A stretch of 51,620 bases of DNA from Acidobacteriota bacterium. Its GTDB lineage: Bacteria; Acidobacteriota; Terriglobia; Bryobacterales; Bryobacteraceae. Below, in pieces: positions 1 through 51,620 of this stretch. A program made the translations under genes and the position numbers. The stretch is taken from the NCBI GenBank assembly GCA_005808475.1, contig SYLY01000192.1:1-51620 (forward strand). The letters run 5' to 3'. The notes under the pieces are model-generated. The model searched no databases. It was not told the DNA's origin and saw only the letters and a program-made list of their open reading frames with translations. Positions within the stretch are counted from its first letter, which is position 1. Every line of letters starts with the position of its first letter.

Positions 1-234
1 GGCCCTAGGCGGCCTTGGAGCGGCCTTGGATGCCGCCGATCGAGGCACGGAAATCGTCGCCCTCCACATTTTCGGGGCGGCCGCCCGGGCCGGGCCCCGA
101 GGTTGGTCCGATTTTGCGGATCTTGGGACAGGCTCTAGATACCCGCGCGAAGTCGCGATGCCGGTCTCCACTCGCCGCGCTGCCGGCAGTGATATTCTTG
201 GCACACATCCGGCTTCGACGTAGGGAGATCCATC
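1..234. other. Leading non-coding stretch, no supported gene
   Basis: The first 234 bases precede the TonB-dependent receptor. I see no RNA gene, no repeat and no convincing promoter. A 67-codon minus-strand frame (5-208) has no recognisable domain and no ribosome-binding site, so it is not called. The stretch may be the receptor leader plus the end of an upstream intergenic region. Confidence 0.4.
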
Positions 235-3200
235 GTGCGCTTCATTCCACTGCTGTTCGTGGCGTCCGCCGCGTTCGCGCAAACCGTTTCGACACAGATC
301 CTGGGACTCGTCACCGACGCCTCCGGCGCCGTGGTCGCCGGCGCGGCCATCACCGCCAAGCGCGCCGAGACGGGCGACGTCCGCACCACGCAGTCCAACG
401 AGACGGGCAACTACGTGTTCCCGATTCTCGATAGCGGCGAGTACGAAGTCACGTGCGCGGCCGCCGGATTCAAGACCGAACTGCGCCGCGGCGTGGTGCT
501 GCAGCTCAACCAGAAAGCGCGGCTCGACTTCCAACTGCAGGTGGGCCAGCAGGTGGAGACCGTGGAGGTGACCTCCGCCACGCCGCTGCTGCGCACCGAG
601 GACGCGACGCTCGGCTCTGTGATCGAGCACAAGCGCATCGTCGAACTCCCGCTCAACGGCCGCAACTTCGCCCAAGCCGCGACATTGATGCCGGGCGTTG
701 TCTACGGCTCGTCGCGCATGGGGATCGACGGACAGCAGACCACCGGTACGCGCGCGATGCCGGGACAGATCGTGGGTCTATCGGCCAACGGACAGCGCGA
801 CACCAACCAGAACATCACGCTCGACGGCGTGGCGGCGGTGGACGGATTCAAGAGCGCCATGCTGTTCGTGCCATCGATCGAGGCGGTGGAGGAGTTCAAG
901 ATCCAGAGCGCGGTCTATTCGGCCGAATACGGCATGAACTCCGGCGCGCAGGCGAACGTCTCGATCCGATCCGGCACCAACGCGCTGCACGGCACGCTGT
1001 TCGAGTTCCTGCGCAACGACACTCTCGACGCGCGCGGCTTTTTCCTCGCGCCGAATCAGACCAAGAACCGCCTGCGCCGAAACCAGTTCGGCGGCGTGAT
1101 CTCGGGGCCGCTGAAGAAGGACAAGATGTTCTGGCTGGCCAACTACGAGGGCCGGCGCGAGGTGCGCGGAACTCCGTCGCGCCAAGCCGTTCCGACTCTG
1201 GCGATGCGCGGCGGCGACTTCTCCGAAATCCTCGAAGCCGGCAATCGATGGTTCCCCACCAGCAATCCCGCCAGCCTCACCATCCGCCTGCCGGGCGATA
1301 CCGCTCCCTTTCCGGGCAACGTGATTCCGCGCACGCTGCTCAATCCCGTGGCGATCAACGTGCTGACCTTCAAGAACACCAGTCCGTTCCCAGAGGGCGG
1401 CTTCCTCCCGCTGCCCAATCTCGAACCCGATGCCCGCGCCCAGCGCACGACTCTGAATCGCGCCGGAACCAACGATCAGATTCTGAACTCCGACCAGTAC
1501 CTGGGCCGTTACGACTACCGCGTTTCCGACAACGACCGCCTCTTCGCCCGCTACGTGATCGTCGGATCGGCGTGGACCAACAGTCCACTCCAGCGCGTCA
1601 ACCAGTTCGTCACGCGATTCCGCGCGCAGAATCTGGGGGTGGGCTATTCGAAAATCCTGTCGCCGACGATGGTCAACGATCTCCGCGTGGGCTACAACCG
1701 GATTCGCGCCAACCAACTCGCCACGCAAACCAACACGTCGTTCACGCACCGCGACCTCGGCATGGATCTGCGCGTTACCGGCGATGGCAACCGCACGCTC
1801 ACGCCACGCGAGGAAGGTCTGCCGAACATCGGTATCGCGGGCTTCACCGGTACGGGATCCGCGAACGTCACGTTCAACGTCAACGAGACTTCGGAGGCCG
1901 CCGACTCCATCTCCATCAACCGCGGCAAGCACAATTTCAAGATCGGCGGCCAATGGCGGAACTCGCCGGTGGTGAACGAGGCGAGCAACCTGCCGCGAGG
2001 CCAGATCACCTTCACACGCGACATCGCCGGCATCCCCGACGCGTTCGCCGCGTTCATGCTCGGCATCCCGCTCAACGCGAATTCGGCGGAAGGCGTCCCC
2101 ACCAACGATATGCACCAACAAAAGGTGGGCCTCTACGCGCTGGACGACTGGAAAGCCACCTCGCGGTTGACCGTCAACTACGGTCTCCGCTGGGATTGGT
2201 ACGGAACGGTCACCGACGCGGGCGGACGCATTCGCAACCTGTCGTTCGAGGGCGGCGACTTCCGCACCGTGGGCAACGTGCAGGCGCCGACTCTGACGCC
2301 GGAGCCGTTCAAGGTGGCCAAGCTTTACGACATCAACAACCGGCAGTTCATGCCTCGGCTGGGCCTGGCCTACCGGTTTAGCGACCGCATGGTGCTGCGC
2401 ATGGGCTCGGGACTCTTCTACAGTCCGCAACAGACGAACAACTTCAACATCCTCGGGCTGAATCCGCCGCTGTCGGGATCCACCGTCTTCCAGAACGACC
2501 GGACGCGGCCCACGGCGACCTTTCAGAATCCGTTCGCCGGAGCGCCGGTGGGCGCGGGTCCAGCGGCGATCGTGATGCTCGGGCAGTTGCGCGCCAGCCG
2601 CAACCAGCGGTCCAACTACCTCAACAACAAGATCTGGCAGTGGAGCGCGGAACTGGAACGGAGCTTCGGTAAGAGCTGGGTCACCGGGATCGCGTATGTC
2701 GGCAGTTCGGCTTCGAACATCGACATGCCTATACAGAACTGGAACAACCCCGATCCGGGCCTGGGGGCTGTGCAGGACCGGCGTCCGTTTCCCTTCTACG
2801 TCGACTCGCGCTCTCCGAACGCCCTGCTGGCGCTGGGCACGGTACGGCGGCTCGAGAGCGGATCGTCGGCGAACTACAACGCCCTTCAGGGGCGATTGGA
2901 GAAGCGCTATTCGAACGGACTGATGTTCAACACTTCATTCAACTATCAGAAGGGGATGGCGGTCGGCTATAGCGTGAACGAGGGCGGCCCGTACGGATCC
3001 AACTACACGCAGGATCCTCGCAACCGCCTCGCCGACTACGGCCGGTCTCAGATCGACCAGCGCTTCCGCTTCGTGTTCAGCCACATTTGGGAAATCCCCT
3101 GGCTGCGCAAGGAAAAGGGATTCCGAGGCCACGTGCTGGGAGGATGGGCGGTAAATGGCATCGTGCAGTTGACCTCCGGACTTCCGGTTACGGTTTCGCA

Positions 3201-3627
3201 GACGGGCGACTCGCAGAACACCGGTCCGCAGTCGAGCCCGCGCTCCAACGTGGTGGCGGGGCAGTCCGTGGGTCGCGTCTACGAGCAGCGCTCGATCAAC
3301 CAGTGGTTCAACACGGCAGCCTATGTACGATCCAAATGCGCGGCCTGCGCCGGCGAGGGCACGTTCTCCGGGGGACGCGGCTACGGCAACGCGGGAGTGT
3401 CGTCGTTCGACGCGCCGGCCAACAAGACCTGGGACTTCGCTCTGTTCAAGGAGTGGAATTTCAGGGAGCGCCACCGCCTGCAGTTCCGCTACGAAGCATT
3501 CAATTTCCTGAACACGCCGCAGTTCGGCGCGCCGAGCCGGGCGCTGGGCGCGGCGGATTTCGGGCGGATCAATGGTACGGTCATCAACAATCGCGAGATG
3601 CAGTTCGGGCTGAAGTACGGATTCTGA
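235..3627 (+). CDS. Oar-like TonB-dependent outer-membrane receptor
   Basis: Predicted 1130-residue outer-membrane protein of the acidobacterial Oar/TonB-dependent receptor type, probably taking up oligosaccharides or other large substrates. The N-terminus MRFIPLLFVASAAFA is a Sec signal peptide. Residues about 18-105 form a carboxypeptidase-regulatory-like beta-sandwich, with the segment ILGLVTDASGAVVAGA typical of that fold. A plug-like region follows (ELPLNGRNFAQ and later LDGVAAVDG), then a long beta-barrel rich in aromatic and Asn/Arg turns. The chain ends in Phe, as expected for BAM-assembled barrels. The GTG start at 235 is preferred because it begins the signal peptide directly. The gene lies 29 bases upstream of a four-gene coupled set and may be co-transcribed with it. 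The family is clear; the substrate cannot be read from sequence. Confidence 0.93.
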   Translation: MRFIPLLFVASAAFAQTVSTQILGLVTDASGAVVAGAAITAKRAETGDVRTTQSNETGNYVFPILDSGEYEVTCAAAGFKTELRRGVVLQLNQKARLDFQLQVGQQVETVEVTSATPLLRTEDATLGSVIEHKRIVELPLNGRNFAQAATLMPGVVYGSSRMGIDGQQTTGTRAMPGQIVGLSANGQRDTNQNITLDGVAAVDGFKSAMLFVPSIEAVEEFKIQSAVYSAEYGMNSGAQANVSIRSGTNALHGTLFEFLRNDTLDARGFFLAPNQTKNRLRRNQFGGVISGPLKKDKMFWLANYEGRREVRGTPSRQAVPTLAMRGGDFSEILEAGNRWFPTSNPASLTIRLPGDTAPFPGNVIPRTLLNPVAINVLTFKNTSPFPEGGFLPLPNLEPDARAQRTTLNRAGTNDQILNSDQYLGRYDYRVSDNDRLFARYVIVGSAWTNSPLQRVNQFVTRFRAQNLGVGYSKILSPTMVNDLRVGYNRIRANQLATQTNTSFTHRDLGMDLRVTGDGNRTLTPREEGLPNIGIAGFTGTGSANVTFNVNETSEAADSISINRGKHNFKIGGQWRNSPVVNEASNLPRGQITFTRDIAGIPDAFAAFMLGIPLNANSAEGVPTNDMHQQKVGLYALDDWKATSRLTVNYGLRWDWYGTVTDAGGRIRNLSFEGGDFRTVGNVQAPTLTPEPFKVAKLYDINNRQFMPRLGLAYRFSDRMVLRMGSGLFYSPQQTNNFNILGLNPPLSGSTVFQNDRTRPTATFQNPFAGAPVGAGPAAIVMLGQLRASRNQRSNYLNNKIWQWSAELERSFGKSWVTGIAYVGSSASNIDMPIQNWNNPDPGLGAVQDRRPFPFYVDSRSPNALLALGTVRRLESGSSANYNALQGRLEKRYSNGLMFNTSFNYQKGMAVGYSVNEGGPYGSNYTQDPRNRLADYGRSQIDQRFRFVFSHIWEIPWLRKEKGFRGHVLGGWAVNGIVQLTSGLPVTVSQTGDSQNTGPQSSPRSNVVAGQSVGRVYEQRSINQWFNTAAYVRSKCAACAGEGTFSGGRGYGNAGVSSFDAPANKTWDFALFKEWNFRERHRLQFRYEAFNFLNTPQFGAPSRALGAADFGRINGTVINNREMQFGLKYGF

Positions 3628-3656
3628 CCCGGGACGGTGATATAACAGGAATCGCG

Positions 3657-5062
3657 ATGAGGATGACGAGGCGCGAGCTGTTGTGGTCGAGCGGCGGCGG
3701 ACTCGGCGGGGTCGCGCTGGCTTGGCTGTGCGGCCAGGATTCCGCCCAAGCGGCCGGTCCCGGCTTGAACGGCGGACTCCACCATCGCGCCCGCGCGCGC
3801 CGCGTGATCCAGTTGTTCATGAACGGCGGAGCCAGTCCGCAGGATACGTTCGACTACAAGCCGGAACTCGTCCGCCGCCACGGGCAGAAGCCCGACGCCG
3901 CCTCCGTCGACACGCCCGGCGGCAACTGGGGCGCGTTCATGAAGAGCCCTTTCGAATTCAAGCAACACGGGCAGTGCGGCAAGTGGGTGTCGAGCGTCTA
4001 TCCCCATTTCGCGCGCCGGGTGGACGACGTGGCGTTCCTGATGTCGATGACCAGCCGCACCAACACCCACGGTCCGGCGAGCTTCCTGATGAACACCGGC
4101 TTCATCCTGCCCGGCTTCCCGTCCATGGGCGCGTGGATCTCCTACGGGCTGGGCACGCTCCAGCGCGATCTGCCCACGTTCGTGGTGCTGCCGGACGGCA
4201 AGGGACTGCCCTACAACCAGACCGGCAACTTCACCTCGGGGTTCCTTCCGATGTCGCACCAGGGCACGGTGATTTACGGCGGCGCGGCGAACCCGATCCC
4301 GGATCTGTTCCCCGGCGCCAAGGCGTCGTTCATCACCCCGGAGAGCACCGGAGATGGACTGAAACTGCTGGAATCGATGAACCGGCGCCATCTGGAATCG
4401 GTGCAAGGCGACCCATTGCTCGAAGCCCGCATCGCGTCGTACGAGATGGCCGCCCGCATGCAAGTAAGCGCGCCGGAGGTGCTCGACCTTTCGCGCGAGA
4501 CCGCCGCCACGCGCAAGCTCTACGGGCTGGACCGGCCCGAGACGGAGGATTTCGGCAAGCGCTGCCTGCTGGCGCGCCGGCTGGTGGAACGCGGCGTCCG
4601 GTTCGTGCAGGTGTGGAGCGGCCCCGGCGGCGCCTCGCAAAACTGGGACAACCACTCGAGCATCGAGAAGGAGTTGCCGCCGATGGCCGTTTCCACCGAC
4701 GCGCCCATGGCGGGCCTGCTCGAGGATCTGAAGTCGCGCGGCCTGTTCGAGGACACGCTGGTGGTGTGGAGCACCGAGTTCGGCCGCACGCCCTATTCGC
4801 AGGGAGGGCAGGGCGGCCGCGACCACAACGGCGGCACGTTCAACGCATGGCTCGCCGGCGCGGGCGTTCGAGGCGGAGTCTCGCACGGAGCGAGCGACGA
4901 TCTCGGCTGGAAGGCGGAGGTCGATCCCACGTATTGCTACGACCTGCACGCCACGATCCTCCATCTGATGGGCGTGGATCACACGCGGCTCACCTACCGG
5001 CACAACGGGATCGGCCGCCGGCTCACCGATGTCCACGGCCACGTGATTCGGCCGGTTCTGGC

Positions 5063-5066
<4 letters not shown>
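3657..5066 (+). CDS. DUF1501 family Tat-exported protein
   Basis: A 469-residue DUF1501 protein, a family related to the alkaline phosphatase/sulfatase fold and common in Planctomycetes and Acidobacteriota, usually of unknown substrate. The start at 3657 gives MRMTRRELLWSSGGG, a twin-arginine signal with a hydrophobic stretch and an AQA cleavage region; longer upstream reading would overlap the receptor gene. Visible family features are FMNGGASPQDTFDYKP near the start, SMTSRTNTHGPASF, QVWSGPGGASQNWDNH and VVWSTEFGRTPYSQGG with GRDHN, which carry the expected metal-site Asp/His residues. In these phyla DUF1501 genes commonly sit beside DUF1553/DUF1549 genes, but here the DUF1553 protein is 11 kb away. 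The stop TGA overlaps the GTG start of the selenoprotein gene by 4 bases. Confidence 0.9.
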
Positions 5067-5778
<712 letters not shown>

Positions 5779-5782
<4 letters not shown>

Positions 5783-6213
5783 CCACCGAGCAACAACTGA
5801 GGGAGCGGCTCCGCAAGATCCGCGAATTATTCGAAGGCGCGCGGACCGCGGGCGAGCGGTCTGCCGCGGAAGCCGCGATGAGACGCGTGAGCGAGGCGCT
5901 GGGCTCCCTGCCGCGGCCGGTTCTCTTCGAAGAGCGCATGTTCACCTTCGCCGACATGTGGCAGCGCCGCCTGTTCACCGCGCTTTGCCGCCGCCAGGGT
6001 ATCGAGCCCTACCGTTACTATCGCCAACGGTATACCACGGTGATGATCCGCGCCAATCACGACATGATCGACCGAATCCTGTGGCCGGAGTTCCTTCAGT
6101 TGAGCGACGTGCTGAACGACTACCTGTCCGAAGTGACCGACCGGATCATCAAGGAAGAGGTGTTCGGCGACACGAGCGAAGCGGTGGAGCGGCCCGCGCA
6201 GATCGGGTCGTGA
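5779..6213 (+). CDS. Conserved hypothetical protein, 144 residues
   Basis: A cytoplasmic-looking 144-residue protein with no signal peptide or membrane segment. Residues 1-45 are a charged amphipathic helix region (MTTEQQLRERLRKIRELF) faintly like DUF2786 N-termini. The centre has FTFADMWQRRLFTALCRRQG and the Arg/Tyr-rich EPYRYYRQRYTTVMIRA, and the C-terminus is predicted helical with an acidic end. I recall similar proteins across bacteria but cannot name a function. The ATG overlaps the selenoprotein stop by 4 bases, and its own stop overlaps the next GTG by 3 bases, so it belongs to the same translationally coupled unit. A regulatory or nucleic-acid-binding role is possible from the Arg-rich segment but is only a guess. 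Confidence 0.7.
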
Positions 6214-7406
6214 CGCCGCGGGCCGCCGGTGCGCTGATCGCCGCGATTTCGGCGATGGCGGAGGACTGGCCTCAGTTTCGAGGTCCGCACGGAGACGGCC
6301 GGTCGCTCGAGGATTTCCGCGCGCCGCTCCGTCCCCTGTGGTCCACCGCGATTCCAGGGACGGGCCACTCCTCACCGGTGGTCCACGGCGGCCGGATCTT
6401 TCTCACCGCGTTCGAGCCCGAAACATCTCTGCTCGGCCGTGTCGCGGGGAAGCGGGGCCGGTTGTGGGTGCTGGCGTTCGATCTCGACGGAGGCCGGCTG
6501 GTCTGGCGTCGCGAAGTTGCCGCGCCGGAGATCGAAAATACCACCGGCGGGAATGGACCCGCCAGTCCCACGCCAGCGACGGACGGATCGCGCGTTTATG
6601 CCTGGTTCGGCTCTTATGGCGTGGCCGCGTTTTCGATGGAGGGCGAGCCGGCGTGGCGCGTGGCCATCGGACCGTTTCCGCACCATATGGGGAGCGGCTC
6701 GTCACCCGTGTTGTCGAACGGCAGGCTGCTGTTGAATGTCGAAACCGACGGCCCCAGCCACCGCTATTCCATCGCCGCGGCCGATGGCCGGGTAATCTGG
6801 CGGGTCCGGCGGCGCACGCGGCAAGCGGCGTACGCGACACCGGTTCCGTGGAACGGCCGCGTCGTGGTGGCCGGGCACGAAAGTGTCACCGCGTATGACG
6901 CCGCGGATGGCCGCGAGTTGTGGACCGCGCCGGGCCTTTCGACGTACGTCGTGCCGACGCCGGCCGCCGGGAACGGGCTGCTGTACGCGACGTCGAGCGG
7001 TCCGGGGGGGAACGCGGTGCTCGCGCTTCGTCCGGACGGCGGCTTGGCTTGGAGTTCGACGCGGGGGGCCGCCTACGTGGCGTCGCCCGTGGTCGAGGGG
7101 ACGTATCTGTACACCATCAACCGGAACTGCGTGATGTCGAGCCTGGATGCCCGCGACGGACGGTTGTCCTGGCAGGAGCGGCTCGGAACCGGCGGGGAGT
7201 GCGACGCCAGTCCGGTGGCGGCCGGCGGCCAGATTCATGCGGTGACCGGATCGGGGGAAATCTGGTCGATGGAGGCGGGAGCGGCGTTCCGCCGCGTGGC
7301 GGTGCACGCGGTAGGGGACGCGGTGAAGGCGAGCCCGGCCATCGCGCGCGGAGTGATGGTGGTCCGCTCCCGAACACGGCTCCATGCCTTCGCCGGCCGG
7401 CGTTGA
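6210..7406 (+). CDS. Exported PQQ-like beta-propeller repeat protein
   Basis: A 398-residue protein starting at GTG 6210, which overlaps the previous stop. The N-terminus (RAAGALIAAISAMA then EDWPQFRGPHGDG) is a signal peptide followed by the WPQFRGP motif that opens many PQQ_2/outer-membrane PQQ-like WD propellers. Repeated blades are seen as AFDLDGGRLVWRREV, AAADGRVIWRV, AYDAADGRELW, ALRPDGGLAW and SLDARDGRLSWQE, about 45-50 residues apart, so seven or eight blades are likely. No dehydrogenase active site or heme motif is visible, so it is probably a structural or binding propeller (BamB-like group) rather than an alcohol dehydrogenase. It closes the coupled gene set beginning at DUF1501. 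Confidence 0.85.
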   Translation: MTPRAAGALIAAISAMAEDWPQFRGPHGDGRSLEDFRAPLRPLWSTAIPGTGHSSPVVHGGRIFLTAFEPETSLLGRVAGKRGRLWVLAFDLDGGRLVWRREVAAPEIENTTGGNGPASPTPATDGSRVYAWFGSYGVAAFSMEGEPAWRVAIGPFPHHMGSGSSPVLSNGRLLLNVETDGPSHRYSIAAADGRVIWRVRRRTRQAAYATPVPWNGRVVVAGHESVTAYDAADGRELWTAPGLSTYVVPTPAAGNGLLYATSSGPGGNAVLALRPDGGLAWSSTRGAAYVASPVVEGTYLYTINRNCVMSSLDARDGRLSWQERLGTGGECDASPVAAGGQIHAVTGSGEIWSMEAGAAFRRVAVHAVGDAVKASPAIARGVMVVRSRTRLHAFAGRR

Positions 7407-7501
7407 ACACCCGTCCAGCGGCAATTTCGCGCGCGGAAACGGCGGGTGGAATCCAAAGGGCTCCAGGGATCATCTTGCTACACTAGAGGCTCACCGAAGA
7501 C

Positions 7502-8431
7502 ATGGTTGCCGCCCCTTCCATCGCCGAAGAGATCCAGGAGCTCAAGAAAGAGCGCCGCGCGATCATCCTCGCCCATCATTACCAGGAATCGGAAATCCAG
7601 GAACTCGCCGACGTCATCGGCGACAGCCTGGAGCTTTCCCGCAAGGCACGCGACTACGAAGGGGACGTGATCGCGTTCTGTGGAGTCTGGTTCATGGCCG
7701 AAACGGCCAAGGTGCTGAACCCGGAGCGCATCGTGGTAGTGCCCGACAAGGACGCCGGTTGCAGTCTGGTCGACGCCTGTTCCGCCGAGCAGGTCCGCGC
7801 CTTCAAGCGCCTACACCCGGATTACGCCGTCGTCTCCTACATCAATACCTCCGTCGAAGTGAAGGCCGAGAGTGACATCCTGTGCACGTCGGCCAACGCC
7901 GCCGCCATCGTCAACTCCATCCCCAAGGAAAAGCCGGTGTTATTCCTGCCGGACATCAACCTCGGCAACTGGGTTCGACGTCAGACCGGGCGCGAGAACA
8001 TGCGCGTCTGGCAGGGCGCTTGCATCGTCCACGCGACCTTTCCATCCCGCCGCGTCGCCGCCGCCAAGGCGGAGTTCCCCGCCGCGCTGGTCGCCGCGCA
8101 CCCGGAGTGTCCGGCCGACGTGCTCCGCATGGCGGACTTCATCGGATCCACCTCCGGCATCATCAAGTGGTGCCTGAACTCCACCGCCGAAGAGTTCATC
8201 GTGATGACGGAGAGCGGCGTGTCGCACTCGCTGCTCAAAAACGCTCCTCACAAGAAGTTCCACTTCGTCGCCAACGAGAACTGCAACTGCAGCGAATGCC
8301 CGTACATGAAGCGGAACTCGCTCGAAAAACTGGCCGCGTGCCTGCGGACGCTGTCGCCGCGCGTGGAGATCGCGCCGGAGATCGTCGAGCGAGCCCGGAT
8401 TCCACTCGAGCGCATGCTCGCGGTGAAGTGA
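7502..8431 (+). CDS. nadA: Quinolinate synthase A
   Basis: NadA condenses iminoaspartate with dihydroxyacetone phosphate to quinolinate in de novo NAD synthesis, using a [4Fe-4S] cluster. The 309-residue product is full length for the family. Residues 22-28 (ILAHHYQ) carry the substrate-binding His-His-Tyr. The three cluster cysteines are in DAGCSLVD (Cys87), QGACIVHATF, and NENCNCSECPYM. ELADVIGDSLELSRKA and SGIIKWC are also characteristic. The preceding 95-base gap contains TACACT near 7482, a possible -10 box, so transcription probably begins here. moaA follows after 10 bases. nadB and nadC are not in the window. Confidence 0.97.
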   Translation: MVAAPSIAEEIQELKKERRAIILAHHYQESEIQELADVIGDSLELSRKARDYEGDVIAFCGVWFMAETAKVLNPERIVVVPDKDAGCSLVDACSAEQVRAFKRLHPDYAVVSYINTSVEVKAESDILCTSANAAAIVNSIPKEKPVLFLPDINLGNWVRRQTGRENMRVWQGACIVHATFPSRRVAAAKAEFPAALVAAHPECPADVLRMADFIGSTSGIIKWCLNSTAEEFIVMTESGVSHSLLKNAPHKKFHFVANENCNCSECPYMKRNSLEKLAACLRTLSPRVEIAPEIVERARIPLERMLAVK

Positions 8432-8441
8432 GGATCGAGCC

Positions 8442-9437
8442 TTGTCTGGCGCGCCTCTGGTGGACGGCTTCGGCCGGGTCCACGACAACCTGCGCATCAG
8501 CGTCACCGACCGCTGCAACATCCGCTGTTTCTATTGCATGCCGGAGGACGGCGTCAAGTTCGTCCCCAAGCGCGAAATCCTGACCTTCGAGGAAATCGAG
8601 CGCTTCGCCCGGGTGGCCGCCGGCCTAGGCGTCCGCAAGCTGCGCCTTACCGGAGGCGAGCCCCTGCTGCGCAAGGATCTGCCGGTGCTGGTTCGGAAGG
8701 TCGCCGCGATCCCGGGTATCGAGGACATCGCGCTGACAACCAACGGCGTTTTGTTGGCGGAACAGGCGGCGGCGCTTCGGGACTCCGGATTGCGGCGGCT
8801 CAACGTCCACCTCGACACGCTCGACCGCGAGCGCTTCCGTCAGATCACCCGGCGCGACGATTTCGATCGCGTGATGGCGGGCATCGACGAGTGCCTACGG
8901 CTGGGCTACTCCATCAAGATCAACGCCGTGGCGGTGAAAAACCTGGTGGAGGCGGACATCGTGCCGCTCGCGCTGTTCGGGCGCGAGCGCGGCATCGAGA
9001 TCCGCTACATCGAGTTCATGCCTCTCGATTCGCAGGGGATCTGGCTGCCCGGGGCCGTGCTGCGGCAGGACGACATGCTGGCTCTGCTCGAGAAAGGCAT
9101 CGGCCCGCTCGAGGCAATCCCGGACGCCGATCCGCGTGCGCCGGCCCTTGAGTATCGATTCTCGGACGGAATCGGGCGCGTCGGCTTCATCTCATCGGTC
9201 AGCCGGCCGTTTTGCCTGAACTGCAACCGTTTGCGGCTGACCGCGGACGGGAAGATCCGCTACTGTTTGTTCGCGATCGAGGAGACGGATGTAAGGGAAG
9301 CGCTCCGTTCGAGCGCGGACGACGGACCGGTGGAGGCGCTGATTCGCGGCACGGTGCGCGCCAAGTGGATCGGCCACGAGATCAATACGGCGAAGTTCGT
9401 TCCCCCTCCCCGGCCGATGTACTCGATCGGCGGATAG
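8442..9437 (+). CDS. moaA: GTP 3',8-cyclase, molybdenum cofactor biosynthesis
   Basis: MoaA is the radical-SAM enzyme that starts molybdopterin synthesis by cyclising GTP. The 331-residue product has the N-terminal cluster motif Cys25-x3-Cys29-x2-Cys32 within RCNIRCFYCMP, the GGEPLLR motif, NAVAVKN, and the C-terminal second cluster in FCLNCNRLRLTADGKIRYC. It ends in a Gly-Gly tail (SIGG), which inserts into the active site in characterised MoaA. The TTG start at 8442 is chosen because it gives the usual short lead before FGRVHDNLRISVTDRC and has AGGA upstream; a GTG at 8460 is the alternative. It is likely co-transcribed with nadA. Other moa genes are absent here. Confidence 0.95.
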   Translation: MSGAPLVDGFGRVHDNLRISVTDRCNIRCFYCMPEDGVKFVPKREILTFEEIERFARVAAGLGVRKLRLTGGEPLLRKDLPVLVRKVAAIPGIEDIALTTNGVLLAEQAAALRDSGLRRLNVHLDTLDRERFRQITRRDDFDRVMAGIDECLRLGYSIKINAVAVKNLVEADIVPLALFGRERGIEIRYIEFMPLDSQGIWLPGAVLRQDDMLALLEKGIGPLEAIPDADPRAPALEYRFSDGIGRVGFISSVSRPFCLNCNRLRLTADGKIRYCLFAIEETDVREALRSSADDGPVEALIRGTVRAKWIGHEINTAKFVPPPRPMYSIGG

Positions 9438-9509
9438 CCGACGCGTTGGGGACTCGGGCAGTCCGCGAGCATAAGGTTCCTCCTTCGCTCAGCCGATCTT
9501 CTCAGTCAG

Positions 9510-9526
9510 GAAGCCTCACGGGCTTC
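9510..9526 (+). repeat. Small hairpin in front of the glycosyltransferase gene
   Basis: GAAGCC (9510-9515) pairs with GGCTTC (9521-9526) around a 5-base loop, 8 bases before the ATG at 9535. There is no T-run, so it is not a clear terminator for moaA. It would occupy the ribosome-binding region of the next gene and might moderate its translation. It could also be chance in GC-rich DNA. Confidence 0.3.
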
Positions 9527-9534
9527 GTCCTCCG

Positions 9535-10848
9535 ATGACACCCCCGCGACTCGCAACCGCCGCGCCCGCCATCGCCACACCCGGCGTTCCCGAGTTGCTG
9601 CGCGCGCTCGGCGATCGGATGGAGCCGTCGACGATCGACCCGGCGTTGCGCCTGTCGATCCCGAAGGACGATGTCGCCAACCCCGAGTTGTCGATCGTGA
9701 TTCCGGCGATGAACGAGCGCATCACGATCGCCGACTTCGTCGACTGGTGCAAGGAAGGCATGGCGCGAGCCGGCGTGCGGGGCGAAATCCTGATCGTGGA
9801 CAGCTCGAGCGACGAGACTCCGGAGATCGCCCTGGCTCACGGGGCGCGTGTCCTGCGGACGCCCAAGCGCGGATTGGGGCGCGCCTACATCGACGCCATC
9901 CCCTACGTCCGGGGCAGGTACGTCTTGATGGGCGATGCCGACTGCACCTACGATTTTCGGGAGATCACGGGCTTTGTCGTGAAGTTCCGCGCCGGATACG
10001 AGTTCGTGATGGGATCGCGGTTCCGGGGCTATATCGAACCGGATTCGATGCTCAGGCTGCACCGTTATTTTGGCACTCCGCTGACGACATGGATCCTCAA
10101 CGTGCTTTACAATACGGCGTTCACCGACATCCACTGCGGCATGCGGGGGATGAGCAAGGAGGCGCTGCTTCGGATCGAGCTGGAATCGCAGTCGTGGGAG
10201 TACGCGTCCGAGATGGTGCTCAAATCGGTCTGTCTCGGGCTGCGAACCACGGAGGTTCCGGTGCGGTTCCTGAAGGATCGCGAGGGGCGGCTCAGCCACA
10301 TGAAGCGCGGCGGATGGATGGAACCGTGGCGCGCCGGCTGGATCAATCTCCGGGCAATGCTGCTCTATGGCGCCGACTATTTCCTGCTGCGGCCCGGGCT
10401 GGCGGTGCTGGCGGCGGGGCTGGCGCTCACGCTGCCCGTGACGGCGGGACCGGTGAAGTTCGGGCCGGTGACCTTGTCGCTGTACTGGATGCTGTTCGGC
10501 ATGGCGCTGTCGGTGGTGGGTCTGCAGGGGTTCTTCCTGGGCTGCATCGTACAGACGCTTTACGGGTATTCAGCGACCGCGTCGCGACGGTGGGTGGAGA
10601 TGTTTCCCTACGATCGCGGCATGGCGGTTTCCGGCGGACTGCTCCTTGGCGGGTTGGCGGCCGTCGCGCCGTTGATCGCCGAGTACATGGCGATGGGATT
10701 GCGGCTCAGCACCTCGGCGGGAACGGCGCACTATCTGGCGGTGACCGGGCTGCTGCTGATCGCGATGAGCTTCATCAATTTCGGATCGACACTGGTGCTG
10801 CACGCGGTGACGCTACGCGCGCGGCGGCGGCTGGGAACGAGGAAGTAG
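9535..10848 (+). CDS. Family 2 glycosyltransferase with C-terminal membrane domain
   Basis: A 437-residue inverting GT-A enzyme of the dolichyl-phosphate mannose synthase-like group. Residues 51-60 (ELSIVIPAMN) open the nucleotide-sugar fold, LIVDSSSDETPE follows, and GDADCTYD holds the D134-x-D136 metal motif. After about residue 285 come four hydrophobic segments (for example LAVLAAGLALTLPV, YWMLFGMALSVVGLQGFFLG, GLLLGGLAAVAPLIA, LAVTGLLLIAMSFI). The likely job is transfer of a sugar to a membrane lipid carrier. The first 30 residues look poorly conserved, so a later ATG (Met29 or nearby) may be the true start. The epimerase follows after one base, so this gene probably heads the sugar operon. 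Confidence 0.88.
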   Translation: MTPPRLATAAPAIATPGVPELLRALGDRMEPSTIDPALRLSIPKDDVANPELSIVIPAMNERITIADFVDWCKEGMARAGVRGEILIVDSSSDETPEIALAHGARVLRTPKRGLGRAYIDAIPYVRGRYVLMGDADCTYDFREITGFVVKFRAGYEFVMGSRFRGYIEPDSMLRLHRYFGTPLTTWILNVLYNTAFTDIHCGMRGMSKEALLRIELESQSWEYASEMVLKSVCLGLRTTEVPVRFLKDREGRLSHMKRGGWMEPWRAGWINLRAMLLYGADYFLLRPGLAVLAAGLALTLPVTAGPVKFGPVTLSLYWMLFGMALSVVGLQGFFLGCIVQTLYGYSATASRRWVEMFPYDRGMAVSGGLLLGGLAAVAPLIAEYMAMGLRLSTSAGTAHYLAVTGLLLIAMSFINFGSTLVLHAVTLRARRRLGTRK

Positions 10849-10849
10849 C

Positions 10850-11875
10850 ATGAGCGAGCGAGCGTTGATAACGGGCGGCGCGGGCTGCATCGGTTCGGTG
10901 CTGGCGGAGCGGTTGGTCGCGCGTGGCGACCAGGTAACGGTGATCGACGACCTGTCCAGCGGACGCCGCGAACACATCGCCGCGATCGAGCCGCACCGCA
11001 ATTTCCGTTTCGTGGAAGCGGACGTGCTGGACGTTGCGTCGCTCGACGTGGCGATGGCCGGTACGGATACTGTCTATCACCTGGCCGCGAACCCGGATGT
11101 GAAGTACGCACCGGGCGATCCGACCGACAAGGACCTGCGGCAGAATACGATCGCCACCTACCGGGTGCTCGAGACGATGCGGCGGCACGGTGTCCGGCGG
11201 TTGGCATTCGCCTCCACATCGGCGGTATACGGCAGGGCGGAGACGCTGCCGATACTAGAGAGCGCCCCCACGCGGCCGATCTCGCTGTACGGCGCGACCA
11301 AGCTGGCGTGCGAGGGGCTGATCGGCGCGTTTCAGAATCTGTTCGACATGGAGTGCCGGATTTTCCGCTTCGCCAACATCGTCGGCCCGCGCGTCCGTGC
11401 CAAGGGCAGGACGGTGATCGGCGATTTCATCGCGCGGTTGCGGGAGAATCCCCGCGAACTGCGTATCCTCGGCGACGGGAACCAGTCGAAATCGTATCTG
11501 TCGGCCGATGAGTGCGTGGACGGCATCGTGTTCGCGATGGAGCGTGCCGGCGGCGGGCTCGGCGTATTCAACCTCGGCTGCGAGGGCGGGCTGACGGTGC
11601 GGCGCATCGCCGACCTGGTGGCTCTCGAAATGGGACTGAGCGACGTCCGCTACGGCTTCACCGGCGGCGAAGGCGGCTGGCCGGGAGACGTTCCCCGGTT
11701 CGAACTGGACGTATCCGCCATGGCGCGGCTGGGATGGCACGCGGGCAAGAATTCCGAACAGGCGGTGGTCGAGGCCATCCGCTCGAGCCTGGTGCACGCG
11801 GACGGAGGAGCCGCGTGCGCCGGGTTCCGGGCGGATGACCTGGATTCCCGCCAACCGGAGGGAGTGGCCGCATGA
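10850..11875 (+). CDS. NAD-dependent NDP-sugar epimerase/dehydratase
   Basis: A 341-residue extended short-chain dehydrogenase. The Rossmann motif GGAGCIG is at residues 9-15, an acidic residue pair (VIDDLSSG) suits NAD, and the catalytic Tyr147-x3-Lys151 lies in SLYGATKLACE, with SAVYG supplying the active-site Ser/Thr region. KSYLSADECVDG and FNLGCEGGLTVRRIADLV are typical of UDP-glucose 4-epimerase-like enzymes. It probably makes the sugar used by the upstream glycosyltransferase, or an ADP/GDP-heptose intermediate in view of the downstream heptose-kinase-like gene. The stop overlaps the next ATG (ATGA). The exact substrate cannot be decided from sequence. Confidence 0.9.
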   Translation: MSERALITGGAGCIGSVLAERLVARGDQVTVIDDLSSGRREHIAAIEPHRNFRFVEADVLDVASLDVAMAGTDTVYHLAANPDVKYAPGDPTDKDLRQNTIATYRVLETMRRHGVRRLAFASTSAVYGRAETLPILESAPTRPISLYGATKLACEGLIGAFQNLFDMECRIFRFANIVGPRVRAKGRTVIGDFIARLRENPRELRILGDGNQSKSYLSADECVDGIVFAMERAGGGLGVFNLGCEGGLTVRRIADLVALEMGLSDVRYGFTGGEGGWPGDVPRFELDVSAMARLGWHAGKNSEQAVVEAIRSSLVHADGGAACAGFRADDLDSRQPEGVAA

Positions 11876-12855
11876 TCATCACGCGCACTCCGTTCCGGAT
11901 CAGCTTCGCCGGCGGCGGCTCGGACCTGCCCGTCTTTCACGAAGAAGAGGAGGGCATGGTGCTCTCCGCAGCGATCAGCAAGTACATGTACCTCACCGTG
12001 AAGGAACGGTTCGGCAACACGTTCCGGGTGAGCTACTCGCAGACCTAAATCCGGGATCAGGCGGAAGACGTCTCGCACCCGATCGTCCGCGAGTGCCTGA
12101 AGCAATTGAGCATGAATCAGGGGCTCGAAATCGTCTCGATCGCCGACCTGCCGGCGCAGAGCGGCATGGGCTCGTCAAGCAGCTTCACGGTGGGTCTGCT
12201 CGGAGCCTTGCACGCCCTTCGCGGCGAGGCGGCCAACGCGGGCCAGCTTGCGCGCGAGGCCTGCGAAATCGAGCTCGACCGGCTCGGCGAACCGATCGGC
12301 AAGCAGGACCAGTACATCGCCGCGTACGGCGGCCTCCAGGCGATCCGGTTCCTGCCCGACGGCACGGTGAGCGTCGATCCGGTGATTTGCGACATCCGCA
12401 CGAAGCGCGAACTCAACAACCGCCTGATGCTGTTCCACGTGGGCGGCGAACGGCGCGCGGGAGACCTTCTCGGCAAGGTCAAGGAGCGTGGCGAGGCCAA
12501 CCGCGGGGCGATCCGCCAACTGTGCGGACTTGCCCGGCGCATGCGCGACGTGCTGACCGACGGGCGCGACCTGAACGCGTTCGGACACCTGCTGAATGAA
12601 AGCTGGCATGCCAAGAAGTCGCTCGAACCGGCGATCACCAATTCGCGCATCGACGATCTTTACTCTCGCGCGATCTCGGCGGGCGCGCTCGGAGGCAAGT
12701 TGCTCGGCGCCGGCAGCGGCGGTTTCCTGCTCTTCTACTGCGAACCCCATCTGCAAGACCGGCTCCGGCACGAACTCGCCGAACTGCCGCAAATCCCGTT
12801 CACCTTCGATCCGCACGGGTCCAAGGTGATCTACGTCGGAGAGGACCATTTCTGA
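11872..12855 (+). pseudogene. hddA: GHMP kinase, D-glycero-D-manno-heptose 7-phosphate kinase-like, interrupted by TAA
   Basis: The frame from ATG 11872 encodes a GHMP kinase whose start RTPFRISFAGGGSDLPVF is characteristic of HddA-like heptose-7-phosphate kinases. Codon 59 is TAA (12046-12048). The same frame then continues without further stops to 12855 with HPIVRECL, the ATP-binding motif PAQSGMGSSSSF, GKQDQYIAAYGG and LLGAGSGGFLLF, a complete family body. Related proteins, as I recall them, have Glu where the TAA is (SYSQT-E-I), so GAA to TAA by one G-to-T change explains it. An internal ATG at 12106 could give a 249-residue fragment lacking the substrate-binding N-terminus. Either a recent inactivation or a sequencing/assembly error is possible. 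Neighbouring genes overlap at both ends (ATGA on each side), so the operon is otherwise intact. Confidence 0.85.
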
Positions 12856-13259
12856 TGCGCCCCTGTCTGTTCCTCGATCTGGATAGTCTACGCGCGGAGG
12901 ACGCTCGAGTCGTCGCCGATTGGGTTCGTTTGTGCAACGAACTCGAAATCGCCGCCATCCTGCTGAGCGGCCGCGGCTCGACCCGGCGTGGCTTGTCGCG
13001 AGTGGACATCGAGCGGCTGGGCGCCAGAATCGACGACGCCTACTACTGCCCGCACGACACCGCGGCGGCGTGCGCGTGCCGGCTGCCCCGGCACGGTCTG
13101 TTGGTGCAAGCCGGGCTGCGCTGGAACGTCGACACGAAGCATTCGATTCTGGTGGGCGACCCTCGCACCGGCGCCGAGCCGGCTGCCAAGCTCGGCCTGC
13201 GATTCGTCTCCTCGGCCGACGTTACCGAGACCAGCCTGATGCCCGCCATGGCGGCCTGA
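12855..13259 (+). CDS. Small degenerate HAD-family protein, GmhB-like
   Basis: A 134-residue protein resembling histidinol-phosphate/heptose-1,7-bisphosphate phosphatases. FLDLDS keeps the DxD of HAD motif I but lacks the usual DGT/DGV. YYCPHDTAAACACRLP preserves the Cys-x-His...Cys-x-Cys zinc site typical of GmhB. LLSGRGS stands in for motif II and HSILVGDPRTGAEPA for motif IV, where the second acidic residue of the usual GDxxxD is missing. It is shorter than GmhB (about 180-190). The position after an HddA-like gene supports a heptose link, but altered motifs suggest a weakly active or non-catalytic protein. The ATG shares one base with the upstream stop. Confidence 0.7.
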   Translation: MRPCLFLDLDSLRAEDARVVADWVRLCNELEIAAILLSGRGSTRRGLSRVDIERLGARIDDAYYCPHDTAAACACRLPRHGLLVQAGLRWNVDTKHSILVGDPRTGAEPAAKLGLRFVSSADVTETSLMPAMAA

Positions 13260-13864
13260 TGGACCATATCCTGCGCCAGCCGGCGCAGCCGGGACCGGGA
13301 GCCATGAAGCGCATCCGCTCCTGGATGCTCGACCTCAGCATCGCCAAGGCCGTGCCCGACGAAGGGGCGGGCGCCGCGCTCGACCTCGGTTGCGGATACG
13401 GCGCCGAGCGGCTGCGAGCGCTCGGCTCCAGGCTGGCACGCGGCGTCGGGGTCGACTACAGCGTCAGCGACGAGGCCAAGCGCACGCCCGGCCTCCGGTT
13501 CATTGAAGACTCGATCGAGTCCGCGCTGCCCGGGCTGGCGCCGGAGCAGTTCGATCTGATCCTGTGTGTCGCCCAACTGGAGCGCTCGGCGGATCCGGCG
13601 GCCGTTCTTCGCCAATGCCACGGCCTGCTCGCCGAAGGTGGCCGCTTGCTGGTGGATGTGCCCTCGTGGCGATCCAAGCTGTTGCTGGAGTTTTCGGTGT
13701 TCGGCCTCGGCATCCGTCCAACGCATGAGTTCGACGAGATTCGGCGCTACTACGACCAACGAGCGCTGTGGACCATGCTCGTCGACGCGGGTTTCCGGCC
13801 GAGCCGCGTCAGCATACGGCATCGCGGCTTCGGAACGCGGCTGCTGGCGCTATCGGAGAAATAG
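13259..13864 (+). CDS. Class I SAM-dependent methyltransferase
   Basis: A 201-residue methyltransferase. ALDLGCGYGAERLRALG is SAM motif I, GVGVDYS is the acidic motif II loop, and EQFDLILCVAQLERSADPA corresponds to motif IV/post-IV, where most family members have an EHV/EHI sequence. GGRLLVDVPSW and a C-terminal GFRPSRVSIR complete the fold. It is about the same length as, and clearly similar to, the protein encoded at 14626-15246 on the other strand. It ends the forward sugar operon (ATG shares one base with the HAD stop). Probable role: methylation of a sugar or lipid in the same glycoconjugate; the substrate is unknown. Confidence 0.85.
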   Translation: MDHILRQPAQPGPGAMKRIRSWMLDLSIAKAVPDEGAGAALDLGCGYGAERLRALGSRLARGVGVDYSVSDEAKRTPGLRFIEDSIESALPGLAPEQFDLILCVAQLERSADPAAVLRQCHGLLAEGGRLLVDVPSWRSKLLLEFSVFGLGIRPTHEFDEIRRYYDQRALWTMLVDAGFRPSRVSIRHRGFGTRLLALSEK

Positions 13865-13871
13865 TGGCGGG

Positions 13872-14624
13872 CTATGCCTTTCGAGCCACGGCCAGGATCT
13901 GCCAACCCCAGCGCCGTAGATTGAGACGGAACAACAGATCGAAAAGCCCCATCGCCGCGCGCATGGGAAGAGACGGCGTGCCGGTGGCATCGGCCACCAG
14001 GCGGTTTCCGCGAAGCGTAATCGCTATGCGGAACAGATTGAAGAACGGGAATCCCGCCCCGTAGGTTCGATCCACCGCGAAACCCGCCTGCTCGAGCACC
14101 GCGCGGAGCGACTGCGTGTCATAGTGGCGCCGATGGCCGATATGGCGGTAGAATTCGCACATCGGCCCGCCAGGGACCGTCACCACCAGCCGGCATCCCG
14201 GCGCCATGTAGCGCGCGGCGTTCCGCAGCAACACCGCCGGATCTTCGATGTGCTCGAGGACTTCCGTGCACACGGCATAGGTCGCCCGTTCGGGTGGCAG
14301 ATCGGCTTCGTCGACGCCGCGCAACAAATCCCGCTGGTGGAATCGGGCCTCCGGAACTCGCCTCGAAGCCACCGCGACGCCCGTGGCGCTCAACTCGAGC
14401 CCGATCGCTCGCGCGCCGGGAAACGCCGCGAGAATCGCCGCGGTCAGTTCACCGCGGCCGCTCCCGATATCGAGCACGGTGGACGCCCGCGAGCAGCCGG
14501 TTTCGGCGAGCAGATCGAGAATCAGCCGCTTCCGGTACTTCGGCGAGGGACCGGCTTCGCCAGCCTCCCCGAAATCGGACCAGTGGCGGTCCCAATCGTC
14601 TTGAAGATGCGTGGTTGCGGCCAT
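13872..14624 (-). CDS. Class I SAM-dependent methyltransferase
   Basis: A 250-residue methyltransferase. VLDIGSGRGELTAAIL is motif I, IGLELSATGV is motif II, and VCTEVLEHIEDPAVLLRNA is the canonical motif IV of the Methyltransf_11/12 group. A segment with RHIGHRRHYDTQSL and a hydrophobic stretch (GAGFPFFNLFRIAITLRG) near the C-terminus is seen in polysaccharide-locus methyltransferases. It is the second gene of a short minus-strand pair, starting one base after the end of the paralogue-type gene. It converges with the forward sugar operon, leaving 7 bases between stops, so it probably works on the same glycan. Confidence 0.87.
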   Translation of the reverse strand: MAATTHLQDDWDRHWSDFGEAGEAGPSPKYRKRLILDLLAETGCSRASTVLDIGSGRGELTAAILAAFPGARAIGLELSATGVAVASRRVPEARFHQRDLLRGVDEADLPPERATYAVCTEVLEHIEDPAVLLRNAARYMAPGCRLVVTVPGGPMCEFYRHIGHRRHYDTQSLRAVLEQAGFAVDRTYGAGFPFFNLFRIAITLRGNRLVADATGTPSLPMRAAMGLFDLLFRLNLRRWGWQILAVARKA

Positions 14625-14625
14625 G

Positions 14626-15246
14626 CTATTTCCCGGAGGTCGAAAACAGCGTCATGCCCAGCTTCTGATAGCTCATGCGGATGCGGCTGGGACGGAACCC
14701 CGCCTTCACCAACATGGGCCACAATGTCCGCTTGTCATAGTAGAGCTTGTGGTCTTCCATCTCCACCGGTGGACTGGTTCCCAACCGGAACGCGGAGAAT
14801 TCGAGCACCGGCTTCGCCCACCAGGTGGGCACGTTGACGATCAACCTTCCCCCTTCGCGCAGCACGCGATGGCAATGCCGCAGCGCTTCTTCCGGATCGG
14901 CGACGTGCTCGAGCACGGAGATGAACAGCACCAGATCGAACTGATCGGCCGCCAACCGGGGCAGGGCCGCTTCGATCGAATCCTCCACGAACTCGAGGCC
15001 CGGAACCCGTTTGGTTTCCTCTTCCACCCGGAAGTCGACGCCAACGCCGCGCCGCAACCGCGCGCCCAGCGCCCGCAGATAGCCCGCGCGATAGCCGCAC
15101 CCCAGATCCAGAACCACCAGCGAACCTCGCCCGGCAGCCGCGCGCCGGATGCTGCGGCCCACCATCCACGTTCGCAACCGGTCGACGACGCTGGCGCCGT
15201 GTTCGCCGTACGTTTCTTGCCGGAGGACTTGCGGACCGGGACTCAT
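14626..15246 (-). CDS. Class I SAM-dependent methyltransferase
   Basis: A 206-residue methyltransferase with LVVLDLGCGYRAGYLRALG (motif I), GVGVDFR (motif II) and LVLFISVLEHVADPEEAL (motif IV). It is a paralogue of the protein at 13259-13864: both share the RSWM/RTWM start region, KRxPGLxFxEDSIE, FEFS/LEFS-like segments and GFRPSR near the end. Here the EHV motif is intact, whereas the other copy has ERS. It leads a minus-strand pair with the gene at 13872-14624. No clear promoter was recognised in the 33 bases between it and yhhQ. Confidence 0.87.
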   Translation of the reverse strand: MSPGPQVLRQETYGEHGASVVDRLRTWMVGRSIRRAAAGRGSLVVLDLGCGYRAGYLRALGARLRRGVGVDFRVEEETKRVPGLEFVEDSIEAALPRLAADQFDLVLFISVLEHVADPEEALRHCHRVLREGGRLIVNVPTWWAKPVLEFSAFRLGTSPPVEMEDHKLYYDKRTLWPMLVKAGFRPSRIRMSYQKLGMTLFSTSGK

Positions 15247-15279
15247 TCAAGTGAGAATCGGCCGCGGGAGCCCGGTTCT

Positions 15280-15969
15280 TTAGCCCTTGTCGTCCGCCTC
15301 ACCCGTATGGAACGGGTTGAAGTCCGTCGATTCGTCGAAGATGTCGAGCCCCTCGGAGCGCTTCAGGCCATTCACCACGAGGTACGTCACCGGGGTAGCT
15401 AGCACTTCGTACAACACCTTCCCGATATACCCCGAGTACATCAGCCGGATCATCTCGCCAGTCGACATCGTCCCCGCGAACGCGATCACAATCACCACCA
15501 CGGTGTCGATCAATTGGCCCACCGCGGTCGACCCGATCGTACGGAGCCACAGCATGCGCCCACGCGTGATCAGCTTCACCTTCGCCATGACGAACGCATT
15601 GGCGAACTCGCCCACCCAGTACGCGATCAGACTTGCCACGATGATTCGCGGCACGGTGTAGAACACGATCTGAAACGCCGCCTGATGCTGGAATTCCGGC
15701 GCGGGCGGCAGCGCGACGATGAGATTGCCCATCACCGCCAGCAGCGCCGACGAAAGGAACCCGGTCCAAATCGCCCGCCGCGACGCCGCGTAGCCGTACA
15801 CCTCGGTGAAGATGTCGCCGAAGATATAGGTGATCGGGAACAACAGTTGGGCTCCGCTCAACCGGAACGGACCCACGGCCACGATCTTCTGGGCCACCAG
15901 ATTGGAGATCATCAGCACGACGACGAAGCAGATGATCAGCGTGTCGAGGTGTTTGAACCGGCGGGCCAT
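15280..15969 (-). CDS. yhhQ: Queuosine precursor transporter, YhhQ/DUF165 family
   Basis: A 229-residue integral membrane protein of the YhhQ (VUT, DUF165) family, which imports preQ0/preQ1 for tRNA queuosine modification. Diagnostic stretches are LISNLVAQKI near the start, FPITYIFGDIFTEVYGY, TVPRIIVASLIAYWVGEFAN, and LRTIGSTAVGQLIDTVVV. Six hydrophobic segments can be counted. The short polar C-terminus has a His/Asp-containing tail. No preQ1 riboswitch was recognised in the short upstream region; TATAGT lies about 12 bases before the ATG on the minus strand and may be a -10 box for a very short leader. No que biosynthetic genes are in the window, which fits a salvage-only role. Confidence 0.93.
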   Translation of the reverse strand: MARRFKHLDTLIICFVVVLMISNLVAQKIVAVGPFRLSGAQLLFPITYIFGDIFTEVYGYAASRRAIWTGFLSSALLAVMGNLIVALPPAPEFQHQAAFQIVFYTVPRIIVASLIAYWVGEFANAFVMAKVKLITRGRMLWLRTIGSTAVGQLIDTVVVIVIAFAGTMSTGEMIRLMYSGYIGKVLYEVLATPVTYLVVNGLKRSEGLDIFDESTDFNPFHTGEADDKG

Positions 15970-15988
15970 GGATCTTGCACTATACCAA

Positions 15989-16019
15989 AACGAGGGAGGG
16001 CATCCGCCTCTCCCTCGTT
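15989..16019 (-). terminator. Intrinsic-like terminator after the Dabb gene
   Basis: A 12-bp stem with one G-U pair is formed by 15989-16000 and 16008-16019 around a 7-base loop. On the minus strand the stem is followed by TTTT. It starts 22 bases after the stop of the Dabb gene (16041) and precedes yhhQ, so it should separate the two transcripts. Confidence 0.6.
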
Positions 16020-16040
16020 GCGAAATCCGTCAAAAGCGCG

Positions 16041-16505
16041 CTATTCGCCCAGGATGTCGTAGGTGGTAGTGCCCGCCACTCGCACCTTTTCGTACACGGC
16101 GACCCAGTCCTTGTGCGACGGCGCCGCGGTGTACTCCTTCAGGATTCCGGGACGATTCGCCATTTCCATGCAGACCCCGTAGGTGCGCGTCAACCGGGTC
16201 ACCGGCCCGGTCACGTCTTTTTCACCCGCCGTCAACTTCTTGCCAGTAGCGCCATCGGTGCGGAACTGAGCCAGCGGCGCACGCAGCTTGCCATGCCACA
16301 CCTTCAGGACGATGCCCTTCATGGTACCGGGAAGTGCGTCGGTCGACTTCTTGAACGCAGCCCATTGGTCGGGGGTCGCTTCGTTGATCTCGGTGAAGGC
16401 AAAGCAGTGCATCATGCTCTTCTCACCCGCCGCGAGACTGCCGGCGGACAGGATGACACCGGCGGCGGCCACGGCCAGACTCCGGCAGGAATGGAACAGT
16501 TTCAT
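16041..16505 (-). CDS. Exported Dabb (stress-responsive A/B barrel) domain protein
   Basis: A 154-residue protein beginning with a signal peptide (MKLFHSCRSLAVAAAGVIL...AAG). The mature part has MMHCFAFTEINEATPDQW, LPGTMKGIVLKVWHG, and YGVCMEMANRPGILKEY with SHKDWV, the ferredoxin-like beta-alpha-beta pattern of Dabb domains (PF07876). Family members dimerise into an alpha/beta barrel; for exported versions in Acidobacteriota and Planctomycetes no function is known. The start at 16505 is chosen because it gives the signal peptide; an in-frame ATG at 16592 would add unrelated residues and overlap the divergent gene. Confidence 0.82.
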   Translation of the reverse strand: MKLFHSCRSLAVAAAGVILSAGSLAAGEKSMMHCFAFTEINEATPDQWAAFKKSTDALPGTMKGIVLKVWHGKLRAPLAQFRTDGATGKKLTAGEKDVTGPVTRLTRTYGVCMEMANRPGILKEYTAAPSHKDWVAVYEKVRVAGTTTYDILGE

Positions 16506-16585
16506 TGAGTTAAGGCTCCCTAATCGATAATGTCTTCCCGTCGGGGGGAATCGCTCACTATTGTAACCGCGATACACTGTGTGTC

Positions 16586-19500
16586 GTGACACTCCGGGTG
16601 CTGATTCTGCTGGCCGCGCCGGCCCTGGCGGTGGATTTCAACCGCGAGATCCGTCCCATCCTGTCCGACAATTGTTTTTCCTGCCATGGCCCGGACGAGA
16701 AGTCGCGCGTCGCAAACCTGCGCCTGGACACGCGCGAGGGGGCGTTCGCCCGCAAGCAGGACGGCGTTGCCTACATCGTGCCAGGCAAGTCCGGCGACAG
16801 CCTGCTGCTTCAGCGGATCGCCCACGCCAACCCCGTGTTGCGCATGCCACCCAAGGCGTCCGGCCGCGCCCTCACGGAAAAGCAGGTGGACGCCATCCGC
16901 CGCTGGATCGACGAGGGCGCCAAGTGGGAGACGCACTGGTCGTACACCGCGCCGCGCCGGCCCGATCCGCCCAAGACGCGGCTGCGCGGCTGGACCCGCA
17001 ACCCCATCGATCAGTTCGTCCTCGCCCGCCTGGAAAAAGAGGGACTGAAGCCGTCCCCCGACGCTCCGCGATCCACCCTCATCCGGCGTCTCACCCTCGA
17101 TCTCACCGGCCTACCCCCGACCCCCGGAGACGTGGATGCGTTCCTCGCCGACAAATCGCCCAAGGCGTACGACAAGCTGCTGGACCGTTTGCTCGAATCG
17201 CCCCACTACGGCGAGAAGATGGCGCTCCACTGGATGGATCTGGCGCGCTACGCCGATTCCCACGGCTATCACATCGATCCGCATCGCGACATGTGGCCCT
17301 GGCGCGATTGGATCATTCGCGCCTTTCAAAGCAACATGCCGTTCGACCGCTTCACGGTGGAACAACTGGCCGGCGACCTGCTGCCCAACGCCACCCGCGA
17401 TCAGAAGCTGGCCACCGGATTCAACCGCAACCACATGATCAACTTCGAAGGGGGCGCCATCCCGGACGAGTACCAGACGGAATACGTAATCGACCGCGTG
17501 GAGACTACCGCCAACGTCTTCATGGGGATGGCGATCGGCTGCGCCCGCTGCCACGATCACAAGTACGATCCGATCTCGCAACGCGACTTTTATCGCTTCT
17601 TCGCCTTCTTCAACGGCATTCCCGAGAAGGGGCTCGACGGAACGACGGGCAACGCGGCTCCGCTATTGTTCCTGGGGCACGAGGGCCAGGAGGCGGAGAT
17701 GGAGCGGCTGCGCGCGGCCATAAAGGACGCCAAGGAAGCGCTGAAAGAGAAGGAGATCGCAGCCGCGCAGTCCGCGTGGGAGAAGACGGCCGTCCCGACG
17801 GCGCAGCCCACGCGCGGCATCTTGGCGCACTGGGAGTTCGATGGCTCGCTCTCGGATTCGTCGGGGGGCTACCGTTACGCCACAACGCCCGGACGCGAAC
17901 CCGACTTCCGCGGCGGCATCGTGGGCAAGGCGCTTTCGTTCGGCAAGGGCTCCTCCCTCGTCCTGGCGCCCGTGCCCCTGCGCGGACCGGCGACGTTGGC
18001 GTTCTGGCTCCGCCACGGCGACGACAAGCCGCTCGAGATTCTGCGCGGGTCCGGAATTCGCGTTTACACTTCGGACGTTTTCTACGTACCGGACCGCAAG
18101 CTCGGCGGCGTGCTCGACATCGTCACACAAGACGCGCACTATCGGGCGAAGACCCACCTGCCGTTGAATCGCTGGACGCATGTCGCGTTCGGCGCGGGCC
18201 GTTTACACCTCGACGCCAAGCCGGTGGAGCTCGAAAAGATCGCGGACGGGGCGCGATCCGCGCCGTCCGAGTCTCCGCTCGAGTCGCGCGAGTTTCGCGG
18301 CCAGTTGGATGACATCCGCTTCTACGATCGTGCGCTGACCGCCGCCGAGTTGGAGATTCTGGCTGCCGATCTGCCTCTGGCGAGCGCCCTCGCCATTCCG
18401 CCGGACAAGCGCGGCAAAGAGGAGAAGGACCGCCTCCGCGAGCATTTCCTCGCCAGCGCCGCGCCGGAACCATTGCGGTCCCAAAGCGCCGAACTGAAGA
18501 AGCTGGAAGCGAGCCTGTTCGGCCTCGAGCACCAGGTCTCCTCCGCGATGGTGATGCAGGAGATGGAAAAACCGCGCGATTCGTTCGTGCTCGGCCGCGG
18601 CGACTACCGCAACAAGGGCGAGAAGGTGACGCCCGCCGTTCCCGCCGCGCTGCCGCCGCTTCCCAAGAACGCACCCGCGAACCGGCTCGGACTGGCGCGC
18701 TGGCTGGTTTCCCCGGATCATCCGCTCACCGCGCGCGTCACGGTTAACCGATTCTGGCAGAACTACTTCGGCATCGGTCTGGTGAAGACCTCGGAGGATT
18801 TCGGCTCGCAGGGCGAGTCCCCCGCCAACGTGGAACTGCTCGACTGGCTGGCGACCGAGTTCGTTCGCACCGGCTGGGACGTCAAAGCGATGCAGCGGCT
18901 GATCCTTGGCAGCGCCACCTACCGGCAGGCGTCGCGCGTGACGCCCGAGGCGCACGAACGCGATCCCGAGAATCGCATGCTGGCGCGGATGTCGCGCTTT
19001 CGTTTGCAAGCGGAACTGGTGCGGGACAACGCGCTGGCGGTGAGCGGACTGTTGAACGCCAAGATCGGCGGCGCGTGGGCGCTGCCGTATCAGCCGGGCG
19101 GGCTGTGGGAAGAGATGGCGTTCGGGCGCGAGTTCTCGATGCAGACCTACCGGCAAAGCAAGGGGCCGGATCTCTATCGCCGGTCGATGTACACGTATTG
19201 GAAGCGCACCGTTCCTCCCGCGCAGATGGCGACGTTCGACGCGCCGGACCGGGAGAAGTGCATGTCGCGCCGGCCGGTGACGAACACGCCGTTGCAGGCC
19301 CTCATCCTGATGAACGACCCCACCTATGTCGAAGCGGCGCGAAAACTGGCCGAGCGGATGATTCGCGAGGCGGGCTCCGATCCGGCGCGGCGTATCCAAT
19401 GGGCGTACCGCCGTGTACTAGCCCGATCTCCAGAGCCCAAGGAAACCGCGCTGCTGGTGGAGGCGGCCGCGCACCAGACGGCGATCTACGCCAACAGCGC

Positions 19501-19633
19501 GGACAAGGCGCGTCAACTGCTGTCGTCGGGCGAGTCGCCGCGCGACGCCGGGATCGCGGCCGGGGAGTTGGCGGCGTGGACGAACGTCGCGACGATGATC
19601 CTGAATCTAGACGAGGCGATCACCAAGGAGTAG
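16586..19633 (+). CDS. Cytochrome c/DUF1549/LamG/DUF1553 fusion protein
   Basis: A 1015-residue exported protein of the planctomycete-cytochrome family. A short signal sequence is followed by FNREIRPILSDNCFSCHGPDEKS, the PSCyt1 domain with one CxxCH heme site. NPIDQFVLARLEKEGL and RRLTLDLTGLPPTPGDVD start the DUF1549 (PSCyt2) domain, which also holds GCARCHDHKYDPIS. Residues about 410-600 contain a concanavalin/LamG-like insert (ILAHWEFDGSLSDSSGG, LDDIRFYDRALTAAE). The DUF1553 (PSD1) domain follows (LARWLVSPDHPLTARVTVNR, EDFGSQGESPANVELLDWL, NTPLQALILMND). These proteins are thought to take part in degradation of complex carbohydrates, but the reaction is not established. The GTG at 16586 is the start that yields the signal peptide. 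The usual DUF1501 partner is not adjacent. Confidence 0.93.
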   Translation: MTLRVLILLAAPALAVDFNREIRPILSDNCFSCHGPDEKSRVANLRLDTREGAFARKQDGVAYIVPGKSGDSLLLQRIAHANPVLRMPPKASGRALTEKQVDAIRRWIDEGAKWETHWSYTAPRRPDPPKTRLRGWTRNPIDQFVLARLEKEGLKPSPDAPRSTLIRRLTLDLTGLPPTPGDVDAFLADKSPKAYDKLLDRLLESPHYGEKMALHWMDLARYADSHGYHIDPHRDMWPWRDWIIRAFQSNMPFDRFTVEQLAGDLLPNATRDQKLATGFNRNHMINFEGGAIPDEYQTEYVIDRVETTANVFMGMAIGCARCHDHKYDPISQRDFYRFFAFFNGIPEKGLDGTTGNAAPLLFLGHEGQEAEMERLRAAIKDAKEALKEKEIAAAQSAWEKTAVPTAQPTRGILAHWEFDGSLSDSSGGYRYATTPGREPDFRGGIVGKALSFGKGSSLVLAPVPLRGPATLAFWLRHGDDKPLEILRGSGIRVYTSDVFYVPDRKLGGVLDIVTQDAHYRAKTHLPLNRWTHVAFGAGRLHLDAKPVELEKIADGARSAPSESPLESREFRGQLDDIRFYDRALTAAELEILAADLPLASALAIPPDKRGKEEKDRLREHFLASAAPEPLRSQSAELKKLEASLFGLEHQVSSAMVMQEMEKPRDSFVLGRGDYRNKGEKVTPAVPAALPPLPKNAPANRLGLARWLVSPDHPLTARVTVNRFWQNYFGIGLVKTSEDFGSQGESPANVELLDWLATEFVRTGWDVKAMQRLILGSATYRQASRVTPEAHERDPENRMLARMSRFRLQAELVRDNALAVSGLLNAKIGGAWALPYQPGGLWEEMAFGREFSMQTYRQSKGPDLYRRSMYTYWKRTVPPAQMATFDAPDREKCMSRRPVTNTPLQALILMNDPTYVEAARKLAERMIREAGSDPARRIQWAYRRVLARSPEPKETALLVEAAAHQTAIYANSADKARQLLSSGESPRDAGIAAGELAAWTNVATMILNLDEAITKE

Positions 19634-19672
19634 CCGCGGGCCGGATGGCCTTGCGATGCCGAGCCGCGATTT

Positions 19673-19686
19673 GATAGGCTCCTATC
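19673..19686. repeat. Short palindrome upstream of the CocE-like gene
   Basis: GATAGG and CCTATC form a perfect inverted repeat around CT, ending 7 bases before the ATG at 19694. It overlaps the place where a ribosome-binding site should be, so it may be an operator or a small hairpin. No regulator was identified. Confidence 0.3.
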
Positions 19687-19693
19687 CACCGCC

Positions 19694-21463
19694 ATGAAAC
19701 GCTTTCTCCTCGCAGCACTGTGCCTTCCGTTGGGCGCCGCCGTTCAGTTCCCCAACGACTACGCTCCCACCAACCAGGTGGCCATGGACAACTTCGTCGC
19801 CATACCCATGCGCGACGGCGTCAAACTCCTCGCCGACATCTACCGGCCCACCGCGCCCGGCAAATACCCGGTCATCGTCAGCCGGACGCCATACAGCACC
19901 GAGCGAGCGCCGAACTCCTACGAATCCGCCGTCTATTTCGCCCAGCGCGGCTACGTGTACGTGTACCAGGACGTTCGCGGCCGCCACGAGTCGGAGGGCA
20001 AGTGGGAGCCGTTCCGCAACGACATCGGAGACGGCTATGACACGATCGAATGGGCGGCAAAACAGCCGTGGTCGAACGGCAAGGTCGGCATGCAGGGTGG
20101 ATCGTATCTCGGCCACGTGCAGTGGCGGGCCGCGATGTCGAAGCCGCCGCATCTGGTCACGATCTTCCCGGCGGTCGCCGCCACCAGCCTTTATCACGAT
20201 TGGATCACGCTCAACGGCGGCTGGCGATTGTCGTTCAACTTCGGCTGGGGTCCGGTGCGCCAGGAGTCCCGCATCATGCAGAACACGGGCATGCACACCA
20301 TGCCAGGCGGACCCGAGTCCATCTCGTTCGACCGAATGCTGTGGAGCATGCCGCTCTATACGATGCAGAAGCTGGCCGGCCGCAACGCCCAGTTCTATCG
20401 CGACTGGATCGACCACCCCGACTACGACGCGTACTGGAAGAAGCTGAACGCGGAAGAGATGTTCGACCAGATCGGAATCCCCGTACACACCTTCGGCGGC
20501 TTCTTCGATATCTTCAGCCAGGGGACGATTCGCGGCTACGCCGGCGTCAGCGCGAAAGGCGCCACCCCGCAGGCGCGCAAAGGGAGCAACCTGGTGATCG
20601 GACCTTGGGGGCACGGCTCATCGCGCAAATTCGGCGACATCGACTTCGGCGAGCACGCCCACGTTAGCCAACACTCGCTCGAACTGCGCTGGTACGATTT
20701 CTGGCTCAAGGGTCTGCGCAACGGACTGGACTCCGAGCCGCCAGTGAAGATCTACCTGATGGGCCGCAACGAATGGCGGCACGAGAACGAGTACCCCTTG
20801 GCGCGGACGCAGTACCGCAAGCTGTTCCTGCGCTCGGGCGGACGCGCGAACGGATCGCAGGGCGACGGGCGCCTGTCCTGGGACTCGCCCGGCGACGAGA
20901 AGGCCGATGGCTACCGGTACGATCCGGACAATCCGGTCCCGAGCCTGGGCGGCAACAACTGTTGTGGCACGCCGACTCCGGCCGGGCCGAAGGATCAGCG
21001 TCCCATCGAGAACCGGAACGACATCCTGGTCTACACCTCGGACTACCTCACCGAGCCGCTCCAGGCGACCGGCCCCGTCAAGGTGGTGCTACACGCGGCG
21101 TCCGACGCGCTCGACACCGACTTCGTCGCCAAGCTCATCGACGTCTATCCCGACGGCCGGTCGTTCAACATGGCCGAAGGAATTCTGCGCGCGCGGTATC
21201 GCGAGGGCACGGACAAACCGAAGCTGCTCGAGCCGGGCAAGACCTACGAACTGACAATCGATCTGGTGGGCACGAGCGTCGAGTTCCAGCCCGGCCACCG
21301 CATCCGTGTCGACATCGCGTCGAGCCACTTTCCGCAGTTCGACCGCAATCCGAACACGGGCGAGGAATTCGGAAAAGGGACCGCGGTGAAGGTGGCGCGC
21401 CAGACCGTGCATCACTCCCGCGCCACCGCTTCGCACATCCTGCTTCCGGTGATTCCCAAGTAG
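19694..21463 (+). CDS. CocE/NonD family hydrolase (X-Pro dipeptidyl-peptidase superfamily)
   Basis: A 589-residue exported alpha/beta hydrolase. Residues 1-17 are a signal peptide. IPMRDGVKLLADIYRP and YVYQDVRGRHESEGKW are diagnostic of the CocE/S15 group. The catalytic triad is readable: Ser137 in MQGGSYLG, Asp272 in GGFFDIFSQG and His307 in IGPWGHG. The C-terminal third contains the jelly-roll domain (DILVYTSDYLTEPLQATGPV, DTDFVAKLIDVYPDGRS). The family hydrolyses acyl esters or amides; the true substrate may be an ester, a beta-lactam-like amide or a peptide. It stands alone, with a histidine kinase gene converging from the right. Confidence 0.93.
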   Translation: MKRFLLAALCLPLGAAVQFPNDYAPTNQVAMDNFVAIPMRDGVKLLADIYRPTAPGKYPVIVSRTPYSTERAPNSYESAVYFAQRGYVYVYQDVRGRHESEGKWEPFRNDIGDGYDTIEWAAKQPWSNGKVGMQGGSYLGHVQWRAAMSKPPHLVTIFPAVAATSLYHDWITLNGGWRLSFNFGWGPVRQESRIMQNTGMHTMPGGPESISFDRMLWSMPLYTMQKLAGRNAQFYRDWIDHPDYDAYWKKLNAEEMFDQIGIPVHTFGGFFDIFSQGTIRGYAGVSAKGATPQARKGSNLVIGPWGHGSSRKFGDIDFGEHAHVSQHSLELRWYDFWLKGLRNGLDSEPPVKIYLMGRNEWRHENEYPLARTQYRKLFLRSGGRANGSQGDGRLSWDSPGDEKADGYRYDPDNPVPSLGGNNCCGTPTPAGPKDQRPIENRNDILVYTSDYLTEPLQATGPVKVVLHAASDALDTDFVAKLIDVYPDGRSFNMAEGILRARYREGTDKPKLLEPGKTYELTIDLVGTSVEFQPGHRIRVDIASSHFPQFDRNPNTGEEFGKGTAVKVARQTVHHSRATASHILLPVIPK

Positions 21464-21473
21464 CGGGCGTGCG

Positions 21474-23039
21474 TCACCGCCGCACGAACGCCCTGGCCTT
21501 GGCGGACGCCGCGCGCGGCAGCAGCAGATGGAACGACGATCCCTTGCCCGGCTGGCTCTCCACCTCGACATGTCCGTTGTGGTGTTCGAGGATGGATGCC
21601 ACGCTGGGCAGGCCGATCCCGGCGTTGCGGCCCGGCAGGCCCTGCTGGCCCGGTTCGAACAAGCTGCGCAAGGTCGGATTATCGATGCCCCGGCCGCTGT
21701 CGGTGACGGTGAGCGCCGTCCAGAATTCGTTCTTGTTGTTCTCGTGGACGCTGGTGCGGACGGAGATGCGCCCGCCGCCCGGCATCGCGTCGCTGGCGTT
21801 CAGGACCAGGCTCTTGACCGCCTGCTCCATGCGGTCCGGATCGCCGCGCACGATTCCCGCGGCGGGATCCATGTCGACATCCATGCGGATATCGGCCGAG
21901 AGCAGCGCTTCCAGACGGGGCCGGACGCCTTCCAGCCACTTGTTGATTTCGATCTGTTCCCAGCGGTCGGGCTTGGGATCGGCGAAGCTCTGGAGCTGGC
22001 CGGCCAGCACGTTGGCGCGTTCACCGGCGCGGCGGATCGCCAGCACATCCATCCTCACCGGATCCTCGGACGTCAGCGAATCGAGCAGCAGGTCGGAATA
22101 GCCGTTGATGACGGTGAGATCGTGTTGGAAGCTGCGGGCGGCGGCGCCGGCCAGGAGCTTGGCGGCGTCCACCTGAACCAGCTTGGGGCCGGGTTTCTCG
22201 GCGGCCGGAGCATCCTTCGCGGTGGCCTCGGCGGGCTCTTTGTCGGTCGTCTCGACGGCGCTCCCGGGAGTCCGCATGACCATGGTCTCGTCGAGATTGA
22301 TCACCATGTCTCCGGGCTTTGCCTTGGGAGGCGCGCCCACGGCCCAGGGCGGCTGAAATTGAGCCGAGTTCGCCTGAAGGACTTCGATGGCCTCCGCCTC
22401 CTTGTACTGCCGGTCCATGAAGAGGTAGATCATCAGGCCGCAGCACAGCGCTCCGAACAACAGGTTGAGGGCGATATGGTTGACACGGCCATCCCGCTCC
22501 CACTGCACCATCTCCCAACTAGGCGCATCGACCGTGAAGATCGCCCCCCGGATTTCCGACACGGCCATGATGAGATTATCCCGGGCCTCCGCCTCGAGCC
22601 CGCGAACGTTGTCTTCCCGCGTCATGCGGCGAAGCTCCCAGCCGGCAAGCGATGCCAGCGAGAGGTATTGGGATGCCGTCGTCAGCGCGGTGCGGACGTT
22701 CCCCATGCCTTCGGCGCTCAGGTGAAGATCGGGCATACTGGTCTCGTAGATCTTCAACAGCGTCTCCACGCGCTTGGAGGCGGCAGTGGGCGAAGATTGG
22801 GTGTCGCTCCGCTGCCGGTCGATCTCCTCGAGCAGCGTCCCATAAAGGCTGTCCAGCCCCTCCTTCACCTGCGTCGACCGCGGCGACGGCAGAGGGTCGA
22901 ACAGGAGCTTGTAGAGGCTGTAGCCGTTCCAGGCGATGTAGGCGAGGGACAGCGACAAGACCAGCAGGTGGAACATACCCCCCACCGCCGGGCTGCTCCT
23001 CAGCCATCGAGGTTGGTGTCCTGAAATTCCGGGATTCAT
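21474..23039 (-). CDS. Membrane sensor histidine kinase
   Basis: A 521-residue sensor kinase. Two membrane segments (about residues 22-46, FHLLVLSLSLAYIAWNGYSL, and 188-208, IALNLLFGALCCGLMIYLF) bound a periplasmic domain of about 140 residues without an obvious named fold. A Pro/Ala-rich linker follows (230-290). The HisKA-like helix has FQHDLTVINGYSDLLLDSL with phospho-acceptor His306. The HATPase domain shows NASDAMPGGG (N box), DSGRGID (G1), and GIGLPSVASILEHHNGHVEV (G2). No cognate response regulator gene adjoins it; the NarL-type regulator at 30.8-31.5 kb is a possible but unproven partner. The gene is convergent with the CocE-like gene and divergent from the sigma factor gene. Confidence 0.92.
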   Translation of the reverse strand: MNPGISGHQPRWLRSSPAVGGMFHLLVLSLSLAYIAWNGYSLYKLLFDPLPSPRSTQVKEGLDSLYGTLLEEIDRQRSDTQSSPTAASKRVETLLKIYETSMPDLHLSAEGMGNVRTALTTASQYLSLASLAGWELRRMTREDNVRGLEAEARDNLIMAVSEIRGAIFTVDAPSWEMVQWERDGRVNHIALNLLFGALCCGLMIYLFMDRQYKEAEAIEVLQANSAQFQPPWAVGAPPKAKPGDMVINLDETMVMRTPGSAVETTDKEPAEATAKDAPAAEKPGPKLVQVDAAKLLAGAAARSFQHDLTVINGYSDLLLDSLTSEDPVRMDVLAIRRAGERANVLAGQLQSFADPKPDRWEQIEINKWLEGVRPRLEALLSADIRMDVDMDPAAGIVRGDPDRMEQAVKSLVLNASDAMPGGGRISVRTSVHENNKNEFWTALTVTDSGRGIDNPTLRSLFEPGQQGLPGRNAGIGLPSVASILEHHNGHVEVESQPGKGSSFHLLLPRAASAKARAFVRR

Positions 23040-23263
23040 GCTATTCCGCTAATCAAAGGGTACGCTGAAAGGCTTAGAATGCGAAGGCCGGACAGGTTCA
23101 TTTTGGTCCCACTGGCGGAATGCCAGGTTCCGGTACGGTTGGTTCTCCGCCGTTTCACACTCACCATAAGTAGTTGATTCCACGTCCGGTGTAAAGCCCC
23201 TTGGCGCCGGCCGCCGGAGCTTTCGGGAACTTTCGCCGGGCGACATGGCAAGAGAATCAGAGA

Positions 23264-23824
23264 ATGCAGACCGCCGAAATCAGTGACGCGTTGCTAGTAC
23301 AGCGTGTTCGCAAGGGCTCCGAGGAGGCCTGGACCGCTCTCTACCAGCGGCACCGCGTCGCCGTGTTCCGGTTCGCATTGCACATGAGCGGATCCCGCGA
23401 GATCGCCGACGAAGCGGTCCAGGACACCTTCATCACGTTCCTGGACCGCTTGGCCGAATTCCAGGAGGACCGCGGCGCCCCAATCGCCTTTTTGATAGGG
23501 ATAGCCCGCTTCAAGGTACTGCGTATCCTCCGTCAGCGGAAGCAGACCATCCCCCTGAATGAGGTCCCAGAACGCCCGTTCGAGGGCGACGCGTTGACGG
23601 ATCTCACGCGAGAGGAGTCGCGCTACGCGCTGCAACGGGCGATCGCCGCGTTGCCGGAGTCGTACCGGGAGGCGGTGGTACTGTGCGACCTGCGGGAGCT
23701 CAGCTACGAAGACGCGGCGAAGGTAATGGAATGCCCCGTCGGTACGGTGCGGTCGCGGTTGCACCGGGCCAGGCAGATGCTCATCGAACGGATGACCGCG
23801 AAAGGGAAAGGGTGTTTGGCATGA
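23264..23824 (+). CDS. ECF-type RNA polymerase sigma factor
   Basis: A 186-residue extracytoplasmic-function sigma factor. Region 2 spans about residues 15-85 (EEAWTALYQRHRVAVFRFA, ADEAVQDTFITFLDRL, AFLIGIARFKVLRILRQ). Region 4 spans about 125-175 (LQRAIAALPESYREAVVLC, LSYEDAAKVMECPVGTVRS, LHRARQML). The start at 23264 is preferred over an upstream ATG because it begins with a normal ECF N-terminus. Its stop overlaps the ATG of the next gene, which has a zinc-type anti-sigma motif, so the pair is a probable sigma/anti-sigma unit. The 224-base upstream gap contains GGAACTTT near 23227, similar to ECF -35 boxes, but no matching -10 was recognised. Confidence 0.93.
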   Translation: MQTAEISDALLVQRVRKGSEEAWTALYQRHRVAVFRFALHMSGSREIADEAVQDTFITFLDRLAEFQEDRGAPIAFLIGIARFKVLRILRQRKQTIPLNEVPERPFEGDALTDLTREESRYALQRAIAALPESYREAVVLCDLRELSYEDAAKVMECPVGTVRSRLHRARQMLIERMTAKGKGCLA

Positions 23825-24330
23825 GTTGCGAGAAGGTACGGGAACTTCCGCCAGAGGAACGGGCCGCGCACGAGGCCTCTTGCCCGGACTGCGCGCTCGG
23901 GGCGGCGTTGCGCCAGTTGGACGAGTCGGCGGGAGAGCCGTCGGCGCGAGTCGACGCGGCGGTGGCAAACGCGCTCCTATCGCGCCGGCCGCGCCGGGCG
24001 CCGTCCTGGTGGATCGGTGGGGCGGCGGCGGCGGCGGTGGTCGCGGTGGCGGCGTGGAACGGAGCCCTTAGAAAGGACCCGCCCCAAACGGCCGTCGACC
24101 GCCCCGCGCCCGAGTCGTACGGTGAGTTCTACGCGATCGGGCCGGGGCCGGTTCTGGAGCAGGGGCGGTTCGCGCCCGTCGTTCGAATGCGTCTTCCCAG
24201 ACGGGAGGTCGCGCGCCTGGGTCTGCCCATCCAATGGGAGACCCAGATTACGAGCGTCGAAGTGGATGTAGTGGTCGGCAGGGATGGTACGGCCAAGGCA
24301 GTGAGGCTGGTGCGGTTGGGGAATCAATAA
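23821..24330 (+). CDS. Probable zinc-type anti-sigma factor with one membrane segment
   Basis: A 169-residue protein. HEASCPDCA (His18-x3-Cys22-x2-Cys25) is the HxxxCxxC signature of zinc-containing anti-sigma domains, although the N-terminal domain is very short. One transmembrane segment lies at about residues 60-77 (WWIGGAAAAAVVAVAAW). The C-terminal periplasmic part includes VEVDVVVGRDGTAKAVRLVR, resembling the beta-strand region of TonB-C-like or sensor domains. ATG 23821 overlaps the sigma stop (ATGA). The function as anti-sigma is inferred from motif plus position. Confidence 0.78.
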   Translation: MSCEKVRELPPEERAAHEASCPDCALGAALRQLDESAGEPSARVDAAVANALLSRRPRRAPSWWIGGAAAAAVVAVAAWNGALRKDPPQTAVDRPAPESYGEFYAIGPGPVLEQGRFAPVVRMRLPRREVARLGLPIQWETQITSVEVDVVVGRDGTAKAVRLVRLGNQ

Positions 24331-24344
24331 GGAGCTATTGAATA

Positions 24345-25274
24345 ATGATGCGTCGAATGACGATTTTCGGATTGTGCGCCGCGGCGTTGTCGCTTGCGCA
24401 GGAAGTGAAGGAGCGGACCGAGAGACGAAGGGAGGTCCGCGTCGAGACGTTCGAGCATGCGGTCCCCGGACCGGGCGCGATGGCCGGCCTCGACTCGTCC
24501 GCGAAGGTCCATTTTGCCGCGGCGGCAACCGGCGCGGGCAAAGCCGTCGCCGGCGCTCCCTACTCGGCGGAAGGTATTACCGACTACGTACGCACGCTGG
24601 CCGACGGGACACGAATCACGCGGCGAACCACCGCCAAGTTCGCCCGCGACGGTCAAGGCCGGACCCGCGAAGAACAGACGCTCCCCGGTCTCGGACCATG
24701 GGCGTCGGGGGACGGCTCGAAGATGGTCACCATCACCGATCCCGTGGCGAAGGAGGTCTACATCCTCAATGAAAAGGACAAGACCGCCCGCAAGATCAAG
24801 CTGCCTTCGTCCGGCGCGGCTGGCGCCCCGGCAGCAGGTCGCGTCGTCACGATGCGCACGGAACGCCGCGTGGAGGTGATCCACTCCGGTCCCGGCGCGG
24901 CGGCAGGGACGTTCGCGGCCTCGGCGATTCCCGCCGACGTGATCATGCAGCGCGGCGAAGGCAAGACGGAGCAACTCGGAACGCAGACGATGGAGGGTTT
25001 GCAAGCCACCGGAACTCGCAGGACGCGCACCGTTCCGGCCGGCGAGATGGGCAACGACCGGCCGATCGTCTCGACTACCGAGAGCTGGGAGTCCACGGAG
25101 TTGAAGACGATCGTACGCAGCATCAGCCACGATCCCGAGTTCGGCGACACCAACTACCGGCTCACCGGAATCACCCGCGCCGAACCCGCGAAGTCCCTGT
25201 TCCAGGTCCCCGCCGACTATAAGGTGGAGGAAGGACCTGCCGTGTTCCAGTTCTTCCGGAGCGAAGTAAAGTAG
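24345..25274 (+). CDS. Exported protein of unknown function
   Basis: A 309-residue protein with a signal peptide (MRRMTIFGLCAAALSLAQ). The mature part is rich in Thr, Arg and Ala and has an YVRTLADGTRITRRTTAKF segment, then DGQGRTREEQTLPG and a strand-rich C-terminal half ending FQVPADYKVEEGPAVFQFF. I know similar proteins as acidobacterial hypotheticals beside sigma/anti-sigma genes, with no assigned function. GGAGCT lies just before the start at 24345, and only 14 bases separate it from the anti-sigma gene, so it is probably in the same operon and may be the output or a periplasmic partner of that system. Confidence 0.75.
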   Translation: MMRRMTIFGLCAAALSLAQEVKERTERRREVRVETFEHAVPGPGAMAGLDSSAKVHFAAAATGAGKAVAGAPYSAEGITDYVRTLADGTRITRRTTAKFARDGQGRTREEQTLPGLGPWASGDGSKMVTITDPVAKEVYILNEKDKTARKIKLPSSGAAGAPAAGRVVTMRTERRVEVIHSGPGAAAGTFAASAIPADVIMQRGEGKTEQLGTQTMEGLQATGTRRTRTVPAGEMGNDRPIVSTTESWESTELKTIVRSISHDPEFGDTNYRLTGITRAEPAKSLFQVPADYKVEEGPAVFQFFRSEVK

Positions 25275-25279
25275 CGGCG

Positions 25280-25328
25280 CGCGACCCGGGTCTATCCGGC
25301 GGCGGCCTTCGCCTGGACCCGGGTCGCG
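25280..25328. repeat. Perfect 13-bp inverted repeat at a convergent gene junction
   Basis: CGCGACCCGGGTC at 25280-25292 is repeated as its exact reverse complement at 25316-25328, with a 23-base spacer. It covers the intergenic bases after the exported protein gene and the last codons of the convergent thioesterase. No T-run follows on either strand, so it may act as a Rho-related or RNA-stabilising hairpin shared by both transcripts. Confidence 0.6.
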
Positions 25329-25690
25329 AACCTGGCCACGTTGACCACGTAGCGTTCGTGGGTTCCTTCGGAGATCTTCTCCTTTTCATCGAACGCTTCC
25401 ACCTTGAACTTGACGCGATTGCCGTCCACGTGGATCACCTCGGCGCGGAATACGGCGCTCATCCCGAGAGGCGTCGCGGCCAAGTGCTTGACGCTGACGT
25501 CGGTACCCACCGAGTCGTAGCCTTCGTCGAGCAACGGCTTGATCAGGTCGCGGCAGGTGAATTCGAGATGCCAGATCAGCCAGGGCGTCGCCAGGACGCG
25601 CGCTTCCTCGATTCCCATGAAGTCGATGGCGACATCGGAGGTCACCAGAAGCCGGCGTTCGTGCCGCCGGCCGAGAGGGATGTTTGGCAT
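25292..25690 (-). CDS. Hotdog-fold thioesterase, FlK-like
   Basis: A 132-residue single hotdog domain like fluoroacetyl-CoA thioesterase FlK and its wider acyl-CoA thioesterase family. VTSDVAIDFMG, EFTCRDLIKPLLDEGYDSVGTDVSVKHLAATPLG and FKVEAFDEKEKISEGTHERYVV follow the family pattern, with the Thr/Glu/His-type active-site positions present in TDVSVKH and EFTCRD. True fluoroacetate resistance is unlikely; general acyl-CoA hydrolysis is the safer inference. The gene stands between a convergent secreted protein gene and a co-directional VWA gene 14 bases upstream, so it may be transcribed with the latter. Confidence 0.85.
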   Translation of the reverse strand: MPNIPLGRRHERRLLVTSDVAIDFMGIEEARVLATPWLIWHLEFTCRDLIKPLLDEGYDSVGTDVSVKHLAATPLGMSAVFRAEVIHVDGNRVKFKVEAFDEKEKISEGTHERYVVNVARFATRVQAKAAAG

Positions 25691-25704
25691 TGAAGGCCAG
25701 TGTA

Positions 25705-26730
25705 TCAGTCCGTACGCGCCCGGTATCCTTTGCGATGCCGGGGTTTCAACGACTGGTCCGCGAGCCGCACCTCGAGCTTGCGGTACTTCCCGTCCCGCGC
25801 CGGATTCGACGAGACGTAGCCGATCTCGTAGGTGGAACGAAGCTCCTTTTCGATCTGGCCGAAGATTTCGGCCGGCGCCGTTTTCCCAGGGTCGAACACG
25901 CGGCCGCCGGTCTCCTCCGAGATCCGCTTAGCGGCCCTCGATCCCTTCGCCCGGAAGATCAGCGCCACGTGGGGAGCCATCGCCGTCTGGACCTTGTCGA
26001 GCGGCGCGATGCGGATGTGATAGACCGGTGCATCCGCCGATTGCGCCGCTTCGATCGCGTCGCCGGCGCTCACGCGGCTGCGATTGTCGATCGAGTCGGT
26101 GAACACGATCAGCGCGCGGCGGCCATTCTCGTTGCGGAACAGCTTCCGGCTGGAATAGAAGATGGCGTCGTAGTAGGCCGTCCCCACCGTGCGGCGGCGA
26201 GGGTCGCTGACCTCGGGGAGATCCAACGGCGCCTTGGAATCCACCGAGGCGATGGCGCGGGTCAGCCGGTCTACCTCGCCGGTGGCGGGCTGGCGAAGCC
26301 ACGTCCGGCCCTGAAACTGCGCGACGAACGCGCGGTCGCCTTCGCCGAGCACCGACCGGAGGAATTGGCCCGCCGCGTCCCGATGCCGGGCGAGAGCCTT
26401 GATCTGGCTGTGCGACGTGTCGAGCACCAAACCCACGGTCAGCGGCAGATTGTCCGCGCGGGAAACGTACTGAATCCGCTGCGGCACGCCATCCTCGAGG
26501 AGTGTGAAATCGCCGGCCGGCACATCCGGCCGGTAGGCGCCGTCCGTATTCCTGATGACGCAGGATACGCGCACCAGATTCACATCCACCTTGATCCTCG
26601 GCTCCTCCTGACCCGGGAGGCGCGTGGTGGCGAGGAGCGCAATCGCTACCGGAAGGACGCTTTTCTGGCGATAAGAGGCCGGAGGGACCAAACCCGGCTG
26701 CAACCGGCGGGTTCCTGCCAGCGTCCCCAT
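25705..26730 (-). CDS. Secreted VWFA-related domain protein
   Basis: The acidobacterial VWFA-related family. After a hydrophobic leader (VLPVAIALLATTRLPGQ) comes IKVDVNLVRVSCVIRNTDG and FTLLEDGVPQRIQYVS, the family N-terminal sandwich, then a von Willebrand A domain from TVGLVLDTSHSQIK (MIDAS-like DxSxS) through ALIVFTDSIDNRSR to PVYHIRI. The C-terminal part ends YEIGYVSSNPARDGKYRKLEVRLAD. The start is uncertain: 26730 gives a long pre-signal region, and a TTG about 20 codons further in would start the signal peptide cleanly. The region 26730-26755 is AT-rich and looks like promoter DNA, which argues for the inner start. Function of the family is unknown; protein binding is likely. Confidence 0.85.
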   Translation of the reverse strand: MGTLAGTRRLQPGLVPPASYRQKSVLPVAIALLATTRLPGQEEPRIKVDVNLVRVSCVIRNTDGAYRPDVPAGDFTLLEDGVPQRIQYVSRADNLPLTVGLVLDTSHSQIKALARHRDAAGQFLRSVLGEGDRAFVAQFQGRTWLRQPATGEVDRLTRAIASVDSKAPLDLPEVSDPRRRTVGTAYYDAIFYSSRKLFRNENGRRALIVFTDSIDNRSRVSAGDAIEAAQSADAPVYHIRIAPLDKVQTAMAPHVALIFRAKGSRAAKRISEETGGRVFDPGKTAPAEIFGQIEKELRSTYEIGYVSSNPARDGKYRKLEVRLADQSLKPRHRKGYRARTD

Positions 26731-27505
26731 GTTTGGTAAACTTATTGTAATAGGCGTGGCGTCTCCGCCGCGACCTGAGGTCTCGTTGCCGATCCTAGCC
26801 ATACTCATATTGTCGTTGCTGTCACCGAACGCCCTGCGCGCCGACGACGATGAGGCTGCGGTCGATGCCGCCGCCGCGCAGATCCTGGAACGCTACTTCG
26901 AGGCGACTCGCAGCCAGCAGGAGTACCTCAAAGGTCACGCGATGGAGGCGGAATTCGAAGCCAAAGTACCGAGCCTCAACCGCGCCAGCAAGCTCCAGGC
27001 GCTCCGGTACATCTCCAAGCTCGGACGCATCACATACCGTGTTCTCGCCTCCCAGGGCGACAACGGCGTCAAGAAGGAAGTGATCGTCCGCTACATTCAG
27101 CAGGAGATGGACGACGCCCGCAAACGCGGCATCGGGATCAACCACGAAAACTACAAGTTCAAGTATCGCGGCGAGATCGACAACGGCTGGAAGCTCCACC
27201 TGTTCGAGCTGATCCCCAAGGAGAAGCGAGTCGGCTTGTTCCGCGGCTGGCTCTGGGTGGAAGCCAAAAACGGAAGCGCCGTCCGCGAACAGGGCGAGTT
27301 CGTGAAGAGCCCGTCGCTCTGGCTCCGCAAGATCACGTTCCTGCGCGACTACGAGATGCGGGACAAGGTTTCGGTGCCGGCCAAGATCGAAACGCACATC
27401 GAAACCCGGGTCGTCGGTCCGGCCGAATTGATCATACGGTTCAGCAACTTGCAGGAAGCCGAGCCGCCCGCCGAGCCGCCCACCATCGCGACCAACGAGC
27501 CATAG
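26729..27505 (+). CDS. Exported LolA-like protein of unknown function
   Basis: A protein of up to 258 residues with a signal sequence (LPILAILILSLLSPNALRA). AAAAQILERYFEATRSQQEYLKG begins a region resembling the LolA/LolB-type lipoprotein-carrier fold, continuing with RITYRVLASQGDNGVKKEVI, HENYKFKYRGEIDNGWKLHLFELIPK and LRDYEMRDKVSVPAKIETHIETR. The chain ends in a Pro-rich tail. The annotated ATG at 26729 overlaps the start of the divergent VWA gene; an internal GTG or TTG nearer the signal peptide is probably the real start. It lies 55 bases before hpnJ. A role in moving a lipid, perhaps a hopanoid, across the periplasm is an inference from fold and position only. Confidence 0.7.
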   Translation: MFGKLIVIGVASPPRPEVSLPILAILILSLLSPNALRADDDEAAVDAAAAQILERYFEATRSQQEYLKGHAMEAEFEAKVPSLNRASKLQALRYISKLGRITYRVLASQGDNGVKKEVIVRYIQQEMDDARKRGIGINHENYKFKYRGEIDNGWKLHLFELIPKEKRVGLFRGWLWVEAKNGSAVREQGEFVKSPSLWLRKITFLRDYEMRDKVSVPAKIETHIETRVVGPAELIIRFSNLQEAEPPAEPPTIATNEP

Positions 27506-27560
27506 CTTACTACTTGGTCAGGCCCCGCCACCCGGGCGGTACAATTGAAGAAGCGGAGAC

Positions 27561-29021
27561 ATGCGCACCCTTTTTTTGAATCCACCCTCTTTCGAGGGCT
27601 TCGATGGCGGCGCCAGTTCCCGGTGGCCGGCGACCCGGGAGATCGAATCGTATTGGTATCCCGTGTGGCTGTGCTATCCGGCGGGAATGCTTCCCGATAG
27701 CAAGGTCCTGGACGCTCCGCCCCACAAGGTCTCCATCGAGCAGACCGTCGCGAAAGCGGCCGATTTCGAACTGCTCGTCCTGTTCACCTCCACGCCGGGC
27801 TTTCACGTCGACGTGAAAATGGCGGAGATGATGAAGGACACCAACCCGAAGCTGAAGGTCGCCTTCGTCGGACCCCCGGTCACCGTGGAGCCGGATAAAA
27901 GCTTGCTGGCTTCGAGCGCCATCGACTTCATCGTGCGGCGCGAGTTCGACCACCAGATCGTCGACTTCGCCAACGGCAAGCCGCTCGAGGAGATTCCCGG
28001 CGTCAGCTTCCGCAAGGACGGCGGCATCCAACACAATCCCGAGGGCGGATTCATCGAGAATCTCGACACCCTCCCCTGGGTCAGCAAGGTCTACAAGCGC
28101 GATCTCGATTTCCGGCGCTACAATGTCCCGTTCCTGTTGAATCCGTTCGTCAGCTTCTACACCTCGCGCGGCTGCCCGGCGATGTGTACGTTCTGCCTTT
28201 GGCCGCAGACCCACTCCGGGCATCGGTGGCGGCTCCGTTCGGTGGACGACGTGGTGAACGAGGTTCGCTGGACGCTCGACAACTTCCCCGGGCTGAAGGA
28301 AATCTTCTTCGACGACGACACGTTCAACTATCGCAAGGAACGTACGATCGAGCTGTGCAAGAAGTTGAAGCCTTTGAACTTCACTTGGAGTTGCACGTCT
28401 CGCGTCACCACCGACCACGACACCTTGAAGGCGATGCGCGAAGCCGGCTGCCGGCTCATGATCGTCGGCTACGAGTCGGGCGATCAGCAGATTCTCAAGA
28501 ACATCAAGAAGGGCGCCACCATCGACATGGCGCAGCGCTTCACCAAGAACGCGCACTCGCTCGGCCTGACCATCCACGCCGACTACATCGTCGGCCTGCC
28601 CGGCGAGTCGCGCGAGTCCATCCGCCGCACCGTGGACTTCGCCAAGAGCCTGGACACCGAGACCATCCAGGTGTCGATCGCCCATCCCTATCCGGGTACC
28701 GAATTCATGGATTACGTGAAGAAGAACGACCTGATCACCATCGATTCGATGACGGACGATCAAGGCCATCAGCTTCCCAACATCCACTATCCCGGCCTCG
28801 ACCGCGCGGAGTTGGTCGAATGGGTGGAGAGGTTCTACGGCGAATACTACTTCCGTCCGAAGGCCGCGTGGCGCGTGGTGCGCAAAGCGATCTTCGACTC
28901 CAGCGAGCGGAAGCGCCTTTATAAGGAAGCGCGCGAGTACATGGCGCTGCGGTCCAAGCGCAAGCGGTTCGTCGCCGACGAGCGGAAGCAAACGGCGGCC
29001 AGGGCGGCTTCAGGCGGATAG
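27561..29021 (+). CDS. hpnJ: Hopanoid biosynthesis radical SAM protein HpnJ
   Basis: A 486-residue B12-binding-type radical SAM enzyme matching HpnJ, which converts the glucosamine head group of bacteriohopanetetrol to a cyclitol ether. The start TLFLNPPSFEGFDGG, the stretch EIESYWYPVWLCYPAGMLP and LDAPPHKV are characteristic. The N-terminal domain has a cobalamin-type Rossmann pattern. The cluster motif is Cys205-x3-Cys209-x2-Cys212 in TSRGCPAMCTFCLWPQ. The remainder contains FFDDDTFNY, EAGCRLMIVGYESGDQQ and HADYIVGLPGESRES. TACAAT just upstream (27540-27545) may be a -10 box. The next gene starts right after its stop and hpnI follows in the same operon, so the module is self-consistent. Confidence 0.92.
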   Translation: MRTLFLNPPSFEGFDGGASSRWPATREIESYWYPVWLCYPAGMLPDSKVLDAPPHKVSIEQTVAKAADFELLVLFTSTPGFHVDVKMAEMMKDTNPKLKVAFVGPPVTVEPDKSLLASSAIDFIVRREFDHQIVDFANGKPLEEIPGVSFRKDGGIQHNPEGGFIENLDTLPWVSKVYKRDLDFRRYNVPFLLNPFVSFYTSRGCPAMCTFCLWPQTHSGHRWRLRSVDDVVNEVRWTLDNFPGLKEIFFDDDTFNYRKERTIELCKKLKPLNFTWSCTSRVTTDHDTLKAMREAGCRLMIVGYESGDQQILKNIKKGATIDMAQRFTKNAHSLGLTIHADYIVGLPGESRESIRRTVDFAKSLDTETIQVSIAHPYPGTEFMDYVKKNDLITIDSMTDDQGHQLPNIHYPGLDRAELVEWVERFYGEYYFRPKAAWRVVRKAIFDSSERKRLYKEAREYMALRSKRKRFVADERKQTAARAASGG

Positions 29022-29399
29022 GTGTCGACGGGGCGGAAGACGGCGCTCTTCGTCGCGATCGTGGTCGCGTCGAATACATTCGGCAATCTTTTCCTCTCCA
29101 TCGGGATGAAGCATTCGGCGGCAGGGCTGCTCGCGTCGCTGATCAACCCCTGGGTGGCGGCCGGCATCGTGCTGCTGATCGTGTGGACGATGTCGCGCAT
29201 GGCGCTGCTGAGTTGGGCCGATCTCAGCTACGTGCTGCCGGTCACCTCGCTCGGCTACGTGCTGAACGCCGCGCTCGGAGCGATCGTGCAGGGGGAACGG
29301 ATCGAGCCCGAGCGCTGGCTGGGGACGCTGCTGATCGTGGCTGGGGCCGCGCTCGCCGGGTCCACCGCGCCGGGCACCACGGGCGATCCGCGGCGATGA
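29022..29399 (+). CDS. Half-size EamA/ArnE-like membrane protein
   Basis: A 125-residue, four-helix membrane protein of the small-multidrug-resistance/EamA half type. Helices are visible in ALFVAIVVASNTFGNLFLS, WVAAGIVLLIVWTMSRMAL, LSYVLPVTSLGYVLNAALGAIV and LGTLLIVAGAALAG, with GERIEPERW before the last helix as in EamA repeats. The GTG start directly follows the hpnJ stop. Its stop overlaps the start of a second protein of the same kind. Such pairs, for example ArnE/ArnF, move lipid-linked aminosugars across the inner membrane. Between hpnJ and hpnI the likely cargo is a sugar-modified hopanoid, which is inference. Confidence 0.85.
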   Translation: MSTGRKTALFVAIVVASNTFGNLFLSIGMKHSAAGLLASLINPWVAAGIVLLIVWTMSRMALLSWADLSYVLPVTSLGYVLNAALGAIVQGERIEPERWLGTLLIVAGAALAGSTAPGTTGDPRR

Positions 29400-29743
29400 A
29401 GTGGCTGCTGGTTCTGGCGATCGTCGGGTCCACCACGGTCAGCGACCTTTTGCAGTCGTGGGAAATGAAGCGCCACGGCGAGGTCGCCGGCCTGTCGTGG
29501 ATGGGCCGCATTTTCCTGCGCGCCGGCGTGATCGTGGCGTTCGTCTGCAACGGCATCTCGTTCTTTGCGCTACTGAAGCTGCTGGCGATCGCCGACTTGA
29601 GCTTCGCGGTGCCGGTCACCGCCGCCAGTCTGGTGTTCGAAACGCTGCTCGGCCGGCTGCTGCTGGGTGAGCGCGTGGAGCGGCGCCGTTGGGCGGGATG
29701 CGTTCTGGTGGCGGCGGGAGTCGCGCTGCTGGCGAACGAATGA
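29396..29743 (+). CDS. Half-size EamA/ArnF-like membrane protein
   Basis: A 115-residue four-helix protein similar to its upstream neighbour. LLVLAIVGSTTVSDLLQSWEMKR carries the Glu/Met-Lys region in helix 1 typical of SMR-like transporters; the other helices are AGVIVAFVCNGISFFALL, LSFAVPVTAASLVFETLLG and WAGCVLVAAGVALLA, with GERVERRRW before the last. ATG 29396 overlaps the upstream stop (ATGA), and its own stop overlaps the ATG of hpnI. The two products probably form a heterodimeric antiparallel or parallel flippase. The tight coupling with hpnJ and hpnI suggests stoichiometric expression with the hopanoid enzymes. Confidence 0.85.
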   Translation: MKWLLVLAIVGSTTVSDLLQSWEMKRHGEVAGLSWMGRIFLRAGVIVAFVCNGISFFALLKLLAIADLSFAVPVTAASLVFETLLGRLLLGERVERRRWAGCVLVAAGVALLANE

Positions 29744-30867
29744 GTCTCGTCATCGTCATCGGTTGCGTGGCCGCGGCCGGCTACCAGCTCTTCGCGATCC
29801 TCGCCTGCCTGCGATTCCTGTCACGCCGCGATCCGGCTGGAACGCGTACGCCGCCCGTATCGATCCTGAAGCCGATCCACGGCCGCGATCCCGAATTCGA
29901 CGAGGCGATCCGTTCGCACGCCCGCATCGATTATCCGGAATTCGAGGTGCTGTTCTGCGCCGCCTCGCCGGACGATCCCGCCATGGCGCCGATCCGTCAA
30001 CTCGCGCGCGACTTCCCGGACCGCGCCATCCGCGTGGTGGAAGCTCGGACCGAAGCGCCGAACGGCAAGGTGGGCCGCCTCATCGACCTGGCGAATGCCG
30101 CGCGTCACGACACGCTGCTGATGAACGACTCCGACATCCGCGTCGAACCCGCGTATCTCCGCGCGGTGACCGCCCCGCTCGAGGATCCCGCCATCGGCGT
30201 GGTGACGTGCCTCTACCGCGCCCGCGCGAACCACGCGCCGGCGATTCTCGAAGCGGTGGGGATCGCCACCGATTTCGCGCCCAGCGTGCTGGTGGCCCCT
30301 TTCGCGGGCGTGCGGGAGTTCGGACTCGGTTCGACAATGGTCTTCCGCCGCGCCGACCTGGCTGCGGCCGGCGGCTTCGAGGCCCTGCGCGAGTACATCG
30401 CCGACGACTACCAGCTCGCCCGCCGCATCACCGGACTCGGACGCCGCGTGCATCTGTCGCGCACCATCGTCGAAACGTCCCTGCAGGGCGAAACGTGGGC
30501 CGAGGTGTGGTCGCACCAGTTGCGCTGGCATCGCACGATACGAGTAACGCGCGGCGCCTACGCGGGGCTTTTCATCACACACGCCACTGTCTGGGCGTCG
30601 GTTGCGGCGGCGGCGGGGATGACGAATCTGGCGCTGGGGGTGCTCGCCGCGCGGATGGCGATGGCGATCGTGGCCGGAATCGGCGTGATGCGATGTCCGC
30701 TAACGGCCCGCTATTTCTGGCTGATTCCGTTCCGCGACCTGTTCGGATCGGCGGTATGGGCCGCCGGCCTGTTCGGAAGCACGGTGACTTGGCGCGGGCG
30801 TGAACTCCCACTGCGGCCGGACGGCCGCATCGCTAGCCCACTCTCGGAGCGGCGTCCCCAGCAGTGA
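29740..30867 (+). CDS. hpnI: Hopanoid glycosyltransferase HpnI
   Basis: A 375-residue membrane GT2 enzyme of the ceramide-glucosyltransferase-like type. HpnI adds N-acetylglucosamine to bacteriohopanetetrol in cyclitol-ether hopanoid synthesis. An N-terminal membrane helix (residues 4-26) is followed by PPVSILKPIHGRDPEF. The DxD is Asp130-Ser-Asp132 in LLMNDSDIRV, the acceptor acid is in YIADDYQLARRI, and the Q-x-x-R-W motif is at 260-263 (QLRW). C-terminal helices anchor the enzyme. The last 35 bases overlap the convergent response regulator gene. The deacetylase HpnK, needed between HpnI and HpnJ in the known pathway, is not in the window. Confidence 0.88.
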   Translation: MSLVIVIGCVAAAGYQLFAILACLRFLSRRDPAGTRTPPVSILKPIHGRDPEFDEAIRSHARIDYPEFEVLFCAASPDDPAMAPIRQLARDFPDRAIRVVEARTEAPNGKVGRLIDLANAARHDTLLMNDSDIRVEPAYLRAVTAPLEDPAIGVVTCLYRARANHAPAILEAVGIATDFAPSVLVAPFAGVREFGLGSTMVFRRADLAAAGGFEALREYIADDYQLARRITGLGRRVHLSRTIVETSLQGETWAEVWSHQLRWHRTIRVTRGAYAGLFITHATVWASVAAAAGMTNLALGVLAARMAMAIVAGIGVMRCPLTARYFWLIPFRDLFGSAVWAAGLFGSTVTWRGRELPLRPDGRIASPLSERRPQQ

Positions 30868-31510
30868 GCTGACGAACGACGCCCTCGTTGATCGCGATTT
30901 GCGTCAGCGCGGCGACATTGTGGACGCGCAGCTTCTTCATGACACTCTTGCGATAACTGCGGACGGTTTCCGGGCTGAGCGTCATCATGGCGGCGATTTC
31001 CTTGCTGGTATTGCCCTCGGCGATCAGGCGCAACACCTGCAACTCGCGATGCGTCAGCACCTGGAGCATCCCACCCTGCGTAGGTTCCTTGCCCGGTTGC
31101 AGACTGTCGAACAGACAGTGGGAGACCTCGGGGCTCAAATAGACGCCACCCGCGGCGACGGTCTTGACCGCTTCGAACAGGCGGTCGCTCGTCGCGCGCT
31201 TCAGCACGAATCCACGGGCGCCCGCTCGGATGGCGCTGACCACGGACTGGTCGTCGCTGAACGCGGTGAGGATGACGATACGAGAATTGGGGCTCAGTTT
31301 TAGGATTTCCCGGGTGCCGTCGATGCCGTCGCGTCCCGGTATGGAGAGATCCATCAGGACGACTTGGGGCGCGCTCTTTCGGCAAACGCCGAGCGCGTCG
31401 TTGACGTTGGCGACATCGTCGACGATCGTGAAATCGCCGGTCGCCTCCAGGACCGCGCGTAGCCCGGCCCTGACGACGTCATGATCATCGACCAGCAGGA
31501 TGTCGATCAT
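30833..31510 (-). CDS. NarL/FixJ-family response regulator
   Basis: A 225-residue two-domain regulator. The receiver domain (residues 2-118) has the acidic pair Asp8-Asp9 in LLVDDHDVV, phospho-acceptor Asp54 in VVLMDLSIPG, Thr82 in ILTAFSD and Lys104 in FVLKRA. The LuxR-type HTH (about 150-215) reads LTHRELQVLRLIAEGNTSKEIAA then LSPETVRSYRKSVMKKL. The start at 31510 gives the standard MIDILLVDDHD beginning. A strong sigma-70 promoter lies about 55 bases upstream. No kinase is adjacent; the orphan kinase at 21.5-23.0 kb is a candidate partner. The end overlaps hpnI by 35 bases in opposite orientation. Confidence 0.94.
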   Translation of the reverse strand: MIDILLVDDHDVVRAGLRAVLEATGDFTIVDDVANVNDALGVCRKSAPQVVLMDLSIPGRDGIDGTREILKLSPNSRIVILTAFSDDQSVVSAIRAGARGFVLKRATSDRLFEAVKTVAAGGVYLSPEVSHCLFDSLQPGKEPTQGGMLQVLTHRELQVLRLIAEGNTSKEIAAMMTLSPETVRSYRKSVMKKLRVHNVAALTQIAINEGVVRQLTAGDAAPRVG

Positions 31511-31568
31511 GGCTCCAGTTTCCGTATCCCGAAAATCCCCTCTACTAGGAGTGCCGAATACTCTAGGT

Positions 31569-31597
31569 ACTATAGCGGAAAAGTCGCGCAGAATCAA
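31569..31597 (-). promoter_or_regulatory. Sigma-70-type promoter of the response regulator
   Basis: On the minus strand TTGATT (31592-31597) and TATAGT (31569-31574) are separated by exactly 17 bases, close to the sigma-70 consensus. Transcription would start near 31562, giving a leader of about 52 bases. The -10 box runs into TAGTACC, one of the GTAC motifs that recur in nearby intergenic regions. Confidence 0.65.
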
Positions 31598-31717
31598 CGG
31601 AATTTGCGGGGGGGAGGAGGGGAGCGCAAAAGCTTCCTAGTACCAGTGGTCCTGCCCGCTCACTGCCGCAAAGACCAGCGGCGCATCAACGCGCGTCTCT
31701 AGAGCTGATGACGACGA

Positions 31718-33055
31718 TCACGCTGTCTCCCGCAACCTCACCGCCAACTCCTTCTGCATCCGCGCCAACGCGCCCCGAGCGGCCGGGTCGCCTGCCAGGT
31801 TCTTCATCTCGCCCGGATCCCGCTTCAGGTCGTACAACTCGTCCATCCCCTGCAGCTCCGTGTAGTGGACGTACTTCCACTCCGCCGTGCGCACCGCCTG
31901 CCAGGAGGGCGTGCGGGGGAAATTGGGCTCGGCGAAATATTCGGACAGGAAGCTCGACCGCCAGCGCGTCTTCCTCCCGCCCAGCAGCGGCAACAGGCTC
32001 CGCCCTTGCACGCCCGCCGGCGCCTTCACCCCCGCCGCATCCAGCATCGTCGGCGCGACATCGATATTCAGCGCGTCCCCGTCGATCACCGTGCCCGCCT
32101 TCACCAGCTTCGGGTACCGCGCCAGCATCGGAATCCGGATCGACTCGTCGAACGCCCACCGCTTGTCGCCCAAGCCATGCTCCCCCCAGAAGTAGCCGTT
32201 GTCCGAGGTGAACAGAATCAGCGTGTTGTCGAGCTGGCCCTTGTCCTCGAGCGCCTTCATGATCGCGCCCACCGAATCGTCCACCGCCGACATGCAGCGC
32301 ATCTGATTGCGGATCAGCTCGTCCGGCGATCCACCGCCGGGTGCAACGGCGGGTTTGCCGTCCACCGGACGGGTCATGGCGGGCTTGTCCGTCAGCGGGT
32401 CCTTGGTGTTGGCCGCGCGGCGGATCTCCTGCCCTGTGAACAGATCCTTGTGGCGCGCGGCGGGGGTGAACGGGCCGTGAATTGCCTTGTGAGCCAGATA
32501 CAGGCAGAACGGCTTCGAACGGTCCTTGCGGACGAAATCGGCGGCGTGGCCCCCGAGCAGATCGGTCATATAGCCTTTGGCGTCCACGCGTTGACCGTCG
32601 ATGTTGAGAGGGGGATCGTTGAACACGCCCTGGCCGCGGAAGCTGACCCAGCGGTCGAACCCGGGCCGGGGCGAATCGTCCATTCCCATGTGCCATTTAC
32701 CGACGTAGGCGGTTTCGTAGCCGGAATCGTGCAGAACGCGGGGGAACGTCACCAGCTTGTGGCTGAGCGCCGCGTTGTCGGAGTTGCCGCGAACCCCGTG
32801 TGTGTGGACGTACTGTCCGGTAAGGTAGCTTCCGCGCGAAGGGGAGCAGAGCGGAGTGGTGACGAAGGAGTTCGTGAAGCGGGCGCCTTCGCGCGCAATC
32901 CGGTCGATGTGGGGGGTCCTCACGAAGGGGTGGCCGGTACAACCGAGCCCGTCCCATCGCAGGTCGTCGATGAGGATGAACACGAGGTTCGGGCGCGAAG
33001 CCTGCGCGAACAAAGGGGCCGCCGCGGAGGCCAGGACATGGCGTCGGGTAAGCAT
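31718..33055 (-). CDS. Exported sulfatase
   Basis: A 445-residue type I sulfatase. The N-terminus MLTRRHVLASAAAPLFAQA is a twin-arginine signal. NLVFILIDDLRWDGLGC carries the metal-binding Asp pair, and TTPLCSPSRGSYLTGQ holds the formylglycine site Cys70-x-Pro-x-Arg. KWHMG supplies the active-site Lys/His, LILFTSDNGYFWGEHGL the C-terminal Asp-Asn. Cys-type sulfatases need an activating FGE or anSME enzyme, not found in this window. The likely role is removing sulfate from polysaccharides or other sulfate esters in the periplasm. TATACT about 12-17 bases upstream of the start on the minus strand may be a -10 box. No partner genes are obvious. Confidence 0.94.
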   Translation of the reverse strand: MLTRRHVLASAAAPLFAQASRPNLVFILIDDLRWDGLGCTGHPFVRTPHIDRIAREGARFTNSFVTTPLCSPSRGSYLTGQYVHTHGVRGNSDNAALSHKLVTFPRVLHDSGYETAYVGKWHMGMDDSPRPGFDRWVSFRGQGVFNDPPLNIDGQRVDAKGYMTDLLGGHAADFVRKDRSKPFCLYLAHKAIHGPFTPAARHKDLFTGQEIRRAANTKDPLTDKPAMTRPVDGKPAVAPGGGSPDELIRNQMRCMSAVDDSVGAIMKALEDKGQLDNTLILFTSDNGYFWGEHGLGDKRWAFDESIRIPMLARYPKLVKAGTVIDGDALNIDVAPTMLDAAGVKAPAGVQGRSLLPLLGGRKTRWRSSFLSEYFAEPNFPRTPSWQAVRTAEWKYVHYTELQGMDELYDLKRDPGEMKNLAGDPAARGALARMQKELAVRLRETA

Positions 33056-33130
33056 TTTTCTAGGATCAGTATACTATTGGTACCAGCGAGATTCCCAGGC
33101 AGCACCCCCAATTGATCTAAGTGTTTTGTG

Positions 33131-33159
33131 TTGAAACGGTTACGGCAATCGGCTATTCT
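33131..33159 (+). promoter_or_regulatory. Sigma-70-type promoter of a predicted small RNA
   Basis: TTGAAA (33131-33136) and TATTCT (33154-33159) are separated by 17 bases. No coding region follows on this strand before a strong terminator about 100 bases downstream, so the promoter would drive a short non-coding transcript beginning near 33166. The prediction is from consensus match only. Confidence 0.6.
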
Positions 33160-33165
33160 ACTGGT

Positions 33166-33292
33166 GAGAGTACCGTTTTGGTACTTTCGGCCCGAAGCCT
33201 GGGTCGCTTCGAGGTCTGTTCGGCTCGATTCTCTCTCTGCACAGTCTCCTCCTCCGAAATAGGCCATCCGGCGACGGGTGGCCTATTTTTTT
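33166..33292 (+). ncRNA. Predicted small regulatory RNA
   Basis: A candidate free-standing transcript of about 125 bases between divergent-free flanks (a sulfatase gene running left and a DUF4350-like gene ending at 33307). It would begin with a 9-bp hairpin (33166-33174 with 33180-33188, loop GTTTT). A second perfect 6-bp hairpin follows (33193-33198 with 33206-33211). The next 45 bases are unstructured by eye and end in CTCCTCCTCC (33246-33255), complementary to strong ribosome-binding sites. A 13-bp terminator stem with a T-run closes it. The layout of promoter, 5' hairpin, pyrimidine-rich single strand and terminator is typical of base-pairing small RNAs. No protein reading frame in it looks real. 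I do not recognise an Rfam family. Confidence 0.55.
33257..33292 (+). terminator. Strong intrinsic terminator
   Basis: AAATAGGCCATCC (33257-33269) pairs with GGGTGGCCTATTT (33276-33288), 13 bp with one G-U pair and a 6-base loop, followed by a T-run through 33292. The T-run is only on the plus strand, so it ends a plus-strand transcript although no plus-strand gene precedes it; this is the main evidence for the small RNA. Confidence 0.88.
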
Positions 33293-33306
33293 GTAAATAC
33301 AGATCT

Positions 33307-34137
33307 TTACAGGAGGCGCGTCAGCCAGTGCATGACGTTGAGAGCGAACTGACGGTTGCCCGCGGTGGAGTTGATTCCCACCCTTCTGACCGTCCCGGAT
33401 TCCCGCACCAGCGTCGCGGTCAGGATCGCCGGGTCGCCGAAAATCGCTACACGGCCGTTTCCGTGGGCGCATAAACCGGCCAGCGCGCTTCCCGCCGGGG
33501 AGCAGGGAGAAGTGAGCAGCGATACCCCACCTGGGGGTATCGATATCGACGAGCCTCCCCTGGTGATCACCGTGCCGACTTCCTCGTTCACCTCCTCCCG
33601 CCCGGACGCCGCGGGATGCTCCGCGATGCCGCGGCCGCGCGCGAGTTCAACAGGGGAGGCCGCTTCCGCCGCGGGTCCGATCAGCTTGGCGCCGAACGCC
33701 TCCAACAGCGGCTCCATCGCCGCGCCGGAACCGGTGACGAGCAGCAGCGATCCGCCCGAGGCGACCCAGTCGCGCACCGCCTCGATTTCGCGGGGGTCGA
33801 GCGCCGCGCCACCCCAGGGCGCCGGTCGAGCCCCGGCCACTACCAGCACGTCGAAACCGGCGAGCAGCCCTGGCACGATCGGCTGGTGGTTGCGCGCGAC
33901 CCGGTACCCGTCGCGTTCGATCAGCCGGGCGAACGGGCGATAGGTTTCTCGCACTCGGTGCTCATTCCAGTGCGCCTCGTCGATCAGGACGCGCGGCCCT
34001 CGTCCATAGGCCTGCTGCCGAATGATGGGGAAGTAGTCTGTGTCGACGCCGGCGGGCATCCAAACCGCCCAAACGAGCCCCGCCGCAGCGGTTGCGAGTC
34101 CGCCCCAGAAACACACGTCGAGCGCGCCTATCCGCAC
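33307..34137 (-). CDS. DUF4350-like membrane-anchored protein
   Basis: About 276 residues if translation starts at GTG 34137. A single N-terminal helix (VCFWGGLATAAAGLVWAVW) leads to YGRGPRVLIDEAHWNEHRV, FDVLVVAGARPAPWGG, REIEAVRDWVASGGSLLLVTG and NGRVAIFGDPAIL, the Rossmann-like glutamine-amidotransferase/DUF4350 pattern. Longer upstream reading has low-complexity, Ala/His/Arg-rich residues that oppose the ABC ATPase gene, so it was not used. The gene is divergent from the ABC transporter pair. DUF4350 proteins often accompany ABC-type GldA/F/G systems, and this gene may act with the neighbouring transporter. Confidence 0.72.
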   Translation of the reverse strand: MRIGALDVCFWGGLATAAAGLVWAVWMPAGVDTDYFPIIRQQAYGRGPRVLIDEAHWNEHRVRETYRPFARLIERDGYRVARNHQPIVPGLLAGFDVLVVAGARPAPWGGAALDPREIEAVRDWVASGGSLLLVTGSGAAMEPLLEAFGAKLIGPAAEAASPVELARGRGIAEHPAASGREEVNEEVGTVITRGGSSISIPPGGVSLLTSPCSPAGSALAGLCAHGNGRVAIFGDPAILTATLVRESGTVRRVGINSTAGNRQFALNVMHWLTRLL

Positions 34138-34167
34138 CCGGTTCCAGACGCCGATGATGGCGGAAAA

Positions 34168-34185
34168 GTTCCCATTCCGGGGAAC
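34168..34185. promoter_or_regulatory. Inverted repeat between divergent genes
   Basis: GTTCCC-ATTCCG-GGGAAC is a perfect 6-bp dyad with a 6-base spacer, centred between the DUF4350-like gene start (34137) and the ABC ATPase start (34219). It is well placed to be an operator controlling both transcripts. No regulator gene is adjacent. Confidence 0.4.
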
Positions 34186-34218
34186 ATTCGCTGCCAGAGG
34201 CGCGTCCAGAGCTAGACC

Positions 34219-34983
34219 ATGCTCGAAGTGCGCGGGCTCGTCAAGCGGTACAACCGCATCCCGGCGGTGGACGGCGTGAGCTTCACCATTGCGCCAGGCG
34301 AGGTGCTCGGCTACCTCGGCCCGAACGGCGCGGGCAAGAGCACCACGGTGAAGATCCTCACTGGACTGATCGAACCCACCGAAGGCAAGATCCTGTTCCA
34401 AGGCGAGGATGTGCACCGGGATTTCACGGCGTTCCAAAGGCGGCTAGGCTATGTGCCGGAGGAGGCGCACCTCTATCCGCACCTCGGCGGGCGGGAATAC
34501 CTCCAACTGGTCGGCCGGCTGCGAGGGCTGCCGCGACGCGTGCTGGAACCCCGAATGGACGAGTTGCTGCGGCTGTTCGGGCTCTGGGAGGACCGCCACT
34601 CTCCGCTCTCCTCCTATTCGAAGGGCATGCGCCAGAAAATTCTGCTATCCGGGGCGCTCCTCCACAACCCCGAACTTCTGATCCTGGACGAGCCCTTTTC
34701 CGGCCTGGACGTCAATACGGCGTTGGTGCTGCGAACGCTGCTTCGCGGGCTGGCCGCCGAGGGGCGGATGATCTTCTATAGCTCGCACGTGCTCGAAGTG
34801 GTGGAGAGGATCTGCTCGTCGGTGCTGATCCTCAGGAAAGGGCGTGTGGCCGCGCACGATCGCGTGGAGCGGCTCCGCGATCTGATGAGCCAGGCGTCGC
34901 TCGAGGGCGTGTTCGCGCAACTTACCCAGCAGGAAGACCCGGAAGCGCGCGTCCGGGGCATCCTCGACGCGATCCGCTCATGA
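34219..34983 (+). CDS. ABC transporter ATP-binding protein
   Basis: A 254-residue ABC ATPase of the CcmA/ABC-2 export type. Walker A is GPNGAGKST (residues 34-42), the Q-loop region is RRLGYVPEEAHLYPHL, the signature is YSKGMRQKILLSGALL, and Walker B is LLILDEPFSGLD followed by the H-loop IFYSSHVLE. It is coupled by a 4-base overlap to the permease gene, so the two form one transporter. The substrate is unknown. The lasso-peptide genes start about 1.9 kb downstream, but nothing specific ties the transporter to them. Confidence 0.95.
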   Translation: MLEVRGLVKRYNRIPAVDGVSFTIAPGEVLGYLGPNGAGKSTTVKILTGLIEPTEGKILFQGEDVHRDFTAFQRRLGYVPEEAHLYPHLGGREYLQLVGRLRGLPRRVLEPRMDELLRLFGLWEDRHSPLSSYSKGMRQKILLSGALLHNPELLILDEPFSGLDVNTALVLRTLLRGLAAEGRMIFYSSHVLEVVERICSSVLILRKGRVAAHDRVERLRDLMSQASLEGVFAQLTQQEDPEARVRGILDAIRS

Positions 34984-36734
34984 CCGCCGTGGAGGCCCTT
35001 CGCCGGTTGCGCGAATGGCTCGAGGAGACGCACGGATCGCCGTTCGAACTGCGCCGCCACTTCTTCCGCCGCTTCTTCGATAGCGATCTGGTCGCGTCAC
35101 CCGGCCAGTGGAGGACCGTGGCGGGAGGCCTGATCGCGATCGTGGCGTCGTCCTCGATCGTGGTGATGCAGGCGTACTTCGGCAAGTACCGGGCGCTGCT
35201 CGAACTGGACTCGCCCGAGCCGTACCGGATGGCGATGCTCGCCGATCATCTCTTCTTCATCGTGCTGGGGATGTTCCTCACCGCGCTGCTCACATGCCTG
35301 CAGTGGGGCTCGCTGTTCCCCGCTCTCCGCGACTATCTGGCGCTGGCCGGTCTCCCTCTTCGCGCGCGCGACATCTTCATCGCCAAGTTCCTGGCGCTGC
35401 TGGGTTTCGCGGGCATATTCATCGTGGCGGTGAATCTGCTGCCAGCGGCGATGCTGCCCGCCGTCGCATCGGGACGGCATCAGGTGCTGGGTGGACCCTC
35501 GTTCGTGACGCTGTTCGTCGCGTCATCGTTCGCGTCGCTGCTGCTGTTCTTCGTCTTGGTGGCGGTACAAGGGATCTTGCTGAACATCCTGCCGGTGGGG
35601 TTGTTCCCGCGCGTGTCCTTGTTCGTACAGGCAACGCTGCTGATCGGCCTGCTGTGTGCGTTTCCGCTCACGTTCGCGATCGCGGGCCTCCACGGCATGA
35701 TGAACCAACGGCCGGAATCGGCGCTGGCGTTGCCGCCGGTATGGTACTTGGGGCTGGATCAGTGGATGTTGGGGAATCGGGAGCCGTATGTGGCGGAGTT
35801 GGCGCGGCGTGCGATTCTCGGTCTGGTTGGCGCGGCGGCATCGGCGGCGTTGGCGTACCTGTGGAGCTACCGGCGGCACCGGATCCGCGTGGTGGAGATG
35901 CCGTTCGAGCCGGAGTCCGAGTTGGCGGCGTGGCGGCGGGTCCGAGGATGGCTGGCGGACCGGTTCGCGCCGAACCTGGCCGGGCAGGCCGTCTTGGGAT
36001 TCATCGTGAAGACGCTGTGGCGAAGTCAGCAGCACCGGCTGGTGCTGACCGCGTTCGCGGGGATCGCGGTGGCGCTGGTGTTCAACGGCTTTGTCTCGCT
36101 GATGACGGAGGGCGGATTCCGCGGGTTTGAGGTACGGACGCCAGCGTTGCGCAAGCTGGCGGTGTCGATTCCGCTCTCGCTCACGCTGTTCCTGCTAGCC
36201 GGCTATCGATACCTGTTCCGGCTGCCGGTGGAATTGCGGGCGAACTGGGTGTTCCGGGTGCACGAGGGCGGCAACCGGCTACGGCTGCTGGAGGCGGTGG
36301 AGCGATACCTGATCTGGGCGGGAATCGTGCCGGTGATCGCGCTGACGGCGGTGGTGGAGGTCTGGCTTCTGGGGTGGTGGGAGGGAATCTCCGCGGTGAT
36401 CCCCGCGTTGCTGGCGGCGTTGATTCTACTGGAGATTCTGTTGTTCAAGCTGGAGCGGATTCCGTTCACATCGTCGTATCTGCCGGGGCAGCGGCCACTG
36501 ATCGAGACGCTGCTGCTTTACGGAGTGGGGGTGGCGATCTACATCTCGATTTCGAGCACGCTGATCGCCTCATGCCTGACCGAGCCGCCGTGGTTGACGA
36601 CACTGTGCGGATTGATGACGGCGGGATGGGCCTATGCGAGAAAGGCTCGGGGGGAGGCGTGGCAGTTGGGGAGGCTGGAGTTCGAGGAGTTGGAGGAGCC
36701 TTTGGTGCATACCCTGGGGATCGAGCGGGATTGA
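34980..36734 (+). CDS. ABC transporter permease
   Basis: A 584-residue multi-spanning protein coupled to the upstream ATPase (ATGA overlap). About twelve hydrophobic segments are visible, for example GGLIAIVASSSIVVMQAYF, FFIVLGMFLTALLTCL, FVTLFVASSFASLLLFFVLVAV, GIAVALVFNGFVSLM, LSLTLFLLAGYRYLF and GIVPVIALTAVVEVWLLGWW. The family is an ABC-2-like or uncharacterised acidobacterial permease; the length is about twice that of a simple ABC-2 permease, so two six-helix halves are likely. The chain ends in an acidic tail. The substrate cannot be inferred. Confidence 0.88.
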   Translation: MTAVEALRRLREWLEETHGSPFELRRHFFRRFFDSDLVASPGQWRTVAGGLIAIVASSSIVVMQAYFGKYRALLELDSPEPYRMAMLADHLFFIVLGMFLTALLTCLQWGSLFPALRDYLALAGLPLRARDIFIAKFLALLGFAGIFIVAVNLLPAAMLPAVASGRHQVLGGPSFVTLFVASSFASLLLFFVLVAVQGILLNILPVGLFPRVSLFVQATLLIGLLCAFPLTFAIAGLHGMMNQRPESALALPPVWYLGLDQWMLGNREPYVAELARRAILGLVGAAASAALAYLWSYRRHRIRVVEMPFEPESELAAWRRVRGWLADRFAPNLAGQAVLGFIVKTLWRSQQHRLVLTAFAGIAVALVFNGFVSLMTEGGFRGFEVRTPALRKLAVSIPLSLTLFLLAGYRYLFRLPVELRANWVFRVHEGGNRLRLLEAVERYLIWAGIVPVIALTAVVEVWLLGWWEGISAVIPALLAALILLEILLFKLERIPFTSSYLPGQRPLIETLLLYGVGVAIYISISSTLIASCLTEPPWLTTLCGLMTAGWAYARKARGEAWQLGRLEFEELEEPLVHTLGIERD

Positions 36735-36741
36735 CGGAGCC

Positions 36742-36808
36742 GGGTAGTACCGTGGTACAAAGTACTACCCCATAAAACCATTCTTCGGCTAGTACTATTT
36801 TCTGGTAC
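36742..36808. promoter_or_regulatory. Cluster of GTAC-centred dyads upstream of the lasso-peptide gene
   Basis: GGGTAGTAC (36742-36750) and GTACTACCC (36762-36770) are a perfect 9-bp inverted repeat with an 11-base spacer that itself contains GGTAC. A second element, AGTACTATTTTCTGGTAC (36791-36808), follows. Five GTAC tetramers occur in 62 bases of a GC-rich gap. TACACT at 36806-36811 may be a -10 box for the precursor gene, so the dyads would sit over its promoter. There is no T-run, which argues against a terminator. Confidence 0.5.
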
Positions 36809-36877
36809 ACTTCCTCTCAGTGGGCACGGGCGCGGGGACGGTGCCGCCTGGGTCCACGCCAATCGAGTGGGGATAAA

Positions 36878-37042
36878 ATGAAAACTGTTGTACATAGCGT
36901 TGAGGAGAAGGTTCGGGATCTCGTCTACGAGAAGCCCGTATTGAAAGTCTTGGGGAGCATCGGCGAGTTGACGGCAGGTACCGGGTCGGGTATCGCAGAT
37001 GGCTGCCCGGGAGCCGGGCAGTTCACTCCGCCGGCTTGCTAG
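36878..37042 (+). CDS. Lasso-peptide precursor
   Basis: A 54-residue peptide beginning MKTVVHSVEEK. The leader fits the lasso recognition motif YxxPxLx3Gx5T exactly: Tyr17, Pro20, Leu22, Gly26, Thr32. Thr32 is the penultimate leader residue, so cleavage after Ala33 gives a 21-residue core starting at Gly34 (GTGSGIAD...) and ending ...PPAC. Asp41 is core position 8, which would form an eight-residue Gly1-Asp8 macrolactam ring. The tail has Cys at core positions 10 and 21, able to form a disulfide outside the ring, a rare class IV-like arrangement. GTGGGGA precedes the start. The gene is short enough to be missed by automatic gene callers. An asparagine-synthetase-like cyclase gene starts 12 bases after the stop. 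Recognition is strong; the thread topology is inferred. Confidence 0.9.
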   Translation: MKTVVHSVEEKVRDLVYEKPVLKVLGSIGELTAGTGSGIADGCPGAGQFTPPAC

Positions 37043-37054
37043 CGCCGGGAGGAC

Positions 37055-38824
37055 GTGCGGCCCGGCGCGGTGGAACTAGTGCCTGGGGTTTGGACCGTCC
37101 AAGTGGGACGCGGTCCCACGGCACTTGATCGCGGAAGCATGAGGCTATGGAGCGGCGAGGACAGCGTCTTCGCCGCATCCTTTGGCTCGGTGAAACCGGC
37201 AGAGGCCATAGCCGACTACCGGCAGTCGGAAGCGGGATTCCCGACTCGCCTGGAAGGCGATTGGTCGGTTGCGATCTGGGATTCCCGGCTAAGGGAGCTC
37301 ACATGCGCAAGAGACGCCCTCGGGAATCTCCCGTTTTGCTATTCGCTCCAGGGCGAGGAGTTGCACTTTGCGCGGCGGGTTCGTGACCTGCTGCGGTTTC
37401 CCTCGATCTCCAGAGACATTGACGAGGGGGTAGTTGCTCGGTATCTGGCCGGATCTGGACCCGGCGTGGATGAAACGCTGTTTCGCGACATACGCGTGTT
37501 GCCGGGCGGCCACCGCTTGGCCTTCGACGCCAACGGAGGCCTTCGAGTGCAACGGTGGTGGAAGCCTACGCCGGATGTGCTCCGCCTGAAGTCCGACGCG
37601 GAGTACGAGTCGGAATACAGAAGGCTTCTGACCGAGAGCATCCAGCGCCGGCTCCCGTCCGGCCGTATGGGCTGTCACCTGAGCGGCGGGCTAGACTCCT
37701 CAGCCGTCTCCGTTCTCGCCCATCGGACTGCCGGGGAGCGAGGCGCCGGACCCGTCTCCACGTTCTCGCAGGGTAAGGCGGGAGCGCCGTGGGACGAGAG
37801 TTCGTACATCGCGGAAATCGGCAGGCTTGCAGGGCTCGACTCCCGAATCTTCCCCCCGGGCGACGATCTCGACTACACCGTCCAGGCGGCCGCATACTTC
37901 CTCGACTTCCCCAGTTACCCCAACGGCGGAATCGCCGAGTTGGAGATGGTGCGGGCCGCGCGGGAACTCGGCATCGGCGTCATGCTGACTGGCATGGGCG
38001 GGAACCAAGCATTGGAGCGCGGGGCGGCTCACATGGAAGAGTGGGGAGCAAAGTTCCAGTGGGGGAAAGCGATTCGCGAGATCCAAACCGCGCGGCGTGG
38101 CTATGGTATGCCGCCAGCCCGGCTGGAACCGTTGTGGCGGCTGGCGATTCGGCCCAACCTGGTTCGACTCCTTCCGCAGGGACTCCGTCGCGCGCCTAAC
38201 CTAGGCGCGGCATCCGAGGCGCTAGCCCGGCGCTGCCATCTCGCGGACCGCCTCGCCCCCGATCATGCCGAGCCGTTCGGTTCGATCCAGCAGATGCGGC
38301 AGTTCAACACCTTGATTGGCGCTCGTGAGGCCCAGCCCCGAAACGTGATCGGGTGGGAAGGCACTGGCTACGGCGTGGATCTCGTCCACCCCTTCCACGA
38401 TCGCCGTCTGGTGGAGTTCTGCCTCCGCCTCCCGCTCGATCAGCTCTGGCGCGACGGCATGTGGAAGTCCATTCACCGCCGCGCGATGAAGGGACTGCTC
38501 CCCGAATCCGTCCTCAACCGCCGCGTGCAGGCCGAGTTCAGCGATCATTACCGCCGCCTGCTCGCCAAGCCCTTCGCCCGCGAGCGCCTGCGGAACCTCC
38601 GCATGATGCGCGAGACCGACTGGCTGGACCCGAAACGCACCGCCAAGATCATCGAGGACGCCGACGCCCTCGTCGCGAGCGGCGGTTGGGGCCGCCCCAT
38701 CCGGCTCGCCTGGAACATCTTTGCGCTCGACCTCTGGTTCGACGCCGTTCAGTCCGGCAAATGGACCGACGTCCATCCTATGGACTACATCCTCTCCAAA
38801 CCGCGCGGCGCCGCTACGATATAG
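37055..38824 (+). CDS. Lasso-peptide cyclase (asparagine synthetase-like)
   Basis: A 589-residue ATP-dependent macrolactam synthetase. The N-terminal domain (to about residue 160) is a glutaminase-like fold with no N-terminal Cys, so it cannot use glutamine, as expected for lasso cyclases. The synthetase domain has the PPi loop Ser210-Gly-Gly-Leu-Asp214-Ser-Ser, and a Lys-bearing segment MWKSIHRRAMKGLLPESVLNRR typical of the catalytic region. The second loop reads TGMGGNQ (312-318), where most relatives have Asp instead of Asn317. The enzyme would adenylate the core Asp8 side chain and join it to Gly1. GTG 37055 is preceded by GGGAGGA. No RRE/PqqD-like B1 or cysteine protease B2 gene occurs on either side; downstream genes look unrelated. 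Confidence 0.9.
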   Translation: MRPGAVELVPGVWTVQVGRGPTALDRGSMRLWSGEDSVFAASFGSVKPAEAIADYRQSEAGFPTRLEGDWSVAIWDSRLRELTCARDALGNLPFCYSLQGEELHFARRVRDLLRFPSISRDIDEGVVARYLAGSGPGVDETLFRDIRVLPGGHRLAFDANGGLRVQRWWKPTPDVLRLKSDAEYESEYRRLLTESIQRRLPSGRMGCHLSGGLDSSAVSVLAHRTAGERGAGPVSTFSQGKAGAPWDESSYIAEIGRLAGLDSRIFPPGDDLDYTVQAAAYFLDFPSYPNGGIAELEMVRAARELGIGVMLTGMGGNQALERGAAHMEEWGAKFQWGKAIREIQTARRGYGMPPARLEPLWRLAIRPNLVRLLPQGLRRAPNLGAASEALARRCHLADRLAPDHAEPFGSIQQMRQFNTLIGAREAQPRNVIGWEGTGYGVDLVHPFHDRRLVEFCLRLPLDQLWRDGMWKSIHRRAMKGLLPESVLNRRVQAEFSDHYRRLLAKPFARERLRNLRMMRETDWLDPKRTAKIIEDADALVASGGWGRPIRLAWNIFALDLWFDAVQSGKWTDVHPMDYILSKPRGAATI

Positions 38825-38867
38825 CAAAGGCGCATGGACGAGGTCCCCTCTGTGGGACACTCTCTCC

Positions 38868-41048
38868 ATGCGCCGAACCGCGGCCGCCCTGATCCTGCTG
38901 CTCGCCGGATGCTCCCGGCGGGAGGCGGCTCCGCGCCCGGTCGCGGCCGAGTTCGCCGATCCCCGCACCTGCGCGGCCTGCCATGCCGATATCGCGCGGA
39001 CCTACGCGCAAACCGGCATGGCCAAGGCGTTCGCCCGCGTCAAACCGGGATCGCTGACCGCCGAAAAGTGGAACGCCCGGCTGGACCATCCTCCCTCGAA
39101 CCGTTCCTACGAATTGATCCGGCGCGACACCGGCTACTTCATCCGGCGCACCGCGCCCGGCATCGAACCTCTGGAACTGGAGATCCACTACGTGATGGGC
39201 TCCGGCCTACACGCGCGGAGCTACGTCCACCGCACTCCTCAGGGCCGGCTGGTGGAGTTGCCCGCCGCCTGGTATCCGGAAAAGGGCGGATACTTCGCCA
39301 TGAGCCCCGGTTACGACCGGCCGGACCACCAGGACTTCCGACGCAAGATCTCCACCGACTGCATGTTCTGCCACAACGGCTATCCCGCCGCCGCTCCCGG
39401 CGCCGGCCGTCCCGCATCCGAGCCCGTCTTTCCGGCGACGCTGCCCGAAGGGATCGACTGCCAGCGCTGCCACGGACCCGCCCGCGCCCACGCCGATTCG
39501 GGCGGACGCGCGCCGGTGGTGAACCCCGCCAAGCTGCCATTGGAGCGCGGCATGGAAATCTGCATGCAGTGTCATCTGGAGACCACCAGCTTCCCACTGC
39601 CCAATTCGCTGATCCGTTTCGGGCGCGGCGCCTACTCGTACCGCCCGGGCGAGCCTCTGGCGGATTTCGTGCTGCACTTCGACCACGCGCCGGCGGCGGG
39701 CCGCGGCGGCAAGTTCGAGATCGTGAACTCGGTCTACCGGCTGCGCCAATCGAAGTGCTTCACGGCGAGCGGGAAGATGCAGTGCACTACTTGTCACGAT
39801 CCGCACCGCGTTCCGCGCGGCGCCGATGCCGAGGCATCGTACTCCAAGGCTTGCCGGCAATGCCATGCGGCGGGGCCGCATCCGGAACGCGCCGGCTGTG
39901 TGTCGTGCCACATGCCGAAGCGGCGGAGCGAGGATGTGGTCCACGCGGTGATGACGGATCATCTGATTCAGCGCAAGCCGCCGGCGAATCCACTGGGGCC
40001 GCTCGCCGAACGTCATGAGACGCCGGGCAAGTCGTACGTCGGAGAGGTGGTTCCCTACTATCCGGCGGCGGTTAGCGGCGAGGCGGAACTGGAATCGGCG
40101 GTGGCGCAGGTGGTGCAGCGCTCCAACCTGAAGGCGGGGATCCCCAGGCTCGAGGCGCTGATCGCGCGGAGCCGGCCGCGCCATCCGCAACCCGAGTTCG
40201 CTCTGGCGCAGGCTCTGGCGGTGGACGGCCAACGCGCCCGCGCGATCGAGATCTACCGCGCGTTGCTGGTGCGTGAGCCGCGATTCGTCCCCGCGCTGCG
40301 GAACCTGGGAGAGCTGCTGCGTGCGTCCGGCAACGCCACGGAAGCGGCCGCCGTTCTCGAACGCGCCAAGGCGGAAGCTCTGGACGATCCGGGCGTGTTG
40401 CTCGCGTTGGGCCAGGCGTATCGCGAGACCCACCGGCTGAACGATGCGGCCTCCGCGATCCGCGCCGCGATCGCCAACGACGCCGATTTCCCCGAAGCGC
40501 ACGATTCGCTCGGCGGCGTGCTGCTGGAAGCGGGCCGCGCGGCGGACGCGGAAGCGGCGTTGCGGGAGGCGATCCGCCATCGGCCCGACTTCGCCGAAGC
40601 GCGGGCGAATCTGGCGCAAGCGATGGCGCTACGCGGCGATCTGGCATCCGCCGAGAGGCAGTTCCGCGAGGCGGCGCGGCTTGCCCCCGGTTCGCCGGAG
40701 GTCCACTACGGATACGGCGCGGCGCTGCTGAGGGCCGAGCGGATCGCCGGAGCGCGCATCGAGCTGGAAACGGCGATCCGGTTGCGGCCGGGAATGGTGG
40801 AGGCGCGGGAGGCCCTCGGCACGCTGCTTTCGGCGGAGGGCGATTGGAGCGGAGCGGCGGCGCAGTATCGCGAGGTGCTGCGGCTCGACTCCGGATCGGC
40901 GCGAGCGAGCCTCGGCCTGGGTTCGGCGCTGGCGGCGCAAGGCGCTCCGGCCGAAGCGCGCCGGCATCTGGATCGCGCCATCGCGGCGGGCGACGAGGCG
41001 GTGCGAAAAGAGGCTCGCGAAGTGTTGGAAATGCTCGGCGCGCGGTGA
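38868..41048 (+). CDS. Multiheme cytochrome c lipoprotein with TPR repeats
   Basis: A 726-residue protein. The lipobox LLLAGC gives a lipidated Cys15. Seven CxxCH heme sites follow: CAACH (35), CMFCH, CQRCH, CMQCH, CTTCH, CRQCH and CVSCH, in the first 350 or so residues. The C-terminal 350 residues are TPR repeats (for example AIEIYRALLVREPRFVPALRNLGELLR, AEAALREAIRHRPDFAEARANLAQAM, ASAERQFREAARLAPGSPEVHYGYGAALL). This is a cytochrome c554/NrfA-like multiheme domain joined to TPRs, common in Acidobacteriota. It could pass electrons at the periplasmic side or outer membrane; the donor and acceptor are unknown. The start at 38868 is set by the lipoprotein signal. The next gene starts 4 bases after its stop. 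Confidence 0.92.
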   Translation: MRRTAAALILLLAGCSRREAAPRPVAAEFADPRTCAACHADIARTYAQTGMAKAFARVKPGSLTAEKWNARLDHPPSNRSYELIRRDTGYFIRRTAPGIEPLELEIHYVMGSGLHARSYVHRTPQGRLVELPAAWYPEKGGYFAMSPGYDRPDHQDFRRKISTDCMFCHNGYPAAAPGAGRPASEPVFPATLPEGIDCQRCHGPARAHADSGGRAPVVNPAKLPLERGMEICMQCHLETTSFPLPNSLIRFGRGAYSYRPGEPLADFVLHFDHAPAAGRGGKFEIVNSVYRLRQSKCFTASGKMQCTTCHDPHRVPRGADAEASYSKACRQCHAAGPHPERAGCVSCHMPKRRSEDVVHAVMTDHLIQRKPPANPLGPLAERHETPGKSYVGEVVPYYPAAVSGEAELESAVAQVVQRSNLKAGIPRLEALIARSRPRHPQPEFALAQALAVDGQRARAIEIYRALLVREPRFVPALRNLGELLRASGNATEAAAVLERAKAEALDDPGVLLALGQAYRETHRLNDAASAIRAAIANDADFPEAHDSLGGVLLEAGRAADAEAALREAIRHRPDFAEARANLAQAMALRGDLASAERQFREAARLAPGSPEVHYGYGAALLRAERIAGARIELETAIRLRPGMVEAREALGTLLSAEGDWSGAAAQYREVLRLDSGSARASLGLGSALAAQGAPAEARRHLDRAIAAGDEAVRKEAREVLEMLGAR

Positions 41049-41052
41049 CGCT

Positions 41053-43416
41053 ATGAATCTATCCTTCGATCGACGCAAGATTTTCCAGACGCTGCTGGGA
41101 TGGACCGGCCTTCCTGGATTCGCGGGGGCCGCCGCGGCCACCCAGACCTCCACCGGCGGGACCCGCAAGCCCGGCGCCCTGGGAGGCTACATTCTCGACG
41201 GCAAGGAAGAGGTCCTTCGCCGCTCATTCGACGTGGTCGTCATCGGCGGCGGCATCTCCGGTACCTGCGCCGCCATCTCCGCGGCCCGGAACGGCGCCAA
41301 GACGGCGCTGGTGCACGAGCGTTCGATGCTCGGCGGAAATTCGTCGAGCGAAGTTCGCCTCTACCCCGAGGTCAGCACCAACCACTCCGTTTGGTGCAAG
41401 GAGACGGGCATCCTCGACGAGATCCACACCGAGGAGCGCGTCCGCAATCACGAGCCCTATGTCGAGGGTCTGATGAACGCTGTCTGGGATCTGGTCCTTT
41501 ACGAGTGGGTGGTTCGTGAGCCAAACCTCACGCTGTTCCTCAACACGACCGTCCGCGAAGTGGAGATGAAGGATCCGGCCACGATCCTGGCGGTCCACGG
41601 GGTGCAGATGGGAACGGAGCGGAAGTTCCTCTTCACGGCGCCCTTGTTTGTCGACGCCACGGGCGATGGCGTGATCGGCCACCGGTCCGGCGCGGAGTTC
41701 CGTTGGGGGATGGAGGCGCGCTCCGAGTTCGGCGAGCCTGCCGCTCCGGTGGAGGCTTCCGCGCGGCCGCAAATGGGAAACACGCTGTTCTTTCGCGCCC
41801 GCGACGCCGGCGTCCCCGTGCCGTTCAAGGCGCCACCGTGGATCGCCACGTTTCCCGCCGAGGCCGATCTGGCCGGGCGGAGCCACGCCGACTTCGAGCG
41901 CGGCTACTGGTGGATCGAGGTAGGCCTCCCCATGCATCAGATCCGCGACAACGAAGAGATCAAGCACGAGGCGCTCCGCCAATTGCTCGGCGTGTGGGAC
42001 CACATCAAGAACCGTTGCGCGAATCGAGACAAGGCTCGCAACCACGGGCTCGACTTCGTCAGCTTCTGGCCGTACAAGCGCGAGGCCAGCCGGATCGTGG
42101 GCGACTACATCCTCACCCAACACGACGTCAACAATCCGCGCGTGCATCCGGACGCGATCGGGTTCGGCTGCTGGTACGTGGACATCCACAAGCCCGGAGG
42201 CATCCTCGCCCGCGGCGCGCCGAACACCAAGCCGTCGTGGGAAGAGGCGGGCGTGATCCCGTATGGCATCCCGTTGCGCGCGTGCTATTCGCGCAACGTC
42301 GCGAACCTGATGATGGCGGGGCGGCCGATCAGCACCACCTACGCCGCTTTCTCGTCCACTCGTGTCCTCCGCACCGGCGCGATCGTGGGACAGGGCGTGG
42401 GTGTTGCCGCCGCGCTCTGCCGCAAGCACGGCTGCCTGCCGCGCGAACTCGCGCGGACGCACGCGCCGGAATTGCGCCAGACGCTGCTCCGGCAGGATTG
42501 CTACGTCCCCGGCTATTCGAACGAGGATCCGGCGGATCTGGCTCGCGGGGCCGTGGTCACCTCGAGCGGCGACGCTCCTCTCGAGTTCCCCGAAGGGGCG
42601 CGCGCCCATCCGCTCGACACGCCCGCCGCGCAGTTGTTCCCGGTGTCTGGCGCGCGCGTCGATTTCATCGATCTGCTGCTCGTCTCGAATCGAGACGACG
42701 AGGTGGACGTGCGCGCCGGCCTCCGTCGAGCGGATTTTGTTTACGACTTCCGTTCCACTACGGACATCACCGCCGCTACCGCCCGCGTGCCGCCGCGTTC
42801 GCGCGGATACGTGCGGTTCGCGTTCCATCGCGCCGTGGAGCCGGGCCGCCTCTACTGGATCCATCTGCCGCGCGTCCCCGGCCTTTCCTGGCTGGGCTTC
42901 GAAGAGACGTTCGACGCGCCGGCCCTGTCGCCGGTGGGCTGCACCGCCGCCGAACTCCCCGGACTATCGCGCTGGCATCCCATCACGCGAGGCGTGAACT
43001 TCACAATGCGAATCGAACCCGGGCAGCGGCCGTATGGCGCGGAGAATCTCGTGCGCGGCGGCAACCGGCCGGATCGCTGGCCGAACATTTTCGTCTCGCG
43101 GACCATTCCCGCGTGGGTGGAGCTGCGCTGGCCGAGTCCGGTGGTGTTGCAGTCGGTGGAGTTGACCTTCGACACCGACATCAACCGCCATTCGCGGAAG
43201 GCGCTGTTTCGCTATCCCGACTGCGTGAAGAGCTACGACATCCTGGTCCCGCGAGGGTCCGGCTGGAGCAGAGTAGCGGGCGACGCGGACAACTACTTCC
43301 GGTGGCGCGCGCACTCTTTCGAAGCCGTGACGGCGGACCGGCTACGGGTCGAGATAAACGAGACCAACGGCGCGGCATGCGCTCGCATGTACGAGATCCG
43401 CGTGTACGGAGCTTGA
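41053..43416 (+). CDS. Exported FAD-dependent oxidoreductase
   Basis: A 787-residue flavoprotein of the FAD_oxidored (PF12831) type. A short hydrophobic N-terminus is followed by FDVVVIGGGISGTCAA (GxGxxG, residues 65-70), then NGAKTALVHERSMLGGNSSSEV and TRVLRTGAIVGQGVGVAAALC, which carry FAD-binding residues. LFVDATGDGVIGHRSGAEFRWG is also diagnostic. The last 280 residues form a second beta-rich region with a discoidin-like (F5/8 type C) appearance (VELRWPSPVVLQSVELTFD, KSYDILVPRG), suggesting carbohydrate binding. It follows the multiheme lipoprotein by 4 bases, so electrons may pass from the flavin to the hemes. Substrate unknown. Confidence 0.9.
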   Translation: MNLSFDRRKIFQTLLGWTGLPGFAGAAAATQTSTGGTRKPGALGGYILDGKEEVLRRSFDVVVIGGGISGTCAAISAARNGAKTALVHERSMLGGNSSSEVRLYPEVSTNHSVWCKETGILDEIHTEERVRNHEPYVEGLMNAVWDLVLYEWVVREPNLTLFLNTTVREVEMKDPATILAVHGVQMGTERKFLFTAPLFVDATGDGVIGHRSGAEFRWGMEARSEFGEPAAPVEASARPQMGNTLFFRARDAGVPVPFKAPPWIATFPAEADLAGRSHADFERGYWWIEVGLPMHQIRDNEEIKHEALRQLLGVWDHIKNRCANRDKARNHGLDFVSFWPYKREASRIVGDYILTQHDVNNPRVHPDAIGFGCWYVDIHKPGGILARGAPNTKPSWEEAGVIPYGIPLRACYSRNVANLMMAGRPISTTYAAFSSTRVLRTGAIVGQGVGVAAALCRKHGCLPRELARTHAPELRQTLLRQDCYVPGYSNEDPADLARGAVVTSSGDAPLEFPEGARAHPLDTPAAQLFPVSGARVDFIDLLLVSNRDDEVDVRAGLRRADFVYDFRSTTDITAATARVPPRSRGYVRFAFHRAVEPGRLYWIHLPRVPGLSWLGFEETFDAPALSPVGCTAAELPGLSRWHPITRGVNFTMRIEPGQRPYGAENLVRGGNRPDRWPNIFVSRTIPAWVELRWPSPVVLQSVELTFDTDINRHSRKALFRYPDCVKSYDILVPRGSGWSRVAGDADNYFRWRAHSFEAVTADRLRVEINETNGAACARMYEIRVYGA

Positions 43417-43419
43417 CGC

Positions 43420-44244
43420 TCAGGCCATCACGCGCCGCACCCAGGCGCGCAACGTGTGGCGCAGCGGAACCGGGCGCAACGTCCACGCATCGTTGTGGTT
43501 GCGAAACGGCAGCGTGTGGAACGTGAAGCCGCCGCGAACGGCCGTTCGCGCCAGATACTCGCGCGTCGACTCCACCGAGTTCTCGTGACAGATGAACTGC
43601 GGCCGGCCTCGCAAACGCCGCAACCGTTCGAGCGCGCTCGCCGGGTCGGAGTCCGCGTAAGGCCACTTTCGCGGACCGTCGTAGTGGCTGTAGCAGACGA
43701 ACGCGCGCCACAGTTTCGCGATGCGGTCGTCGCGCAGGCCGATGTAGTTGCACGCGATGGCGCCGCGTGAAAATCCGCAGATGAGCATGCGCTTGCGGTC
43801 ACCGCCGAATCGCTTGCAGACATCGCCGACGGCGGTCACGCAGTAGCGGGCCGTGGTGGATGGATCGCCCCACCAGGTGATCGCGTTGCGTCCGTTCGCC
43901 GCGTCCACGTACGGTAGGCACAGCCAGATGAAGCCGCGTCCGCCGGAGATTCCGTAGCCGAGGTTCGACCCTTCCGGCACTCCCTCCGACACGTCGCCAT
44001 GGGCGTTCTTGTAGTTGCCGTTGCCCGCGTACTCCACGATCACCGGATAGCGCCGGCCGGGCCGCCAATCCTCGGGCAGGTACAGCGCGTGATAGATCGA
44101 GCCGCCCACTTTGACGCGGGCTCCCGCGCGAGGCTCGCCCTCCACCATCGGCGGCGCCGCCAAATCCGGCGCGATCGTGCGGATATCGGGATACGGGCTG
44201 GGCGCGGCTTGCGTCATCGCGGCGAGCAAGGCCCGGCGCGTCAT
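43420..44244 (-). CDS. Exported alpha/beta hydrolase
   Basis: A 274-residue hydrolase starting MTRRALLAAMTQA, a short signal-like N-terminus. VKVGGSIYHALYLPEDW and YPVIVEYAGNGN begin the fold; the nucleophile is in MLICGFSRGAIAC (GxSxG) and the C-terminal His is probably in PFRNHNDAW. WWGDPSTTARYCVTAVGDV lies between. It resembles the esterase/PHB-depolymerase-like group. ATG 44244 overlaps the stop of the beta-propeller gene by 4 bases (ATGA), and the next gene upstream is also coupled, so three exported products are made together. Confidence 0.82.
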   Translation of the reverse strand: MTRRALLAAMTQAAPSPYPDIRTIAPDLAAPPMVEGEPRAGARVKVGGSIYHALYLPEDWRPGRRYPVIVEYAGNGNYKNAHGDVSEGVPEGSNLGYGISGGRGFIWLCLPYVDAANGRNAITWWGDPSTTARYCVTAVGDVCKRFGGDRKRMLICGFSRGAIACNYIGLRDDRIAKLWRAFVCYSHYDGPRKWPYADSDPASALERLRRLRGRPQFICHENSVESTREYLARTAVRGGFTFHTLPFRNHNDAWTLRPVPLRHTLRAWVRRVMA

Positions 44245-45446
44245 GCTTCGATCCAACGGGGATGGTCCGCCCCGCGCCCCTCCACTCCGTCCGAGAGGCG
44301 CCGCGCGCCCGATCCATCGCGATCCACCACCCACAGCGCGGGATTCCCGCCCACCGCGGCGCGGCAGAACAGCAGACGATCGCCGCCGGGCGACCACACG
44401 GCGCGCAGGTCCCACACTCCGTCCACCGCCGGCGTGACCGCGCGGATCTCGCCGGTGCGCGGATCCACCGCCGCCACCTGCGCTCCACCGCGCGCTTGGT
44501 CCGGCTCGAAATCGCGGTTGAAGTGATTCGTATCGGGACGCCCTACGTGATACTTCCACGGCGGCAGCGACTCCGGCGCGCGGCGGTTGAACGCGATCTC
44601 GCGCCCGTCCGGCGACCACGCCGGCATGTTCGATCCGCTCCCTGGATTGTCCGGCTTGCCGTACGATGCCGCGAACCAGGCGTCGTAGCCACGCGTCAAC
44701 GCGCGCTTCTCGCCGCCATCGGGCCGGGCGATCCATACGTCCGACCAGTCGTGGCCGGCATCGCGCTTGGAGTCGCAGACCTGGTAGACCAGCCAATCGC
44801 CGCCGGGCGACCAGCGCGGTCCGAAGTGCAGCAGTCCGCGCTCGCCGGCGACCTCGGTGCGCGAACCGCCATCAATGGCCATGGTCACGATTCGGTAGTC
44901 GGCGTGGAACGCGACGCGCTTGCCGTCCGGACTCACGTCGATGCCGTAAACATATTCGCCAGGTTTCGTGAGGGCGCGCGCGTGGCTGCCATCGAGGTCC
45001 ATGATGTAGAGGACCTCCTTGCCGTCGATCGACGCGGTGACGAGAATCCGCTCCTCTCCCGGCAGCAACGCGGCCGGTTGATAGAACGGCGCCACTTTGT
45101 CGCGCGTCGCGATCTCGCGGAGCGAACCCTTGGCCAAATCGTGGATCCACAAGTGCGTGCGGCTGCGCGGATAGAAGACGTGGAATGGCTGCGTCTTCCA
45201 TTCGGGGGTCATCTCGACGCTGAGGAGGATCACTCGCCTCCGGTCGCGGAAGATCGCATAGACGCCCCAGCCTGTCTGGTTGGGGCGTCCGAAGTCGAGC
45301 ACGCGGAAGCCGGCGCCGTCCAGCCGCAGGAACGCCGCGCGGTCGCCGCCGCCGAACATGCCGCCGGAGCCGCGGGCGCGGAACAGCACGGCGGGCGCCG
45401 GTGGTTTGGCGAAGGCGGAAAGAAGCAGATCGCGGCGCGAGGGCAT
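44241..45446 (-). CDS. TolB-like beta-propeller protein
   Basis: A 401-residue protein starting MPSRRDLLLSAFA, probably a short Tat/Sec leader. WD40/TolB-type (PD40) blades are recognisable: YIMDLDGSHARALTKPGEYVYGIDVSPDGKRVAFH, MAIDGGSRTEV, WIARPDGGEKRALTRG, MPAWSPDGREIAFNRR and VVDRDGSGARRLSDGVEG. The fold probably binds a ligand or protein partner; no catalytic residues are evident. Stop and start overlap with both flanking genes, and the family commonly precedes hydrolases or peptidases of the type encoded downstream (43420-44244). Substrate unknown. Confidence 0.85.
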   Translation of the reverse strand: MPSRRDLLLSAFAKPPAPAVLFRARGSGGMFGGGDRAAFLRLDGAGFRVLDFGRPNQTGWGVYAIFRDRRRVILLSVEMTPEWKTQPFHVFYPRSRTHLWIHDLAKGSLREIATRDKVAPFYQPAALLPGEERILVTASIDGKEVLYIMDLDGSHARALTKPGEYVYGIDVSPDGKRVAFHADYRIVTMAIDGGSRTEVAGERGLLHFGPRWSPGGDWLVYQVCDSKRDAGHDWSDVWIARPDGGEKRALTRGYDAWFAASYGKPDNPGSGSNMPAWSPDGREIAFNRRAPESLPPWKYHVGRPDTNHFNRDFEPDQARGGAQVAAVDPRTGEIRAVTPAVDGVWDLRAVWSPGGDRLLFCRAAVGGNPALWVVDRDGSGARRLSDGVEGRGADHPRWIEA

Positions 45447-46675
45447 TACATATCCAGACGCTTGCCGGCGGAGTTCCAACCCTTGTCGCAGAAGTGCGAG
45501 CCTTCCGGCGCGCGGTAGCGGACCTGGGCCAGTTCGGGCGTGTCGAGCTTCTTGTAGCCCTGGAATCGCGACTCGAGAGCGAAGTCGAGCATGCCGCTGG
45601 TGAGCATGGTGCGCTCGACGGGATAGGGCGCGCGGCCGGTTTCGAACAGGATCTCGATGTTCTTCACCAGGCATCCGAAGTGATGGTGCGGGCGGCCCGG
45701 CTGCAGGTGCATCAGCGTGGAGACGGGCTGCGCGCGTCCTTCGACATCGAGCGCGACGGTGAAGTCCTCCACCAGGCCGGACATCAGAAACGCGGCGGCT
45801 TTCAAGCCGTCCACGTAGTCGACGACGAACGCAGTGGGCGTCTTCACCAGGTCCTTGGGATTGCCGTTCTTGCGAGTGTTGCTGCGCGACAACGCCTCGT
45901 CGAACAGCTTCTTGACCCAGGCGTTGTTTTCGACGAAATCCCAGCATGCCTGCCGTTCCAGGCACTGCACCCAGCGTACGCCGGTCTCGCCGCCGCGGCG
46001 GCGCTCGGTCATGCACTGCAGCGATTCCAGCAGGTGGAATCCGTAGATATCGAGGCCGCTGTACGAGATCGCCACGGCGTGCGTCTGGCGCTCGCCGCTG
46101 GGAGCGTCCAACGCAGGAACGCGAAACGCCACGGGCGCCGACGATCCGGCGAGCATCGGGAACTTCAACTCGCGCGAGATCTCCACCATGCGTTTCGCCT
46201 GGCGCCAGCTCCACGAAAGATGTTTGTCGTTGAAGACGGGAACCGAGCGGCCCGACTGGCGGAACACGTCCACGATCTTGAGGAACATCTCGAATCGCGG
46301 ATAGAGCGTCTGCTCTTTGTCGTTGGATGGATATGCGCCGTGCTCGCCGATCAGCAGCACGCCATCCACGGCGAGTCTGTCTCCGCCGAGCGTCAACGCC
46401 TCCTGCACGGTGCGATAGATGGGAACGCCGTACTTGCGAGCGCGCTCGCGGCTCATGTCCTCCTTGGGAACCTGTTCGGTGAACATCGAGACGATCTTCG
46501 AGCGAGGATACGGCGGCCGGTCGTCCTGGTTGTAGCCTTCCAGATACTTGCCCACGATGACGTCCGCGTGCGAGTTCGGCCGGTACTCGGTGATGATCGC
46601 GGCGATCTTCTTGGGAGCGGATTGCGCGGGCGCCAGAGCGGCGAGCGGAGAAGCACAGAAGGCTCTTCGATTCAT
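45446..46675 (-). CDS. Exported conserved hypothetical protein
   Basis: A 409-residue protein with an N-terminal signal (MNRRAFCASPLAALAPAQS). It has IAAIITEYRPNSHADVIVGKYLEGYNQD, followed by VSMFTEQVPKEDMSRERA, VDGVLLIGEHGAYPSNDKEQTLYP and VPVFNDKHLSWSW. The pattern is that of proteins found in Planctomycetes and Acidobacteriota with no assigned role; alternating hydrophobic strands and helices suggest a Rossmann-like or periplasmic-binding-type fold. It leads the three-gene minus-strand operon (stop overlaps the next ATG by one base). It is divergent from the sulfatase at 46732. Confidence 0.75.
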   Translation of the reverse strand: MNRRAFCASPLAALAPAQSAPKKIAAIITEYRPNSHADVIVGKYLEGYNQDDRPPYPRSKIVSMFTEQVPKEDMSRERARKYGVPIYRTVQEALTLGGDRLAVDGVLLIGEHGAYPSNDKEQTLYPRFEMFLKIVDVFRQSGRSVPVFNDKHLSWSWRQAKRMVEISRELKFPMLAGSSAPVAFRVPALDAPSGERQTHAVAISYSGLDIYGFHLLESLQCMTERRRGGETGVRWVQCLERQACWDFVENNAWVKKLFDEALSRSNTRKNGNPKDLVKTPTAFVVDYVDGLKAAAFLMSGLVEDFTVALDVEGRAQPVSTLMHLQPGRPHHHFGCLVKNIEILFETGRAPYPVERTMLTSGMLDFALESRFQGYKKLDTPELAQVRYRAPEGSHFCDKGWNSAGKRLDM

Positions 46676-46731
46676 ACATCGCTAGACTATCAAGCCTTCA
46701 GACCGCCGCGCCGCGAGGTATCATCGTCCCG

Positions 46732-48147
46732 ATGACCCGCCGCGACTTCGCCGTATCGCTCTGCGCCGCCCCATTGGCCGCCGCCGGGACACGCCCAAAC
46801 ATGCTGCTGCTGCTGTCGGACGATCACAGCTATCCGTACGTGGGCTGCTATGGCCACCCGGACATGCGGACGCCCACGCTCGACAAGCTGGCTTCCGAAG
46901 GGCTGTTGTTCCACCGCGCGTTCCAGGCCGCTCCGCAATGCGTACCGTCGCGCACCGCGCTGATGACGGGCCGGTCACCGGTGAGCGCGCGGATGGGCCG
47001 GTTCAGTTCGCCGCTGCCGCCGGAGGCCGTTACGCTGCCGGACCTTCTCCGCAAGAACGGATACTTCACCGGCGTGGCGAGACGCAATTATCATCTCGAT
47101 GGTCCGGGAGGCGGAGCGCGCGGCGGTTACGTGGGAACGGTGATCGAGGAGAAGGGTCTGAGGACGTTCGCCAAGCGGCTGGACTTCGTGGATCAGAGCG
47201 GCCCCGGCACGACCGTCGATGTGGTCAACCAGTTTCTGGACAAGTTGCCCAAAGGCAAGCCTTTCTTCTTCTGGATCAATTTCAACGATCCTCATCATCC
47301 GTGGGATCGCAATTCGATCGATCCGCCGCGCGACCCGGCCAAGGTGACGCTGCCGAAGTTCTTCCCGGATCTGCCGGGTATGCGCAAGGATTTCGCGCTG
47401 TACCTCGACGAGATCTCGCGCGTGGATGGCGAGGTGAAATCGATTCTCGACATCCTGGACAAGCGCGGTCTGGCGTCTAACACGATGGTCGCGTTCATGG
47501 GCGACAACGGCATGGCTCTGCCGCACGGCAAAGGTTCGCTCTACGATCCCGGGCTGAACGTGCCGCTGATGGTCCGCTGGCCCGGGAAGGTGAAGCCGGG
47601 CGGATCCACGCGGTCGTTGGTTTCGGGCGAGGACATCGCGCCGACTTTTCTGGATGCGGCAGGGATCGCCAAGGCGCCGGGGATGTCCGGGCGGAGCTTC
47701 CTGAAACTGCTCGCCGGCGACTCGTCGTACGAGCCCCGCAAGCACATCTTCGGCGCGCGCCTGCAACACGGCAGCGGGACGATGACGCCGGAGACGAAGT
47801 CGAGTGTATGGGACCTGTCGCGGTGCGTGCGGAGCGACCGCTTCAAGCTGATCTACAACGTGACGCCGTTCATGGAGTATCAACCGGTGGACAGCGCGCG
47901 GGACGACGGCTGGCAGCAGATGATGAAGGCGCACGCCGAGGGACGGCTGGACGCGAAGATCGACCGCGCGTATTTCCAGAATCCGCGGCCCATCTACGAG
48001 CTGTTCGACCTGGAGAAGGATCCGAACGAGTTCGAGAATCTGGCGGGCAAGCCGGAACTCGCGGACGTGGAACGCGAACTGCGCAAGGCGCTGATCGAGA
48101 AGTGCGTGCTCGACTACGACTTCATTCCGCCACCGGTTTTGAACTGA
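46732..48147 (+). CDS. Exported sulfatase
   Basis: A 471-residue sulfatase with a twin-arginine start (MTRRDFAVSLCAAPLAAAG). NMLLLLSDDHSYPYVGCYGHPD supplies the metal Asp pair and QAAPQCVPSRTALMTGR the formylglycine site (Cys70-x-Pro-x-Arg). RNYHLDG and FFFWINFNDPHHPWD give active-site His residues; AFMGDNGMALPHGKGSLYD the C-terminal Asp-Asn-Lys. It is heparan/N-sulfoglucosamine sulfohydrolase-like in layout. The first sulfatase (31718-33055) shares this layout but not the sequence in detail. Divergent from the exported operon at 43420-46675 with a 56-base gap. An activating enzyme is not in the window. Confidence 0.93.
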   Translation: MTRRDFAVSLCAAPLAAAGTRPNMLLLLSDDHSYPYVGCYGHPDMRTPTLDKLASEGLLFHRAFQAAPQCVPSRTALMTGRSPVSARMGRFSSPLPPEAVTLPDLLRKNGYFTGVARRNYHLDGPGGGARGGYVGTVIEEKGLRTFAKRLDFVDQSGPGTTVDVVNQFLDKLPKGKPFFFWINFNDPHHPWDRNSIDPPRDPAKVTLPKFFPDLPGMRKDFALYLDEISRVDGEVKSILDILDKRGLASNTMVAFMGDNGMALPHGKGSLYDPGLNVPLMVRWPGKVKPGGSTRSLVSGEDIAPTFLDAAGIAKAPGMSGRSFLKLLAGDSSYEPRKHIFGARLQHGSGTMTPETKSSVWDLSRCVRSDRFKLIYNVTPFMEYQPVDSARDDGWQQMMKAHAEGRLDAKIDRAYFQNPRPIYELFDLEKDPNEFENLAGKPELADVERELRKALIEKCVLDYDFIPPPVLN

Positions 48148-48153
48148 CGGCGG

Positions 48154-48606
48154 CTACACGCGCCGGACCACGATCCCCGCCTCTTGAAACAGCGCTTCGA
48201 CCATGCGGAAGTGCTGGTCGTAGTAGTCGCTCGAATACTGCTCCATCCGCTTGGACGACACCACCACTTCGCGGATTCCGGCCTGCACGATGGCGCGGCC
48301 GCAGTCCATGCAAGGCATGATCTCCACGTAGATGGTGCAGTGCTCGAGCGCCGTTCCACATCGAGCCGCGTTGCAGATGGCATTGCGTTCGGCGTGCTCG
48401 ATCCAAAGGTACTTGGTGGGGCGCTCCAGCCTCTCCGGCACGGTGTCGCGAATGCCGCGAGGGAAAGAATTGTAGCCCGTGGTGCGGATCTCGTGCGCGG
48501 GCCCCACGACGACGCAGCCCACCTGCGTGTGAGGATCCTTGCTTCTGGACGCAACAACGCGGCAGATCTCGAGGTAGTACTCGTCCCAGCCCGGGATGTC
48601 ACGCAT
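48154..48606 (-). CDS. dCMP/cytidine deaminase family protein
   Basis: A 150-residue zinc deaminase. HAERNAIC (His71-Ala-Glu73) and PCMDCGRAI (Cys99-x2-Cys102) form the catalytic zinc site. KDPHTQVGCVVV and GYNSFPRGI match the deoxycytidylate deaminase (ComEB/Dcd) family, which makes dUMP for thymidylate synthesis. ERLERPTKYLWIEHAE follows the usual PEKYxxxxHAE pattern. It is a stand-alone minus-strand gene with only 6 bases between its stop and the convergent sulfatase stop, and 15 bases separating its start from the divergent glycosidase-like gene. Confidence 0.92.
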   Translation of the reverse strand: MRDIPGWDEYYLEICRVVASRSKDPHTQVGCVVVGPAHEIRTTGYNSFPRGIRDTVPERLERPTKYLWIEHAERNAICNAARCGTALEHCTIYVEIMPCMDCGRAIVQAGIREVVVSSKRMEQYSSDYYDQHFRMVEALFQEAGIVVRRV

Positions 48607-48621
48607 GGCAGACTAATCATC

Positions 48622-50031
48622 ATGACACGCACCGCGGCGCTTTGCCTGGCCGCCTCCATCCTCTCGGCGCAGTCCCTTCGTCTCTACCCCGGCAATCCCC
48701 ACTACTACGAATTCCGCGGCAAGCCCACCGTGTTGGTGACGTCCGCCGAACACTACGGCGCGGTTCTGAACGGCGCCTTCAACCAGACCAAGTACCTCGA
48801 CACGCTCGCGCGCGACGGATTGAACCTGACGCGGGTGTTCTCCGGCGTCTACCGGGAGGCGCCCGGCGACTTCGGCATCGCCCGCAACACGCTCGCGCCC
48901 ACGGATGCCGCGTACGTTTCGCCGTTCCTGAAGGTAGGCGCCAAGTTCGACCTCGGCAAGTGGAACCCCACCTACTTCGCGCGCCTGAAGAGCTTCATCG
49001 CCGAGGCGGACAAACGTGGGATCGTGGTGGAACTGACGCTGTTTTGCGTCTATTATCAGGACCGCATGTGGAAGCTGAGTCCGTTCCACCCGGACAACAA
49101 CGTCAACGCGCTGGGAGAGTTGGCCCGCACGGACGCGCTCACGATGAAGAACGCCAAGCTGGTCGCGATCCAGGAGGCTTTCGTGCGAAAGATGGCGGCG
49201 GAACTGCGCGGCTCGCGCAACGTGCTCCTCGAGATCTGCAACGAGCCGTACATCAAAGGCGTGGAGGCGGCGGACGACTGGCAGCGCCACATCGCGCGAA
49301 TCATCGGGGAGGCGGAGGCCGGGTTCCCGGAAAAGCACCTCATCGCGCGCAATATCGCCAACAACACCGCGACGGTGGACAACCCCGATCCGAACGTATC
49401 GATTTTCAATTTTCACTACGCGCGGCCGCCCGCCGCGGTGGCGCAGAACTTCGGCCTGAACCGCGTCATCGGCCTGGACGAGACGGGCTTCGACGGCACA
49501 CTCGACGCGATCTACCGGATGCAGGCGTGGGACTTCGTCCTGGCCGGCGGGGCGCACTACAACAACCTCGACTACTCGTTCGCGGCGGGCTACGAGGACG
49601 GATCGTTCGCCGTGCCCGGAAACGCGCCCGGCGGTGGCGGCGCGGATCTTCGCAAGCAACTTGGCGTGTTGCGGCGATTCCTGGATGGGATCGAGTTCGC
49701 GCGGATGAAGCCGGCGAACGTGGTGAGCGGAGGCGTGCCTGACGGGGCGTCGGTCCGCGCGCTGGCGGAGGAAGGCAAGGCGTACGCCATCTATCTGCAC
49801 ACCGGGCGGGTGCTGGCGAACCACCGGCCTCGCTACGTGTACCGCACCGATCGCCAGAGCGCCGCGCTGCTGGTCAATCTGCCGGCCGGGAAGTACAAGG
49901 TGGAGTGGTGGAATCCGCGAACGGGGAAAGTGGATTCGACGGAGACGTTCGGGCACGAGGGCGGACGCACGCACATCGCTTCGCCCGAATTCACCGAGGA
50001 CGCGGCGGTGCTGGTGCGAGCCCTACAATGA
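48622..50031 (+). CDS. Exported glycosidase-like (cellulase/TIM-barrel) protein
   Basis: A 469-residue exported protein (signal peptide MTRTAALCLAASILSAQ). HYYEFRGKPTVLVTSAEHYGAV and LDTLARDGLNLTRVFSGVY mark the N-terminal part of a (beta/alpha)8 barrel as in DUF4038/GH5-like glycosidases. Two candidate acidic catalytic residues are seen, in VLLEICNEPYIKGVE (NEP, the usual acid/base) and GLDETGFDG. ARIIGEAEAGFPEKHLIARNIAN lies between. The C-terminal part, about 380-469, has a beta-sandwich (LVNLPAGKYKVEWWNPRTGKV) typical of glycosidases. The ATG at 48622 is preferred; the frame stays open to 48184 but that part lies over the deaminase gene. Substrate unknown. Confidence 0.85.
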   Translation: MTRTAALCLAASILSAQSLRLYPGNPHYYEFRGKPTVLVTSAEHYGAVLNGAFNQTKYLDTLARDGLNLTRVFSGVYREAPGDFGIARNTLAPTDAAYVSPFLKVGAKFDLGKWNPTYFARLKSFIAEADKRGIVVELTLFCVYYQDRMWKLSPFHPDNNVNALGELARTDALTMKNAKLVAIQEAFVRKMAAELRGSRNVLLEICNEPYIKGVEAADDWQRHIARIIGEAEAGFPEKHLIARNIANNTATVDNPDPNVSIFNFHYARPPAAVAQNFGLNRVIGLDETGFDGTLDAIYRMQAWDFVLAGGAHYNNLDYSFAAGYEDGSFAVPGNAPGGGGADLRKQLGVLRRFLDGIEFARMKPANVVSGGVPDGASVRALAEEGKAYAIYLHTGRVLANHRPRYVYRTDRQSAALLVNLPAGKYKVEWWNPRTGKVDSTETFGHEGGRTHIASPEFTEDAAVLVRALQ

Positions 50032-50039
50032 GGAGAGCC

Positions 50040-51329
50040 ATGAAGTCCGCAGCTATCGTTCTGCTTGCCGCCGCGTCGTCTTTCGGAGCGGGCGTCCCCA
50101 CGTTTTCAGGCGACGTGTATCCGATACTGAAAGCCAAGTGCCAGGGATGTCATCAAAAGGGCGAAGTGGCGCCGATGGCGTTCACCGACTACCAGAGCAC
50201 GCGGCCGTGGGCGAAGGCGATTCGCGAGGCGGTACTGCGCGGATCGATGCCGCCCTGGCACGCCGATCCCAAGGCCAGCCGCGCGTTTCACAACGACCGG
50301 TCGTTGAGCGCGGCGGAGCGGCAACGCATCGCGGCGTGGGCCGAGGGCGGCGCGCCGGAAGGTCCCGCCGCGGATTACGCCGCTCCCGAACGCCGCGCGG
50401 ACGGGTGGAAGCTGGGCAAACCGGACCTGGTGATGCGCATCCCCGGATTCAAGATGCCCGCCACGGGCGACGTCCCCTACACGTTCGTCGCGTTTCCCAC
50501 GGGGTTGACGCAAGATACGTGGATTCACGCCGCCGAGTGGCGGATCGACAAACGCGAAGTGGTGCACCACGTGAACGCGTTCGTGCGCCCGCCCGGTTCG
50601 AGCTATGTGGCCGGGCATGAACCTCTGAAGTTCTTCGTCCCGACAATCACCGAACGCCGCGTCGGCAGGCCGGGCGAAGGCGCGTTCGCACGGCGCGAAC
50701 TGCTGGTGGGTTACGAGCCCGGCTACGCGCCGATTCCGTGGGGTCCCCGGCAGGGAAAACTCATCCGCGCCGGTTCCGACATCGTGGTGGAGGCGCATTA
50801 CAACACGAACGGCAAGGAGTTGGTGGACCACTCCGAGCTGGGCATCTACTTCGCCAAGCAGCCGCCCGCCGAGCGCGTGGTCACCATCAGCGTGCAGAAC
50901 ATGAACTTCACGATCGCTCCCGGCGATCCGGCTTACCGGTCGGACGCGGTGTCGGGGTTCGACGCGCCGGTGAAGGTGGTGTCGGTGCAGCCGCACATGC
51001 ACCTTCGCGGCAAGGCGATGCGGCTCACCGCGATCCTTCCGGACGGACGCCGGGAGCCGCTGATCGACGTTCCGAAATACGACTTTCTGTGGCAGACCAC
51101 CTACTTCCTGAAGGATCCACTGGCGCTGCCCGCCGGGTCGCGGATCGAGTGCGCGGCCTGGTTCGACAACTCGCCCAACAACAAGTTCAACCCGGACCCC
51201 AAGGCAGCGGTGGGCTGGGGTGATCAAAGCCGGGACGAGATGCACATCGGGTTCACCGAGATCGCCTTCGACGCCAAGCTCGACGCGGAGAGGGTGCTGG
51301 CTCCGGAGAAGAAGTTGGCGGCGCGGTAG
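50040..51329 (+). CDS. Exported heme c / copper monooxygenase-like protein
   Basis: A 429-residue protein with a signal peptide (MKSAAIVLLAAASSFGAG). DVYPILKAKCQGCHQKGEVAP holds one CxxCH heme site (Cys34-x2-Cys37-His38). The remainder resembles copper type II ascorbate-dependent monooxygenase (PHM-like): KREVVHHVNAFV (His pair), GSDIVVEAHYNTNGKE, and VQPHMHLRGKAMRL (His-x-His) are the expected copper ligands. LPAGSRIECAAWFDNSPNNKFNPDP follows as in family members from Planctomycetes and Acidobacteriota. The fusion suggests oxygen- or copper-dependent chemistry with heme electron supply. The start at 50040 is supported by GAGGAGAG upstream. The role is inferred. Confidence 0.85.
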   Translation: MKSAAIVLLAAASSFGAGVPTFSGDVYPILKAKCQGCHQKGEVAPMAFTDYQSTRPWAKAIREAVLRGSMPPWHADPKASRAFHNDRSLSAAERQRIAAWAEGGAPEGPAADYAAPERRADGWKLGKPDLVMRIPGFKMPATGDVPYTFVAFPTGLTQDTWIHAAEWRIDKREVVHHVNAFVRPPGSSYVAGHEPLKFFVPTITERRVGRPGEGAFARRELLVGYEPGYAPIPWGPRQGKLIRAGSDIVVEAHYNTNGKELVDHSELGIYFAKQPPAERVVTISVQNMNFTIAPGDPAYRSDAVSGFDAPVKVVSVQPHMHLRGKAMRLTAILPDGRREPLIDVPKYDFLWQTTYFLKDPLALPAGSRIECAAWFDNSPNNKFNPDPKAAVGWGDQSRDEMHIGFTEIAFDAKLDAERVLAPEKKLAAR

Positions 51330-51398
51330 GGGGCGGCGGCTCGAAATTTTTTCGCTTCCGGGTGAGAATTCCGCCGCGTCAAAAGCACTATCTACATA

Positions 51399-51620
51399 GT
51401 GAAGCTTTACGACAACGCCGCCAAGCGCTCGTTCGAGCGCGATCCACGCGGATTGTTGCATCTGACGCGGAGTCTCCCGCTCGACGTGCAAGCCGAAGTG
51501 ACGCCCGTGGAGCGGGAAATCGCCGCGCCCCAGATGTCGTTCGATACCGGCTATCTGATTCGCGCGGGCACGGCGTGGATAGAGATGGTGGAGGCGCTGG
51601 CTCGATGGCATTCGCGGGAA
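51399..51620 (+). CDS. Partial gene at the window end, unknown protein
   Basis: An open frame from GTG 51399 (KLYDNAAKRSFERDPRG...) runs off the window; 74 codons are visible. The start YDNAAKRSFE is faintly reminiscent of the N-terminus of Rpn/DUF4351-like PD-(D/E)XK proteins, but this is weak. No signal peptide is seen. The 69 bases before it contain AAATTTTTTCG (51345-51355), which is not part of a clear hairpin. Confidence 0.5.
   Translation, partial: MKLYDNAAKRSFERDPRGLLHLTRSLPLDVQAEVTPVEREIAAPQMSFDTGYLIRAGTAWIEMVEALARWHSRE

What the first reader, a model, noticed from the sequence alone, without database searches (positions are those of the whole stretch)
36878..37042. Unannotated lasso-peptide precursor with two tail cysteines
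The 54-residue peptide shows the complete leader motif YxxPxLx3Gx5T (Tyr17, Pro20, Leu22, Gly26, Thr32) and a 21-residue core with Gly1 and Asp8 positioned for an eight-residue ring. Core Cys10 and Cys21 could form a disulfide outside the ring; among described lasso peptides only the class IV type (LP2006) is built this way. The ring GTGSGIAD is small and Gly-rich, and the chain ends in Cys. I know of no named lasso peptide with this core.
Basis: partly seen in the sequence, partly recalled or inferred. Interest (0 to 1): 0.93.

Follow-up and report, generated by a model that had tools for sequence, protein, structure and literature searches.

The report
Lasso precursor-cyclase pair lacking protease
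A 51.6-kb bacterial contig, likely acidobacterial, holds a small gene with the leader signals of a lasso peptide directly before an open frame for a lasso-type enzyme that would close the ring, and no leader-cutting protease gene was found on it, so it would probably need proteins encoded elsewhere in the genome to make a predicted threaded peptide whose two tail cysteines could join.

Summary
The next frame encodes a lasso-type cyclase with a confident predicted fold, grouped with lasso cyclases (SH-aLRT 97). The assembly has two B1-type proteins elsewhere but no B2 found (77% complete). A same-genus genome carries a solitary B2, so B working in trans is plausible, unproven. The nearest precursor family (444 hits; 120 read) has an 8- or 9-residue ring and mostly ends in Cys-Leu; 1 of 120 has two cysteines. 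So Cys21 plausibly matches a family trait, Cys10 is private, and a class IV disulfide is possible, not shown. Class IV also includes pandonodin and felipeptins. Verdict: a new variant of lasso locus; product and disulfide untested.

The parts
36878..37042 (+). Precursor gene (A): 54 codons plus stop
   Evidence: NF033521 21.2 bits over cut-off 19
36878..36976 (+). Leader, residues 1-33, with Y17, P20, L22, G26, T32; predicted cleavage after A33
   Evidence: Y17, P20, G26 and T32 are invariant in 12 aligned precursors, this one included; cleavage after the residue that follows Thr is inferred
36977..37039 (+). Core, residues 34-54 (GTGSGIADGCPGAGQFTPPAC); predicted ring Gly34-Asp41 (36977-37000); Cys43 codon 37004-37006, Cys54 codon 37037-37039
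   Evidence: sequence; alignment with relatives
37055..38824 (+). Lasso-type cyclase (C), asparagine-synthetase fold; GTG start at 37055 (589 aa) or, more likely, ATG at 37139 (561 aa)
   Evidence: PF00733 122 bits; NF033535 best NCBIfam match but under its cut-off; tree SH-aLRT 97; AlphaFold pTM 0.89, residues 1-33 pLDDT under 50; the database copy starts at 37139
36742..36770 (.). Dyad GGGTAGTAC-11-GTACTACCC upstream of A; possible operator, function not shown
   Evidence: no other place in the assembly matches its core pattern, but the reversed control pattern also occurs

Best explanation
The locus is a two-gene lasso-type pair, a precursor (A) with a complete lasso leader motif and a ring-closing-type enzyme (C) with the conserved ATP-site residues, that would likely be completed by leader-binding (B1) and leader-cutting (B2) proteins made elsewhere in the genome, because neither was found on this 51.6-kb contig. 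Predicted course (enzyme roles recalled from known lasso pathways): a B1 (two candidates lie on contigs C16 and C172) binds the Y17/P20 part of the leader, an unlinked B2 cuts between Ala33 and Gly34, and C activates Asp8 with ATP and closes an eight-residue Gly1-Asp8 macrolactam around the tail. The 21-residue product would have mass 1844.78 Da; Cys10 and Cys21 lie outside the ring and could form a tail-tail disulfide (1842.77 Da). Shown: both frames, the leader motif, the place of C among lasso cyclases, no local B gene at the sensitivity used, B1-type genes elsewhere in the assembly. Inferred: that C is active, that B acts in trans, threading, cleavage site, disulfide. Not found: a B2 in this incomplete assembly.
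For: Leader model over cut-off, its only match in the assembly at E 0.01, 0 in 60 random controls. Window C is in a 33-row group of a 140-row quick tree (SH-aLRT 97); of the 14 other loci in that group 11 have B1 and B2 in the stretch held and 3 have B1 alone, and 10 have a motif-bearing precursor. Leader Y, P, G, T invariant in 12 precursors. In SGGLDSS the S, G, G, D and second S are invariant in 40 rows, window C included; model pTM 0.89, nearest folds TsnB9, beta-lactam synthetase and asparagine synthetase. B1-type proteins over the Pfam cut-off on C16 and C172. Parallels: same-genus G002 (99% complete) has one PF13471 protein, over NCBIfam's B2 cut-off, inside a 29.8-kb contig in which no B1 or C was found, and B1-type genes on other contigs; L133, a MAG titled Epsilonproteobacteria, has an A-C pair with no B found in 9.9 kb and B2 and B1 on other contigs.
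Against: No B2 in the own assembly with two models (PF13471 0 matches; NF033537 best 13.5 bits, under cut-off 33), although the assembly is only 77% complete. The C16 locus (precursor-like frame, B1, C) shows no B2 either. C has a shortened N-terminal domain: 71 residues at most before the GDF/GDW motif against a median of 130 in 75 cyclases. The leader departs from the common family form PYxxPxLxEYGSVAKLT. C is under NCBIfam's cyclase cut-off (213.6 of 525), but so is C of L193, which has B1, B2 and A (450.6). In L133's genome the contig with B2 also carries a cyclase end, so that B2 may serve its own cluster. No expression or product data.
Confidence: 0.66

Rival explanations
1. A remnant: a former operon with B1, B2, C and A lost B1, B2 and the 5' part of C, leaving two open frames that no longer make a product.
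For: No B gene found on the contig, no B2 in the assembly, short N-terminus of C, long branch of C in the tree (nearest row at 1.68). The ABC pair upstream is kept in G001, G002 and G032 with no A, B1, B2 or C found in the 14-19 kb held around it, so the pair is not shared at this place by those three.
Against: C is open over 593 codons with third-position GC of 0.78, conserved ATP-site residues and a confident whole fold; its 90% cluster has 3 member sequences on 3 contigs, one of which may be this one. Two other lasso-type C with as short or shorter N-termini exist (L126, beside B2, a kinase-like and an ABC-exporter-like frame; L133). The leader keeps Y, P, L, G and T.
Confidence: 0.22
2. 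A lasso-like RiPP of another kind: C closes a ring on this peptide, but the leader is cut by an unrelated protease and the product may be an unthreaded macrolactam.
For: No Transglut_core3 protein found in the assembly, although B1-type and asparagine-synthase-type genes are there.
Against: Leader and C resemble those of loci that mostly have B1 and B2. I saw no protease among the 8 window proteins scanned with Pfam, but the rest of the window was not scanned.
Confidence: 0.09
3. Chance frame: the 54-codon ORF is not a gene.
For: Small ORF; a single-sequence protein search found only itself; no sigma-70-like promoter match in 36500-39000.
Against: Leader model over cut-off, 0 of 60 random controls, directly before a lasso-type C, relatives by profile, one 41% identical over 98% of its length, ring end aligned.
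Confidence: 0.03

Closest known systems
Lasso peptides with an eight-residue Asp/Glu ring (RiPP family, B1-B2-C machinery)
   Same: Leader Y..P.L...G.....T, Gly1 and Asp8, adjacent lasso-type cyclase.
   Different: No B1 or B2 found on the contig; 38 of 48 loci compared (window included) have both nearby.
Unnamed precursor family ending in Cys-Leu (P0123-P0242; at least six carry the NCBI name 'lasso RiPP family leader peptide-containing protein')
   Same: Nearest precursors by profile and nearest cyclase group; G/S/T/A-rich ring ending in Asp/Glu8 (112 of 120 read) or 9 (8); a Cys within the last three residues in 107 of 120.
   Different: Window peptide ends in Cys, not Cys-Leu (105 of 120 end in CL), has a second Cys (1 of 120 does), no Met in the tail (19 of 120 have none). 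In the loci seen the order is mostly B1-B2-C-A.
Class IV lasso peptides: LP2006, pandonodin, felipeptins (PMC9266682, passages; PMC13352647, passages)
   Same: Two cysteines, both outside the ring, so a tail-tail disulfide is possible.
   Different: Disulfide not shown here; those clusters have the A-D genes according to PMC9266682 (passage), this one has A and C only.
Acidobacterial lasso clusters recovered from soil metagenomes, BGC 40.1, 482.1, 44.1 (PMC9064862, passages)
   Same: Same phylum by inference, lasso-type C gene.
   Different: Those encode B1, B2 and C; A was annotated for 482.1 and 44.1 but left open for 40.1.

Membership tests
Lasso peptide locus | Precursor with lasso leader motif and Thr at -2 | tested here: met
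Lasso peptide locus | Core starting with Gly (or similar) and Asp/Glu at 7-9 | tested here: met
   Gly1, Asp8, the only acidic residue; aligned with relatives
Lasso peptide locus | Lasso-type macrolactam synthetase (C) beside it | tested here: met
   the NCBIfam cut-off itself is not reached, nor by C of L193, which has B1, B2 and A
Lasso peptide locus | B1 (RRE/PqqD) and B2 (Transglut_core3) in the cluster | tested here: not met
   no hit in the window with HMMs built from relatives
Lasso peptide locus | B1 and B2 somewhere in the genome | tested here: inconclusive
   B1-type on C16 and C172; B2 not found in a 77%-complete assembly
Lasso peptide locus | Isopeptide bond and threaded tail | not testable with these tools
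   needs mass spectrometry and NMR or ion mobility
Class IV lasso peptide | Two cysteines outside the ring | tested here: met
   Cys10 and Cys21 with predicted ring end Asp8
Class IV lasso peptide | Disulfide between them | not testable with these tools
   no structure or mass; a second Cys is rare in the nearest precursors (1 of 120)
Cys-Leu precursor family | Cyclase in the same tree group as those of Cys-Leu loci | tested here: met
   SH-aLRT 97 (quick search, 140 rows, no bootstrap)
Cys-Leu precursor family | C-terminal Cys-Leu | tested here: not met
   window core ends ...PPAC; 105 of 120 read relatives end in CL

The most novel reading that the evidence does not exclude
Precursor-cyclase pairs without B genes are a split lasso architecture: several A-C loci in one genome share an unlinked B1 and a solitary B2 (window in a likely Bryobacteraceae genome, L133 in an Epsilonproteobacteria genome, lone B2 in the same-genus G002). 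The window peptide would then be a class IV derivative of a very large, uncharacterised lasso family whose one C-terminal cysteine and Met-containing tails suggest soft-metal binding, such as Cu(I), or Cys-linked dimers, a role that the window peptide traded for an internal disulfide through a new Cys10.
Probability: 0.15. Interest if true: 0.75.

Novelty: new variant of a known kind. Interest (0 to 1): 0.5.

Why it matters
Genome mining for lasso peptides commonly relies on B and C genes standing together (recalled); a pair like this one, and a B2 with no partner gene near it, could be missed or dismissed. If B acts in trans, one protease set could serve several precursors, which is testable with four proteins. 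The relatives gathered on the way outline a widespread precursor family with a near-fixed C-terminal cysteine, for which my literature searches listed no characterised product (listings; only open-licence papers are held), a clear target for isolation.

Tried and rejected
Rejected: that the ABC pair 34219-36734 is the lasso exporter; G001, G002 and G032 have it too, with other genes downstream and no A, B1, B2 or C found in the stretches held. Rejected: that the dyad 36742-36770 marks a regulon; no other place in the assembly matches its core pattern, and the reversed control pattern occurs there twice. Not significant: hairpin GCGCCGGG/CCCGGCGC over the GTG start of C (37042-37068) folds no better than shuffles (z 0.93), nor does the dyad stretch (z -0.98). 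Judged unlikely, not tested further: that the cytochrome/TPR gene downstream (38834-41048) belongs to the pair (TPR and multihaem matches).

Tried without result: relatives of the precursor by single sequence (only itself). Literature on Cys-terminal, Met-rich, metal-binding, Nitrospira or unlinked lasso systems (listings): nothing on the point; a passage of PMC12971885 tells of an unlinked tailoring enzyme, PAD, for citrulassins. Neighbours of the Cys-Leu precursors (methyltransferase with PRMT_C match in L079 and L080, HPr-kinase-like in L079 under Pfam's cut-off, NTP_transf_5 in L080) gave no function.

My B1 and B2 profiles came from 6-frame segments of relatives, so far relatives can be missed (L089 showed no B2 even at E 10). 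Relaxed-motif frames also turned up without lasso genes (two in L241, one in L236), so the motif alone is not proof. The control resampled from a first-order Markov chain, not exact shuffles. Of the loci behind, one pair (L084, L092) shares an exact 60-mer; closer kinship was not removed. The taxon is inferred: P0144, named Bryobacteraceae, reports a longest contig of 16306 bases, the length of contig G013:C328, a same-family genome that holds that precursor.

Full report
What is there. The frame 36878-37042 (+) encodes the 54-residue peptide exactly as described. It passes NCBIfam's lasso leader model NF033521 (21.2 bits, cut-off 19); at E 0.01 that model finds one place in the 7.9-Mb own assembly, this one, and matches in 7 of 150 genomes drawn from the same family, own genome included. 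The full motif with a start before and a stop after it occurs once in the window and in 0 of 60 Markov resamplings.

The neighbour. From 37043 an open frame of 593 codons runs to the stop at 38822-38824. The protein is an asparagine-synthetase homologue (PF00733 122 bits) whose best NCBIfam match is the lasso cyclase model, under its cut-off (213.6 of 525). It keeps the SGGLDSS ATP site and other near-invariant residues. AlphaFold gives pTM 0.89 and mean pLDDT 87.6; residues 1-33 counted from GTG 37055 are under 50, and the database copy starts at ATG 37139, so that start is likelier. Nearest solved folds are TsnB9, beta-lactam synthetase and asparagine synthetase. The closest other proteins are 38% identical; in the first 100 relatives searched the best match by E-value was 30% identical over residues 66-565 (a few shorter matches reach 39%). 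In a quick tree of 140 cyclases it groups with P0004-P0009 (SH-aLRT 99) inside a group of 33 rows (97; branches between them 62 and 77), on a long branch (SH-aLRT only, rooting arbitrary).

What is missing. With profiles made from relatives, no B1 or B2 is found in any frame of the window, which is a whole contig with the pair well inside it. Among 48 loci (window and the C16 locus included) where a motif-bearing precursor lies within 3 kb of a cyclase on the same strand, 38 have both B1 and B2 in the stretch I held, 6 have one and 4 have none: L064 (a 3.95-kb contig), L129 (doubtful precursor), L133 and the window (loci of uneven length, chosen by earlier searches for C, B2 or leader, so not a random sample). 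Of the 14 other loci in the window's own tree group, 11 have both and 3 have B1 only.

Could B come from elsewhere. The own assembly (77% complete) has two PqqD-type proteins over the Pfam cut-off, on C16 and C172, and no B2: PF13471 gives 0 matches, NF033537 only 13.5 bits. C16 holds a second lasso-like locus: a precursor-like frame, B1, C, an HPr-kinase-like and a methyltransferase gene, and a divergent frame that reads like an ABC exporter, again no B2. In the family, 30 of 150 genomes have a PF13471 protein. In the same genus G002 has one, in a 29.8-kb contig in which no B1 or C was found, while its B1-type genes are on C380, C11 and C395. G001 also has B1 and B2 on different contigs, but there contig ends are near, so this counts for little. 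L133 is an A-C pair with no B found in 9.9 kb; its genome has B2 on one contig, beside the end of another cyclase, and B1 on a third. Of four genomes tested for B2 because their locus lacked B1, B2 or both, each has one (4 of 4): on the locus's own contig for L126, on another contig for L133, L091 and L109 (lengths; L109's contig is only 4.9 kb). This makes B in trans plausible; it does not show it.

A remnant? The cyclase is short at the N-terminus: at most 71 residues before the GDF/GDW motif against a median of 130 in 75 cyclases with the motif; shorter ones are L067 (with unread bases), L133 and L126. L126 stands beside B2 and kinase-like and exporter-like frames, so a short N-terminus need not mean decay. 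The upstream ABC pair is present in G001, G002 and G032 with other genes downstream and no lasso gene found in the 14, 19 and 18 kb held, so the pair is not shared at this place by those three.

The cysteines. An alignment of 12 precursors, this one included, has Y17, P20, G26 and T32 invariant. A profile search found 444 proteins at E 0.1 or better; I could read the best 120. Of these 112 have Asp/Glu at core position 8 and 8 at position 9; 105 end in Cys-Leu; 107 have Cys in the last three residues; 13 have no Cys; 1 (P0132, the L192 precursor) has two, at 7 and 22. The search profile itself contained four Cys-Leu rows of 12, so the share is biased upward. The window's Cys21 plausibly corresponds to the family cysteine; Cys10 is its own. 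A tail-tail disulfide would make it class IV, with LP2006, pandonodin and felipeptins (PMC9266682 passages; PMC13352647 passages), but since a lone cysteine is the rule among the relatives read, the disulfide cannot be read from conservation.

Verdict. A real lasso-type precursor and cyclase, in an unusual split setting. It matches a lasso locus in each part that could be tested except the local B genes, which were not found; I therefore do not call it a complete lasso cluster. Product, threading and disulfide are untested.

Noticed in passing
P0123-P0242, loci L079, L080, L089, L193: Large precursor family: 8-residue Gly/Ser/Thr/Ala-rich ring with Asp/Glu8, tails often with Met, C-terminal Cys-Leu in 105 of 120 read (444 found). 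PRMT_C-type methyltransferase beside it in L079 and L080, NTP_transf_5 in L080; similar frames in L193 read by eye.
   Followed up: partly
L061, L063, L203, L205: Lasso-type leader motifs beside B1 and B2 with only about 8-10 residues left after the expected cut and no cyclase hit in the stretch held; short for a known lasso core.
   Followed up: no
L164 5727-10189 (own contig C16): Second lasso-like locus of the same genome: precursor-like frame with a 9-residue tail after the expected cut (ASGLGDMND), B1, C, HPr-kinase-like and methyltransferase genes, divergent exporter-like frame, no B2 found.
   Followed up: partly
L241 15804-16499 (G002 contig C52): Solitary lasso B2 gene in a 29.8-kb contig in which no B1 or C was found.
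   Followed up: yes
L133 2164-4038: A-C pair without B genes found nearby in a MAG titled Epsilonproteobacteria, predicted ring GSGTGISD, cyclase with short N-terminus.
   Followed up: partly
window 36742-36770: Perfect 9-base dyad GGGTAGTAC/GTACTACCC upstream of the precursor; the only match of its core pattern in the assembly.
   Followed up: yes
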